Program-made: the position numbers and the translations under genes | The notes under the pieces: generated by a model | The model's database searches: none | What the model was told of the DNA's origin: nothing | Seen by the model: the letters and a program-made list of their open reading frames with translations, nothing else | In this document: piece after piece, positions 1 to 64,000 of the stretch | Layout of the letters: each line of letters opens with the position of its first letter | How positions within the stretch are numbered: position 1 is the first letter of the stretch | Source of the DNA: Mesostigma viride | Lineage: Eukaryota > Streptophyta > Mesostigmatophyceae > Mesostigmatales > Mesostigmataceae | Direction of reading: 5' to 3' | Length of the DNA stretch: 64,000 bases | Assembly (NCBI GenBank): GCA_009746045.1 | Contig: RPFO01000199.1 | Span: forward strand, 294,501 to 358,500

Positions 1-1075
1 CTGGGCCAAGGTAACGCCATCCATGCCTGGTAAAGCTGAGTTATCGTTTTCCTATCGATGTTTGAGGTTTATATATACGTTCTAGCTTGTGTAGCACATT
101 CTTTTTGCATTATTCATGCTCTTTCTTGACCCTGGCCTGGCCCCTTTCTAAAACACCCTTCTTAGATGCTTCCCTCAGTCAGTTGACCTGCCACAGGGTG
201 ATGGTGATAAGTTTTAGAGGCTGTATGGGTTTGAATACCTCCATATATGTTTGTTATACATTTCCCACACACATATTGCATGAGTGTGAGGCAGTTGGCT
301 GGTCTCTGTGGCATCATCAAGCATGTAACCGGTGAGTAGAAGCTTCCCATTGTCAGCATGTGCCACCAGGTGTGCTGGCCATCACCTGGCAAGCTATAGC
401 AGCTTAGGCCTAGTTTATCCTTGATAGGGCAAGCTGAAATAGGCTTTAAATCACTAGTTTGTTGGTGGCTGCCGCCTAGAATGCATGCCTTGCGTAGGGT
501 ATCCGCACCGCGTTACCTACGTGCATGGACAAGGTGGCACCTGCACATAGGTGCCATGTAAGGGCATTGTGATGATGCAGTTATGTTTCCCCATCATTGT
601 GGAAGGGAAATGTATTGTGTGGCATGGCTGGGGGCCATATTAGTAGGTATTAGTAGGTAGTATGCCCACTCCTACCCCTTGGTTGCTTTTTACCAACGGC
701 ACCCCTATGGGCTGTACTGGGTGTAACTGCTGGTATACCCACCCAAATGATGACCCCAATGGCTCAAACTGTTCAGCAACTAATTGTTTATCATCCCTGA
801 AGTGGTAGGTGCCTAGCTCTTACAACATAATTCAAAATGCACATTCTACCAAAAATGAAAACGCTCGTCTTGACCCCCCTGACTTTGAAGGCAGTTATAC
901 ATGGCCTACCCTGCATATATGTAAGGTTGTGATATACCAACCCGAAGGGCAACTCATGGACATGCTTGGCCCCCAAGGACAGCCATTGGATATGGGTGGG
1001 TTGGATGGCATCTGGTTTGCAAAATTGTGAAGTTACAGCCGATGCATCGGCAGTATTTCTGCCCATTTAGGGGTT
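1..1075 (-). mobile_element. TTAA-1 DNA transposon, partial copy (one end plus interior)
   Basis: This segment is a near-identical reverse complement of 24357-25440, so it is the same element in the opposite orientation, cut off by the window start. It ends in CCATTTAGGGGTTAA at 1061-1075, the inverted terminal sequence of the family. The TTAA at 1072-1075 is followed by ORF1-type LINE sequence (gcgcgacattt). In the two related LINE copies near 3520 and 15912 the same place reads atTTAAgcgc, so the element sits exactly on a pre-existing TTAA. No convincing protein is encoded, so it is probably non-autonomous. TTAA target choice and termini starting CCC fit piggyBac-type elements; Kolobok or Sola3 are alternatives. 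Confidence 0.8.
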
Positions 1076-1905
1076 AAGCGCGACATTTTTGCCCCGGCCC
1101 ATCCAACTCACTGGTGAGCTGCGGATGTCGGCTGTCCGCCTCCCCCGCGCTCGAGGTAAGGCTGGCCCGGCACCCGTGCTCCTCACCTTTAAGTACATGG
1201 CGGACAAGCTGTCGTTCCTTATATAATGCCGCAAGAAGCTCTCGCGGACTCGCTACACGCTAAACGACGACTTGACCCTGGCCCAGCAACAAAGGCGACG
1301 CGAGCTATGGCCGACCTACCTCCAGATACGGCAAAGCGCAGGGGGGGAACCGGTATACTGGAGGGCCCTCCAGTCTAGGGCCCCCGGGGGCGGTCATCCA
1401 CGTTGACCACAAGCCCTGGCAGGCACCTCCTGCCACCCCAGCAACCTCAGTCTAGGGAATATATAACAGTAGTGTAGATTAGTCAGGCTTAGCCTAGCAT
1501 GACAGTGGCCTACGCGCATGTGCGCCCATAATGGCCCCCATGAATGACGCCTTCAGAATTTAGCCAAGCCATGCCTATAATGGGACCCCCATGGATGTTG
1601 CATTAAGCATTTAGCCACGCTCTGCCTATGCAGAGAGTCACTCTCTGTTGAGAAGCCATGCCCTAGCGCTTGTATAGATAGCCATCCATGATGATGATTC
1701 TTCCACCCCATGCCAAACCCCTAGGTCTGCTGCGAACATGGTGGTGCCGGTGCCCTTGGTGCACCTAGAGCAAGTGTCGTTTACATCCCCACCCTAAGTT
1801 GCACGAAGCAGCCCAGAATGTATTAACAGCCATATGCCCCTTCTCTGGGATATGAGCTACATATACTCCCAACGGAGGTATGTTCCTAATTAATTAATTA
1901 ATCTA
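1076..1905 (+). mobile_element. ORF1-only LINE copy 1 (3' part of ORF1 plus 3' tail)
   Basis: From 1076 to about 1420 the sequence matches the C-terminal part of the LINE ORF1 relic at 15900-16250, with stops and indels. It is followed by the same roughly 450-bp non-coding tail (1440-1865) seen in the other copies, a CTCC-CAAC-GGAG hairpin at 1866-1877 and a TTAATTAATTAA-type terminus. No ORF2 lies between ORF1 and the tail. The 5' side is displaced by the TTAA-1 insertion ending at 1075. Confidence 0.65.
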
Positions 1906-2410
1906 CGTTGAGGGTATGCCTCGCATTTCGGACGAGATTAGACAGCATAGGATATGTAGCATTCGTAGTAGGACATCTTGCTCGCACCAGTCATGCAGGT
2001 AGACCCCGACCTCGGTCTGGCTGGCCCCCAGCGGCTTGGCCAGCCAGGGCGGCATATCCTGACCTGGCCTGGTCCCAAGGACATTCCAAAAAAGATAGGT
2101 AAACATGCCATGACCTACCCACAGCAGTTGCTGGCCGACCCAGTTGCTGGTCCCAGCCCCGTTCGAACATCGCATTCACTCCCTCTCTCTTGCTTGGACT
2201 GCTATGCAGAGCAATAAGAGGTGGAATATGATTGTCCTGAGGCTCACACGCCAGCCCCTGTGGGCAAGCCCCCCCCCCCCCAAGTGGAAGGGGCGCTTTG
2301 CTGAGTAGAATAGTGAGGGTTTTCTAGATTAGATTAGATCAGAGTTAGATTATTAGTTCGGTTTCGCGGCTAAGTTCGCCCACCCCCATCCATCCACCAA
2401 GGAAATATTT
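1906..2410 (+). mobile_element. LINE-B 3' end, degenerate copy
   Basis: Begins with a broken coding segment (ISDEIRQ-like start) that recurs at about 3001. It ends with a coding stretch reading roughly FEHRIHSLSL followed by a lysine/arginine and proline-rich C terminus, shared with copies at 4313, 36797, 44390 and 48749. It resembles the extreme C terminus of a LINE ORF2 (compare the LINE-A C terminus near 34328). Reading frames are interrupted. A (CCAT)n stretch precedes the tail. Confidence 0.55.
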
Positions 2411-2469
2411 AAAAAGTTAAATTAAATCATGACATGACTCCGTTTAGACTGATCATGTAGCACATTTTC

Positions 2470-2650
2470 CTTGCTGGATGGATGGAGGTGGGCGAAGCCG
2501 CGAAACCGAACTAGTCTAACTCTAAGCTAATGTATCTAGAAAACCCTAAGTATACTCAGCAAAGCACCCCTTCCGCTTGGGGGGGGAGGGCTTGCCCACA
2601 GGGGCTGGCGTGTGAGCCTGGACAATCGTCTTCCACCTCTTCTTGTTAGG
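2470..2650 (-). mobile_element. LINE-B 3' end, inverted copy
   Basis: Reverse-complement copy of the LINE-B terminal segment, lying tail to tail with the copy that ends near 2410. The GGATGGATGGAGG stretch at 2474 and the cysteine- and proline-rich C-terminal coding remnant match the plus-strand copies. It is truncated at about 2650, where plus-strand ORF1-only tail sequence resumes. Confidence 0.5.
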
Positions 2651-2995
2651 CAGACGTGGCTCACGCCCATGTGCATGTATGCCTATGATGGGACCCACAC
2701 CACATGACGCATTAGCGTTAGAGTATTTAGTCATGCTTTGCCCATGCAGGGAGTTACTCTCTGCTGAGATGTCATGCTCTAGCTCTTGCCTAGCCACAAT
2801 CATCTTCAACCCCATGTCCGCACGTACTTAGCTGCTGGAACACATGGAGGTGCAGGTCACTGCACCTTGTGCACCCAGGGTAGGTGGCTGTTTACATCCC
2901 CCGGCCTGCAGGTTGTAGCCCAGACTGTATAAAGAACCATATGCCCCTTCTCAGGGCCATGTGTTACGTATATACTCCCATTTTACCCCGACTAG
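2651..2995 (+). mobile_element. ORF1-only LINE 3' tail fragment
   Basis: Recognisable tail of the ORF1-only LINE: cgcccatgtgc, the ggaccc and catgcagggagt blocks, and ccatatgccccttctc are in the same order as at 1500-1865 and 16330-17335. There is no coding part here. It runs directly into LINE-B-like coding sequence. Confidence 0.5.
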
Positions 2996-3261
2996 GTTGT
3001 CTCCGTATTTCGGACGAGATTAGGCAGCGTAGGATAGCATTCCGGCGTAGGACATCTTGCCCGCACCCTGAGCCAGGTCGACACCGCCCTTGGTCTGGCC
3101 GGCCCCCAGCGGCTTGGCCAACCAGGGCAGCATATTTTGACCTCAAGCCTGGCCCCGAGGACATTCCCAGGAAGCTAGGTAAACCTGCCATGAACTACAC
3201 CCAGATGTTGCTGGCCGACCTAGTGGTCCCAGCTCAGTTTGAACACCGCATCCACTCCCTG
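2996..3261 (+). pseudogene. LINE-B ORF2 C-terminal remnant
   Basis: Matches 1906-2180: an ISDEIRQRR-type start, then a GRP-rich stretch, then the FEHRIHSL block. It is more intact than the copy at 1906, but it fuses directly into ORF1-type sequence at about 3262, so the long open frame here is a chance fusion of two retroelement fragments and not a gene. Confidence 0.45.
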
Positions 3262-4312
3262 CGCCCAGGCGGTGAGGGACATCGCCACCAAGCCAGCCCC
3301 CGCTGGCCTGAGGCGACAACGCCCCTCCCACCCAGACCTGGGCGGACCTGCTCAAGCACCACGCCAACTCTACCACCTCCACCATCGCGGCACACCTTAG
3401 GCAACAAGCCCTCGACCTCCGCGAGGAGGCTGACCGCACCCACCGTAGCCACAATGTCATCGTCAAGCACTTCGACCAGCCGGCAGGTGAGGTTTCGACG
3501 ACTCTTCTTACGGCATTTAAGCGCGACATTCTTGCCCCCGATGCACCTTACTGGTGAGCTGCGCATGTCGGCTGTTCGCCTCCCCCGCGCGCGGGGTAAG
3601 GCTGGCCCGGCACCCGTGCTCCTCACCTTTAAGTACATGGCGGACAAGCTGTTGTTTCTTAAGAACGCCAAGAAGCTCTCGAGGACTCAGAAGTGATCAC
3701 TTCACGTTGGACGACGACCTGACCCTGGCCCAGCAACAACGGCGACGCGAGCTATGGCCGACCTACCTCCAGATACGGCAAAGCGCAGGTGAGGGGGGAA
3801 ACCGGTATACTGGAGGGGGGATGTCATCCATGCACGTCGACCACAAGCCTTGGCAGTAACCCCCAGCCTAGGGCATACAGCAGTAGTGTAGATTAGTAAG
3901 GCTTAGCTTACCATGCGGCCCCAGCGCATGTGCGCCCATAATGGCCATGGATGATGCATTTAAGAATTTAGCCACGCCCTGCCTATAATGGACCCCCCAT
4001 GGATGCTGCATTAAGAATTAGCTCAGCCCTGCCTATACAGAGAGTCACTCTCTGATGAGAAGCCAAGCCGGCCTTCTTAGCTTTTGTATAGCCACGTTGA
4101 TCTCCCCCCACCATGACAGGCTCCCCCTTCGCTGGGTATAGCTTGATAGATCATGGGGGTGCAGGTGCCCTGGTGCACCTCGAGCAAGTGTCGTTTACAT
4201 TCCCACCCTTGCAGGAAGTAGCTTAGAATGTATTATAGGCCATATGCCCCTTCTCTGGGATATGTGCTACATTTACTCCCAACGGAGTTATGTTCCTAAT
4301 TAATTAATTAAT
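3262..4312 (+). mobile_element. ORF1-only LINE copy 2 (middle and C-terminal ORF1, 3' tail)
   Basis: From about 3262 the sequence follows the ORF1 relic of 15670-16250: an alanine/threonine-rich coiled-coil-like part, then the MSAVRLPRARGKAGPAPVLL block and the LTLAQQQRRRELW block expected of an L1-type ORF1 C-terminal domain. Frameshifts occur near 3690. The CTCC-CAAC-GGAG hairpin is at 4276-4287 and the TTAATTAATTAA tail ends near 4312. Again no ORF2 sits between ORF1 and tail. Confidence 0.65.
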
Positions 4313-4575
4313 CCACTCCCTCTCCCTTCTTTGGACTGCCATGCAGAACAAGAAGCGGTGGTAGAAGATTGTCCAGGCTCACACGCCAGCCCCTGTGGGC
4401 AAGCCACCCCCCCCCAAGAGGAAGGGGCGTTTTGCTGAGGAGTGTAGTTAGGATTTTATAGACTAGATAGCTTAGAGTTAGTTTAGTTCGATTACGTGGC
4501 TTCCTCCACCTCCACCCCCCATCAAGGAATATGTGCTACATGATCTCCCCACGGAGGCATTAATTAATTAATTAA
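4313..4575 (+). mobile_element. LINE-B 3' end copy
   Basis: Starts at the ccactccctctc coding block, passes through the lysine/proline-rich C terminus (stop near 4440) and ends in a ctccccacggag hairpin variant plus TTAATTAATTAA at 4559-4575. Confidence 0.5.
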
Positions 4576-5015
4576 GAACATAACTCCGTTGGGAGTAAAT
4601 GTAGCACGTAGCCCAGAGAAGGGGCATATGGCCTATAATACATTCTAAGCTACTTCCTGCAAGGGTGGGAATGTAAACGACACTTGCTCTAGGTGCCCCA
4701 GGGCACCTGCAGCCCCATGATCTATCAAGCTATGCCAAGCTAAGGGGGAGCCTGTCATGGAGGGGAAGATCAGCATAGCTATACAAAAGCTAGAGCGTGG
4801 CATCTCAGCAGAGAGCAGCTCTCTGCATGGGCACAGCATAATTAAATAAAGCTAGGCATCATCTGGAGCCGGTGTGGCACATCATAGGCACACATGTACA
4901 TGACTAAAAATGCTAGGCATCAGCCGGTATAGTGCCTGTAGTAGGCGGGCATGTACAAGGCCACGGTCTACCTATTATACACTACTGCTGCTGTATTCCC
5001 CTAAGCTGGGGCGTC
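4576..5015 (-). mobile_element. ORF1-only LINE 3' tail, inverted copy
   Basis: Reverse complement of the ORF1-only tail. ctccgttgggag at 4587-4598 is the terminal hairpin read from the other strand, followed by ccagagaaggggcatatgg and, at the far end, the block next to the ORF1 stop (tacactactgctg). It faces the LINE-B copy tail to tail across a TTAA-rich junction. Confidence 0.55.
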
Positions 5016-5078
5016 TGGAGTCGCCGGAGGCATGTCATAATTTAATTTTAATTTAGGTTGTCTCCAATTTGCAGCTTT

Positions 5079-6536
5079 GCAAATTAGCGGAGGGCGGGGC
5101 CCGAGATTAATTAAGAGGTACCTTGAAATTCAATAAGAGGCATGCCTCTATCCAGATATATTTTTGGATGCGAGTTTCTATTGGATAGTTGTAGTATTGT
5201 ACGACAGCCCAGCCTGGCCGGCACCTCCTGACGTGGGCTGGGCCCAGTGATGTTAGACGCCGCAAGGCCCGCACCTTCAAAGAACAGCTAGTAGAGGACA
5301 TGGGGGGCCTAGGCCTCTCTGTGATTTGGAAGAAGATGATGGACAAGGCCAAGTGGGCCCAGGTCATAGAGGACAACGAGCCCCCCCCAGTGGGGAAGCG
5401 CCCGCGTGTGCAATCCCGTGGGAGGCACGCCAGACAGCTCCCCTAGGGCAGCGTGCGGCTGCCTAGAGATGTTGTAGTTAGAATGCTGTTAGATAGGTGT
5501 AGTATGTAGCCGATGTAGATAAATTAGACCGGTAGGACTGTTTGCACCCATCCATCCATCCATCCATCGGGGTTAATGCTCCGTGACTCCCCAACGGGAG
5601 CACGAGTCTAATTAATTGTACGACAACGTGTCAGGCCGTTTAATTTATTCCGACTTCTACATTCTGATCAGACACTCCGCAAAGGTGAAAACCTTTGCGT
5701 TCAGTGCCGGGCCGCGGAAAACGCGGAAAACGCGATCTGCAAATGAATCCGACCGGAATCGAACTGGGGACCTCTCGCACCAATTTTGCTGACTATAGGA
5801 CGGACGTCTCCGGTTACCATGGCATCGCCAACTTACACCTACAGTCATCCGCAAAAGTTCTCCTGTCCGGGGAGTGATGCAAGCCTTTCGACATTGCAAG
5901 ACTTCTACATGTTCACCGCTTGGTAAAAAAAGGATCACTTATATACCTAACTTCTCCGTAAAATCTCATCGACCGGGTTTCGAAACAACCCACGAACGCC
6001 GTAGATGCAGATCCAACGGAGCAAAGAACGTCACGACCGACGCAGCGCCAAATAGTCGCCCAGATTCCTTTTCTGCGAGCCATTTTACAACATCGCGCCG
6101 CGTCGTGTACCCGAGCCCTTTTCTGAACGTGAGATCCAAAATCCGCTTGCCAGACCAGGAACTCCGTCCAATACCAACGTGCAGTACCACCAATTCACTA
6201 CCATTCAAATCACCGATATCGCTGGAGGGATACCTCTTTTTTTTTTCGGGGAAATGGTATATTTACTATCCAATTATAGACCAGAGAGGTGAAATGGGAA
6301 ATGAGTATCAGCGAATCCTAAATACCTCTTATTTAATTTCGCCACTTAGAAATGTCTCCACGACACTACCGCGACTTACAGTACTTTCCGTCACCCTTGA
6401 CATGTTTTCGTACAATACTACAAATTAACGCCAATAGAAATTCGCCTCCAAACATATATCTCGATAGAGTCATGCCTCTTATTTAATTTCGAGGTACCTC
6501 TTAATTAATCTCGGCCCCCGCCCTCCACTAATTTGC
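5079..6536. mobile_element. DNA transposon with long (~110 bp) terminal inverted repeats
   Basis: The left end from gcaaattag (5079) through ttctattgg (about 5184) is matched in reverse complement by 6428-6536, with about a dozen differences by eye. The shared blocks include GGAGGGCGGG, GAGATTAATTAAGAGGTACC and AATAAGAGGCATG. The interior has no recognisable transposase; the longest open frame (5874-6428, 184 codons) matches nothing I know. A LINE-A fragment is inserted in the left part. I could not find a convincing target-site duplication, so the superfamily is unknown. Confidence 0.7.
5207..5614 (+). mobile_element. LINE-A, 5'-truncated 408-bp insertion with target-site duplication
   Basis: Contains the last coding part of LINE-A ORF2 (degenerate), its 3' untranslated region with (CCAT)n at about 5547, the CTCCC-CAAC-GGGAG hairpin at 5587-5600 and an attaatt tail. 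It is flanked by an 11-bp direct repeat, attgtacgaca, at 5196-5206 and 5615-5625. Variable-length duplication plus 5' truncation is the signature of target-primed reverse transcription. Confidence 0.85.
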
Positions 6537-6540
6537 TAAA

Positions 6541-6735
6541 AAGGAGCCAATTTTACCCCGACTCCCAGGTTGTAGCCCAGACTGTATAAAAAACCATATG
6601 CCCCTTCTCAGGGCCATGTGTTACGTATACTCCCATTTTACCCCGACTCCCAACAGAGATATCAAGGAGACAACCAGCGCAGAGATATGTTCTTAATTAA
6701 TTTTAATTTTCATGGCTAGCAACACCAGCTACAAA
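6541..6735 (+). mobile_element. LINE tail fragment
   Basis: Related to 2900-2995: ggttgtagcccagactgtataaa, ccatatgccccttctc, then a TTAATTAATTT stretch. No coding part. An aaggagacaaccagc block at 6664 recurs inverted at 36735. Confidence 0.35.
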
Positions 6736-8738
6736 TGGATATTGGATAGTTGTCCCAGGTTCAATGTGTAGGCTTAACCGCACATTCATCAAACCAAGAG
6801 GACGAGACCAAATTCCCAAATAAGTCCCGAAATAAATCCCGAAGTCCTACAGACTATGCAAGCAAGCCTAAGACACAATTTATTTCATTGTTGCGCCCGG
6901 ACCAAAGGGCCCGTCCGCAACATAGAGCTGCCAAAACTGTGTATCAAGTTTCTATGGGAAAGACGGTCCCTCGAATGACACTGATTTTTTCCGGAGCATT
7001 AGTATCTGCGAATGTCCTGTCTGACACAAAACGTACAATAGTAAGCTAGTGTAGGACAGCATGGCATGCAGGTGTGATGTAGATGAAATGTCCCTCTACC
7101 AACCAATTTGACAACAATCATGAATGGGGTATAATAACCACTTAGCGAGCATGGCACCGGTGAGTAAAGAGGGGCCAAGGGTCCCCACATTGAGCCAGGC
7201 AGCAAGAACTAGCAATGACCCCAAGTCAAGCGGAGCACTTGCGACGCGTCCCTGCCTCGCACTCGGCCACGCCCTGCATCGGGCTGCAGGGACAACGGGT
7301 GTGAGAACACATGGTCCCCTAGCACCCTAATACAATGCACGGCGGCTGAGTTTGCCCAGGCGTGCTGCCACCATGGTAGCGCACCATAGTTATTCTGCGT
7401 GGGTACCCTATTCCTTGATTGGTGGGAGAATTGGGGCACAAGGGTGCTGGGCTGGCGCATTTATTCTATCGAAGTAGTACGGTGGACAAACCTTGTGTTT
7501 TGCACATGTTCATTCCTTGTGAGGCGGGGCTTTCCATGTGGCAAAAGGGTAGTCGAAGCGTGGGAGTGCGGGGTAGTCTGTGTAGTGGGAGGAGATGCGG
7601 GCGAAAGGGAAAAATAAGAACAAGAAGTGCTGCGCCCTCTACCATGACATCCCATGAAGGCAAGCGAGGCACCACCTTGCATGCAACTGCTCCATTACCG
7701 GCCTTGTTCCCATATGTGCATACTTCTATAAGGACAACCAACGGGCCGACACACAAAAAGATAAGCTCCATCGCCTTGGCTGGTCGCGGCTTGTGCCGCG
7801 CTGATGGCCGCGGGGGGATGCGATGGGGCGTCCCCTGCCCCCGCCTCCCTCCATCTAGCCCCTCCTCCTCCCCTCCTCCCCTATGCCATGTCTGCTGCAT
7901 CTGGCCCACCCTCGTCCCCATGGTCCCGGCCGTCGTCCCCATGGTCCCGGCCACACGGCCATGTGTCCATGCGCGCAGGCCCTACCAATTCACAACCAGC
8001 AACCAACCCGCAACGGTGCTACCAACGCACACCTTGCATGCCCTTCTGTTGCTACCCGTGATGGGGCACTACCCAGTCCTCCCCACCAGGTGCGCCTTCC
8101 CTGCCTCTTCGAACGCTGCCGTTGTTGTCCACGCCACCCCGTGGGTCGACTTGCCCACGGCGCAGCACTAGTGCCCAGACATGTATCCCACGGTCCAGCC
8201 ACGGCGATAGATGCCGGCCTAGATGCTGAGGTCCTCTTGGACGGCACCTCGTCAGATCCTTCCGCCAGCAGCATGATCCACCCTGCCCACGCGCCGTCGT
8301 CCGCAGGCATGGGAAACACCCTGGCAAGCACGCCTGCATACGTGCAGCCTGCAGATCCCCGATGGCAGGACGTGCCGCCCCGGTGCCAACAGCAAGCGTG
8401 GCCTTCTCCCAGCAGCAGTGGCTTCAGCATTATCCTCTCACCACACAAATGCCACATCCTTCAACCTGCAAGCCTTCTGACAACAAGAACCACCGCGTCT
8501 CCTTTTGGTAACAAGGACACATCCACGATGGCTGGGCCCAACCTCAAGGATGGCCCGTGCGCACCCAATCCACCCACGTACGCTGTGCTGGTCGGCACAC
8601 GCATAGTAAGCACTGCCATGCTCCCAGTTGCAAGCCCTGGAAGCAGAAAACCCTGGAAAGATCTTGCCTTGGCCCATCGGATACCGGCCTTTTTGGCCAC
8701 TTGCGCTCAAGGTGGCGGGGGGGGTTGGCATAAGAGCG
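6736..8738. other. No gene assignable
   Basis: Several open frames exist, such as 7419-8171 and the start of 7883-9250, but none shows a known domain, and overlapping frames on both strands are equally long, as expected from GC-rich DNA. I see no clear promoter, repeat or element boundary here. Confidence 0.5.
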
Positions 8739-9068
8739 GCCCCCTCCCCCTCCCCCTCCCCCTCCCCTCCCCCTCCCCCTCCCCCTCCCCCCTCCCCCTC
8801 CCCTCCCCCCCCTCCCTCCCCTCCCCCTCCCCCTCCCCTCCCCTCCCCCTCCCCCTCCCCTCCCCTCCCCCTCCCCCCCCCCCTCCCCCTCCCCCCCCCT
8901 CCCCTCCCCCTCCCCTCCCCTCCCCCTTCCCCTCCCCCTCCCCCTCCCCCTCCCCTCCCCTCCCCTCCCCTCCCCCTCCCAGTCCCCTCCCCCTCCCCTC
9001 CCCCTCCCCCCCCCACCCACCCACCCACCCCACCCCACCCACCCCACCCACCCCCACCCACCCCCACG
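8739..9068 (+). repeat. C-rich polypyrimidine tract, (CCCCTC)n-like, ending in (CCCA)n
   Basis: About 330 bp almost purely C and T on the plus strand, grading into CCCA repeats at 9014-9060. Such mirror-symmetric purine/pyrimidine DNA can form triplex or i-motif structures. The long proline/serine open frames across it are artefacts. Confidence 0.9.
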
Positions 9069-11588
9069 CCGCCAGCCCGCCATGTGCCCGCCCCACAGGC
9101 CTTGCCTACCACATGAGTGGCTACATGGGTGGCCCCCAGCGGGGCGCGACGCACGGTGAATACGGCGAACGCAAAGTGTGGGACCCATCCGCAAGGGTCG
9201 CTGAAGCAACCGCAAGCAGATCCCCAACAGTGCGTACTGATGTAAATTAGAGTATGTTTGCAGGTCACGGGGAACAAGAAACCAAAAGAATAGCTGGACA
9301 GCCATAGCACAAAGATGACATTTTTCAACAAAACCAAAGGGTACAATTTGGCTCATGAAACTAGCAAGCCTTCCGACCGCATAAGATAAGAGGAGTTATA
9401 TTCCCCGATATGGCAAGGTGGATGTAAGAAACCTGGCCGGCACCCACTAAGGTGAGGCGAGTAGGGCGGGCAGGAAGCTGGCGGGTACGATGGGGGGCAC
9501 GGACACGAGGAGAGCGGGTAAAGACAGATATTGGGGAAAGGAGGCGAGGGTGACGGGAGCGGATGCAGGGAGGGAGGGACGGAGGGAGGGAAGGAGGGGG
9601 GGGGGGAGGGGAAAAAGAGGAGGAGTGACAGACCAACGAGGTCATGGTAACACACAATGCAATCAAATCAAATAAATTGACTGCTTGCTTTCCTTACCGT
9701 CACTGTACCAGACGCACGGCTACGCATCCACGATAGTAATAGATAACAAAAGGAGAGAACCGCGTGCGTCCTGATTCCGCTGATCTGGTACCTCTGGATA
9801 TCTTTGATATATATATATATTTGTCTCCAGTACGAAAAAACTAGTTGCGTAATCCCTCATGCGCGTCTGCCATGCTGGAAAGTGACGACGCCACTATCCC
9901 CCCCCCCTGCATATCAGCCGGAGGCTGGAAGCGTTCTCCCCGGGTGTTATAATTTATGAATTACCGTAGTCCAGAATCTTTATCGTTACCCAGTCATGCT
10001 CCTTGCAACTCATCGTCATCAGGCACGATCCATCATCCATGCCAGACTCAAACCCCACCATTCAGGATTTTATCCCTACAAATACTGAAATATAGTACTT
10101 CCCTTAATTACCTAGTTACACTTTATGTATTTCGGTAATTAGCCGCCTTTTAGACATTACGACCAAATCGTGCAGGCTTGTACTCGATGTTGCGCATGCG
10201 CAGCCGCCGCACGCAGCGCGCATTCCATCCAATTTCCATGATTGTCCATGCCTGGTCCATACTGTACCCGTTTCCCGCCCGCGAGATGGCGGGGCTCGCA
10301 CCGCCGTTAACTGTCAAGCTGGGAGTACACCGTTGACGTCAACGCGGAGATCCCAAATCATTCCTGACCGATACTGTTAAGTCAACATTGTTCATCAGCG
10401 GCGTGGGAACCAACAACAACAACCACAACAAGAACAACTTGTCACCCTCAAGTCAATACATAGATACGGTGCTGCAATCTGCGGCATGGTAATCAACAGC
10501 AACAAAAACAAGATACATATACAGTAGTACCCTATAGTACATACTTACTGGGACAGTGCCCATGTGCGGCGGCCGGCGTGGCTATTGGGTAACTACAATA
10601 ACAACAACAACAACCATTACTGGCAGAACTGACCTGAACGTGTAGTCAACAGAACACCACGTTTCACCGCACAACCTGCGACATTATTGTGCCCAGCCCT
10701 TTGACCAGGACTGTTGACAAGCGGAACCACAGACAATATCCCTTTGACCAGGACGCCGCTTTGAATATATTCCAGGCATTCACAACGGCATCCCTCCTGA
10801 AACTGGGACCACGCACAATCACGCAAACCTGCACGGGAATCAATTGTAAGTTCACTAATTAGCTGCTAGTAAACTAACCAGATCTCTCCGAGATTCAAAT
10901 GCTGAAATCTCCTTGCCACAGTCGCTCAACAATTGTTGTTGGAATCAGCGGTGGCTTGCATACTAGAGGTCGCAGTTACGTATACTAGCAATGCAATTTA
11001 GTAACAAGAGACTGAAAGACGCAAGACTGCGTGAGTGACGAGAGCTTCCGACTGACACAATCCAGGCATCCATTATTACCCGCCTCGACCTGGCACGTGG
11101 TTAGTAGGGCGTGGACAACCATGCAAATGGGGATGCGGCGGTACGTATATTACGTAACAGGATTCGCCGCTGTCAACTCTGCAGGCGGCGTTGACCATCT
11201 ACAAGGGGTACATGCGACAATTCGGTTGGTGCTAGAGACACGAAACACGTCTCAACAAGCAGCACGGCTATCATGTCGATGGCTGTTCACAAACTTTGTT
11301 GATACGCCCGGACTTCCATGCTTTGTCTCCTGGCTCAGTAAGGCTATCTCAGTGAGTGGTTGCAAGGTGGTCTAGTGTTTGTGTGGGTGAGCATTTCAGC
11401 GATCTACTTCGTGCTTGGGCGTGATTATGCGGACAATGTAATATTTATTTTGTTGGAACTTTGCCACACATTCACTCCGCCGAGGTGCTAAAATACGGCC
11501 GGCACTGGTATCGGTACTGCGTGCATGGCAGTGCATGCACTAGCCGTCTTTCGATGATATAAGCACGGACGTGATCCGCTGGCCCAGC
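9069..11588. other. No gene assignable; region upstream of the sulfotransferase
   Basis: Contains a G-rich patch (about 9560-9612), a short (TA)n at 9810 and AAC-rich stretches at 10415-10435 and 10595-10615. A 114-codon open frame at 11031-11375 has no recognisable domain. This region presumably includes the sulfotransferase promoter, but no TATA-like site can be picked out with confidence. Confidence 0.45.
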
Positions 11589-13796
11589 ATGCATGGGCCA
11601 TCATGGGCTGGGTTCCGCTGCAGGCAAGCGGGCTGCAGCTGGCGCGTTGTCTTGGGCGTCATATTGCTGCACCAGACGGTTCTCCTACCGTTGGTTGGGA
11701 TTGAATGCGCCGAGCTTAGTAATGCTGCTAAGCGAATACGCGAAAATTGGGGGGAATTTTACAACTTCTTGGATGAAAGGAGTGGGAATCTTTCCCAGGT
11801 GCAGGCCTGCTGGGAGGTGGACAGCAGCAGCCCCAGCGTGGAGGACTACCCTGGCGCACCCAGCGGTTCCAAGGAGATGTTGTGCGTCCCCGACTTCTTC
11901 TTGGTGGGCGTCCAAAAGTCCGGCACATCAGCGCTGTGGAAGATGATCCTGCAGCACCCGCAGGTGTGTACGTGGCTGCGGTGTCTTGGCTCAAGGCTCC
12001 CCTGGAGGCGCCTGGCTGTCATCAGGGCGCTACTTCACCGTCGTTTCAACAGTTATGAGACAGTCTTTATGTGGCATTGGGCAACATGCCCACCAAAGCG
12101 CTTGAGGTGCATGCCGCCGCACGGCCACGTTGGAGGGCAGGCGGCCACCCTATGGGGATGCTTGCGCCAGGGCTGTGTGCGCCTGCGCCGCCCGGTGGCA
12201 TGCACCTATTGGCGGCGGCATCCTCTGCCATATGGTTGGGTGCCAGCTGGTTACCCCTTGCTCGGCCGGTGGCACGGGTAGGCCACCGCGTGTGGCAGGT
12301 GTGGGGCGTGGGGCGTGGGGCGTGCGGCGTGGGGCGTGGGGCGGACCGGTTGTTGGGCACTCCCCACCTCGCCGCCCACCACCCATGCCCCTAGTGTCCG
12401 GTGATGCGGCCCCACGCATGCACGCACGCACCGTCCTTGCGGCGCGTGCCCTGTGTGCCAGCTGTCCCGCTCGCCTGTGCTCAGCCTATGCTGTGGGCAG
12501 CGCTGTGTGCTGTTTGCGATTATGTTCTTGCCATGTGGTAGAATTGCCACGCCCATGCCCCATGCTCCCATGGGACCCCCTCCCCTTGCTCCATGCACAT
12601 AAATTACATTAGCTCACCCTGTGCATCGCACCCGTCCCCCGCACGCTCGCTGATGCCCTCCTCGGCCTGCCCTTCCCCCGTATGCCCGCCGCGTGCAGGT
12701 GGCGGATGACGCATGCAACGTGCCCAAGGAGCCGCACTTCTTCGACCGCGACGGCGTCACGCGAGAGGCCGTGCTTGAGTACTTGCGACGCAATGCTCAG
12801 GCAAAGCTCTGCGGGGAGCGGTCCCTGCCAGGGTGTGACCGCTGGGACCTACTGGCGGCGCAACCGCAGGCCAGCGACGGCGCCAGCAGCCAAGAGGATG
12901 ATGGCGGTGTGCCCGGTAGCGACGAGGCGTGGCAGCGCCGTTGCCGCGTGTTGCTGGGCGACGGCACGGTGGAGTACTCGGATCGCGTGATGGGCCTGAA
13001 CGAGGGCGCGTCCCTGTCCGCGCGCGTGGCGCTGTTCCGCCAGATGGCGCCGCACGCACGCGTGCTGATGATTGTGCGCGAGCCGGGTGAGCGCGCGCTG
13101 TCAGAGTGGCACGACATCTGCGAGCACTACGACGACTCGCGCTGCACGGAACCGGCCGAGGCAGGGGTGGTGGAGCTGAACCGCGGCGGCTGCCTGTGCC
13201 CCATGAGCCCCGAGATGTTCCACGTGACGGTCGCGCACGGCGTGCTGCTGCTGCGCGGCTGCATCGCGCTGCGCGGCCTGCACCAGTGCGCGACGCAGCC
13301 CTGGGCCGCCTGGGACAAGCCGCTGCGCATGGCCCTGTGCAAGGCGCTGTGCGAGGAGTTCCCCTTCTCATGCCACGCCGAGGCATTTGCGCGCGCCGCC
13401 GACGGCTGCCCTGAGTTTGCGGTGCTCGGCTTCCACATGCTGCGGCACGGCTTCTACGACGAGTACCGCCGCGCGTGGACCAACGAGCGGGCGGGCGCGT
13501 TCCCCCCCTCCCAGTTCCTGCTGGTGGCCAAGGAGCACTTGGAGGACCAGCCCGCCAGCCTGGCACGCCCGCTGGTGGACGCGCTGCTGCGCCACCTGGG
13601 CCTGACGCCCGCTCGCGACGAACGGTGGGCGCGACAGATGATGCGCGTGCTGGCCGACAAGAGCGGCGTTCACAAGCACCCGCCCATGCTGCCGGAGACG
13701 CGCCAGCTGCTGGATGAGTTGTACGGGGGCCAGAACGGGCGGCTGCTCTACAGTGGCACGATGATGGCACCCTTGTTGCGTGGCAAGGGCGGATGA
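11589..13796 (+). CDS. Golgi-type carbohydrate sulfotransferase (two exons)
   Basis: Likely transfers sulfate from PAPS to a glycan in the Golgi. Exons 11589-11963 and 12699-13796 join in phase 0 to give 490 residues. Residues about 19-38 are a single hydrophobic segment after a short basic N terminus, typical of a type II Golgi enzyme. GVQKSGTSALWK (107-118) is the 5'-phosphosulfate-binding loop with its catalytic lysine. KEPHFF (135-140) follows as in the heparan-sulfate and carbohydrate sulfotransferases. RVLMIVREPGERALSEW (246-262) is the 3'-phosphate-binding motif with the conserved Arg and Ser. The ATG at 11589 is the first in-frame ATG; the frame is open a little further upstream only via GTG. 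The acceptor glycan cannot be predicted. It is the only well-supported intact gene in the window. Confidence 0.88.
11964..12698 (+). other. Intron of the sulfotransferase gene
   Basis: GT at 11964 after CAG and AG at 12697-12698 (gcgtgcag). Removing these 735 bp joins ...LQHPQ to VADDACN... in frame and restores the spacing between the PAPS loop and the KEPHFF motif seen in the family. The intron carries a short (GGGGCGT)n run at about 12300-12345. Part of it is open in the exon frame, so retention would give a truncated product. Confidence 0.8.
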
Positions 13797-13953
13797 AGCC
13801 ATCGGCCGTGAGGCTGCATGCCAAGAGTCTGTACAGGGCTGTGGCATGGCACCCACACGACGTGAGCGTGGTCTGGCGACGGTCTGTTTGTGCATGCACG
13901 TGTGTTATCGTTTGCCACAGTGGGATGAGTACATGCTCAGTGTTTGCGCTGAT

Positions 13954-13958
13954 TGTAA
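13954..13958 (+). other. Possible poly(A) signal TGTAA
   Basis: TGTAA, the polyadenylation motif typical of volvocine green algae, lies about 160 bp after the sulfotransferase stop codon in AT-rich DNA. The motif is short, so this is suggestive only. Confidence 0.35.
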
Positions 13959-14079
13959 TATTTAGTAATTTATTATGCGCACCTGTGTATTATACAACGA
14001 TGCAGCTTACAATGAAAGTGTTATTGGAAGGCAGGCCACTCAGCTGCGCAACTTAACTGCGTGCCTTGATGAAGTTCAA

Positions 14080-14460
14080 CATTGTCATCATCACGGCATT
14101 GGTAAATGACAGGGCCCATGCCTCTCAGCCGTAGAGGAGGATGCTGAGGACGAGGGCTTTGGACAGGATGTGCTCAATGCACCGCTCACTCAGCTAGTGG
14201 CATCTCCCTAGAACCTATCGAAGCGGCGGAGGGCCGCCCATGCAGGCCTGGCCGATGTGCCGGGTGTTGATATCGTCTGCCATCCAGCAAGAGGAGGGTG
14301 CGGTGGGTGTGTCCCCTCAGTAATGATCATGACCTCCATCTTCTTGCTGATCATAAGCCCCAACACCCGTGCTTCCAGTGGCAAGCTATCTAGCTAGAGT
14401 CGGGCTGTACATCCAAGTGGCGTTGAACTTGGAGATCAAGGTTTTTAGAGTAGATGACTG
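14080..14460 (-). pseudogene. LINE reverse-transcriptase relic (thumb/C-terminal region)
   Basis: On the minus strand a block reads LEARVLGLMISKKMEVMII, the counterpart of the LINE-A LEARAVGLEVSKKTEALAV segment just after the YADD box. Further on, SKALVLSILLYG-x-EAWAL is the usual LINE motif equivalent to LVLPVLTYGAETWTL. Stops and frame changes show it is dead. It is more diverged than LINE-A, so it is probably another lineage or an old copy. Confidence 0.6.
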
Positions 14461-14579
14461 AAGTATTTGTATCCGGCCAAGAGGAATGATTCCTTCGTCC
14501 GGCATGAAGTTTTTATCCTACCTGGGTTCAGGCTTATCCTACCTGGGTTGTGGGTGAACCCTGGGTATGCCCCTAAACA

Positions 14580-14710
14580 CATGTGCTACCCTAGACGTGA
14601 CGGGCTCACACCCGGGCAACCCCCTGGTTTGTCTGTAATATGGAGGCAGATGGTACGCAAGGACAGATGGCAAGTAGTGATATGAAGGAGACCACCCCCA
14701 AGTCTGTGGG
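14580..14710 (+). pseudogene. LINE ORF2 C-terminal remnant
   Basis: The plus strand reads GLSVIWRQMVRKDRWQVVI then a stop and RRPPPS, matching the LINE-A C terminus GLSVIWKKMMDKAKWAQVI followed by a PPP stretch. Only this short piece remains. Confidence 0.5.
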
Positions 14711-14943
14711 GGCTCCGCGTGTGACCGCGTATGGCATTCATCGCAATTCGGGCCGTGGTACCCACAACCCTGTAACTAGGACCTAGATAGCTTATATCAA
14801 ACGAGCAACGAGGTAGCCATGGCTGACGGCAGAGCTCATAACTTTCACGTTTGGGCACCGAATTCGGCCGTGAATATCACTATCGCTTCGTCTTTCTAAG
14901 ACGCACACGCTGATATATTTTTCCGAAACTAAAACGCAAAATT

Positions 14944-16250
14944 ATGACGAGCAAACGCTCGACTACGCAACGCAGCCTGGCGGCTGCGATGAGCCAAGAA
15001 AATTCGCCTGCAGCTCCGGCTGTAGTTCCGCCCGGCCTGCCAGGCAGCTCGGCCACTACTCAAGCGTTGGTAGTGCACTCGGATCCTGCGGCCTCGCCAT
15101 CGGCATCGCCTGATCCTAAACGCAGTCGCCCAGCAGCAGGAGGGTTTTCGCGCCCCACAGAACCGCGCTTTCGGCCCCAACCTTTCAAGGTCGACGATCA
15201 CGACTGGACCAACATGTCCCCGGCAACTGCCATGCCGGGGACTACGCCTCGCTTTACGACCAGTGTGCATCCATCTCGACAGCATCAACCGCCTCATCAC
15301 CCCAGACGGCAAATGGTTTAACCCCGACGCCCTGCTCGGGTGCGCCCGCCCCCAACTCCAGCACACCATTCTCAACTCCCTTCTCATGCTCTGATGGCGA
15401 GATCTGGGCTCCATCCATCTCCGCACCCACACTCCGTTCCATCCTTACGGAAGCCTTCCAGCAGCACGTGACCCCCCTTGCTGCCGATGTGGCAGCAATG
15501 GGAGGCACGCTGGCTACATACTGAGCTCCCTCACCTTTCCACCACCGTCGCCTCCACCTCCACTGCCATTTCCGCCTCCATTGCAGACATCAAGGCCCAG
15601 CTCCTCGACATCGACAAGCGCCTCCATGCCACCGCCCTCTCCCTTGAGTGTCTGCACGACACCGCAGGCCTCACCGCCCAGGCGGTGAAGGACATCGCTG
15701 CCCAGCCGGCATCTGCTAGCCCGGCCAGCGATGCTCCCTCCACCTGGGCGGACTTGCACCACACCACCTCCACCACCTCCACCATCGCGGCACAGCTCAA
15801 GCAACAAGCACTCGACCTTCGTGAGGAGGCCGACATCACCCAGCGCAGCCACAATGTCATAGTCAAGCACTTCGACCAGGCGGCAGATGCGACCTCGACG
15901 ACTCTTCTCACGGGATTTAAGCGCAACATTCTTGCCCCCATGCAACTCACAATGGTGAGCTGTGGATGTCGGCTGTCCGCCTCCCCCGGGCGCGGGGTAA
16001 GGCTGGCCCGGCACCCGTGCTCCTCACCTTTAAAGTACATGGCGGACAAGCTGTCGTTCCTTAATAAATGCCGCAAGAAGCTCTCGTGGACTTGCTTCAC
16101 TCTGGACGACGACTTGACCCAGGCCCAGCAATAGCGGCCACGCGAGCTATGGCTGACCTACCTTCAGCTCCGGCAGAGCGCAGGGGGGAAGCCGGTATAC
16201 TGGAGGGGGGTGGTCATCCACGTTGACCACAAGCCCTGGCAGGCACCTCC
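14944..16250 (+). pseudogene. LINE ORF1 protein, degenerate (L1-type ORF1p)
   Basis: The ATG at 14944 starts a disordered, proline/serine-rich N terminus with a basic PDPKRSRP patch. Coding then moves between frames near 15240 and 15400 (an HLDSINRLITPDGKW block in another frame) and returns at 15478. An alanine/threonine/leucine heptad-like region (about 15540-15900) suggests a trimerising coiled coil. The end (VLLTFKYMADKLSFL, LDDDLTQAQQ, RELW, then GGKPVYWRGV) resembles the L1 ORF1p C-terminal domain, an RNA-binding chaperone. At least two frameshifts and a stop at 16132 make it inactive. Confidence 0.65.
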
Positions 16251-17356
16251 TGCCACCTCAGTCTAGGGAATATATACCAGTAGTGTAGATTAGTCAGGCT
16301 TAGCCTAGCATGTGGCCAACACGCATGTGCGCCCATAATGGCCCCCATGGATGATGCCTTCAGAATTTAGCCAAGCCATGTCTATAATGGGACCCCCCAT
16401 GGGTGTTGCATTAAGAATTTAGCCACGCTATGCCTATGCGGAGAGACGCTCTCTGTTGAGAAGCCATGCCCTAGCGCTTGTATAGCCATCCTCCTCACCG
16501 CCGACCTGGCCCGCAAGCTGGACGGCGCGGTCACCAACATGCTGCGTTCCATTTTCAGAGTAGGATATGCTGCTCATGTCCGCAATGAGGACCTGTACCA
16601 GGGCATGCCATATATCACCAGCACCATTAAGCAGCGACGCCTGCAGCTAGTAGGGCACCTAGCTCGCACCAACCAGGTAGACACCTCACGTGGCCCCCCC
16701 GCAGGACTGCGACCAGCTCAGCCTGGCCGGCACCTCGTGACGTGGGCCGGGCCCAGTGATGTTAGACGCCGCAAGGCCCGCACCTTCAAAGAACAGCTAG
16801 TAGAGGACATGGGGGGCCTAGGCCTCTCCGTGATTTGGAAGAAGATGATGGACAAGGCCAAGTGGGCCCAGGTCATAGTAGAGGACAACGAGCCCCCCCC
16901 AGTGGGGCAGCGCCCGCGTGTGCAAGCCTGTGGGAGGCACGCCAGACAGCTCCCCTAGGGCAGCGTGCGGCTGTCTAGATAGATGTTGTAGTTAGAATGC
17001 TGTTAGATAGATGTCGTAGGTAGCTGCTGTAGATAGATTAGACCGGTAGGACTGTTTGCACCCATCCATCCATCCATTGGGGTTAATGCTCCGTGACTCC
17101 CCAACGGGAGCACGAGTTTAATTCATTAATTAATTGTATAGCCATGATTATCTTCCACCCCATGAGTCACAGGCCTTAATTGAGCTCTGAGACTCTGGTG
17201 GTGCCGGTGCCCTTGGTGCACCTAGAGCAAGTGTCGTTTACATCCCCACCCTTGCAGGAAGTAGCCCAGAATGCATTAAAAGCCATATGCCCCTTCTCTG
17301 GGATATGTGCTACATATACTCCCAACGGATTTATGTTCCTAATTAATTAATTAATG
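16251..17356 (+). mobile_element. 3' tail of ORF1-only LINE copy 3, split by a LINE-A insertion
   Basis: The same non-coding tail as after the ORF1 remnants at 1440 and 3860 follows ORF1 directly, with no ORF2. It is interrupted at 16490-17133 and resumes at 17146, ending with a slightly mutated hairpin (ctcc-caac-ggat, 17319-17330) and TTAATTAATTAA. Together with 14944-16250 this is the most complete ORF1-only copy here. Confidence 0.7.
16490..17133 (+). mobile_element. LINE-A, 5'-truncated 644-bp insertion with 12-bp target-site duplication
   Basis: Encodes the last ~150 residues of LINE-A ORF2 (LTADLARKLDGAVTNML onward, open to the stop at 16958), then a 3' untranslated region with (CCAT)n, the CTCCC-CAAC-GGGAG hairpin at 17097-17110 and a TTAATTAA tail. 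The direct repeat ttgtatagccat occurs at 16478-16489 and 17134-17145. The coding part is nearly identical to 34328-34780, so the insertion is young relative to its host tail. Confidence 0.88.
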
Positions 17357-17862
17357 TTCTTGATTAAATAATTAATCGTGGTTCTCTGAACATAGTTTCT
17401 TTATAGTGAGATGGAAGGGTAGCCGCTATAGCTAGGTTATTGGGTTCACGTGACATACCTTTTGAGGCCGGTGCGGCCTGATCTGGATCAGTCGTGGCCA
17501 AAGCTTTGGCCAGTTTTTCTTGGCCAGGTGGCAGGAGCTACGTTGAGATATAAACCTGCCACTGTCTAGGTTTCTTGGCTCATGGCGTAGTGATTAACTA
17601 GATCTAGATTCTTTCTCTCACGCAGTATGTGACCTAATAGCCCCGGCAGCCTTACGTAAGCTGCCGGCAATTAGAACGCCACATTGCGTCATTTGTTCAG
17701 ACGCAACATTTGCGTGGCGAAAAAATGCCGTCCGGGCCAAGGCCGCATGACACGCAAAAAAGGACAAAAACAAACCCACCTAGCTAAGGTCGGCCTCTTT
17801 TCTTTTAATTAATGTTCTTAATTAATTAATTGGTTGAGGCACTTTCACTTGGTTCAGGCACC

Positions 17863-19900
17863 TTAACCCATAGTCCGGGAATGGGTTTTTGGCATTTTTG
17901 ACCCCTGAAAATGAAAAAAAACATAACTCATAGACCACAACTCCAAATACCCCCAACCAAGGTGCTAGGAATATCTACACTTCAAGGGCTTTCAGAATAT
18001 GCAATAATATCATGAGTTTATAAAGTGGTTTGCAAGATATTTAATGTCAAATTTGGCCAAAAGACGATCATTTTCAGGCAAGGGAAATCCCCTTAGTAGT
18101 TTACCCCTGCAGGGAGGGTTCTAAAAAATTATTCTGGGGTTGGACAATGTCAATAGATAGTGCCACCATGCTTTCCTTGGGTCAGACCGCACGGATAGCC
18201 CAACTGACCTATATAATCCGCTCACTTACGTGTGAGGGTTACGCGTGCGTATGCAGCTATCCATGAATTGCCACACACTTATGCATTGTATACAGCCACA
18301 TAGGACTGTCAAACACTACATTTCGCCACCGCGGAAACCCAACTTATGCGAGAATGTGGTTCCGTCAATACGGCGGGGGTTACAAATTCAATTTCGAAGT
18401 TCGGCACCGTCGGATACCTGTAAAGCAACATATGTTATCTAGAATCGCGCCATTTGGCATCAATTGGCCAGTTCTGAAAATTCGATGAAATCTCTAGTCC
18501 TTGGTCGAATATTTCCCTCCGATTTGGATGACGAAAATTGAGTACGAATTTCTTAGTACAGTCCACCGTTTTGTTCAGTTCAGTGTATTCCCACGCCCCT
18601 TGCTGACCTGACGGAGGCCAAATTCGTACTGAACACTAGCGCTAGTGCGCTCGATACTAAAAATTGCTACTTCCGAGATGTCTGACAGAATTCCTGCTAG
18701 GTCCATGCTTTGGTACCGGACGGATGCTGAAATTCACTGTGGTTCTGTCCGAACGAGGAAAATTGTCAGAAATCTACTCTCGATACGAACGTAACGAAAT
18801 TTCCAAGTATCTGACGCTCGGAGAGCTGCCACCGTTTTCCCCTACTTGACCGAACCACATTCCCCGCTAAAAAAGGTGTCCTAGGCGGCGAAATGTAGTG
18901 AAAGTGCTGGAAAACAAAGAAGTTGCTAAACCAGCACCAACGGAATGGCATCCTCCAAAGAAACACCACAAACTGAGCAGATTTGGGGCTAATCACTACA
19001 ATACGGTTCGTAGGAGACGCGAAATGAGTGAGAATGTTACCCGAGCGGTAACGAGGATTCGCACCGTCGATTTTAACATATGTTTCTTTTTTTGCGCCAT
19101 TTGGCGAGCATCGACTGGAGCCTGAACCTAGCGGGGGGAATCGTGCGGGGGAATCTTGCGGGGGAATCTTGCGGGGAAAAATTCCGAACGTGAATTTAGC
19201 GAAGTCCTACTACATTTTGCTTGGGTACACGGTACTACAGTTTCGTCATTGAAAATTTTCTCTAGTTGCGTTGGTGTTTCGTACGTTCCGCTGAAATTTT
19301 CGTGTTCAGTGCCCAGATCACAATTTGATCCGGGCGCAAAATGATTGGCTGTACGGTACGAACCAAAAACGAAATTTTAGTATCTAAGTTCCGCAGCGCT
19401 TGCTGAATTTGCCCCGGAAGCCCGGGGGCACTTTCCCCGCTGAAAAAGGTGTCCGCGGAAGCGAATTGTAGTGATAGCACTCATACAGCAGGCATGGAAA
19501 CCTGCTGCAAGAGGCACTGATACACTCGTGAAACAAGGATGCATAAACGACAGATTCCCGTGCAAACGACATGCAAACACGTTGCCATACCTGGCTCGAT
19601 CACGACCTTTCCGGGTTCTGCTGGCCGGGACCCTCATATCTCACACGGGCTAATGCTTTCCAGGCATAGGCCGCCATAGCCTGATAATGCATGCATCCAC
19701 CATGATTACCAGGTTGATGTTCTGTGCAAAGATGACCTATAAACGCATCCGAATTCACAGGGACGCTGCTGCGGATGTCCAGTACCAAAACTGGGTGCTA
19801 GGGCCCTACCAGCCAAATTAAGAATGTACTCCAGCACGCAAAATGTACTTCGTACCGAAGTTTGTCTTTTTATGCTGAAAATTGTCATGCATGACGTTTG
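17863..19900 (+). mobile_element. TTAA-2 DNA transposon, one end and interior (other end not found)
   Basis: TTAACCCATAGTCCG at 17863-17877 is the family terminus. The following 400 bp is a diverged inverted relative of 33790-34150, including the blocks ccccaaccaaggtgct and cttcaagggctttcagaatatgcaataat. Further inside, 19490-19790 is related to 33340-33600. An internal inverted repeat pairs about 18310-18400 with 18825-18905. No transposase is recognisable. The right end is estimated. Confidence 0.5.
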
Positions 19901-19929
19901 CAACCAAAATAGACCTCGTACAAAGTTTG

Positions 19930-20650
19930 GTATCGATCGGCCGTCATCTTGGTGACATTTGCTAGCAATAAAGGTACATTTTTGTCATTTTTTGTTAAAT
20001 TAAATAGTAATAAATAGGAAACAGTACTAAATCACGTCAAACCATCATGGATATTTGCAAGCAACCTAATTACCACTAGAATAGACCATGCACAAAGTTT
20101 GGGGTCAATCTGAACTCAAAATAGTGACGTTTGCTAGCATAAATACTGCATTTTTTGCCATTTTCAAGCATTTTGCTCAGTGTAAGCTACTAAACAATAT
20201 CAAACTACGTCATAAAGCTATGAAATATTGGAAGCAACCTAAACACCACTAGATTAGACCATGGGCCAAGTTTGGGCTCAGTCTGACGTCAAAATAGTGA
20301 CGTTTGCTAGCATAAATTGTGCATTTTTTTCCATTTTCAAGCATTTTGCTCAGTGTAAGCTACTAGCTAAACAATATCAAACTATGTCAGAAAGCTATGA
20401 AATGTTGGAAGCAACCTAAACACCACTAGATTAGACCATGGGCCAAGTTTGGGCCCAGTTTGATCTCAAAATAGTGACGTTTGCTAGCATAAATGGTGCA
20501 ATTTTTGCCTTTTTCAAGCATTTTGGTAAGTATAGTTGCCTCAAACTATGTCAGAAAACTGTGAATTGTTGTAAATAACCTGTTTGCCACTACATTAGAC
20601 CATCCTCAACTTGTAAGGTCAGGCATAGGTAAAGGTAGTGACATTTGCTA
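19930..20650 (+). repeat. Tandem repeat, about four units of roughly 175 bp
   Basis: Each unit contains gtgacgtttgctagcataaa, a run of T then ccattttcaagcattttg, and accactagattagaccatg. The starts of the shared block fall near 19950, 20127, 20297 and 20475. Units diverge from each other, more so at both ends, as in an old satellite array. Confidence 0.75.
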
Positions 20651-21119
20651 GCACTATATACAAGCATATTATGCCTCTTTTCGCATATACACATTAAAAA
20701 TAACAAGACATCATCATATCATGGCCTTAATACAAGGTGTGCAAATGCAAATCACACCAGATCGGATGACCAATGATGGGTGGCTGCATGCCAACACATC
20801 TACCAGGCTGCAGGGTGAGAGGCCACATCGCTACAAGACAGGAATCCTCGCAATTGCACACCGCTAGTACACTGTGCACATACCCCAAGAGGATTTGGCT
20901 ACAAGCCATAAAAGTTTGGCCATGCTAACACATTCTTCATCCAAGCAAAATGCAGCCTCTCCAAACTCAACTCATTGATTTAAATGCAACTAGGCCAGGC
21001 GTGCATGCTCTACTTGCCGACAACCATGAGTAAACTTGTCTACCACTTCATTCCATGCGCCGGTAGATGGCACCGTCTCATCTACCAGTCATCCCCGGCT
21101 CCCATTCCGCATCCTCCTC

Positions 21120-21258
21120 TCCCTCTCCCTCTCCCTCTTCCTCCTCCCCCCCCCTCCCATTCTCACTCCCCCTCTCCCTCCCCCTCTCCCTCCTCCTCCC
21201 CCTCCTCCTCCCCCTCTTCCTCCCCCTCTTCCTCTCCCTCTTCCTCCTCCTCCCCGCC
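21120..21258 (+). repeat. Polypyrimidine CTC/CCT-rich tract
   Basis: C- and T-only sequence built from ctccc, cctcttc and ctcctc units. It lies just beyond the end of the interrupted minus-strand gene. Confidence 0.8.
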
Positions 21259-21514
21259 TTCACTGTCACTGTGCACAGCAGGGACGGCATCGTCTATGTG
21301 GGTGCCATCACCTGCGTTCACGGTGCCAGCCTAGCTCCTGTGGAAAGAAGCGAGCGCGGCCAAATGCCTCGACTGGGTGTGGGCAGCCGCACACGAACTG
21401 CGTCACCTCCGCCAGGGCATGATAGTCCTCATACTGCCCATCAGCCCACATCGCCTTGATGAGCAGGTGACCTCCCCTTTCCTGAACCTTAGTGACCCAG
21501 CCATGGAAGCGCTC

Positions 21515-21519
21515 CCTCT
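21515..21519 (+). repeat. Target-site duplication (left), CCTCT
   Basis: CCTCT directly precedes the palindromic element; the matching copy is 22558-22562. Removing the element and one copy restores an open reading frame of the minus-strand gene. Confidence 0.75.
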
Positions 21520-22557
21520 AGTTATTATAAATAGTGACGGAACCTTTTTGCCACTTGGGCAATTAGGTCCGTCACTATTTATCCGGCGAAAACCACTCGC
21601 CGGCATCTATTCCGCGTTAAGTTCACGTGAACGTGGCGCGGAATTGATGCCGGCGAGTGGTTTTCGCCGGATAAATAGTGACGGACCTAATTGCCCAAGT
21701 GGCAAAAAGGTTCCGTCACTATTTATAATAACTAAAACGTCGTAGTGTGGGGGCCGATATCTATCGTACCGCTAATGCCTACTGCAGTACCGAATCTCGC
21801 CTTAACGATATTCCAACCGGGCATATTTTCCCTTCTGGCACTTTCGTTTGGCCTTCTGGTATCAATTCCTTCCGGTATTCGGAAATACCTGTGTCACCAC
21901 AGGGATTCGAACCCCCGACTTACGAGGTCTTAGTTATTATAAATAGTGACGGAACCTTTTTGCCACTTGGGCAATTAGGTCCGTCACTATTTATCCGGCG
22001 AAAACCACTCGCCGGCATCTATTCCGCGTTAAGTTCACGTGAACGTGGCGCGGAATTGATGCCGGCGAGTGGTTTTCGCCGGATAAATAGTGACGGACCT
22101 AATTGCCCAAGTGGCAAAAAGGTTCCGTCACTATTTATAATAACTAAGACCTCGTAAGTCGGGGGTTCGAATCCCTGTGGTGACACAGGTATTTCCGAAT
22201 ACCGGAAGGAATTGATACCAGAAGGCCAAACGAAAGTGCCAGAAGGGAAAATATGCCCGGTTGGAATATCGTTAAGGCGAGATTCGGTACTGCAGTAGGC
22301 ATTAGCGGTACGATAGATATCGGCCCCCACACTACGACGTTTTAGTTATTATAAATAGTGACGGAACCTTTTTGCCACTTGGGCAATTAGGTCCGTCACT
22401 ATTTATCCGGCGAAAACCACTCGCCGGCATCAATTCCGCGCCACGTTCACGTGAACTTAACGCGGAATAGATGCCGGCGAGTGGTTTTCGCCGGATAAAT
22501 AGTGACGGACCTAATTGCCCAAGTGGCAAAAAGGTTCCGTCACTATTTATAATAACT
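21520..22557. mobile_element. 1038-bp nested palindrome, P1-A-P2-A'-P3
   Basis: Three 214-bp units (P1 21520-21733, P2 21932-22145, P3 22344-22557) alternate with two 198-bp segments (A 21734-21931, A' 22146-22343). A' is the reverse complement of A, and P3 is P1 inverted, so the whole element is one palindrome centred in P2. Each P is itself a near-perfect palindrome centred on GTTCACGTGAAC, and each half of P contains smaller hairpins (ATAAATAGTGACGGA with its complement; CCGGCGA with TCGCCGG). It is flanked by 5-bp duplications, so it moved as a unit. It encodes no plausible protein. Confidence 0.9.
22146..22343 (+). ncRNA. A' segment: hairpin-rich, tRNA B-box-like candidate structured RNA
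   Basis: The plus strand carries GGTTCGAATCC (22164-22174), a perfect RNA polymerase III B-box consensus, in a T-arm-like context. It is followed by two abutting hairpins with special loops: CCTGTG-GTGA-CACAGG (22174-22189, GNRA-type loop) and GGTATT-TCCG-AATACC (22188-22203, UNCG-type loop). No matching 5' half of a tRNA is present. Transcription is not demonstrated, so this is a candidate only. Confidence 0.25.
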
Positions 22558-22562
22558 CCTCT
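22558..22562 (+). repeat. Target-site duplication (right), CCTCT
   Basis: Second copy of the CCTCT duplication flanking the palindromic element. Confidence 0.75.
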
Positions 22563-23789
22563 TCCTCGCTATCCCCGGAAACAGGGCACACAGGCGCATC
22601 CCGATAAGCGCACGTGCTCCATGCTCGGCAAAGTAGGCATTGCAGTCATCCTTTGCTGCTGCCCTGGCGGCGGTGGCAGTCTTGTAATGCTCAAAGTCAA
22701 TCTGCGGGTGCTCTTTCAACGCCGCCACCGTGGCAGCTGACAGTTTGCCGGTACTGATTAGCTCAGGCTGGTGCACCTTTGCCGTACCGCCCACTGTCCA
22801 GTGCTGCAGGTGTACATCAGAAATGGGGACCGTCATCCCTGCGCTGCCGCCACCTAATGTCACTCTAGAAAACTGGCCCGTCCACGACGGTGCGTAGTAA
22901 GGAGAGGCGACAATGCTGTCACGCTCCGTGCGATCGCCTTCCAGATCAAGGACCTTAACCAGCATGTGTGGTGCCCACGGCATTCCCTGCCCGCAGGTGA
23001 CGGCTGGCCGCTTAACAACGAGTAGGTCGCTGCGTCGTATGAGGCTTCCATTCACCTTGAAGGTGTGCCTGCCGGAAATCAGTGTGCGCAAAGCGGGCGT
23101 TGCCGTTGATGTGCTCCCTCGCGCAGCGGGCGCACATGTGCGGTTGATCTGCGCTTGACTCTCGCGGGCAGGGCAAGCGACGTGTGAGATGACTTGTTTT
23201 ATGGGCAGCCTCAGTGCTCGTGTTGCCCGCGCAACCGACTGGTCGCCTGCAGATCGCAGCGGTAAGGGTACCGCCTTGTTCGCTTGCAGTTCACGCTTCT
23301 CTTTGAGCTTTTGCTCCATGATGTCGAACAGATTCTCGTTGTTGGCACGCACATCCTCCACGGACTTTGGCACCTGCTCAATCCATCCGTCCAGCAACTG
23401 CTGCTTCTCAGCGGCGACGATGTCAGGAAAAAGGCTGTGAAGGCTAGCGCAGGTACATCTCCTGGCACCGCCCTCGTCCCATTCAAAAAGCGGCACTAGA
23501 CCAGGACTTCCTTTGGGGGCCTTGCCACGCTCTATGAGGAGGCACCCATAGACAGGATCTCCCTGCGGGGTGTACCCAATGGGCGTGACCCCGTCACAAG
23601 CCTCGCCATTAGGCCCTGTGGGCTGCCACTTGTTCACCGGTGCATTTACCAACGTCTCCGATGCGGCTAGGCGCCAGCGGACATACACGGTCATATCCGG
23701 GCCCCAAAACACTTCGAGATCGAACACCTTCGAAGAGCGGTGCCTCTCCCTCTCGGCTTCGGTTGCTGGCTCATCATCCAAGTCGGCGG

Positions 23790-24105
23790 TGGCGCCCGCG
23801 CCCGCACCCGCGCCGGCGCCTGCGCCCCCACCCCGCCCGCGCCCGCGCGCGCGCCTTGGGTGGCGCCCGCGCCCGCACCCGCGCCGGCGCCTGCGCCCCC
23901 GCCCCCGCCCCCGCCCGGGCCCGCGCCCGGGCCCGCGCCTTGGGTGGCGCCCGCGCCCGCACCCGCGCCGGCGCCTGCGCCCCCGCCCCCGCCCCGCCCG
24001 GGCCCGCGCCCGGGCCCGCGCCTTGGGTGGCGCCCGCGCCCGCACCCGCACCTTCTCCCCCGCCCCCGCCCCCGCCCGCGCCCCCGCCCGCGCCATGGGT
24101 GTGGC
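23790..24105. repeat. GC minisatellite inside the unknown gene
   Basis: Roughly three longer units built from gcccgcgcccgcacccgc and gccttgggtggcg blocks. On the minus strand they encode GAGA and ATQGAGPG-type runs in one frame and arginine-rich runs in the others. Unit-length differences explain the frame change in the gene. Confidence 0.85.
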
Positions 24106-24356
24106 CCGCGGCTGGCTTCTTCGGAAATGCGTCCATCGATTTCACCCACCGGCCGTCAGCGGTGGATGCACCCTTTCGGCCACGTTGTGACATCAAGCGC
24201 GGCGTCCCCAATAGAACAGTCATGCAATATGAATAATCATTAGTATCAACGATGCGTTCATGCAGGCGTGAACTGTGAAATACAACAAGCATGCAACAAC
24301 GACTCTAGCACACTTAGTAAATACTGCTCATAATATCTGTGGCACATGCAACATGG

Positions 24357-26063
24357 TTAACCCCTAAATGGGCAGAAATACTGCCGATGCATCGGCTGTA
24401 ACTTCACAATTTTGCAAACCAGATGCCATCCAACCCACCCATATCCAATGGCTGTCCTTGGGGGCCAAGCATGTCCATGAGTTGCCCTTCGGGTTGGTAT
24501 ATCACAACCTTACATATATGCAGGGTAGGCCATGTATAACTGCCGTCAAAGTCAGGGGGGTCAAGACGAGCGTTTTCATTTTTGGTAGAATGTGCATTTT
24601 GAATTATGTTGTAAGAGCTAGGCACCTACCACTTCAGGGATGATAAACAATTAGTTGCTGAACAGTTTGAGCCATTGGGGTCATCATTTGGGTGGGTATA
24701 CCAGCAGTTACACCCAGTACAGCCCATAGGGGTACCGTTGGTAAAAAGCAACCAAGGGGGTAGGAGTGGGCATACTACCTACTAATACCTACTAATATGG
24801 CCCCCAACCATGCCACACAATACATTTCCCTTCCACAATGATGGGGAAACATAACTGCATCATCACACTGCCCTTACATGGCACCTATGTGCAGGTGCCA
24901 CCTTGTCCATGCACGTAGGTAACGTGGTACGGATACCCTACGCAAGGCATGCATTCTAGAAGGCAGCCACCAACAAACTAGTGATTTTAAGCCTATTTCA
25001 GCTTGCCCTAGCAAGGATAAACTAGGCCTAAGCTGCTATAGCTTGCCAGGTGATGGCCAGCACACCTGGTGGCACATGCTGACAATGGGAAGCTTCTACT
25101 CACCGGTTACATGCTTGATGATGCCACAGAGACCAGCCAACTGCCTCACACTCATGCAATATGTGTGTGGGAAATGTATAACAAACATATATGGAGGTAT
25201 TCAAACCCATACAGCCTCTAAAACTTATCACCATCACCCTGTGGCAGGTCAACTGACTGAGGGAAGCATCTAAGAAGGGTGTTTTAGAAAGGGGCCAGGC
25301 CAGGGTCAAGAAAGAGCATGAATAATGCGAAAAGAATGTGCTACACAAGCTAGAACGTATATATAAACGTCAAACATCGATAGGAAAACGATGATTAAGC
25401 TTTACCAGGCATGGATGGCGTTACCTTGGCCCAGGCGGTGGCCGCAAAATGGCGCATTTCAGCACACCAAAGTTGTGCAGCATGGTCACTGGATTCGGCG
25501 ATTTCTGGCCACCCTTGCACGTTTAAGACTACTATGTATCATAAAAAGTACAAAGAAACCGATATATCCTTTAAAATACGCCGGAAAGGTATTGCTGTCA
25601 ACGTTTCTATCGTCCGGCCTGATCGCAGTTTTTTCCAGCAAGAACGCTGCCGACACCTATCAAATGGCATTCCCGCGAACCAAAAATTGGCCTGTATCAT
25701 CTTTAGGACGTTTAAAATCAATTTCCTGAGTTTGGTCAGAAAATTCGAACGAAAACGTAAATGCCATGCGTGGGCGCAAGCCGCCATGGCCAGGTCGTCG
25801 TTTTCCGGAATGCACGTTGTACGTGAAAAAGTACCCTGACCCCTTGTACTTTGACCGGCCAGAACACCTCTATAACTTTGTCAGAAGTATGCAAACCCTA
25901 GTACCATGCTGTGAGGAAAATTATAAACTTTCGATCTTCTCAGCTAAACGTTTCCTAATTCTCAATAGTTTTCGCGGCATTTGGTCCCCCGAGAAGGGGC
26001 CGACGTGTCGGCTGTAACTCAGTTTTAGGCGGAAAATCGGCAGCCAGACCATTTAGGGGTTAA
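24357..26063 (+). mobile_element. TTAA-1 DNA transposon, complete copy
   Basis: Bounded by TTAA at 24357-24360 and 26060-26063. The ends are inverted repeats: CCCCTAAATGG at 24361-24371 and CCATTTAGGGG at 26049-26059. Both ends carry a subterminal palindrome followed by CTGTAACT in the same orientation (CCGATGCATCGG near 24384; CCGACGTGTCGG near 26003). No transposase-length frame exists, so it would need help in trans. The left part recurs inverted at 1-1075, the right part inverted at 49748-50481. Best guess is a piggyBac-type non-autonomous element. Confidence 0.82.
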
Positions 26064-26179
26064 AACACACATGGATGACCTGTATGGCTGCACATGAACT
26101 GTCCACCTAGAGAAGACTAGAAATTCAGCATGATATCAAGAGCCATCAACACAAATATATGTCTTACCGCAGCTTAGGG

Positions 26180-26900
26180 CTTCCTCCGGTTGAGTTGGCG
26201 CATCGAGCTTGTCGAGCCCTGCTCGAAGTAATGCTCAAATGCGATGCCCAGGCCCGCCAGCACATCATCAAATGTGATTAGTTTCACAGGTGGTCCAAAC
26301 GTGACGAGTTCCAAACGTGGTTGCTAATTTTCAGGCAGTGCCTGAAGGCCGCCTCGCAAACGCGAAAGTGAAAAGGGGTCACAAACCCTGTGTTCATATC
26401 CTTGACTCCCCCGTCGAGAACGAACCGAAAACCAGCGCAACGAACTTGTGACGAGTAGATGACGACATCGTGATTATGGCGTCGTACCCCCCCTGGTGCA
26501 GCAGCTGCTTTATCGCCGCCTTCCTGTCCTCTTGCTTCCGCCCGGGCGAAAACCAGGCGCTTCGCAATGCCTGGAGATGTGATATTCTAATGGGCTTCAT
26601 GCACTCGTGGCCGCACTTACAGTCGAACGTCTCGTCGGTCACTAGGCTGCCGGCATGGGTGCTGCCGCTTAGCACTATGGCTGCGAACTTGCGCTTCCCA
26701 TGGTGTCCCATCACCATGATAGCGCGAAAGCCAGGAAGCAGATAGCCACGATTATGTCCCAGCAAAGCCATAGCACACCTTCCGTTTCGACCGCCATGTC
26801 GGCCACTAGTCCGGATAGCTCCATGTGCACCTGACCTTAACACTAATCGCACAAACAGCAACAATTTTGCAAGCAAGAAGACATGGCTACCTCGGCATTT
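26180..26900 (-). pseudogene. Transposon-type protein relic with CxCxxxC motif
   Basis: The minus strand has good coding character: FDCKCGHECMKPIRISHLQALRSAW, then RKQEDRKAAIKQLL, then in another frame DGGVKDMNTGFVTPFHF and VCEAAFRHCL, then ITFDDVLAGLGIAFEHYFEQG near the end. A CxCxxxC knuckle followed by a helical R-rich segment and a VCxxAF motif recalls a transposase-associated family common in algal and protist genomes, but I cannot name it firmly. Frameshifts near 26400 break it. Its N-terminal part is repeated inverted at 28540-28690. Confidence 0.4.
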
Positions 26901-27375
26901 CATGAAATGTACTTCGTGAAATGCACTCCGTGAAATGTACTAAGGAACGTGATTGGCCGCCGGGTTGGTCTGTACGCCGCACTTTTGCGATAAAATGCGG
27001 GATAAAGCATATTATGGGCCTCGACGTATTTTACGCGTATTTTACGTCTGACCACGCGGTTTGGACTTGGAATTTTTCGGGGGTACCAGCGGCAGCGGGC
27101 ACTGGCGCGGTGCCCAGGTTCTGGGCGCGGCGCGCTCACTGCACATTTGAGATTTTTACTACTAGAAGTAGATGCGTACAGTTCTTTTCATAAAGCGCAA
27201 GCCTTGCAAAATGTTTGGCCGGTAGGAGACAGCTAAACCCTAAACTAGGTACATAACGCATAAATAACAGTGTGCCAGCAAATGCCAGCTGTGCTACTGA
27301 CGGTGTAATGCAATATAGCGACGACGAGGCCAGTGCGACTGTGCGACAGTGTGCAGCCATTTTCGATTTGCAGCC

Positions 27376-27980
27376 ATGAAGAAGAAAGGGCCTGAATGGG
27401 ATTTCGTTCTCGAGAAGAAAGAAGCAGTCACAGATGCTGTTAGTAACAAAACGCAGTTTGTGTCGAATAAGTTCTGCTCATTTTGCAACAAGAAGTTCTC
27501 ATACGGGGCGGGGGCAATCAGCGTATTCCGAGTCCGTGCACACTTTGCCGGAATCGCAGGGGAAGGGATGTTACCCTGCGACAAAATTCCACCGAATATC
27601 CGGAGCAGGTTTCTCAGGATGTGTAACAACAAGTCGCAGCAGTCAGACGCCAAGAAGCAGCACAATTTGAACAGGGCAATGGCGGAGATGGGAGGGGCAG
27701 CTGCGCCGGCTGACTTGTCGTCGGTTCCCAGCAAAGGCCAGCTGAGCATCACCAAATGGCTGGTTCCCGTCGACGAGAAAGGTGTCCAGCTGCTGGCTGC
27801 CGAATTTTTTATCGAGAACGGCATTGCTTCAATGCGGCTGAGAGCGCCTCTTTCAAGCAGATGGTGGCCGGCATGATCCAGTACAAAGGAGGGCACGTCA
27901 CCCCTCCTTCTCGGAAGTTGTGTCTTATGTCCTCTCATGCATTATATAGTGGATGGCTTTCCTTACAATCAATTAATTAA
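27376..27980 (+). pseudogene. hAT-family transposase, N-terminal fragment with BED zinc finger
   Basis: hAT transposases cut and paste DNA; the BED finger binds transposon ends. From the ATG at 27376, C34-x2-C37 (CSFCNKKF), H56 (RAHFAG) and C68 (MLPCDKIP) form the BED-type finger. Later, LLAAEFFIENGIA continues, after a one-base deletion at about 27826, as FNAAESASFKQMV in the next frame, which is the standard hAT segment before the RNase H-like core. The frame ends soon after and the catalytic domain is missing, so it is dead. An upstream GTG extension exists but lacks support. Confidence 0.7.
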
Positions 27981-28270
27981 TTGAATCCTTACTATTCCCG
28001 TTGCAGCATGCTCCCCCCTGCATTTAACAAATCATAATCAGATAGGATTGCAGGGCATAAATGGAAGATGTTAATAAATAAGCATATACACCAAATTTCA
28101 GTTGTAATAACTGCATGACCATCATCAAGGAGCGTGCTAATTGGGTGACTGACAATTGGACCACAAAAACTGTCGCGCATTTTACCACCGCGTATTTTAT
28201 ACCCCCCACGTATAATACGCGTATTTTAAGTCCACGTATTATACCCCGCACACGTATTTTCCAACCTGGA

Positions 28271-28493
28271 TTGGCCGGCGTTCGCTCGCCAAATCTGGCA
28301 AAATGTACTAAGGCACGTGATTGGTCTCGCAAAATGTACTAAGGAACGTGATTGGTCAGAATCGATTCTGTTTGCTGCAATTAAAATTCCCTACAGAATC
28401 AACGCCGGCCAATCACGTTCCTTAGTACATTTTGCGAGACCAATCACGTGCCTTAGTACATTTTGCCAGATTTGGCGAGCAAACGCCGGCCAA
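28271..28493. mobile_element. Foldback element (MITE-like), 85-bp arms
   Basis: Arms 28271-28355 and 28409-28493 are near-perfect inverted copies. Each arm contains an internal repeat of the type gcaaaatgtactaagg-n-acgtgattgg, and related units occur in the flanking 200-bp inverted repeat (26930, 28495). No coding capacity. Confidence 0.85.
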
Positions 28494-28692
28494 TCACGTT
28501 CCTTAGTACATTTCACGGAGTGCATTTCACGAAGTACATTTCACGAAATGCCGAGGTAGCCATGTCTTCTTGCTTGCAAAATTGTGGCTGTTTGTGCAAT
28601 TAGTGTCAAGGTCAGGTGCACATTGAGCTATCCGGACTAGTGGCCGACATGGCGGTCGAAACGGAAGGTGTGCTATGGCTTTGCTGGGATGA

Positions 28693-29313
28693 TTATCATC
28701 GTAGTACATCATATGTATTGCATTACATTTCACGAAGTACATTTCATGGAGGCAGAGGGAAAGTTCCTGTTCATGGTGAGTCGGGGTTAGCAATCACGGC
28801 AATGTCGATACATGTACTTGCAGTATATACAAATGCCATAATGTCCTTAGATGCAGCATGAATGTCTATTGTTCGGATTTCTTTTATCACGATGCTTAGG
28901 ATGCCTTCCGACAGAAATCTGCTGCGCTACAGGTCGGGAATACCTGAACTTGATATGCGTGGCCAGTGGCCATGGCAGCCGGGGTCGGTAAGAATTAACT
29001 TCGATAGCCATGAATAATGCGGAAAGTGAACGTTGTCCACCCGCTGCACAGGGAAAATGGCTGCACTGGAACGGCCTGACGTGATACTGTCGCAAAGCAG
29101 TTCTCATAAGCCGACATGTACACATTCGACTTATGATCGATAATCGGCGCAGGCCTTCGACATTCAAGCGCGCATCGAAACGTCGTGAGGATTTCGGACA
29201 TTTAGATGAAGTTGGATTGTTTTCGGCCCTCGTATTTGCCATGATCTTGGCCATCCAATCTTTTTGCTTAATGCACAGTTTGCGTTTGCAGTTAAGCGTA
29301 GGTACATGACAAG
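28693..29313. other. No feature assignable
   Basis: Mixed-composition DNA between the foldback region and the hexamer arrays. Open frames are short and without recognisable domains. Confidence 0.4.
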
Positions 29314-29408
29314 CTTGCGTTTGCGTTTGCGTTTGCGTTTGCGTTTGCGTTTGCGTTTGCGTTTGCTTTTGCGTTTGCGTTTGCGTTTGCGTTTGCGTTT
29401 GCCTTTGC
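29314..29408 (+). repeat. (GCGTTT)n hexanucleotide array
   Basis: About 16 units, with GCTTTT and GCCTTT variants. The first of several hexamer arrays in this 2.4-kb stretch. Confidence 0.95.
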
Positions 29409-29907
29409 CTTTGCGTATACATTTGCATGTGCGCTTGCGTTGCCGTTTGCTTATGCGTCCCAATGTATGTCTGGCTTTGGGCAATTCTTGGCTTTGGGCA
29501 ATTCTTGTCGTTGGGATATGAGTGGGTGCTGGCGGTGGTGTTACTGTCGGCAGGTAGAGTGGCATTGGCTTCAACTTCTGTTGCTTTTTCATTGCATTTG
29601 CATTTTCATTGGGTCTCTGCAGTTAACAACTGCTTTAAATATCTTTGTTAATAGCCGGCTTCAGCTGTAATTGCGATTGCATGTTGCTTTTGAACTGCAT
29701 TCGCACTGGGCACATGCAGTGGGCATTAGGCATTGGTAGTGCAATTACACATGCAGTCACACTTGCAATTGCAATGAAGTTGAAATTGAAGCTGCAGCTA
29801 AAATTTGCTACGTGCCTACTGGTACAGTCGCATGTGCAGTCAACTTTGTGCTTGTTTATTATGATTTCTTCTTGCTTTTTGTATTGTGTGGTGGTTAGAA
29901 TGGTGAT

Positions 29908-30026
29908 GGCAGGGGCAGGAGCAGGGGCAGGGGCAGGGGCAGGGGCAGGGGCAGGGGCAGGGGCAGGGGCAGGGGCAGGGGCAGGGGCAGGGGCAGGGGC
30001 AGGGGCAGGGGCAGGGGCAGGGGCAA
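29908..30026 (+). repeat. (GGGGCA)n hexanucleotide array
   Basis: About 19 units, very homogeneous. An Ala/Gly frame on one strand and Ala/Pro on the other are artefacts. Confidence 0.95.
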
Positions 30027-30298
30027 TCATGAGTTGCTTTCGGCCTGGCATGTGCGCCAGAACTGGCATATGTGCTCGCAATGCAGCTTGCTACTCTTGT
30101 TCCTTTTGTTTGCCTTTTCTTTTGTTTGGGAACTGTTCGTGCAGGGGGGTGGGATGAGGCCGCGAGTCTCTGGGCAGGGGCATTGACGTGGGTAGGTGTG
30201 TGTCTGGGCTAAGTCTGCAATTGTCGCTGCTGTGCTGTACTTCTGGCTGTGGCTTACGGTGCATTTGTGGCTTGGAGTAGGGGTGAGGCTAGGGTGGG

Positions 30299-31004
30299 CG
30301 CAGGCGCGGGCGTGGGCGCGGGCGTGGGCGTGAGCGTGGGCATGGGCGCGGGCGTGGGCGTGGGCGTGGGCGTGGGCGTGGGTGTGGGCGTGGGCGTGGG
30401 CGTGGGCGTGGGCGTGGGCGTGGGCGTGGGCGTGGGCGTGGGCGTGGGCTGGGCGTGGGCGTGGGCGTGGGCGTGGGCGTGGGCGTGGGCGTGGGCGTGG
30501 GCGTGGGCGTGGGCGTGGGCGTGGGCGTGGGCGTGGGCGTGGGCGTGGGCGTGGGCGTGGGCGTGGGCGTGGGCGTGGGCGTGGGCGTGGGCGTGGGCGT
30601 GGGCGTGGGCGTGGGTGTGGCGTGGGCGTGGGCGTGTGGGGTGGGCGTGGGCGTGGGCGTGGGCGTGGGCGTGGGCGTGGGCGTGGGTGTGGGCGTGGGC
30701 GTGGGCGTGGGCGTGGGCGTGGGCGTGGGCGTGGGCGTGGGCGTGGGCGTGGGCGTGGGCGTGGGCGTGGGCGTGGGCGTGGGCGTGGGCGTGGGCGTGG
30801 GCGTGGGCGTGGGCGTGGGCGTGGGCGTGGGCGTGGGCGTGGGCGTGGGCGTGGGCGTGGGCGTGGGCGTGGGCGTGGGCGTGGGCGTGGGCGTGGGCGT
30901 GGGCGTGGGCGTGGGCGTGGGCGTGGGCGTGGGCGTGGGCGTGGGCGTGGGCGTGGCGTGGGCGTGGGCGTGGGCGTGGGCGTGGGCGTGGGCGTGGGCG
31001 TGGG
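30299..31004 (+). repeat. (GGGCGT)n hexanucleotide array, ~0.7 kb
   Basis: More than 110 units. A few slips (gggct at about 30450, gtgtggcgt at about 30616, gtggcgt at about 30953) shift all frames. All reading frames are open because the unit lacks stop codons. Confidence 0.97.
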
Positions 31005-31109
31005 TAGCTGTGTGTCTCAGCTACGTCTGCTATTGTTGCAGCTACGCTCTACTTCTGGCTGTGGCTTTGGGTATATTTGTGGCTTGGAGTAGGGGTGAGG
31101 CTAGGGTGG

Positions 31110-31398
31110 GCGTAGCCGCGGGCGTGGGCGTGGGCGTGGGCGTGGGCGTGGGCGTGGGCGTGGGCGTGGGCGTGGGCGTGGGCGTGGGCGTGGGCGTGGG
31201 CGTGGGCGTGGGCGTGGGCGTGGGCGTGGGCGTGGGCGTGGGCGTGGGCGTGGGCGTGGGCGTGGGCGTGGGCGTGGGCGTGGGCGTGGGCGTGGGCGTG
31301 GGCGTGGGCGTGGGCGTGGGCGTGGGCGTGGGCGTGGGCGTGGGCGTGGGCGTGGGCGTGGGCGTGGGCGTGGGCGTGGGCGTGGGCGTGGGCGTGGG
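31110..31398 (+). repeat. (GGGCGT)n hexanucleotide array, second block
   Basis: Preceded by ttggagtaggggtgaggctagggtgggcg-type DNA that also precedes the first block (about 30270 and 31085), so array plus leader was duplicated in tandem. Confidence 0.95.
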
Positions 31399-31417
31399 TG
31401 AGAATGGGCGGGTGCGG

Positions 31418-31665
31418 GGGCAGGGGCGTGGGCATGGGCGGGGGCGGGGGCGGGGGCGGGGGCGGGGGCGGGGGCGGGGGCGGGGCGGGGCGGGGGCGGG
31501 GGCGGGGGCGGGGGCGGGGCGGGGCGGGGGCGGGGCGGGCGGGGGCGGGGGCGGGGCGGGGGCGGGGGCGGGGGCGGGGCGGGGCGGGGGCGGGGGCGGG
31601 GGCGGGGGCGGGGCGGGGGCGGGGGCGGGGGCGGGGCGGGGGCGGGGCGGGGCGGGGGCGGGGGC
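31418..31665 (+). repeat. (GGGGGC)n/(GGGGC)n G-rich array
   Basis: Runs of four or five G separated by single C. This is a strong potential G-quadruplex-forming stretch on the plus strand. Confidence 0.95.
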
Positions 31666-32430
31666 ATGGGCGTGTGCATGGGCGTTGGGGGGTCAGGGGG
31701 GCTGGGGTTGGGTTTGGGTGGGTGGGTCATTGGTGCAATGTTTGGAGTTGGGGCTTGTGTGTGTGTGGGGGTGGGGGCATGGGGATTGCCATGCGCGTGC
31801 GCGCGGGCGTCCGCGTGATCCTCTGTTCGTGTACATGTTCATGCATGTGCCATGACGGCACAATGCATGTCAGATTCGTGACTTTATCGTGTGTTCCCTA
31901 GTTGCAAGTATTACTGCTAAAATTCATTGCAGCATTCCATTCCTTGCATAATGCTTGATTGCTTGCATCGGTTCATTCTATACTTCGATCATGACCTGAA
32001 GTGCTTAAGTATTACCAGACTCTCGCGCAGTGTCAGAATGTCCAATTTTTAGCACACATGCATGTTTGCACACCAAAGCCCTCATTCCCATGTTGATAAG
32101 GCTAAGTAAAACAATTTTTTTTGGTGCGGTGATCCATGAAATGCAGCTGTGAATGGCTCTAGGAGGTCACCAATGGTGGCCAGACCTGTTATTGAGCATT
32201 GGGAGACGTTACAGGGGCACCAATCACAGTTACAATTAGTTCAGATGTAGTTCAATTTAGTACATTATAGTATAAATGTAGTAGAAAATAGTACAACCTA
32301 GTATATTGTAGCATATACTAGTTCAACTACCTCCAGATGAGATCCAGGGGCTATGGGGACACTTTTTATGCAAAACTGAACTTGAAACAAGCAAAAAACA
32401 GGAAACTTGGAAAAACTCAAAATGTACTTG
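31666..32430. other. No gene; possible retroelement terminal-repeat relic at 32235-32335
   Basis: The segment 32235-32335 has the repeated words agttca, tagtac and tagttcaac seen in the A repeats of the tyrosine-recombinase retroelement (52738-52815), so it may be a diverged relic of that repeat. The rest shows nothing recognisable. Confidence 0.3.
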
Positions 32431-32798
32431 TGCTGGAGTACATTCTTAACGGCTGGCAGGGGGGCTGGCGAAGCCTGCCCGGCCATAAGAAGAAAATCGA
32501 AATATGACGTGCAATTACTCATCTGGTACCGGCGACCAAGAAATTACCTACCTGTATTTTCCCAATGCTATACATCTGGCCACCCCTGACCTACGAAAAT
32601 CACGCATCATCATTCTGAGCAACATTCTGAACCGTTACAAGCCGCGAGACGCAAATTTCCATGACAACGGCACGCTGGCAGCCATATCTAGTTACGCGCG
32701 CGCGAGTGAAAATTTCCCGCCAAAGTCACGTGATACTTTCTCAATACACGTTGTAATTACCAGGCTATGGCGAATATTACCCCCAATTAATTAATTAA

Positions 32799-34150
32799 TT
32801 AACCCATAGTCCGTAAACTACCCGACCTGTCGGGTAGTTTGACTAACGGTCGAGTTTCGCGCCGCGCCGTGAGCGCCGCGCCACCTGTGACGGATGTCAG
32901 TGGTCCGGTGGGTCCGGGAACACTTAGGGACGAAGGTGATGCATAGGTTTGGGGGTAATATTCGCCATAGCCTGGTAATTACAACGTGCATTGAGAATGT
33001 ATCACGTGACTTTGGCGGGAAATTTTCGCTCGCGCGCGCGCGTAATAAGATATGGCTGCCAACGTGCCGCTTTCACGAAATTTTTGCGTCTCACGGCTTG
33101 AAACGGTTCAGAATGTTGCTCAGAATGACGATGCATGATTTTCGTAGGTCAGGCACCGCCAGATTTATAGGGTTGGGAAAATACAGGTAGGAAAATATGA
33201 CTTTCCTGGTCATCAGTTCCAGATGAGTCATAGCTTATCATAGGTCGATTTTCTCCCTATGGCCGGGCAATCTGCGCCAGCCCGGGCATCCAGTTTGGGT
33301 AAGGGACGTCAGCTGCAGCGTTTGCTGAGAATGCGGACTAGTTTAGTGGCCATCTTTGCACGGAACATCGACCTGGTAGCCATGGCGGATCATGAAGCAT
33401 GCGGCTATGGCGGCCTTTGCCTGTAGAGCATCAGTATGTGTGAGATATGAGGGTCCCGGCCAGCGGAATCCGGGTAGGGCATGAAGGAGCCAGGTACGAC
33501 AACGTATTTGCGTGTTGTTTGCAGCGGAATACGTATCCCATGCATTATGAATGACGATTTTATCCATGCATATTTCAGCAAGTTCCATGCCTGTTGTAAA
33601 GAGTGGTATTAGCCCTGAAAGTGCCCAGTTTTGGGCATTTCTTTGGAGTATACCACTCCGTCAGTGCAGGTAGGCAACGTGTTTGTATTCCAGCACTTTT
33701 GGCAGCCTGTGATAGCTTGTTATAATGCATTATTGTGCTGCATGTCATAGATAGCTGTTTACACGCGCGTAACCCACACACATGTATGAGCACGTTATAT
33801 AGGGGTAATGGGTTATCCGGGTGGTCTGACCCAAGGAAACCCCCATTGGACTATCCAACTAAGTTGTCCAATGTTGGTATTGAGATTCCCTGCCCTCCCT
33901 GGGAAGTTAGGGGGGGGTAGACTTTTCCTTGGGGAAAAAAGATCGTCTTTTGGCCAGCTTTGACTGGAGCTATCATCCAAATGCTTTGATAAAGCCAAGG
34001 TATTATTGCATATTCTGAAAGCCCTTGAAGTGTAGATACTCCTAGCATCTTGGTTGGGGGTATTTGGAGTAGTGGCCTGTGAGTTATGATTTTTTTCATT
34101 TTCAGGGGTATGAAAGTGCCAAAAATGGGTCAGCGGACTCTATGGGTTAA
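32799..34150 (+). mobile_element. TTAA-2 DNA transposon, copy beta, inserted in the LINE-A tail
   Basis: TTAA at 32799-32802 and 34147-34150 bracket termini CCCATAGTCCG and CGGACTCTATGGG. A subterminal palindrome (AACTACCCGACCTGTCGGGTAGTT) lies at about 32816. The target is the TTAATTAATTAA tail of LINE-A. The interior has no recognisable transposase. Confidence 0.65.
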
Positions 34151-34327
34151 TTAATTAGACTCGTGCTCCCGTTGGGGAGTCACGGAGCATTAACCCCGAT
34201 GGATGGATGGATGGGTGCAAACATTCCTACCGGTCTAGTCTATCTACATTATCTACATACTACATCTATCTAACAGCATTCTAACTACAACATCTATCTA
34301 GGCAGCCGCTCGCTGCCCTAGGGGGAG

Positions 34328-35550
34328 CTATCTGGCGTGCCTCCCGCGGGATTGCACACGCGGGCGCTGCCCCACTGGGGGGGGCTCGTTGTCCTCTATG
34401 ACCTGGGCCCACTTGGCCTTGTCCATCATCTTCTTCCAAATCACGGAGAGGCCTAGGCCCCCCATGTCCTCTACTAGCTGTTCCTTGAAGGTGCGGGCCT
34501 TGCGGCGTCTAACATCACTGGGCCCAGCCCACGTCAGGAGGTGCCGGCCAGGCTGGGCTGGTCGCAGACCTGCGGGGGGGCCACGTGAGGTGTCTACCTG
34601 GTTGGTGCGAGCTAGGTGCCCTACTAGCTGCAGGCGGCGTTGCTTAATGGTGCTGGTGATATAGGGCATGCCCTGGTACAGGTCCTCATTGCGGACATGA
34701 GCAGCATATCCTACTCTGAAAATGGAACGCAGCATGCTGGTGACCGCGCCGTCCAGCTTGCGGGCCAGGTCGGCGGTGAGGGTCCACGTCTCGGCGCCAT
34801 ACGTGAGAACAGGAAGGACGAGGACCTTGAACAGGTCCTGTTTCTCGATCTTGCCCAGGGGCTTACGCCACAGGGCCCGGTACTGGCGTAAAGCGTGCCA
34901 GGCGAGGGAGATGCGATGGTCCACATCCACCTCGCAGCTGGGGAGCAGGCTGCCCAGCAGCTTAACGCGGTCCCGAAAGAGGACTCGAGAGCCGTCTAGG
35001 AGATAGAGGGGCGGAGGTTGGTTGGTGAGCCCAACCGCCAGGGCCTCTGTCTTCTTGCTGACCTCAAGCCCCACTGCACGGGCCTCGAGAGCCAGGCAGT
35101 CAAGCCATGTCTGCACGTGCTCAGTGTCCTCGAAGAGGGTGGTGTCGTCTGCGTAAATGATGTCTGCTAGCCGAATCTCCGTGTCCGCCCCGCCATGCCA
35201 GAATTTGTTAGCAACCTGCACTCCTGGTTCCCTGCCCACAATGCGGGCAAATCGCTTGCGCGCCTGAATCATTACGTATTCGACAACAATAATGAACAGG
35301 TAGGGCGACAGCACGCAGCCCTGCCACACACCCTTCTGTAAAGGGCATGGGGGCGTGGTCCCGTAAGAAGTGCGCACCGAAGTGGTGGACCCTTCATACA
35401 GGTTGCGGATGACAGCAATCAGGGGGCGGGGGATCCGGAACAACTCGAGGATGTCCCAAAGCGCAGGCCAGAAAACCGAATCGAAGGCTTTGATGAAGTC
35501 CACCAGCACAAGGTGCAAAGGGGACTCACCAGGCTGAAGGCGTTGCAGTT
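34328..35550 (-). CDS. LINE-A ORF2 reverse transcriptase, 5'-truncated
   Basis: Copies LINE RNA into DNA at the nicked target. The frame begins at the truncation point and stays open for ~405 codons to the stop near 34328. Motif A is VDFIKAFDSV (about residues 19-28), motif B GVWQGCVLSP (76-85), the catalytic box YADD (135-138), then GLEVSKKTE and VKLLGSLL. The typical LINE segment LPVLTYGAETWTLT follows, then a basic C-terminal region. Missing: the endonuclease, fingers and everything before motif A, so the protein cannot function, although the remaining frame is intact. No real start codon: the first in-frame Met-like codon is TTG. The intact frame implies a recent insertion. Confidence 0.88.
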
Positions 35551-35709
35551 CCCCCAAACCTATGCATCACCTTCGTCCCTAAGTGTTCCCAGACCCACCG
35601 GACAACTTCCCTCCGTCACGGGTGGCGCGGCGCTCCTGGAATTGAGCGCCGCGCCACCGGGGGTCAAACAGTTCGATATATCGAACTGTTTCCGGACTAT
35701 ATGGGTTAA

Positions 35710-36751
35710 TTTCAGGATCTTATTATATTGGTCCGGGATGGTATGGGACAGTACAATGACATCAATGTGTAATTTGACTGATGTCAGCTCATCTCTAATC
35801 TCTGGTTGTCTCACCCTCCAGAATTCCTGGAAAGTCCCAGTAAGTAAGTACTTGCGTGTCATGCGCATGGGCATGGCACGGAGTACTAAGCTAATCTCAT
35901 TAGAAAATGATTACACGAAAGTTACAAATATCTTCTGCATCATGCATTATTATAGTCGCTCCTCAACCATATAGTCGCTCCTTGTGTTAGGCTGTCCTTG
36001 AGCCACGCCAAGCGCATTGGCGTGTTCCTGATTCGGCATATCTCTGCGATTCCAGCGGCACCGGAACGAGGTCATTCCGACAAGTATCAAGAAAGTTATG
36101 GCGTTCCGACTTCCCGGTCGCGCGCGAGCGCGAGCCGGCTGTTCTTCTAAGTCGGGCGTGACGACATATGGGGTCGACATATGGGGTCGACAGTAATTCC
36201 TGGGCTGACAGGAATTAGGTGCTGAACCTACGACGGTATTGGATTAATACGTCGTACGCAGGAAATAGGAGCCTTAACCTGTGGTCTGGTGGTACCGCAG
36301 GCTTAGTCCTGGACTTCTAGGTGCAGATGCAATAATCACTGTGGACTGTACTCTGTGGTCACTGTGCCTGTATGGCAGACCTACTGTATAGGATCTGGGC
36401 GCTGTACAGGTTGTGAATACTGTACCGGGAGTGTTATTACTGAGCAGGCCTCTTAGGCTGCTCAGGACTAGCAAAGCACACTGCACAAGTATATAAAGAA
36501 TAGGCCAGTGCCAATTGGGCATCTCTTGCGAGCCCGCCTCACTTGTGTTGCCTTGACTTGGCAAACTCGTATACAAGCCTCAAGTGTGTGAGCGCTGTAA
36601 CATTATCCAATTTTAACAAAGCTCCGTTCCAACCACATTCACACATTGCTGCATTGCAACCATATCCTTATACACTGCGTTTAAAAACGTTAACTCCTTG
36701 TGTTCTAGGTCTCCTTTACATAGTCGCTGCGCTGGTTGTCTCCTTGATAAA
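35710..36751. other. No gene assignable
   Basis: AT-richer DNA with short open frames only. A short direct repeat (catatggggtcga) lies at about 36168-36192. Nothing else is recognisable. Confidence 0.4.
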
Positions 36752-36796
36752 GTCACTAGAGGGGGATATAATCCTCATCCTAGCTGTCCTCTACTG

Positions 36797-37166
36797 TAAT
36801 AAGTAAGTAAGTAGTTGCCCGCATGATAGACAAGGAGAAATGGGCTGCCATATGCGATAAGTTGCTGGCCGACCTAGTGGTCCCAGCCCAGTTTGAACAC
36901 CGCATTTCCTCCGTACGTCTCTCTTGCTTGGACTGCTATGCAGAACAAGAAGAGGTGGCAGAAGATTGTCCAGGCTCACACGCCAGCCCCTGTGGGCAAG
37001 CCCTCCCCCCCCAGGAGGAAGGGGCGCTTTGCTGAGTAGAGTAGTCAGGATTTTCTAGTTTAGCTTAGAGTTAGCTTAGTTTGGAACTTTTCGCGGCTTC
37101 GCCCACCTCCATCCATTCAGCAAGGGAATACGCGCTACATGATCTCCCAACGGAGTCATGTTATAA
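36797..37166 (+). mobile_element. LINE-B 3' end copy
   Basis: Coding remnant (DKLLADLVVPAQFEHRISS in one frame, continuing in another), a proline/lysine-rich C terminus with stop near 37035, a 3' untranslated region with catccattcagcaa, and hairpin ctcc-caac-ggag at 37144-37155. It separates the TTAA-3 element from a 45-bp block (36752-36796) that recurs inverted at 43678-43733. Confidence 0.6.
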
Positions 37167-40100
37167 TTCAAGGGGATGTGGCACCTCAAAACCCTTAAAA
37201 TTGACATATGCTAATATCACTTGAAATTCATTTGCACAATGCTAAGTTATGATTGGGGGCACTAAATAACATCTCTAGTGAGTTGTCCATGCACTTCTTG
37301 GGGGTACTACCCCCATATATACGCCAATAATGCGTTATAAATAGCAAAAGACGCTAACTAGGGCTGGTTATGCCCCAGCCAATCCACAAAACAGTTTGAC
37401 CCAAAAAGCACAAGCCACGTAGTAACGTCCTGGGACATCGCAAACAGCAACTTACAAGGGGCATATGGACACCGCCGTTCAAAAAATAGCCCGTGGCGCC
37501 AAAAACGCGATTTTTTTCACTTAAAAAAATAAAACAATTCATAAACTTGTCAGATCAAGCCAAAAAGCACTATTAAATTTTGGCACAGGCGTTCCAAGCC
37601 ACGGTCCAAGTTTGAGGTCAATCGGACAACCCTAGCTCAAGTTATTGCGTTTGGCAGATGCCACTCGCACGACCGCTAAAGAAGATTTTTCTTTGTACAA
37701 GGCCACTTAGGCATGATGTTTTCCATCCAAAAAGCCTGAAAGCATGCCCTACTCGATCACAAAACATAAGCAAACGCCTAGGCACCTCATCTGCCCTCAC
37801 CTGCTCTCGGCATGGCCAACCTTGCCAGCGCAAGCATAGCAACACGATCGCTAGGCATACATGCCAAGAGAGCATACATGCTATACTCAACCCAAGGTTA
37901 CCTTGTAAACTTCATGCCAAGAACTCAGCAAATCTATGACCAAAAGCACCTCTAACTCTTGCTCACTGATGACGACACATGCTCAAGGTCGGGGGTCACT
38001 GTGGCACGCACTGATGGGTTTCCTAGACGACCACCTGACAAGGCGCTAAGGACCACTCAGTAACCAAGTAAACACAATTACACTTTGCATGCCATCCAAC
38101 ATGCATCAAATACATGCTTAATATGTTATGAAATACAAATGGGTGGCCACACACCTCATACCCCTTCACCGTCCCTCGAGCATGGCCAGACTTAAATAAG
38201 CATGTGAATAGCAATAATGATGATGGCACTAAAATGCCTAATCAGCATTTTCTATGTTTCTCCCAGGTTAGAGTGTTAAGGTTTATGCCAACCAAGCTAA
38301 TCAACACTGCAGCGACTCCTTAACTGCCCTACCTGAGATGGGCAACAAACTGGAACGATGGAGGGCAAGGAACCAAGGAGATCATGGCATACAAAGCTTG
38401 CATGTAGTCAACCATGTCAACCATGGTTGGCTCAGCACATTGCAGTCTTTTCACATCATCATATCAAGGGAAAGCTCAAATAAACCAATGGTGGCAGCTA
38501 TCTACATGCAGTCACACAAATGCAAAATCTCCAACATGATCGTCAATAAAACACTTCCTCCCCTGCACGATAAAATGGAAAGAAACCATTGGCGGGCCTC
38601 CAGCGCATGAGCGCTGTGATGCCGCTGCGAAGAGAGGGTGCGTCACTCTCACACAACTAGAAGCTTCCATACGCACAACATCCTTGCCAGAACACGTTTC
38701 ATGAAATACCTTAAAATAAAAACCTTCCCGAGAAGCAATAGGCTTCGACTGAAGCGGCCTTGACCACGACATCAACGAAAACAATCTAAAGCTGCCAGGT
38801 ATTCGACAACACCACGGCAAGCAACGGCGAGCTAGCTGGCGGAAACTGCCCAAAAAGAACGAAAAAAACTTCGAACGATGAGCTAATAGTGTCTCAGTGT
38901 CCAGAGGCCTCAATTGAGGCCTTTTGGCTCAATTGAGGCCTTTTTCACCAAGATCACATGGGGTACGGTATTTTGGCGGGAAGGACCGGTCCTATGGGCC
39001 GTCCGGCCCCAGTGGCGCGAATCTGGTATATGTGCTGAGCGTCCTGACCCGTTGGGGTCGACAGGGGTCGACGGTTACTGGAAAATACGTGAGGTGGAAA
39101 AGTACCTATTTTGGCCACTTTCGTGCAACACGACGATGAATTTTCACGAATGCACGACCATGGCGGCCTCGAGTAAAATAGACCGTATGGCCACGTCCGT
39201 GCATCATTTCGAGCAGTATGGAGCGCGTTGGGCAGATAAATTATCCATGAAGCTAGCCCGACCGCTAAATGTGTCAAAAGTCGGTTTATAAATTCGTGGG
39301 GTCGTTATTTGTGTGCTGAATGCCAGGTTAGTGAAATTCAGATGGGGCGTAGATGGCGTTGATAGTGCGCCTGCCAGCAGGCCGGTGCTTCGATATGCTG
39401 GGAAGGAGACTAGCGGAACGGCGGGGGGGATGTTTGGGCAGCCGTGACTAAAGGGGCGCTGGTTATATTCGAGCCTTCTGGCGTGTATCCGTAGGTAGAG
39501 AAGGGGTGTTTTTAGGTAGGAAAAACTGGGTTGCGCACAGCGAGAACGCGCGCGCGCCCGGCTATGGCAGCGCTCGTACGCAAGCAGCGCTGGCCCGGAC
39601 GCTGGCAGCCGTTTTCATGCGTCAATGGACGATGCATGGAGCTACTGTCCGGCAGGAGGAGCGGCCTGCGCTGGTCCCGGAGAGCTTAAAAAAGTCGAGT
39701 TTGACCAGCGTTCCTGTCGCAGCCACCTCCACTGCCCGCGTTAGTGCGCGCTTCATGATGCCATGTGTCGATGCGTGCGAAAGTTGAGTGCATCCAGGTG
39801 GGAGAAGGTTTATATCATCGTGTGGTTTGTAACGCTGCCAGTTTTTTGTTGTTTACCGGCACCTGGCCGGTGTGACTTCAAGGCAGGTTATTACGTAGTG
39901 CTGCGCTCTGCGGATGGGGCCCGTTGTGTAAGCGTGCGTGCTTTCTGTAAGAAGCATGATAGTTCCTGCTGCGCTGCTCATGTCACAGGCAAGCCTTGCA
40001 AGTGCCAAGAAATGGGTTAGAGGTCCGAGAACTGGGTATGAGTGTCCATTCATGCTCTTATATCTTGCCATGCTGTTCATGTGCTATCTTAACAGCAACA

Positions 40101-41235
40101 CCTTGTTAGAAAATATCATAAGTGCATAGGTATAGGGGCTTGGTGAGCGAATTTAAGCGCTTTGCAGTTCACAACTGTCATGATAATGCATGATCCTTGT
40201 GCGTGGTTGCAATAGAGGCTGTGGATTCTTCGTAGTTACGTGCAATACCCATGGCAGGCTATTACTGCCTGCAGTGCTTCGCGACTGCCCCGGCCGTGCA
40301 AGTGGGTGTGTGTGGTCCCTTGGGGAGCATGCCATGCCTTGCCATGCTTACCGGGTCACGGGAAAGCCTTGCAAGACCCGTAAGACAAGTTAGATGCATA
40401 GGGAACTGAGCACTGTTGCCTTTTTTATGCATGTATCTATGGTCATGTTGTGTTCATGGTGCCGCCGCAGCAACACCCTGTTTTATAAAATCATAATTAA
40501 ATAGGTATTTGGGCTGTGTGACTGATGTTAAGTGCTGGGAACCCCAAAACAATCATAATAATGGATGTCCTATGCTCATATTTGGAATAAAGTTTGTTTG
40601 GCTATATGCAACACCCAAGATAAAAAAGGCCTAAATTGAGGCCTTTTCCTGGACATTGGGACAATAGAAGAAAGAACTGATAGCACAGAACATTCGCGGC
40701 AAATCTATACATTGCCCTCGCAGATCCCTCACCCACGCGCGCAACAACGGCCGTTCTTCCATGGAAGGTTCCGACGTGCACTGCGGAGGCCTGAAGAATT
40801 ACTTACCGAGAACGACCGAAAATGTAGCAAAAAGCACCAGTTCGGTTTGGAATTCAATGCTACCGATACGAATTCATCCTTCGCGGTCAAAAAGCCCCCC
40901 AAAACTGCGAATTTACTGCCGCTATCACGAATTCTATTTTATTCCGCGCGACGAAAAAATGCAGTTTACCCCCCATGCCGATGGCAGTAAAAGAAAGCAG
41001 CGATATTGTAAATCAGCTACTTGCCGCCACAAACCAACATCATGAAATCATCGTATTCGACATTCGAGCATATTTTTGGCATTTCTCTAGCCTTACATTG
41101 CTAGTTTCGCCTAAACGCAGTCGCCATGGCCACTTCCGCAAGGGGTGCGCGCACCGTGCACCCACTTTTCACGGTACGGCTGGTACCGCGAATTTTTTGG
41201 CGCGGAAAAAATTCGGCGCGCCGCGTCCCCTTTAA
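37167..41235 (+). mobile_element. TTAA-3 DNA transposon, left copy (carries a TTAA-4-type insertion)
   Basis: The left end reads TTCAAGGGGATG (a decayed TTAAGGGGA terminus) and the right end CGTCCCCTTTAA at 41225-41235. Removing 38890-40663 leaves an arm that is homologous, inverted, to 41237-43508, and in the same orientation to 60474-62365. Subterminal GGCGC-rich palindromes occur at 41205-41225. I see no transposase. Confidence 0.7.
38890..40663. mobile_element. TTAA-4-related element inserted in TTAA-3
   Basis: The ends are inverted repeats (TGTCTCAGTGTCCAG at 38890; CTGGACATTGGGACA ending at 40663) and both are followed inward by a GGCCT-AATT-AGGCC-type palindrome. Flanking direct repeat atag (38886-38889, 40664-40667). 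An internal block near 39040-39115 with gggtcgacaggggtcgac recurs inverted near 48545-48600 inside the larger element at 44493, which ties the two together. No coding region recognised. Confidence 0.65.
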
Positions 41236-41236
41236 T

Positions 41237-43508
41237 TTAAGGGGACGGGACATGCCCGAATATTTTGGCGCCAAAAAATTCGCGCCGGAACCGAAGGTCA
41301 CAAATTTCACGTGCACGGTGCCCGCACCCCTTGCGGAAGTGGCCATGGCGACTGCGTTCAGGCGAAACTACCACACTAGGGCAGGCGAAATGCAAAAATT
41401 TTACTAGAATCTTAAAGGCGATGAGTTTATGATGTTAGTTTGTGGCGGAAATCAGCTGGTTTACAATATCGCTGCTGTTTTTTTATGCCATCGGCATGGG
41501 GGGTAATCTGAATTTTTTGGTCGCGCGGAATGAAATAGAATTCATGATAGCGGCTGTAAAATCGCGGTTTTGGGGGCTGTTCTGACCGTGAAGCAGGCAT
41601 TAATATCGGTTGCATCGAATTCTAAACCGAGCTGGTGCTTTTTGCCAGATTTTCGGCCATTATCGGTAAGTAATTGTTCAGACCTGCGCAGTGCGTGTCT
41701 GACCTGTCCATGGAAGAACGGCTGTTGTTGCGCGCCTGGGCGAGGAATTTACGAGGGCAAGGTACAGATTTGTCGCGAATGTTATCTGCTATCCGTGCTT
41801 TCTTCTATGAGCTCATTGTTCGAAGTTTTTTGCGTTCTTTTGGGGCAGTTTCCGCCAGCTAGCTCGCCGTTCCTTGCCATTGTGTTGTCGAATACCTGGC
41901 AGCTTTAGATCGTTTTCGTTGATTTTGTGGTCAGGGCCGCTTCAGTCGCAGCCTGTACCTTCTCGGGACATTTCATGAAACGTGTTCTAGCAAGGATGTT
42001 GTGCTTATGGACGCTTCTTGTTGTGTGAGGGTGACGCACCCTCTCTTCGCAGCGGCATCCCAGCGCTCATGCGCTGAAGGGCCGCCAATGGCTTCTTTGC
42101 ATTTCATCGTGCAGGGATGGAGGTGTTATAGTGATTAAAATATGGAGATATTGCATTTGTGTGACTGCATGTAGATAGCTGCCACTATTGGTTTATTTGA
42201 GCTTTCCCTTGTTATGATGATGTGACAAGACTACAATGTGCTGAGCTAACCATGGTTGACATGGTTGACTGCATGCAAGCTATGCATACCATGATCTCCT
42301 TGGTTCCTCGCCCTCCATAGTCCTGTCTGGTGCCCATGGCGGGTAGGGCAGTTTAGGAGGCGTTGTTGTGTTGATTAGCTTGGCTGGAATCAACCTTCCA
42401 CTCTAACCTGGGAGAAACATAGAAAATGCTGGTTAGGCATGTTGGTGCTACCATCTTTATTGCTATGCACATAGTTGCAAGGCTGGCCATGCTTGAGGGG
42501 CGGTGAAGGCGTATGAGGTGCGTGGCCGCCCCATTTTACTTTCTAAACATATTTGACTTGGTTTTGGTGCATGTTGGATGGCATATGAAGTGTCATTGTG
42601 TCAATCTGCTTACTGAGTGGTCCTTAGCGCCTTGTCAGGTGGTCATATAGGAAACCCATCAACTTGAGCAGTTCTTGTCACAATGACCCTCAACCTTGAG
42701 CATGTGTAGTTGTCAGCATGCAAGAGTTAATTATATGCGCTTTGATCAGTTTGCAGAGGTCTTTGATGAAGAAGGAGATTCTAAAGTGGCCAGATGGTAA
42801 CTAAAACCTCCTTGTAGCGTCTTTGTGGGTGGCCGTCTTGGAATGGTTGCAACCTGGGCAGTTGTTGTCAGAATGGCGTCAAACCTTGAACATAGGAGGT
42901 ACCATATGTGCAGAGGTTGGCAGCACGTGGTTTGGCAAGTTTTTGCATGGTTTGGATGGATAAAGGGGTGTTAGTGTGGTAAGATACACTAAAAAACCTC
43001 CCTGAGCTTCGTCACAGGTGGCTACCTAGGAAATCCATCAACTAGAGCTGCGCTTGTCAGAATGACCTAAAAATTTGGGGCTGCATGTCCCCCCACCTGT
43101 AGTATTTGGGAATATATGGTGGAGCATGATATGATGTGTTTATGATTTGATTTTTTTTTTTTGGATTAAAAAAGTACCTGTTTTGCGGGAAATCCATCAA
43201 CGTGAGTAAACATGCTTATTTCTTGGTCCCAACTGGGTAGAATTTCTCAAAAGTGGGGGAACTATGCGGGAATATATGATTTGGTCCCAATATGTTTGCC
43301 CATTGTCCTAGGGAAAATGTGACTAAAATAGCGTCTTTTTCTATTTTTAGCGCGTTACCGGTGTATGGTGGGGGCTAGTACCCCCCCCAAGTGGCTGGAA
43401 AATTATTTTTTTATCATATTTATGGTCTCCAATCATCATTGGATTTTTAGCACATGCATAGGTGTGGTTTCCAGAAAAGTGCACTTTAGGCATGTCCCCT
43501 CCCCTTAA
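41237..43508 (-). mobile_element. TTAA-3 DNA transposon, right copy
   Basis: TTAAGGGGACGGGACATGCC (41237-41256) and the reverse complement of TTAAGGGGAGGGGACATGCC (43489-43508) are 20-base terminal inverted repeats with one mismatch, each including TTAA. The element lies tail to tail with 37167-41235, so that the two termini meet at TTTAATTTAA (41231-41240). Its interior matches the left copy block by block, inverted. No transposase was found. Confidence 0.8.
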
Positions 43509-43733
43509 TTTGATTGAGTTTAATATGCGATAAGCATCTTCCTGTGGGGCATGCTCCCGTTTTCTCCCCACGGGCCCCGCGGCCCTTTGGTAGAATGCAG
43601 GGTAGAAGTCCACAGGTGGAGGTTATTGCCATAATGCCATTGAGGATAGCCGCTACTCTACCTCGATCCTCGTCTGCCATTACAGTAGAGGACAGCTCAG
43701 ATGCATGAGAATTATATCCCCCTCTAGTGACTA

Positions 43734-44389
43734 TTTTCTTCTTGTCATTCTTATAATATATGCCTATTCAACCATTTTTTATTCTCATACTACAGTAGTA
43801 TACATTGTTGGTCTTGTCATCAATTTTTCTTTTTTCCTTTGTAATGTATATACTCCTTACTTATTCTTTTCGCCCCTTCGTGTATGTGTGTATGCGTTCC
43901 CTCTTTTCCTTTTTAGTTTTGTTTGTGTTGGTAGTGGTGCATGCATGGTGTGTATATGTGTGTGCATTTGTGTTTTCCCTATCAACCTTTCTTGTTACCC
44001 TCTGTCTCCCTCCATGCAGGTCTATCTAGAGATAGCCACGCGGTTCCCGCGGCCTTCGCGTCTTTCCTCTCAGACAAAGTTCTACCCTATTCCTTCCACG
44101 GCGTTGGATCGCCATGCGTCCAGGCATAGTTGTCTCACTTCATATTATTATTATTATTATATATTTAAGGCTTCTCTCCGTTTCCCTTGAGGGGAGCGTG
44201 GGGGCCGCATTCCTGCGCGCCCTCCCCATGAGCCCTTTGTTCCCACTGGTCCCGGCCCTTCACGCCATCGCCCTCTGCCACCAGCTGTTTGCACTGCAAC
44301 CTCTCATCACGGCGGGTGCGTCCTGTGGCAGCTGCATGGCGGGCTTGCTCTCGATACTACTGGGACGCACTACATCGCGTGCATGGGTG
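43734..44389. other. No gene; (TAT)n-like patch
   Basis: AT-rich to mixed DNA with a TATTATTATTAT run near 44145-44160 and a GC-rich stretch after 44190. Open frames here are low-complexity. Confidence 0.4.
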
Positions 44390-44488
44390 GCCACACCGCA
44401 TTCACTCCCTCTCTCTTCTTTGGACTGCTATGCAGACCAAGAAGAGGTGGCAGAAGATTGTCCAGGCTCACACAGCCCTTGTGGGCAT
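44390..44488 (+). mobile_element. LINE-B 3' end, left fragment (split copy)
   Basis: Contains tcactccctctctcttctttggactgctatgcag-type LINE-B sequence through gtgggca, then stops at a TTAA. The remainder (gcccc...ggaaggggcgctttgctgag onward) resumes at 48749 beyond the TTAA-4 element. Confidence 0.7.
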
Positions 44489-44492
44489 TTAA

Positions 44493-47400
44493 TGTCTAAT
44501 CACCAAGAAAATGTCCTCAAATGAGGACATTTTCTAGCATGGATACCATTTGCTACTAACACATGTCAACACATCCATGGGTACGGCATGGAACCATGTT
44601 CATTTATTATATGTTCAAGAGTTGCAATGCTTAACATCCATGAAATATGCTCATTGTATAATTGTTTACGATTTATGAATGCAGGGGGGTCGCTACGCGA
44701 GTGACCAAATAGCACCCAAGTCAACAATATGCCAAGAAAGAAGGCATGGCCAGGTCATGGCTGGTCCTGAAAATGCACCCAGGGTGCCCACAAAATGTCT
44801 ATGTTACACCCTCGCAGTCCTAGACCCTGCAGCCTGCCCAGGGGGGGGCACAAAATGTAACTGGCAGCCAGGGACCATGGTGCACGCCAAACAGCAGGTG
44901 TAAAGCTAGCTCAGTCCAAAGAGTGAAATATGATGCAAATACTTGCCAAGGTTAGGTCCATGATCGTTAGTAGAGGCTCGGCTGCCACCACGGTGCTAAA
45001 CCATCGTGGTGAACCCTTACGTTATATATGAAACATATACTGCAAAGAGGCACAAGTTGTAACACAAGCACAATGTAAAAATGACAAGCTCAAGTTTCTG
45101 AGCCAGTCTTGATCACTTGGACATGAGTTGAAGCATTAGAAACATATGGGCAACATACCAGCAAGCCTTGAAAAACTTCTCAGCAACAAGGCAGTATATG
45201 TGTTGAATCAAACTAGCACATCGCAATTAAGCACAGCGACTTCTACTTGCTGCTGTTTTGATAACGCAAGGCCGTTTACCTTTTCAGTGACGCAACGGGA
45301 AAAGAAAGTACCGCCCAGCAAACTTCCGTTATCCCACGGACATAAACGTAATCAAAACCACGAAGTTGGGCATTGAAAGCAACCGGAATTATCACGTCTG
45401 CGGGAGTTATAGTGTTGGTTTTCCCAGAAAAAGTCCTAAATTTAGGACCACATGGAATTAAAATATATACATGCAAACATTAAAATTTGACCCTGGCATT
45501 CGTGCCCATGACAGATAACACACTTTTTTAGTTTCTATCAAAAACCTGGGGTCAAATAATTACATTTAGTGCATGAATGGGCCCTGCCACCTGCCAGACC
45601 TCAAAGCGCGACTTTGGCCAAAATGTGGGTTTTGGGACCATTAGGACCAATTAGTGTCAACGCATTACCATGCTATCCACACGGTCCCTTGAGCATCTTA
45701 CAAGCGCTAGGGGACCCTACGAGGCCTTGGGATGGCGGGGCAGCGTATAACAAGGCCATACCCTGCTGTGGCTGCCTCTCTATATACGCGTGCTTAACGG
45801 TGTCACAGTTGGTGCAGGTAATGCAATATATGTACGGTTGCATGGTTGCTGAGGTTGCCCGGCTTGAACATGGCCCACCCCTTGCGGTAAACTTTCTCTA
45901 ACTAAGCATATGCCAAACCTTCTTTGACATCACGGACATGCTGGCCACCACCCAGCGATGAAAAAACAATGCATTTGCATTGCAACTAATCGGTTTTCTC
46001 TGAATATAGTTTAATTAACGCACGCGGGAAAGATAAGGCCGCCATGCCTTGGCCTGGATGTGGAAGGCTGTCTGCGACATGGGCTGACTAATTCGATCTG
46101 TACAAAGGGTTTCCTGCTCGCCCGAATTTTCCTTGGATGACCCGGTTATAAGGGTCGGTGGCTATTAATTAGCGGTCCGAGAAAATTAATTGTAGGTTTT
46201 ATACGACTTGCTTGCAAAGATTCGTGTTTGGTTGCACCAGCTTCGAGATTAGGTGGGGACCTGTAGGGTCGGCTGGTTGCTTAACGAATCTTTGGCTGAT
46301 TTTTTGGGTTCTTTAGTGAGTCGTGATTAATTATTGTATAGTGGATTCGGACCGGCCCAAGGGGTCGATGGGCGAGTTTTATGTTTGTCAGTCTTGGGAA
46401 CCTTGTACAACTACCTGTACGGTTAACGCACTAGCCTGGGGGTGCGTGGCCACGTTGTTTGTAGTGGCGTTTTCAGCACTGTTCAGGCCGGCGTGTGACG
46501 CATGCCGGTGTTAATTAATTTAGGATGATGTCAGCTTGTGTGTCGGCGGGCCATGCCTTAAGCAAGCTAGGCAGGCAATGATCCGCAATTGTTTCTTTCC
46601 CCTCCCTCCCACCCTGGAGGCTTCTTGCTTCGGCGTGCGGATTGAGAAACCTTAAGGCCACTGTTAACTGCTGCATTTGTGGCAGGGCTCCACACATGAA
46701 TGCAGCCAAATCAAGTTACAAAACAACGTTGTGCTAACATGCAACGCTTTGTGAGCGAATTCGGGGTGCATGTAACACGTAAACCGTACTGTATATACTG
46801 TCTGAGAACACCCTGAACGACTGCAGGCCATAGGACCATGGTTTATAACTAACACATGAGTAAAACTGCTCTTACGCATGTGTGTTTTAGCTGCAGCGGA
46901 CGACGAAGATAGAGACGTAAAAAATTGTATGACGTAAACCAACTATGTGTGACAGTTATGTGCACAGAGAGCGTCCCCTCTTTTTAGGCATAGCTGGCTG
47001 ACTCAAAACACCACGACAGCGTTGCCAGTTACACTCATGTCTCATGATCTAGGACACCCCGGCACGTACCTGCTACTTACGTCGCCTCATTCCAGATGGT
47101 TGCAAAAAAGTCGCTGAAATCCGCAGCGAGGTCAGCTTTCCGAGAGCTGAGCGCACCAAAGCTGGCCAACCGGTTCGACAATGATATAAACCACGCTTGT
47201 GCTGCGTTCTAGGTCCAAGAAATACCGAAAGTGAAGACCTATAAGGTGCGCTCGCTGCCCAGCCTGAACGTCCCTAAAACATGGTCGACAATGGAAATCG
47301 GGCAAGAATATCACGGCCCAGGCGCTCCCATGTCAAAAACTCCGTTTCTAAACTCCAGACTATAATCAAAATCGTCCACAAAAATTTCCTGGCTTGATTC

Positions 47401-48744
47401 GCACCACCATTGCTAATACACTAACATGTTTGTGCCAAAATCGACCCTCCGCGAGCAGGCGATCTGCGACCCATTTGTGTTGTGCCGCTGTGCTACAGCG
47501 CTACACATTAAAACTTGCGCAGAAAATATTCACAGCCTTTAAGCATAACTAACAACCTTTCGTTTTTGCTACTGGGCGCCCGAAATGATAAACGCACGTG
47601 AAAACGCCGGCCACGATTGTCAGGTCGCCATATCCACCTCACTTCATTCCCGCACCCACTTTTTCGCTCCAAAATCGGTTATATTTTTGGTCGAGGTACC
47701 TACTTTCCCGCCACTATACCCGGTACCCGGGTACGGAATCCGGGTACCATGTGCCGGTACCACGGGTCGGGTACATCATGCCGGGTACGGTCCACATGGG
47801 GTACGGTCCATATAGTGACCCCCCCCCCCGGTACCTCGGTTATAGTGACCACTAGGACGATTTAGGACAAAGTCCTAAATTTAGGACCGTGGGAGCGCTA
47901 ACAATAGGTTACAATCCGCTTAACACGCTTACTTAGAACGATGCGGTTGAGAATGACAGTCGGATCCTTGTTCTTTACGTGCGCCCAAGCCGCCAGCTGC
48001 GCGGGACAGCTCAAGAAATATATATTAAAGGACGGTGACGCGTGGGAAGCACCAAGCCTTGCGGCAAAAGAAAAATATGGCTCGCGCTCGCCATGGTTTT
48101 CACCAGGCGCGACTTTCGACATCACGACGAAAAAATAGAGACTCTTTGACGTATGCAACTGCCCAGGTCCCTCTTCTCCCCATGTCGCCCATAAGCCCAG
48201 AAGCGTACCATAACCCATACTCGCGATATCCGCAGCGCCTGGGCGGAAAAAGAAATTGTAAAACCGAACTGCGAACTGACCTATCATGCGATCTACGTAG
48301 CTCTCAGATTTTCTTCAACAATGCCAAAATCCGTTCATGAACAAAATTTTCGACATATACAAAGCACCTGCACGTGAAGAATAGCATCTTCGAAATCACT
48401 AGATGACGATCTAAAATGCTGTCTTCGTCCGGGGCAAAATAATGCCCTATAACATTCAGGCAAGCCTCGGAACTGGCACGACCCCATAACCGCCACTCGA
48501 CAAAACACTCGATTGCATTGCGATGTTCTTGCTATTGTAGGTACTTTTCGTCGCCTCATATTTTCCAGGTACGGTCGACCCCTGTCGACCCCAGGGGCTT
48601 GGCGCGCTCAGTACCTATCCCAGTTTCGCGCCAAAACCCACCAAGTGACCCTAGGACCAAATTTGGCGCCAAAACCGCGCCCCTGACCCCCCCCATCTCA
48701 AACGAGGACTATGTCCTCAAATAAGGACATTTGGTTTTTGGACA
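44493..48744. mobile_element. TTAA-4 DNA transposon, 4.25 kb, inserted in LINE-B
   Basis: TTAA at 44489-44492 and 48745-48748 flanks inverted ends TGTCTAATCACCAA and TTGGTTTTTGGACA. Just inside each end is a palindrome (ATGTCCTCAAATGAGGACAT at about 44511; TGTCCTCAAATAAGGACA at about 48711). Two more palindromes GTCCTAAATTTAGGAC sit at about 45434 and 47871. A dense cluster of GGTACC/GGTAC words occupies 47715-47845. Many short open frames occur, none with a recognisable transposase, so autonomy is doubtful. Confidence 0.65.
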
Positions 48745-48748
48745 TTAA

Positions 48749-48935
48749 GCCCCACACACACAAGCGGAAGGGGCGCTTTGCTGAGTATAGTGTAGTTAGG
48801 ATTTTCTAGACTAGATAGCTTAGAGTTAGCTTAGTTCGATTACGCGACTTCGCCCACCTTCACCCATCCAGCAAGGAATATGTGCTACATGATCTCCCAA
48901 GGGAGTCATGTTATAATTTAATTAAATTTGTATGG
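48749..48935 (+). mobile_element. LINE-B 3' end, right fragment
   Basis: Continues the copy interrupted at 44488: the lysine/glycine-rich C terminus, 3' untranslated region with cacccatccagcaagg, and a hairpin variant ctcccaagggag (48894-48905). Confidence 0.65.
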
Positions 48936-48949
48936 GTGGCCAGCAGCAT

Positions 48950-49528
48950 CAGAACTTGTTCCTCTATCTCCATACGGCTCTCCTCCGTGTGGTGTGTGCC
49001 ATGGTTCGGTCGGTCTTTCCCCACTCCACCATCAAGTGCTAGGACGCGGATGGGGCCGCCCTCTACTCACCCAACCACCGCCCCGACATTACCGTGCTTG
49101 ACGGCTACGATGGGCAGGGTTGCAACCTGCTCATCGATGCCTCCGTGGCTCGGCCGCTCTCCGGTCGCCACATCCTCCGGGCGGCTGTGGATGCCGGCGC
49201 TGCTGCCGCTGTGGCTGAGCGCGACGAGTTTGCCCCTACGGCACTGTGGCGCCCCACCGGGTCATCGGCTTTTGTCCTTGAGGAGTTCGGGGCCATGGGC
49301 CCCAAGACCGTCGGCGGAGTTTTTCACGAGTGCTGCCAGCGCCGTGAAGACCGCCTCGACCTCGATCGAGGGTCAGACCGCCCCGTGGTCTGCCCGCACG
49401 TGCCGGTGGTCCTCGAATTGGCGGCAGCGCCTGTCACTCGCCCTCACTCGCCCTCACTCGCACCGTGGCTGATCGATGTGTTATTCTGCCGCACCCGGGC
49501 CGACTTTGTCGCGACCCATGCAGTCTAG
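48950..49528 (+). pseudogene. Non-LTR retroelement C-terminal nuclease-like domain, relic
   Basis: Across frames the plus strand encodes RPDITVLDGYDGQGCNLLID, ASVARP, a helical alanine-rich segment with AAVAERDEF, and SAFVLEEFGAMGPKTVGG. This pattern (D, then xIDxSV, then a helix ending near a lysine or aspartate, then a VxEEFGxMG strand) resembles the PD-(D/E)XK-like domain found after many non-LTR reverse transcriptases. The usual lysine after the helix is not conserved and frames are broken upstream. The assignment is tentative. Confidence 0.4.
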
Positions 49529-49747
49529 ATCCCTCCCAGGTCTGCATGGTGGGCCGGCAGCGATGTTGCTGCGTGTCGTAGTTTTGTGATGGAGTTAGTT
49601 GTACCTTGTGCAGCTGGCGTGTTCCCTGGATATCCGTGTCAGATTACCATTAATTTCTTCAGGGTTCTTCTTCTTTTCGGGTTTTTCCTTGTGTTGTGCA
49701 TGCCAATCTCACCTCCGTAATTTATTATTAATTTTCCATGAATATAT

Positions 49748-50481
49748 TTGACCCCTAAATGGTCTTGCTACCGATTTTCCGCCAAAAATCGGCTTAGAGC
49801 CGATGCATCGGCCCCTTCTCGGGGGACCAAATGCCGCGAAAACTATTGAGAATTAGGAAACGTTTAGCTGAGAAGATCGAAAGTTTATGATTTTCCTCAC
49901 AGCCTGATACTAGGGTTCGCATACTTCTGACAAAGTTATAGAGGTGTTCTGGCCGGTCAAAGTACAAGGGGTCAGGGTACTTTTTCACGTACAACGTGCA
50001 TTCCGGAAAACGACGCCCTGGCCATGGCGGCTTGCGCCCACGCATGGCATTTACGTTTGCGTTTGAATTTTCTGGCCAAACTTAGGAAAATGATTTTTTA
50101 CGTCCTATTATTTAATTCCTGTATGATCTTGAAGATCATACAGGCAAATTTTCGGTTCGCGGGAATGCCATTTGATAGGTGTCGGCAGCGTTCTTGCTGG
50201 AAAAAACTGCGATCAGGCCGGATAATGTAGAAACGTTGACAGCAATACCTTTCCGGCGTAGGATATATTGGTTTCTTTGTACTTTTTATGATGCTTTGTA
50301 GTCGTAAACGTGCAAGGGTGGCCAGAAATCGCCGAATCTAGCGACCATGCATGCTGCACAACTTTGGTGTGCCAAAATGCGCCATTTTGCGGCCACCGCC
50401 TAGGCCAAGGTAACGCCAGCCATCAGCAGGCAATGGTAAAGCTTAAGCATCGTTTTCCTATCTATGTTTGACGTTTATATA
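49748..50481 (-). mobile_element. TTAA-1 DNA transposon, partial copy (right half)
   Basis: Begins with TTGACCCCTAAATGG, the terminus with a decayed TTAA, followed by a CCGATGCATCGG palindrome at about 49799. It is an inverted match to 25385-26063 with few differences. A 20-bp-scale insertion (ctattatttaattcctgtatgatc) at about 50105 distinguishes it. The copy breaks off at about 50481, where retroelement-type sequence starts. Confidence 0.75.
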
Positions 50482-50952
50482 TATTAAATATATAATTACT
50501 TACAGCAGAGTGAAATCACTCAAACCAAAGCAAACGCCCACCTATAAACCTATATACAGAGCCATGTCAAAGCTCTATACTACGATAAGAACAATGGAAA
50601 CTCCTAACGGGAGGGACCTAATAATAGCCCTGCTGCACCGCAAAATCAGCGCGTACGGCGGAGCATGATGTCAGCCATGGCCCGAGTCAGCGCCACCGAC
50701 AAGCGCACCTGTCAACGCAGGTACCCGCAGAGCCCTAGTGTATCCACTAGAGTGCGCCCCGCCGGCTCTGTCCAAGGCAGGATACGGTTGAAGTTGAGCC
50801 AAACCGGAAATCAGGATGATGTCGCGACGCCCAAAACCAGCAGGGCCCCAGCGTGTCCGCTGGAGTGCGCCCTGCCGACTCCTCCAACGGAGCTGCATCG
50901 TTTTATACTGCGCCCCCCGGCCTAGACCGGGGCAGGCGCATCCACACACTTG

Positions 50953-52557
50953 CTACTGCCAGTGTGAACTCCACTGAGCGGGGGGGAACTCCTCAGCCAG
51001 CAACCACACCCACCGCGGCACTTGCACCGCTAGAGCACGGTGCAGGCCCACGTAGTGGTCCACCGACTTGAACTGGCGCCAACGCCCGCGCTTCTGGATG
51101 TCTGGGAGTGAAACGCCCTGCAGGTAGTCGTACGTTGCCCCACCATGTCGCATGGAGTAGGGCGGAAACATCCCCCGCAGGCCCAGAACATCCCACGCCG
51201 CGTGCCACCGACGAGAGAACTGGCTGTAGTTGAGGCTCCCAAACAAGGGCTCCTCGGGCTCCCGCCCAGCGCACAGGCGCTCGAGCACGTACAGCGAGAG
51301 GGGATCCTGCACCACCACCGCCTGTGCACCCCCCTTGGCTGTCTTGGGATCCCGCAGAAGAAGCGCGCCCAGTCCCCGCTGCCCCAGGCGACGGTCGCCA
51401 CGCAGTGCCACGTCCCCCACTCGGAGCTTGAAGGCCTCCCCGATGCGCAGGTTTTGCTGGAAAATGATGACGCACACGGCTGCTGCCATGGGCGCCCCCT
51501 GCCAGCGGAGGATCTGCACCACCAGGTAGAGCAGCTCCCACGGCACCGGATTGGGGCTATGCGTTTGCACGCGTCGCTGCCACCCGTACAGGAGCCGGCG
51601 GGCCTCGCGCCACGCCTGCACTTGGCTGGGGTAGTACAGTTGCAGCCCACACAGCGCCCTCATGCACATGGAACGCCCTGCTCCCCCTCCATCCTCGTAG
51701 ACAGACACGAGCCACTCGCAGAACACGCTCTCCGCTTCCTCCTGCGGTACAGCACCATAGGGCTCAGCCCACAGGAGGTACGCGATCACTGCGCGATGGT
51801 AGCTGCGCAGGGTCGCGGGCAGCACGGTGCTCTCCAGCAGTTCCTGCCGCCCTCCCGGACCCGGGTTACTCTCCACATCGCCATCGGCGGTAAGGTCCCG
51901 CACCCACCGGCCCCGGCTGGGCGCGTCAGCGGGGTTTCGCTCCGAGCGGATGTACACCCAGTGGTACCTGGTGTTGCTGGCACAGCCCAGGGCGGCAGCG
52001 CGGCGGCACCACGTGTTGAGGCGGTAAGATGATGACCGCCCCTTCACCACTGCCCCCACAACGGCGGTGTTATCCACCAGCCGTACGTGCCGTCGCCCCC
52101 ACCGCGCCCGCGTGCGCAGCCCCCACTCCAGGCTCTGCACGGCTGCGCGCGCCTCTTTCTCATTGATGTGCGCCCCCGCGTCCCTCCACCGGTGTTTCAC
52201 CGCCACACGCCAGCGGGCGGTCGCCACCGCCCGATGTTCCCTCTCCCCCGTTCGCTCCACACCGACCTCTTCCGACCCGACACACAGAGTCTTCCACCCC
52301 TTCATTTCGCGGCAGTTGGACAAAGCCTTCACGTCTGCCTCTGCCAGACGGGCATACACCACACCGGAGCCCCGGCTCGACGCGTCACTGGCCACGACGG
52401 TGGTGTCCAGTGGCTGGTTGCGCTGCGCATGCACCAGGGGAGCCAGGCAGACAGCCGCCCAGAGCTCCCGGCGCACACTTGCCCAGAGTTGGAAGCGTCC
52501 TCCCTTGCGGAGGGCCAGCACTTGGTGGAGCATCCTGTAGGCGTGGAACCAGGTGCT
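50953..52557 (-). CDS. RNase H - 2A - tyrosine recombinase polyprotein segment (older copy)
   Basis: RNase H removes template RNA; the tyrosine recombinase integrates a circular DNA intermediate. Numbering from the Met at 52533 (the frame is open upstream to the split). RNase H: D50 (VVASDASSRGSG), E125/E127 (INEKEARAAV), D154 (RLVDNTAVV), D203 (ERNPADAPSR). DVESNPGP at 219-226 is a 2A motif. Recombinase: core-binding part 236-330, R363 (LRIGEAFKL), K400 region, R462-H463 (YSMRHGGAT), Y494 (VDHYVGLH). The first His of the usual HxxR is Tyr459 here. The frame is intact for 526 residues. The polyprotein was cut from its reverse transcriptase by the insertion at 52561-58719. Confidence 0.88.
   Translation of the reverse strand, partial: STWFHAYRMLHQVLALRKGGRFQLWASVRRELWAAVCLAPLVHAQRNQPLDTTVVASDASSRGSGVVYARLAEADVKALSNCREMKGWKTLCVGSEEVGVERTGEREHRAVATARWRVAVKHRWRDAGAHINEKEARAAVQSLEWGLRTRARWGRRHVRLVDNTAVVGAVVKGRSSSYRLNTWCRRAAALGCASNTRYHWVYIRSERNPADAPSRGRWVRDLTADGDVESNPGPGGRQELLESTVLPATLRSYHRAVIAYLLWAEPYGAVPQEEAESVFCEWLVSVYEDGGGAGRSMCMRALCGLQLYYPSQVQAWREARRLLYGWQRRVQTHSPNPVPWELLYLVVQILRWQGAPMAAAVCVIIFQQNLRIGEAFKLRVGDVALRGDRRLGQRGLGALLLRDPKTAKGGAQAVVVQDPLSLYVLERLCAGREPEEPLFGSLNYSQFSRRWHAAWDVLGLRGMFPPYSMRHGGATYDYLQGVSLPDIQKRGRWRQFKSVDHYVGLHRALAVQVPRWVWLLAEEFPPAQWSSHWQ
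51856..51879 (-). other. 2A-type ribosome-skipping motif (older copy)
   Basis: Codons spell DVESNPGP, matching the 2A consensus D(V/I)ExNPGP, preceded by Gly. Skipping between the last Gly and Pro would separate RNase H from the recombinase. The motif lies 16 residues after the last RNase H aspartate and just before the recombinase core-binding domain, i.e. in a linker. Confidence 0.8.
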
Positions 52558-52560
52558 TTG

Positions 52561-53072
52561 ATTGATCTTACGATCGGGATTCCCTGATTTTGCCTGGGGG
52601 AGCGGAGGGATGGAGGTGCGCCGCTACCTTGGAGGCGCTACACCGTTGCCCAGTGGTGCAAGTCGACATGCGGGAGCCAAACGGGGTGGCCACGCCCTCT
52701 CTGGAGGGTCTGACAGCCTTGGATGGGATGGGCCTCAGATGTAGTTCGAACTAGTTCAAAGTTAGTACAGGTAGTTCAAACTAGTTCAAACGAGTTCAAT
52801 CTACTTCAACTAGTATCCAGGGACCCTCAAGATATGCCAGGTGGTTGCTGAACGGTTCTGGCATGACAGAACATGTGTGACATCATAAAAATGTAGTACA
52901 ATGTTGAAAAAAGTAGTATCAGGGTCCTAGATCTGGTACAGTAGTATTCTGAGGTCATTCTTACATGGAGCGCCGCGCCAGCGGGGCGCCGCACTTGCGT
53001 GTGTCACGGATGCAACGTTGATGCGATGTATTTCAAGGTGGTGATGGCTGCCAAGCCAGCTTATCAGTTTTC
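52561..53072 (+). repeat. Split direct repeat A1
   Basis: 512 bp, matching A2 (58034-58540) apart from a 5-bp difference (atggg) and a few substitutions. It contains a run of agttcaaactagttcaaacg-type words (52740-52812). It probably carries promoter or replication signals. Confidence 0.92.
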
Positions 53073-53313
53073 AACACAACTAGAGCAATACTTCACCGTT
53101 TTTGACAAAGTTGGTGTCAAACTAATCGTGAGACAATAGCCGACAACATTTTGACGGTTTTCGCACCAAGTTTTGACGGGTTTGCGCAACGGGAGTAAAA
53201 GTCCGCAAGGTAGAACTGAGTGACAAATTTTCAGTCCGAAATTTTTCTCAGTCTCCAAGATTGCGGAATATTGAGCCTAGTTGTGAGAAATTTCTTCATC
53301 TTTGAATTCTATA

Positions 53314-54026
53314 ATGGCTAGTGATCACGAAGACACCACCCTTGAGGCAGTAGACCGAGATTTCTTATTAAATGTGAAAAAATCGTATTTTCAGGGGGGC
53401 AAGGAGCTGTTAACGACTTTGAAGTTCTTGACTGAGTATCTCGGTCCAAACTGGGCCCAAAGGCTTACTACTATGTCTGAGGGTCGTTTGACATCCTTGG
53501 GACAGTTTCTCAAGACTGCAGGGCTCCAGATTAGTGAGGGGTCAAGTGATTCCGACATGGGTTCCATGTTGTGCAAGGCCATTACTCTAGAGATGAAGAA
53601 GCCCCCAGTGGCCACTGGGGGCAAGGGGAAGACTGGTCCAGCCAGGGGCGAAAGGACCCGAAAGGATCCTCCCAGCAACGGCACCGACGAGGAAGAGGAG
53701 GACGCGACGAGCTCTGAGGATTTTTTGGACGCGCGCGAGCAGCTGGCCCCTGCTGCTGCTCGCGCCAAGGGAAAGAAGTCTCAGGGCAGGAACCGAAAGC
53801 TGGCAGAGAATGCTGCCCTTCTGGCGGGCGTCCGCGAGCTCATCGGAGCGGAGTTGCAAGCCCTGGCGCGGGGGAAGAGGAGGGACGCGAGGAAAGGGAA
53901 GAGCCAGCGCGAGGACAAGGGGGGCAAGGGCCATCCGAAGAGCAAGCGCCAGGAGAAGAGACGCGCGCGGCGCGGGAGCAGCCCAGGCTCGACAGACACC
54001 AGCAGTGGGAGCGACGAGAGTCGCGC

Positions 54027-54103
<77 letters not shown>

Positions 54104-54844
54104 TCCGACAGCGAGAGCAGAGGCCGTGGCAGGGGCAGGGGTGGCGCTCGGTCGCGCCGCGACAAGTCCCGGGAGCGACGTGGGCATGGCAGGGGCCGTT
54201 CTGCGGAGCCCAAGGGGCGTCGGGATCGCTCCCGCGAGCGTCGCAAGGAGCGGCAGCGGTCCAGCAGCCGGAGCACGAGTCGGGACTCCTCCCAGCGGAG
54301 CTCGCGTCGATCGCGGGAGCGTGTGAGGGAGAGAGACCTGCGCCGAACCACCAAGGGGGTGCGTCTCCCCCGGCGAGCTTTCAAAGTGGCCTGGCGCCTG
54401 TTGGTCAAGGACCGCGACGACAGGGTGCTGCCGCTGCAGGTGCTGGATGCGCGCCAGGTCGCGCACGGGAGCCTGCAGGCCCGCTTGGCCCTTCGCAAGG
54501 AGCAGGAGGGCGTTGGGGCTGCACCGGGAGCCCCCCGCGGGTGGAAGAACAGCACGCACCATCTGGTGTGCAACAACCTGACCTACATTCTGGATGTGGC
54601 CATCCAAGAGCTGGGGGAGGATGTGGTGACGGAGCTGGCCTGCTTCGAGTACCTGGCGCGTGTGGTCGAGGCGTTCCTCATGGTGGAGAAGACCAGCGGC
54701 TGGAACAACGGGGCGATGCACCTGCTGCCACTGGTGGAGGGCAGTACTATTGGAAGCGCAGCAGCCCGGGCAGCGCGGAAGGCGGCTCGCCAGGAGGCGG
54801 AGCTGGCATCGGCGGCGGCGGCGGCGGCCAAAAAGGACAAGTGA
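53314..54844 (+). pseudogene. Retrotransposon Gag-like protein with frameshift in a CAG tract
   Basis: Gag packages element RNA. The ATG at 53314 gives MASDHEDTTLEAVDRDFLLN, a helical N terminus, then acidic and lysine-rich regions. At 54028-54096 there are 23 CAG units. Before the tract the coding frame reads Gln; the downstream coding frame reads Ser, then [16 protein letters not shown] and many RS/SR dipeptides (54100-54330). That means a +1 shift in or next to the tract. The second part continues with VCNNLTYILDVAIQELGED and ends in TGA at 54842-54844. The RS-rich part is probably RNA-binding. Whether the shift is a mutation or programmed is unknown. Confidence 0.6.
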
Positions 54845-56240
54845 GGGGCAGGGGTGTGCTCCCGCTGCCAGTGAAGATGGTCCCCCCGCTCGACCGCAGC
54901 CGCCTGCGATCCAACCGCAGGCTGCAGCGCGCTCTGCGTGCCAGAGCAAGGCTGCGGTGTCAAGAGCGGGCCACAAGGGGCCTGAACTGGCTGTGGGGCA
55001 GGACCCGGGAACGGTCCGGTGGACCGGCGGTGCAGCAGCAGGCTATTACTGCGAGCCCCTGCACCGTCGCCCAAAGGGCCGCCCTACAAGGGATGGAGGA
55101 TGCTGCCCGCGTCTACAACCGCCGGCTTACCGCCGTAGCGGAGGCGACAGACACGGGGGACGCAGAGCCCGCGCCATACGGGCCGGGCGGTCAATACGAA
55201 ATTATTGACCCGGAGAGGCTGGCACTGCCAAAAGGAGGAGCTGCAGGTAGTGTCAAGCTGCTGGACTGCCTGCCGGAGGCATGGCAGAGGACGTATGAGG
55301 ACATAAACAACATTCTACAAAGATGCGACGCGGAGGCGGGGGCGTGGATGCGGCGGGGCCGGGTGTCTCATGGTTGTGCAAGCGATGCGGCGTACGCACG
55401 ACTGAGCATCAGGCTGGCGGAGACGCGGATGATCGAGTACAGTGAGGAGGCGCCGCCTGTGGTGAACGGCTGTTTTGCCGTCCCCAAGAAAGACCCCGGG
55501 GTTGTGGAGCCCAGCGAACGACGAGCGGTTTATAGGGAATATGGTGCCGTGCAACCGGCGCTTCCTCAAGCCGCCTACCTGTTACCTGCCTAACTTGGGC
55601 GAGGTCGCTGAGCTGAGTGTGGGGGCGCCATGCTATTCGGGCAAGACAGACCTTGACACCTACTATTACCGGTTCGAGGTACCTGAGAGCTGGCGCCCCT
55701 ATTTCTCGCTGCCCCCCGTGTGGTCCGATGAGGTCGGCCAGCTGGGACGACGGCGAAAGTTGTACCCCAGGTTCCGGGTCCTTGTCATGGGCTGGAGCCA
55801 CTCGGTGGTCCTTGCACAGGTTGCCCACCTGCACTGTCTCTACGGGGCGGGAGTGCTCGATGCCAAGAGAGGGCTGTCATATCCCATGCACTTGATGGGG
55901 GTGCGCACAGTGCGCGGGGATGGCATGGACCGGCTGGAGTTGGTGGAGAGCGCGGCCAGTGCAGCGTGGCGGCTGCTGCCGGAGGATCCCCCACATCCCG
56001 CTCAGCTGGTCATGATCGATGATCTGGGGGTCACCCATGGGCGGAGCGCGGAGGAAACCAACGCCGTGCTCACCAAGGCGTGCGAGGAGAGCTACGGTCC
56101 CAAGGGGTTGGTGGTCAACGAGAAGAAGGTGGAGAGAGCTGAGGAGGGGCGCCCGGTGGAAATCTTGGGGATTGAGTTCTGCCAGGACGGGTCCATGCGG
56201 CCGAGCGCGGCCCGGATGGCGGCCTTGGTGCGCGACACGC
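54845..56240 (+). pseudogene. Reverse transcriptase of the younger retrotransposon, frameshifted
   Basis: First frame: basic region, YGPGGQYEIIDPERLALPKG, LPEAWQRTYEDINNIL, then PPVVNGCFAVPKKDPGV, the start of the fingers. At about 55500 one extra base shifts coding to the next frame: SPANDERFIGNMVPCNRRFL, KPPTCYLPNL, TDLDTYYYRFEVPESWRPYF, FRVLVMGWSHSVVLAQVAHL, and the catalytic LVMIDDLG with Asp codons at 56018-56023. It ends in VEILGIEFCQDGSM. After about 56240 some 70 codons present in the older copy (ASYHELASLLGRW onward) are missing and the frame changes again. Two lesions make it inactive. Confidence 0.8.
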
Positions 56241-57818
56241 GAGCTCCAGGCTGCAATGGACTTGGCCCCGCTGGTGCATGCGCAGCGCGACCAGCCCCTG
56301 AGCTGCACCGTGGTGGCCACTGATGCGTCAACCCACGGTTCTGGGGTGGTGTACAGCCGGTGGGAGGCGCCTGCGGTGCGTGGCCTGTCCAACTGTCGGG
56401 AGCGAAAGGGCTGGAAGACGCTCTGTGTGGACTCTGAGACGGCCAGCGTGGAGCGCACAGGGGAGATTGAGCACCGAGCCATGGCAGCGGCGCAGTGGAG
56501 GACCGCTCTTGCCCACCGGTGGCTCGATCCCTCGGCCCACATCAACGAGAAGGAGATTCGTGCGGCTGTGCAAGGGATCGAGTGGGGCCTGCGCTCACAG
56601 GTTCACTGGCAGAAACGTCACGTGCGGCTGGTGGACAATTCGGCAGTTGTCGGTGCGCTCGTCAAAGGGCGTTCGTCGTCCTACCGGCTGAACGCCTGGT
56701 GCCGCCGGGCGATCGCGCTAGGGCTGGCCAGCAACACCCGCTACGACTGGGTGTATGTGAGGTCGGAGCGCAACCCGGCCGACGCGCCCAGTCGTGGTCG
56801 ATGGGTGCGCAACCTCACTGCGGATGGTGACGTGGAGAGCAATCCGGGGCCACATGGGCGGCAGGAATTGCTGGAGGCCACTGTGCAGCCCAGCACGCTA
56901 GCTGCATATCACCGAGCGCTGAGGGCGTACGTGGAGTATGGTCAACCCCTCGCTCCCGTGGCCAAGACGGAGGCGGAAGGCGTCTTTTGTGAGTGGCTGG
57001 TCAGTGTGTATGAGGAAGGGGGAAGCCGGACCATGGTTGTGCGCGCATTATGCGGGCTGCAGCTGTACTTCCCCAACGAGATTAAGGGGTGGTACGAGGC
57101 GCGTCGCTTGCTGGCCGGCTGGGCGCGACGATTTCCCGTGCAGAGCCCTCACCCCGTCCCGTGGCAGCTACTGTACCTCGTGGCAAACATTCTTCGTGCA
57201 CAAGGCTCGATATTAGCTGCCTGCTGCTGCATCATTGTTTTTCAGCAATACTTGCGCATCGGAGAAGCGTTCAAGCTTCGCGTGGGGGACGTGGCTCTGC
57301 GCGGGGACTTCAGCCTGGGGCCCAGTAACCAGGGTGCGCTGCTGCTACGCGACCCCAAGACAGCCAAGGGCCAGGCCCAGGCAGTGGTGGTTGTTGAGCC
57401 CCTTTCACTCACGTTGCTTGGCGCCCTGTGTGCTGGGCGGGCGCACGAGGAGCTGCTCTTTGGCGCACTCAGCTACAGCCGTTTCTTGCGGCGGTGGCAC
57501 GCCGCCTGGGACCTCCTTGGCTTGCGGGGGATGTTTTCACCCTACAGCATGCGCCACGGGGGGGCCACCCATGACTACCTGCGCGGGGTACCAATCGCGG
57601 ACATCCAAAAGCGTGGCCGGTGGCGCCAGTTTTCGTCCGTGGACCATTACGTGGGGCTCCACCGCGCCCTGCAGGTGCGGGTGCCCCAGGTGGTGTGGGA
57701 CCTCGCGGGCAGACTGCCCCCCGTGACTGGCGTCGTCACTTTGGGCCGTAGATTTCGGCAAAACTTCGGTGAGGCGCACTCTAGCGGACACGCTAGGGCT
57801 TCACCAGCTGGAGGGTAA
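56241..57818 (+). CDS. RNase H - 2A - tyrosine recombinase polyprotein segment (younger copy)
   Basis: The frame runs from the deletion point at about 56241 (LQAAMDLAPLVHAQRDQ) to the stop at 57816-57818. RNase H motifs: VVATDASTHGSG, NEKEIRAAVQGIEWGL, RLVDNSAVVGAL, ERNPADAPSR. DVESNPGP is at 56829-56852. Recombinase motifs: LRIGEAFKLRVGDV, LLLRDPKTAKG, PYSMRHGGAT, KRGRWRQF and SVDHYVGLH with the catalytic Tyr. All catalytic residues match the older copy. A longer open frame from ATG 56019 overlaps the reverse transcriptase out of phase and is not the real start. The C terminus is longer than in the older copy. Confidence 0.85.
   Translation, partial: ELQAAMDLAPLVHAQRDQPLSCTVVATDASTHGSGVVYSRWEAPAVRGLSNCRERKGWKTLCVDSETASVERTGEIEHRAMAAAQWRTALAHRWLDPSAHINEKEIRAAVQGIEWGLRSQVHWQKRHVRLVDNSAVVGALVKGRSSSYRLNAWCRRAIALGLASNTRYDWVYVRSERNPADAPSRGRWVRNLTADGDVESNPGPHGRQELLEATVQPSTLAAYHRALRAYVEYGQPLAPVAKTEAEGVFCEWLVSVYEEGGSRTMVVRALCGLQLYFPNEIKGWYEARRLLAGWARRFPVQSPHPVPWQLLYLVANILRAQGSILAACCCIIVFQQYLRIGEAFKLRVGDVALRGDFSLGPSNQGALLLRDPKTAKGQAQAVVVVEPLSLTLLGALCAGRAHEELLFGALSYSRFLRRWHAAWDLLGLRGMFSPYSMRHGGATHDYLRGVPIADIQKRGRWRQFSSVDHYVGLHRALQVRVPQVVWDLAGRLPPVTGVVTLGRRFRQNFGEAHSSGHARASPAGG
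56829..56852 (+). other. 2A-type ribosome-skipping motif (younger copy)
   Basis: DVESNPGP is conserved exactly between the two copies, although flanking residues differ (GGRQELLES versus HGRQELLEA just after it). Conservation of the motif in a linker suggests selection. Confidence 0.8.
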
Positions 57819-57885
57819 GGATGTGCCCTCCCATGGCTCCTGACGCGGTTTCCAAATGTACGGCCTGCGGCCAGGTTGGAGATGC

Positions 57886-58030
57886 GGGTCAAGTGGAAGC
57901 GGCGGCCAGGGACTGCCAAAAAATATTTTATGTCTCTCTGTCTACTAAGTCCGGTCGGCTTCAACATATAGTGTAATAAACAAGTTCTGGTGCCCTTCAA
58001 CCAGAAGTGGACCTAGGCAATGCACAGTGG
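57886..58030 (+). repeat. Split direct repeat B1
   Basis: 145 bp identical to B2 at 58575-58719 except for about one base. It follows the recombinase gene directly and abuts A2 through the spacer atg. Confidence 0.92.
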
Positions 58031-58033
58031 ATG

Positions 58034-58540
58034 ATTGATCTTACGATCGGGATTCCCTGATTTTGCCTGGGGGAGCGGAGGGATGGAGGTGCGCCGCTAC
58101 CTTGGAGGCGCTACACCGTTGCCCAGTGGTGCAAGTCGACATGCGGGAGCCAAACGGGGTGGCCACGCCCTCTCTGGAGGGTCTGACAGCCTTGGATGGG
58201 CCTCAGATGTAGTTCGAACTAGTTCAAAGTTAGTACAGGTAGTTCAAACTAGTTCAAACGAGTTCAATCTACTTCAACTAGTATCCAGGGACCCTCAAGA
58301 TATGCCAGGTGGTTGCTGAACGGTTCTGGCATGACAGAACATGTGTGACATCATAAAAATGTAGTACAATGTTGAAAAAAGTAGTATCAGGGTCCTAGAT
58401 CTGGTACAGTAGTATTCTGAGGTCATTCTTACATGGAGCGCCGCGCCAGCGGGGCGCCGCACTTGCCTGTGTCACGGATGCAACGTTGATGCGATGTATT
58501 TCAAGGTGGTGATGGCTGCCAAGCCAGCTTATCAGTTTTC
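58034..58540 (+). repeat. Split direct repeat A2
   Basis: 507-bp partner of A1. The start (attgatcttacgatcg) is identical to the element's left end. Confidence 0.92.
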
Positions 58541-58574
58541 CCCACCCACCCACCCTTTTCTGTTTTGTCTTGGG

Positions 58575-58719
58575 GGGTCAAGTGGAAGCGGCGGCCAGGG
58601 ACTGCCAAAAAATATTTTATGTCTCTCTGTCTACTAAGTCCGGTCGGCTTCAACATATAGTGTAATAAACAAGTTCTGGTGCCCTTCAACCAGAAGTGGA
58701 CCTAAGCAATGCACAGTGG
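58575..58719 (+). repeat. Split direct repeat B2 (right end of element)
   Basis: 145-bp partner of B1. A 34-bp C-rich then T-rich spacer (58541-58574) separates it from A2. Confidence 0.92.
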
Positions 58720-58722
58720 AAG

Positions 58723-59437
58723 CAGACTCCTGCGCAGCAGTTGGATCCATACCCAGCGTCCCAGTAGGGAGGCCAACTCATGGTAGCTTGCACGTCCCCG
58801 GGCCAGCACCGCCTCGGTGTCGTGGACCAGGAGGGCCAGTCGCTTCGCCGACGGCCACAAGCTCCCATCTTGGTGAAACTCGATGCCCAGGATCTCAACA
58901 GCTTGACCTTCCCGCGCCCGCTCGACCTTTTTCTCATTCACCACCAGGCCAGCTGGCGCGTAGCACTCGGTGCATGCGCGGTCCAGCAGCGCGTTCGCCT
59001 CCGCTGCGCTGCGCGCGTGTGTGGTGCCCAGGTCGTCAATCATGACCAACTGCGTCGGCCGAGAAGGGTCCTCGGGCAGCAGCTGCCAGTCAAGTTCGGA
59101 GGCCCCCACCAACTCCATCCACTCCCGTCCTCCCTCACGCACTGTGCGCACCCCGAGCTGATGCATCGGGACGCTCACACTCAGCCCGGGGTTCAGCTTC
59201 CCCGGCCCAAACAGGGTCTGCATGTGCGCCACCTGCGCCAGCAGGACCGAGTGAGACCACCCCATCACCAGAACACGGAACCTGGGATAGAGCCGGCGGC
59301 GCTCCCCGGGCTGGCCGACCTCGTCCGACCAGACTGGGGGCAGCGCGAACCACCCCCGCCACTCCGTTGGCACGGAGAAGCGGTAGTAGTACGTCTCCAG
59401 GTCCGTTTTGCTCGAGTAGCTGGCCCTAAGCACACCT
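58723..59437 (-). pseudogene. Reverse transcriptase of the older retrotransposon, truncated
   Basis: The minus-strand frame begins at about 59437 with SYSSKTDLETYYYRFSVPTE, then FRVLVMGWSHSVLLAQVAHM, the catalytic LVMIDDLGTTHARS, GLVVNEKKVERAREG, VEILGIEFHQDGSLWPS, and the connection ASYHELASLLGRWVWIQLL, ending where the younger element is inserted. Everything before the YYYRF segment is lost, so the copy was already truncated or rearranged at its 5' side. Across the insertion it joins in frame to QSTWFHAYRML at 52557, whichever three-base spacer is used. Confidence 0.82.
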
Positions 59438-59529
59438 GGAATTGTACTACATTTTTCAAATTGTACTTCAGTTTTGAAAGTTGCATTTTCATGCATTTAA
59501 AGTTTCAACTAAAGTCTTTGAGGAAAAAA

Positions 59530-60275
59530 AAGTTCGTCGGCGGCCGGCACACCGGCACACCGGCACACCGGCACACCGGCACACCTCAAATTGCATGTAT
59601 GCACACACCTTTGCACATGCAATTGTTATCCATGGGATTTATGTAGGTGGATGGGTCATGCAAGGGTTACCTAGATGCTCATGACACCGTGGCACCGTGG
59701 CATCGTGCCACCGTGCCACCGTGCCACCGTGCCACCTCAAAAGTTGCATATAAACACACATATTTGCACATACAATGGTTATCCATTGGGATTTATCAAG
59801 GGTAATGGGTCATGCAAGGGTTACCTAGACATGCTCATGACACCGTTGCATCGTGGCATCGTGCCACCGTGCCACCGGCACACCGGCACACCGGCACACC
59901 GGCACACCGGCACACCGGCACACCGGCACACCGGCACACCGTTGCACCTCAAATTGCATATAAACACACACCTTTGCACATGCAATTGTTATCCATGGGT
60001 TTTATGTAGGTGGATGGGTCATGCAAGGGTTACCTAGATGCTCATGACGTACACCATGGCACCGTGGCATCGTGCCACCGTGCCACCGTGCCACTGTGCC
60101 ACCTCAAAAGTTGCATATAAACACACATATTTGCACATACAATGGTTATCCATTGGGATTTATCAAGGGTAATGGGTCATGCAAGGGTTACCTAGACATG
60201 CTCATGACACCGTGCCACCGTGCCACCGTGCCACCGTGCCACCGTGCCACCGCGCCACCGTGCCACCGTGCCACC
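59530..60275 (+). repeat. Higher-order satellite with octamer arrays
   Basis: Two related ~105-bp units alternate (type 1 at 59585 and 59950 with cacctttgcacatgcaattgt; type 2 at 59740 and 60108 with catatttgcacatacaatggt), giving a period of ~365 bp. Between units lie short arrays of the octamers ACCGGCAC (59545-59583, 59872-59940) or CACCGTGC (59690-59730, 60060-60100, 60208-60270). The two octamers are related by simple changes. Confidence 0.88.
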
Positions 60276-60473
60276 TCCACAACGGTATGAAAGTGCCAAA
60301 AAATGCCCTTATAAGCCCTACATGGAGCAAATTGAGTCCAAACATGCTAGATATTGGTAGGCAGCATGTCCAGGACACCAGTAGAAGGAATTTGACTTTC
60401 CAGAATTTTCCGACATCGGTTGGTCTATTTTTGGCATGTCTATTTTTAGCAACTTTCCAGATTTTAAGGGGAG

Positions 60474-62365
60474 GGTCCCATGGAATTGTATCAAAACTGA
60501 AGCCCCCTAATAACTACAGAAATGCAACTGACAACCACTGAATGATGTTTGGGGACCATAAACATGATGTTTGGGCATGCATACCACCACTTGTTGGGGG
60601 TACTACCCGCAGCCATACACCGGCTATGAGCTAAAAATAGAAAAAAACGCTGTCCGGGGCACATCTTGCCCAGACCAGTGGGAGAACCAGTTGCATGAAA
60701 AAAGTAATACCCATATAAAAATGTCATGGGACATGGTTTCTACCTAATTGGATCAACAAAATCAGCACATCCCTTTGAGTTATTAATTTTTGGGCCAAAA
60801 ATACGCTTTTTTAGGCGGGGCGCCCCCATACACACTCATAACACATCAATTAGGCCTAAAAAGTAATAGTCGAATTCTGTCATGACCATAGAAGGCACTA
60901 CCAAAGTTTGGTGGCATTCTGAGCTCAGCTGTAGCAGTTATTAATTTTGGCAGTTGGCCACCTGTGCAGACGCTAAGGAAGGCATTAGTGAGTATTAAGG
61001 CACACTAACACTTCCTATGCCATCCAAAAGGCTCCTGACCATGCCCAATTCGACCACAATGTACAAGGAGGTGGCTGGGCACGTCATGTGCCCTTGCCTT
61101 ACCTTGACACGGGCAACCTGTTGCGTGTGTGCACAACAATGAGGCAGGTAGCTCTACATGCCTAGCCGACACTTCTAAAGCATATTCCAGGTTTATGGTG
61201 TGGGCATCATCCCAAAACCAAGCTCAAACACACCCTAGAAAGCCATATCCACTAATTGCCCAACAAGGGTAACAACAGACAGTCCACAGAGAAAGCAGAA
61301 TTGTCATACATGCTGATTGCCAAGGCTTCTCACCATGGTTACCTTGCCTTGCCAGCATATGAATTAGGGCTCTCCCATTTTAGTGGGAGAAAGGCCGACA
61401 AGACAACCATAACCCCTACCTACGTGCAGTTCCACCCATGCAGTATGCCCCTCAGAAAAACCACTGCCACCTTTCTTTCCAGCGCAATTGTTTGGCAAGA
61501 AAGAAACTCAAGCTTGTGAGCCTCTAACCACAATGAAGCCTCTGCTAAGAAAGGCCGCGTCAATATTCACACAAAACTGAGTGCTGTTAGCAATCTCCTT
61601 CCAAGAAACCACTCAGCAAATCCCTGACAACTTGACGATATGCCACGGTCGCGCTTTGACACGTCCCAGCCATGCAACGTACATAAAAACCACTGAAAGG
61701 TGCCAGGAATCTGGCGATGCGCAGCACGGAATGGCATTATACCTGGCGCTAACTGCACGGAAAAAAGCCGAAAACTTGCGTTGATAACCCATCAAGGAAG
61801 CGAAACATTCATAGGGTCACGTTGATCACACGATCGTACCATTACCGGCATTGTCCTTCGCCCAGCGGCGCAAGAAAGAACAACCTTCCATGGAATAATA
61901 AGACGCGCATCCCGCGAGCCTGGAGAGTGTCTTACCGATCATGACGGAAATCTTGCCGAAACCCAGCAAATTTTTTAAATCTTTACCAATAACAATTTAA
62001 ACGCATCCTTGACGCTAGGTAAAGCCCATAAAACCTGACAATCACCGCCGCCAGCGTGCATTCTAATTTATTCCTCTCGACGAAAACATCAGATTGGACC
62101 CCCGTGGCGATGGTCATCAATAAAATCATCGACACTGCAAAAAACGCGAACTCCGCTACGAAGTAGTATCATTTACTCATCGTCTTTAAGATTCGCTCAG
62201 TTTCTCTGCATTCCGCGAGCTATCTTTTTCTACTCTGCCTGAAAGCACGTCGCCATGGCCAGCTCCGGTAGGGGTGCGCGCACCGTGCACCACTTTTTCA
62301 CGGTACGGACGGGTACCGCGAATTTTTCGGCGCCAAAAATATTCGCGCCGGGACCGTCCCCTTAA
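60474..62365 (+). mobile_element. TTAA-3 DNA transposon, single complete copy
   Basis: TTAA at 60474-60477 and 62362-62365. Termini are GGGGAGGGTCCC and GGGACCGTCCCC, inverted with one mismatch. The interior matches, in order, the left copy at 37167-38889 then 40664-41235, including tgggggtactaccc, ctaaaaatagaaaaaaacgct and gccatggccac followed by cgcgcaccgtgcac. It shows what an uninterrupted element looks like (1.9 kb). No transposase. Confidence 0.78.
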
Positions 62366-62392
62366 TATAAACAAATCCTCATAATCGCTTCC

Positions 62393-62872
62393 ATCGCTGG
62401 TGCTTCCATCGCTGGTTCATTATCCCCTACATGTAAAGACCATCGGGCATTCTGGAGTACAATTTGGTGGTGTGCCGGTGTGCCGGTGTGCCGGTGTGCC
62501 GGTGTGCCGGTGTGCCGGTGTGCCGGCCAGTGATTGGCCCGTTGCTGATTTGCTGACATGCAGCCTAATAAAAATTGGCCGCAAATTCGTCCGGTCGCAC
62601 GTGGGCACAAGATTTGCGGCCAATTTTTACTAGGCTGCATATCAGAAAATCAGCAACGGGCCAATCACTGGCCGGCACACCGGCACACCGGCACACCGGC
62701 ACACCGGCACACCGGCACACCGTGCCACCACCAAATTGTACTCCACCGGTGTGCGGCGTGGGACACAACAACAACAACAACAATGGCGGCGTGCCACCAC
62801 CATTAATTTTGTACTCCGTGCCACCACCATTTGGTCTTTACATGTAGGGGATATCGGAAAGCACCAGCGATG
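62393..62872. mobile_element. Foldback element with octamer repeats in its arms
   Basis: Outer arms: ccatcgctggtgctt (62393) and its inverted partner agcaccagcgatgg (ending 62873), then tacatgtaaagacca and its partner. Inner arms: (TGTGCCGG)n at 62470-62525 and (CCGGCACA)n at 62672-62722, then ggccagtgattggcccgttgctgat and its partner, closing on tgcagcctaataaaaattggccgcaaat and its partner at 62562-62640. The octamer is the one in the satellite at 59530-60275. Confidence 0.75.
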
Positions 62873-63103
62873 GAAAAGGACGCAGTAGCCCCACCAGACA
62901 CAATGGATCCCGGCCATGAACCACCGGGGCAAGAGAACCAGACAAAGGATACAGGCCCTGTATCCGTGACAGGTGTAGATGATGAAGAAAGGAAGAAAAT
63001 GCAAGCGGCCGTGTATCACAGGGGCGCAGTGAATGAACTTGAGAGAATACTTGCCTCTGGTGCTTCGGATGATGAAGCCGACCGTGTCACTGGGAAATCT
63101 GAG
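62870..63103 (+). CDS. Possible first exon of a hypothetical protein
   Basis: The ATG at 62870 opens 78 codons of hydrophilic, acidic sequence (MEKDAVAPPDTMDPGHEPPG, DDEERKKMQAAVYHRGAVNE, LERILASGASDDEADRV) that ends at GAG followed by GTAAAT, a plausible donor at 63104. Without splicing it stops three codons later. The helical QAAVYHRGAVNELERIL stretch looks protein-like. I recognise no domain. The start codon lies in the terminal repeat of the foldback element, which weakens the case, and no downstream exon can be assigned before the window ends. Confidence 0.3.
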
Positions 63104-63134
63104 GTAAATTTATGACAGGGGAAATCCGGCTGTT

Positions 63135-63300
63135 ATTTTACTAAAGGTATATTACAATAAGTGCAGTTCTTGGCGTTTGGAATCATGACATTGCTTGTGC
63201 TATTGCTCTTGAATTGCATTTTACCAAAGGAATATTACAATAAGTGCAGTTCTTGGCGTTTGGAATCATGACATTGCTTGTGCTATTGCTCCTGAATTTA
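63135..63300 (+). repeat. 83-bp tandem duplication
   Basis: Two copies of a unit with attacaataagtgcagttc and ggcgtttggaatcatgacat lie 83 bp apart and are nearly identical. Confidence 0.85.
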
Positions 63301-63514
63301 AGTGCCCGCACCCCGCCGGCGCACCCCGGCGAACAAGACAAAGCGCACCGTTACCCCCCTAGGCCCATCGCTGCCGTCGCCGGGCGGCACGTTGGGGAGG
63401 CGGCTCCTTCTCCCTTTTCTGGTGTCTGTTGCATCATTTTGAACCCCTGACCAACGGAGGCATGTTAATGAACGAGTGGATGCATGCATGAATGAACGGA
63501 TGCATGAATGATGG

Positions 63515-63565
63515 GGGAAGGGAGGGAGGGAGGGAGGGAGGGAGGGAGGGAGGGAGGGAGGGAAG
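63515..63565 (+). repeat. (GGGA)n array
   Basis: About a dozen GGGA units, the first of three consecutive tetranucleotide arrays. Confidence 0.95.
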
Positions 63566-63583
63566 GCATGACTGTGTGTGTGC

Positions 63584-63754
<171 letters not shown>

Positions 63755-63760
63755 GTTATA

Positions 63761-63920
63761 TGGGTGGGTGGGTGGGTGGGTGGGTGGGTGGGTGGGTGGG
63801 TGGGTGGGTGGGTGGGTGGGTGGGTGGGTGGGTGGGTGGGTGGGTGGGTGGGTGGGTGGGTGGGTGGGTGGGTGGGTGGGTGGGTGGGTGGGTGGGTGGG
63901 TGGGTGGGTGGGTGGGTGGG
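63761..63920 (+). repeat. (GGGT)n array
   Basis: 40 units without interruption. It begins six bases after the TGCG array ends. Confidence 0.97.
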
Positions 63921-64000
63921 GAAGGTGTGCTTTTTATTATGATGATTAGCTAAGTTACGTGTGTGTTGTTGATGTACATGTTGACGTTGTATCATGGGCG

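Follow-up and report, generated by a model that had tools for sequence, protein, structure and literature searches.

A predicted StopGo signal between RNase H and the tyrosine recombinase of retrotransposons in Mesostigma viride

StopGo classes and tyrosine-recombinase elements

Ngaro retrotransposons carry their tyrosine recombinase (YR) in an ORF of its own, and 2A-like sequences were reportedly found in APE-type non-LTR retrotransposons by Odon et al. 2013, judging by their title. In one description (PMC3266345), PAT elements have split direct repeats in the order A1-B1-A2-B2 and resemble DIRS1 except at the termini, with a methyltransferase in pol, and Ngaro elements have no methyltransferase and are usually without ORF overlaps. 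For DIRS1, an overview gives separate or overlapping ORFs.

StopGo (2A) sequences are, according to a 2026 survey (PMC12846837), mainly a viral feature, and one that plant viruses almost entirely lack. The same survey defines motif 4 as DLTxDG with D at p12 and S at p15, and motif 1 as RDLTxE with G at p12 and P at p15; the two share WV(R/K)DLTx[acidic]G, offset by one residue. Viral representatives of both motifs were nearly 100% active in lysate, and H at p14, which is rare in viruses, was over 95% active (PMC12846837). Omono River virus has two 2A-like motifs (PMC7968656).

Like viral StopGo users of motifs 1 and 4, Omono River virus among them, the elements that we describe here have an NPGP core preceded by WV(R/K)DLTx[acidic]G, with one residue of offset between the classes, and carry the sequence between proteins of one frame. 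Unlike in viruses, the sequence lies in retrotransposons, in a genome with a green-type RuBisCO, where it stands between the RNase H and YR domains, and by pattern count H at p14 outnumbers E (809 vs. 177). They have in common with the non-LTR retrotransposons (APE-type by title) a 2A-type sequence within a retrotransposon protein but differ from them by their YR and their split direct repeats. With PAT-like and Ngaro elements they share RT-RNase H plus YR, split direct repeats (in copy B, below) and the lack of a target-site duplication; unlike in those, the recombinase is in the RT-RNase H frame, joined to it by a StopGo-type sequence. Among the open-access papers listed, we found no description of 2A joined with tyrosine-recombinase retrotransposons; Rao et al. 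2025 (Cell Rep 44:115822), who reportedly surveyed the 2A sequences of eukaryotes and viruses, may list such elements.

Two nested elements and the sequence in their linker

The window, the whole stretch of 64,000 nucleotides that was analysed, holds two such elements, copy A and copy B, with the following features.

Copy A, minus strand:
50953-52533, minus: open reading frame (open reading frame read)
50953..52558, minus: portion left of the insertion, with RNase H, StopGo-type sequence and recombinase (ORFs, Pfam, protein comparison)
51906-51856, minus: StopGo/2A-type sequence WVRDLTADG-DVESNPGP, WVRDLTADGDVESNPGP (ORF translation)
58721..59425, outer end approximate, minus: portion right of the insertion, an RT fragment (by-eye comparison with the A-type relative L063, empty site)

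Copy B, plus strand:
52559..53025, plus: direct repeat A1 (repeat search)
53302..54841, plus: ORF1 (gag-position) region, two frames, with a CAG/AGC run (ORFs)
55475..56323, plus: RT region, motif MIDDL, in a frame different from that of RNase H (ORFs)
56019-57818, plus: open reading frame (open reading frame read)
56253..56801, plus: RNase H region, motifs TDAS, HINEKE, RLVDN and NPADAP (sequence reading)
56802-56852, plus: StopGo/2A-type sequence WVRNLTADG-DVESNPGP, WVRNLTADGDVESNPGP, with skipping predicted at the final Gly-Pro bond (ORF translation)
56850..57818, plus: tyrosine recombinase, which would begin at the Pro of NPGP (PF00589, E 5.6e-7, over the curated cut-off)
57886..58031, plus: direct repeat B1 (repeat search)
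58032..58493, plus: direct repeat A2 (repeat search)
58575..58720, plus: direct repeat B2, the right end of copy B (repeat search; boundary from the empty site)

In both copies, NPADAPSRGR, the end of RNase H by motif, precedes the 2A-type motif, and the YR domain follows it. ORF translation and the YR domain match (PF00589, at 1e-4 and below cut-off in copy A) thereby confirmed that DVESNPGP lies in the RNase H-recombinase linker of both copies, as the earlier note had stated. That note had treated them as two copies of one element type. Both are indeed tyrosine-recombinase retrotransposons, but they belong to distinct subfamilies that are 72% identical (copy A vs. copy B protein), and B is nested in A. 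Empty-site comparison showed that copy B interrupts copy A without target duplication: 18 of the fetched loci hold the flank word, 17 of them read GCTT-AGCAGAC unbroken, and in the 18th (L001), the locus of copy A, the sequence continues into copy B. Neither element of the window is intact: copy B has RT and RNase H in separate frames, and its insertion divides copy A.

More complete relatives exist elsewhere in the genome. In L062 (B type), a single frame of 1102 codons, whose first Met is residue 155, takes in RT, RNase H, the motif and the recombinase, and ORF1 is one open frame of 508 codons; in L063 (A type), a single frame of 909 codons covers the same four parts. RNase H and YR are likewise joined in an open frame in L066 and L067, and in all four loci the signal lies in frame between the two domains. 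L061 and L068 have a frame shift within YR.

Pfam recognised the recombinase only, with PF00589 over cut-off also in L062, L066 and L067 and below it in L063; RT and RNase H were assigned from motifs. RT gave no Pfam match in copy B and relatives, RNase H gave only a weak sub-cut-off match to a viral polymerase C-terminal family, and ORF1 of L062 gave none. The IDDL of RT is invariant across subfamilies A, B and C, and the acidic residues of the RNase H motifs TDAS, HIN.KE, RLVD and PAD are invariant where aligned in seven subfamilies. The recombinases of A, B, D and E have RHGGAT, GRW and the Tyr in HYVG/RYIG, which we take to be the catalytic R, R-H, W and Y of a tyrosine recombinase.

These features make the element a tyrosine-recombinase retrotransposon of the split-direct-repeat kind. 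In copy B the repeats, whose reported stretches are 99-100% identical, come in the order A1, ORFs, B1, A2, B2; direct repeats stand at the ends, and a search for inverted pairs with a minimum length of 40, which misses shorter ones, found none. The A1-B1-A2-B2 arrangement by which PAT is recognised is present in copy B and in L062, where the spacing is 689 as in copy B. The DIRS/PAT-type label of the earlier note is refined by the finding that the copy B repeats are split direct repeats. Pfam gave no methyltransferase match, but the RT and RNase H of these elements escape it as well. The layout does not fit Ngaro, the recombinase being in frame with RNase H in L062, L063, L066 and L067.

The bare 11-base NPGP pattern occurs twice in the window against 1.61 expected, and NPGP alone therefore proves nothing. 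The evidential weight is in the longer motif, its position and its conservation.

Conservation of the linker motif in seven subfamilies

We searched the genome (440 Mb, 2243 contigs) for relatives. The copy A protein as query gave 83 places, comprising 47 of type A (93-100% identical), 35 of type B (71-72%) and one 20-residue fragment. The 30 loci fetched for A contain 31 A-type junctions, with DVESNPGP in 30/31 and DVESNLGP in 1/31. Among 30 fetched DVExNPGP loci, which were selected for matching, 18 are A/B, six belong to a third recombinase family, C, and six are without recombinase. Family C as query gave 128 places, 23 typed as C and the remainder 61-75% identical; the two of its relatives that were read, L066 (D) and L069 (D'), both have DVHPNPGP. 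An integrase search gave 150 scored places, family E included. Bacterial-type integrases are also present on some contigs of the assembly. The assembly contains a green-type RuBisCO large subunit, which in PDB matches 1gk8, the Chlamydomonas enzyme, best; given the bacterial-type integrases, we presume that the plastid contigs are those of the host. Family E (L067) reads WVRDLTAEG-IHPNPGP, and family F (L068) reads WVRDLTREG-VHPNPGP. Outside the host genome, tblastn found no relatives in viral contigs or in bacterial and archaeal genomes.

Genome-wide, DVExNPGP has 177 matches vs. 0 for the reversed pattern, and (G/D/E)(V/I/M)HxNPGP has 809 vs. 1 for the control, the recombinase context of the latter being read in L066-L069 only; the copies are not independent, so these counts overstate the evidence. 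DIExNPGP has no match in the genome. The earlier note had named, as a result that would speak against its reading, family members that keep the flanking domains and lack the motif. When sought in the host genome, the motif proved to be retained in 44/44 A/B, 18/18 C, 18/18 D-type and 20/20 E-type places among the matches listed, a sample of the best-scoring places in which decayed copies are under-represented.

In all, seven YR subfamilies (A, B, C, D, D', E and F), 42-75% identical, share the signal at the same junction. The W, LT, G and NPGP columns are invariant, and the linker varies in length, with insertions on both sides. Motif residues are kept through synonymous change: A and B share 13/14 (7 synonymous changes), D and D' 14/14 (11), and E and F 11/13 (9); five more distant subfamily pairs that were counted share 8 to 12 residues. 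When the sister pairs were pooled, 38/41 residues were identical in the motif vs. 1216/1724 elsewhere in the protein (Fisher p 0.0006), with p values per pair of 0.038 for A/B, 0.017 for D/D' and 0.26, not significant, for E/F. Other stretches, such as GRSSS..LN, are equally conserved. In a tree built from 257 columns outside the motif, D/D' group with C and E/F with A/B, with splits of 96-100. On this tree p14 is H in D/D', E in C, H in E/F and E in A/B, from which we reason that at least two E/H changes took place.

The seven sequences fit the published classes closely. As the earlier note had claimed for both window copies, the octapeptide is an exact fit to the consensus D(V/I)ExNPGP; the same is true of C. 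In the variants H replaces E at p14, giving DVHPNPGP in D and D', GIHPNPGP in E and GVHPNPGP in F, the last two combining it with G at p12. Upstream, subfamily A is an exact motif 4, WV(R/K)DLTxDG with D at p12 and S at p15, and E and F are motif 1 apart from H at p14. The remaining class members are imperfect: B has N for D, C has R for V (WRRDLT), and D and D' have PDLTRCG. This match to a published upstream class, motif 4, of which the earlier note had made no use, adds to the core in supporting its 2A-type reading of the linker.

A profile of the seven subfamilies was run against all PDB sequences. An Omono River virus chain came first (E 3.6e-6), aligned over two short stretches, GWVRDLTEEG-IEPNPGP and KKDLTKEG-VEPNPGP, the better of which has E 0.001; integrases came next (E 0.015 to 0.34). 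When the profile was limited to A, B and C, the PDB search found neither Omono River virus nor a recombinase.

A putative one-frame route to two enzymes

By these sequence tests the linker is a StopGo signal, and skipping is what the published assays of the same viral classes would predict for it. We consider it very probable that StopGo, built into the RT-RNase H-YR frame of this group of tyrosine-recombinase retrotransposons, frees the recombinase. FMDV 2A, for comparison, is processed in Chlamydomonas (PMC3427385). The ribosome would make ...WVRDLTADG-DVESNPG, and inside the exit tunnel this nascent peptide would block formation of the last Gly-Pro bond; RT-RNase H would be released, and translation would resume at Pro to give a separate recombinase. 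One reading frame would thus probably yield two proteins, two enzymes from a single frame, vs. the separate or overlapping ORFs of DIRS1. We presume that separation is required for the recombinase to work.

The signal could instead be leaky, with some RT-RNase H-recombinase fusion made beside the separate proteins and having a use of its own, e.g., bringing the recombinase to the cDNA. L062, L063, L066 and L067 all keep the three domains within a single open frame, and precedents can be found in the literature: in sea-urchin proteins StopGo is leaky with a use for both products (PMC12846837), and in Chlamydomonas FMDV 2A is processed with a minor uncleaved band for a GFP fusion (PMC3427385). 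The near-complete efficiency in lysate of viral members of the matching classes (PMC12846837) argues against a leak, which we regard as rather unlikely.

Much less probable is that the conserved peptide is a structural linker, a protease site or a partner-binding site, in a protein that remains a fusion or is cleaved post-translationally. Conservation by itself does not reveal a mechanism, and GRSSS..LN is conserved to the same degree. However, the positions conserved here are those of StopGo, down to the one-residue class offset and H at p14, and p14 changed between E and H at least twice on the tree while the other positions were kept. In its pure form, the linker reading was rejected on the pattern counts against controls, the invariant columns and the synonymous changes. 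The odds are negligible that a chance NPGP-like word in a GC-rich linker was spread by transposition: NPGP is expected in the window at about the number seen, and members of one subfamily hardly differ from each other, but this reading is contradicted by the genome-wide counts (177 vs. 0 and 809 vs. 1), by conservation at the same junction in seven diverged subfamilies and by synonymous codon changes.

If StopGo release of the recombinase is true, it would explain how a tyrosine-recombinase element obtains its recombinase from the pol frame and would place another class of mobile elements, in a genome with a green-type RuBisCO, among natural StopGo users. We lean towards a broader reading, in which the whole clade of these retrotransposons frees its recombinase by StopGo as standard and the signal has diversified in this genome as in RNA viruses, with both offset classes, at least two E/H switches at p14 and HxNPGP copies in the hundreds. 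That a totivirus-like virus has the same WVRDLT cassette would then point either to signal exchange between virus and retrotransposon or to the two having strongly converged on identical contacts in the exit tunnel. With seven subfamilies, one homologous site, both upstream classes and E or H at p14, these elements offer a natural mutational series for such contacts.

As a separate class, G(V/I)ExNPGP was dropped, its 2 matches vs. 1 for the control being background. One of these two matches lies inside a C-type place, C1835.

Genomic distribution of the subfamilies

Elements of the same types as the two nested copies in the window, A and B, were counted at 82 places on 25 contigs, forming on each contig a single cluster (spanning 0-169 kb), of which three are given as examples.

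C1480:2260802-2369986, A/B-type cluster
C1391:754352-832590, A/B-type cluster
C1579:2619508-2734369, A/B-type cluster

By this distribution, the one-per-contig arrangement resembles centromere clusters, such as those formed by DIRS-1 in Dictyostelium. Types C, D and E, unlike A/B, appear scattered. At two loci a 40-nt tandem repeat forms long arrays: at L061:5203-7501, next to the C-type element, and in L064.

Start of the RT-RNase H-YR frame

In L062, a B-type relative in which this frame is open (L062:2016-5321), the frame overlaps the end of ORF1, the gag-position region, in a different frame, and its earliest Met is residue 155. Its translation may therefore need frameshifting or another device to start. 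Within ORF1 of copy B (53302-54841), the frame switches at a long CAG/AGC run, whereas in L062 this run is shorter and the region is in a single frame throughout.

The motif and related domains elsewhere

DVExNPGP is also carried by recombinase-less ORFs at eight loci (L032, L039, L040, L041, L053, L054, L064 and L065), as (K/R)DLT(K/A)DG-DVE(S/A)NPGP, preceded by a common WRALSRKN stretch.

Contigs C2011 and C1532 contain four strong matches to the tyrosine recombinase domain PF00589 (E 1e-44 to 1e-22), which look bacterial; these are perhaps contaminant or organelle contigs. The window itself contains a reverse transcriptase from a different element type.

34328-35557, minus strand, open reading frame; RVT_1 domain match, E 1.4e-15
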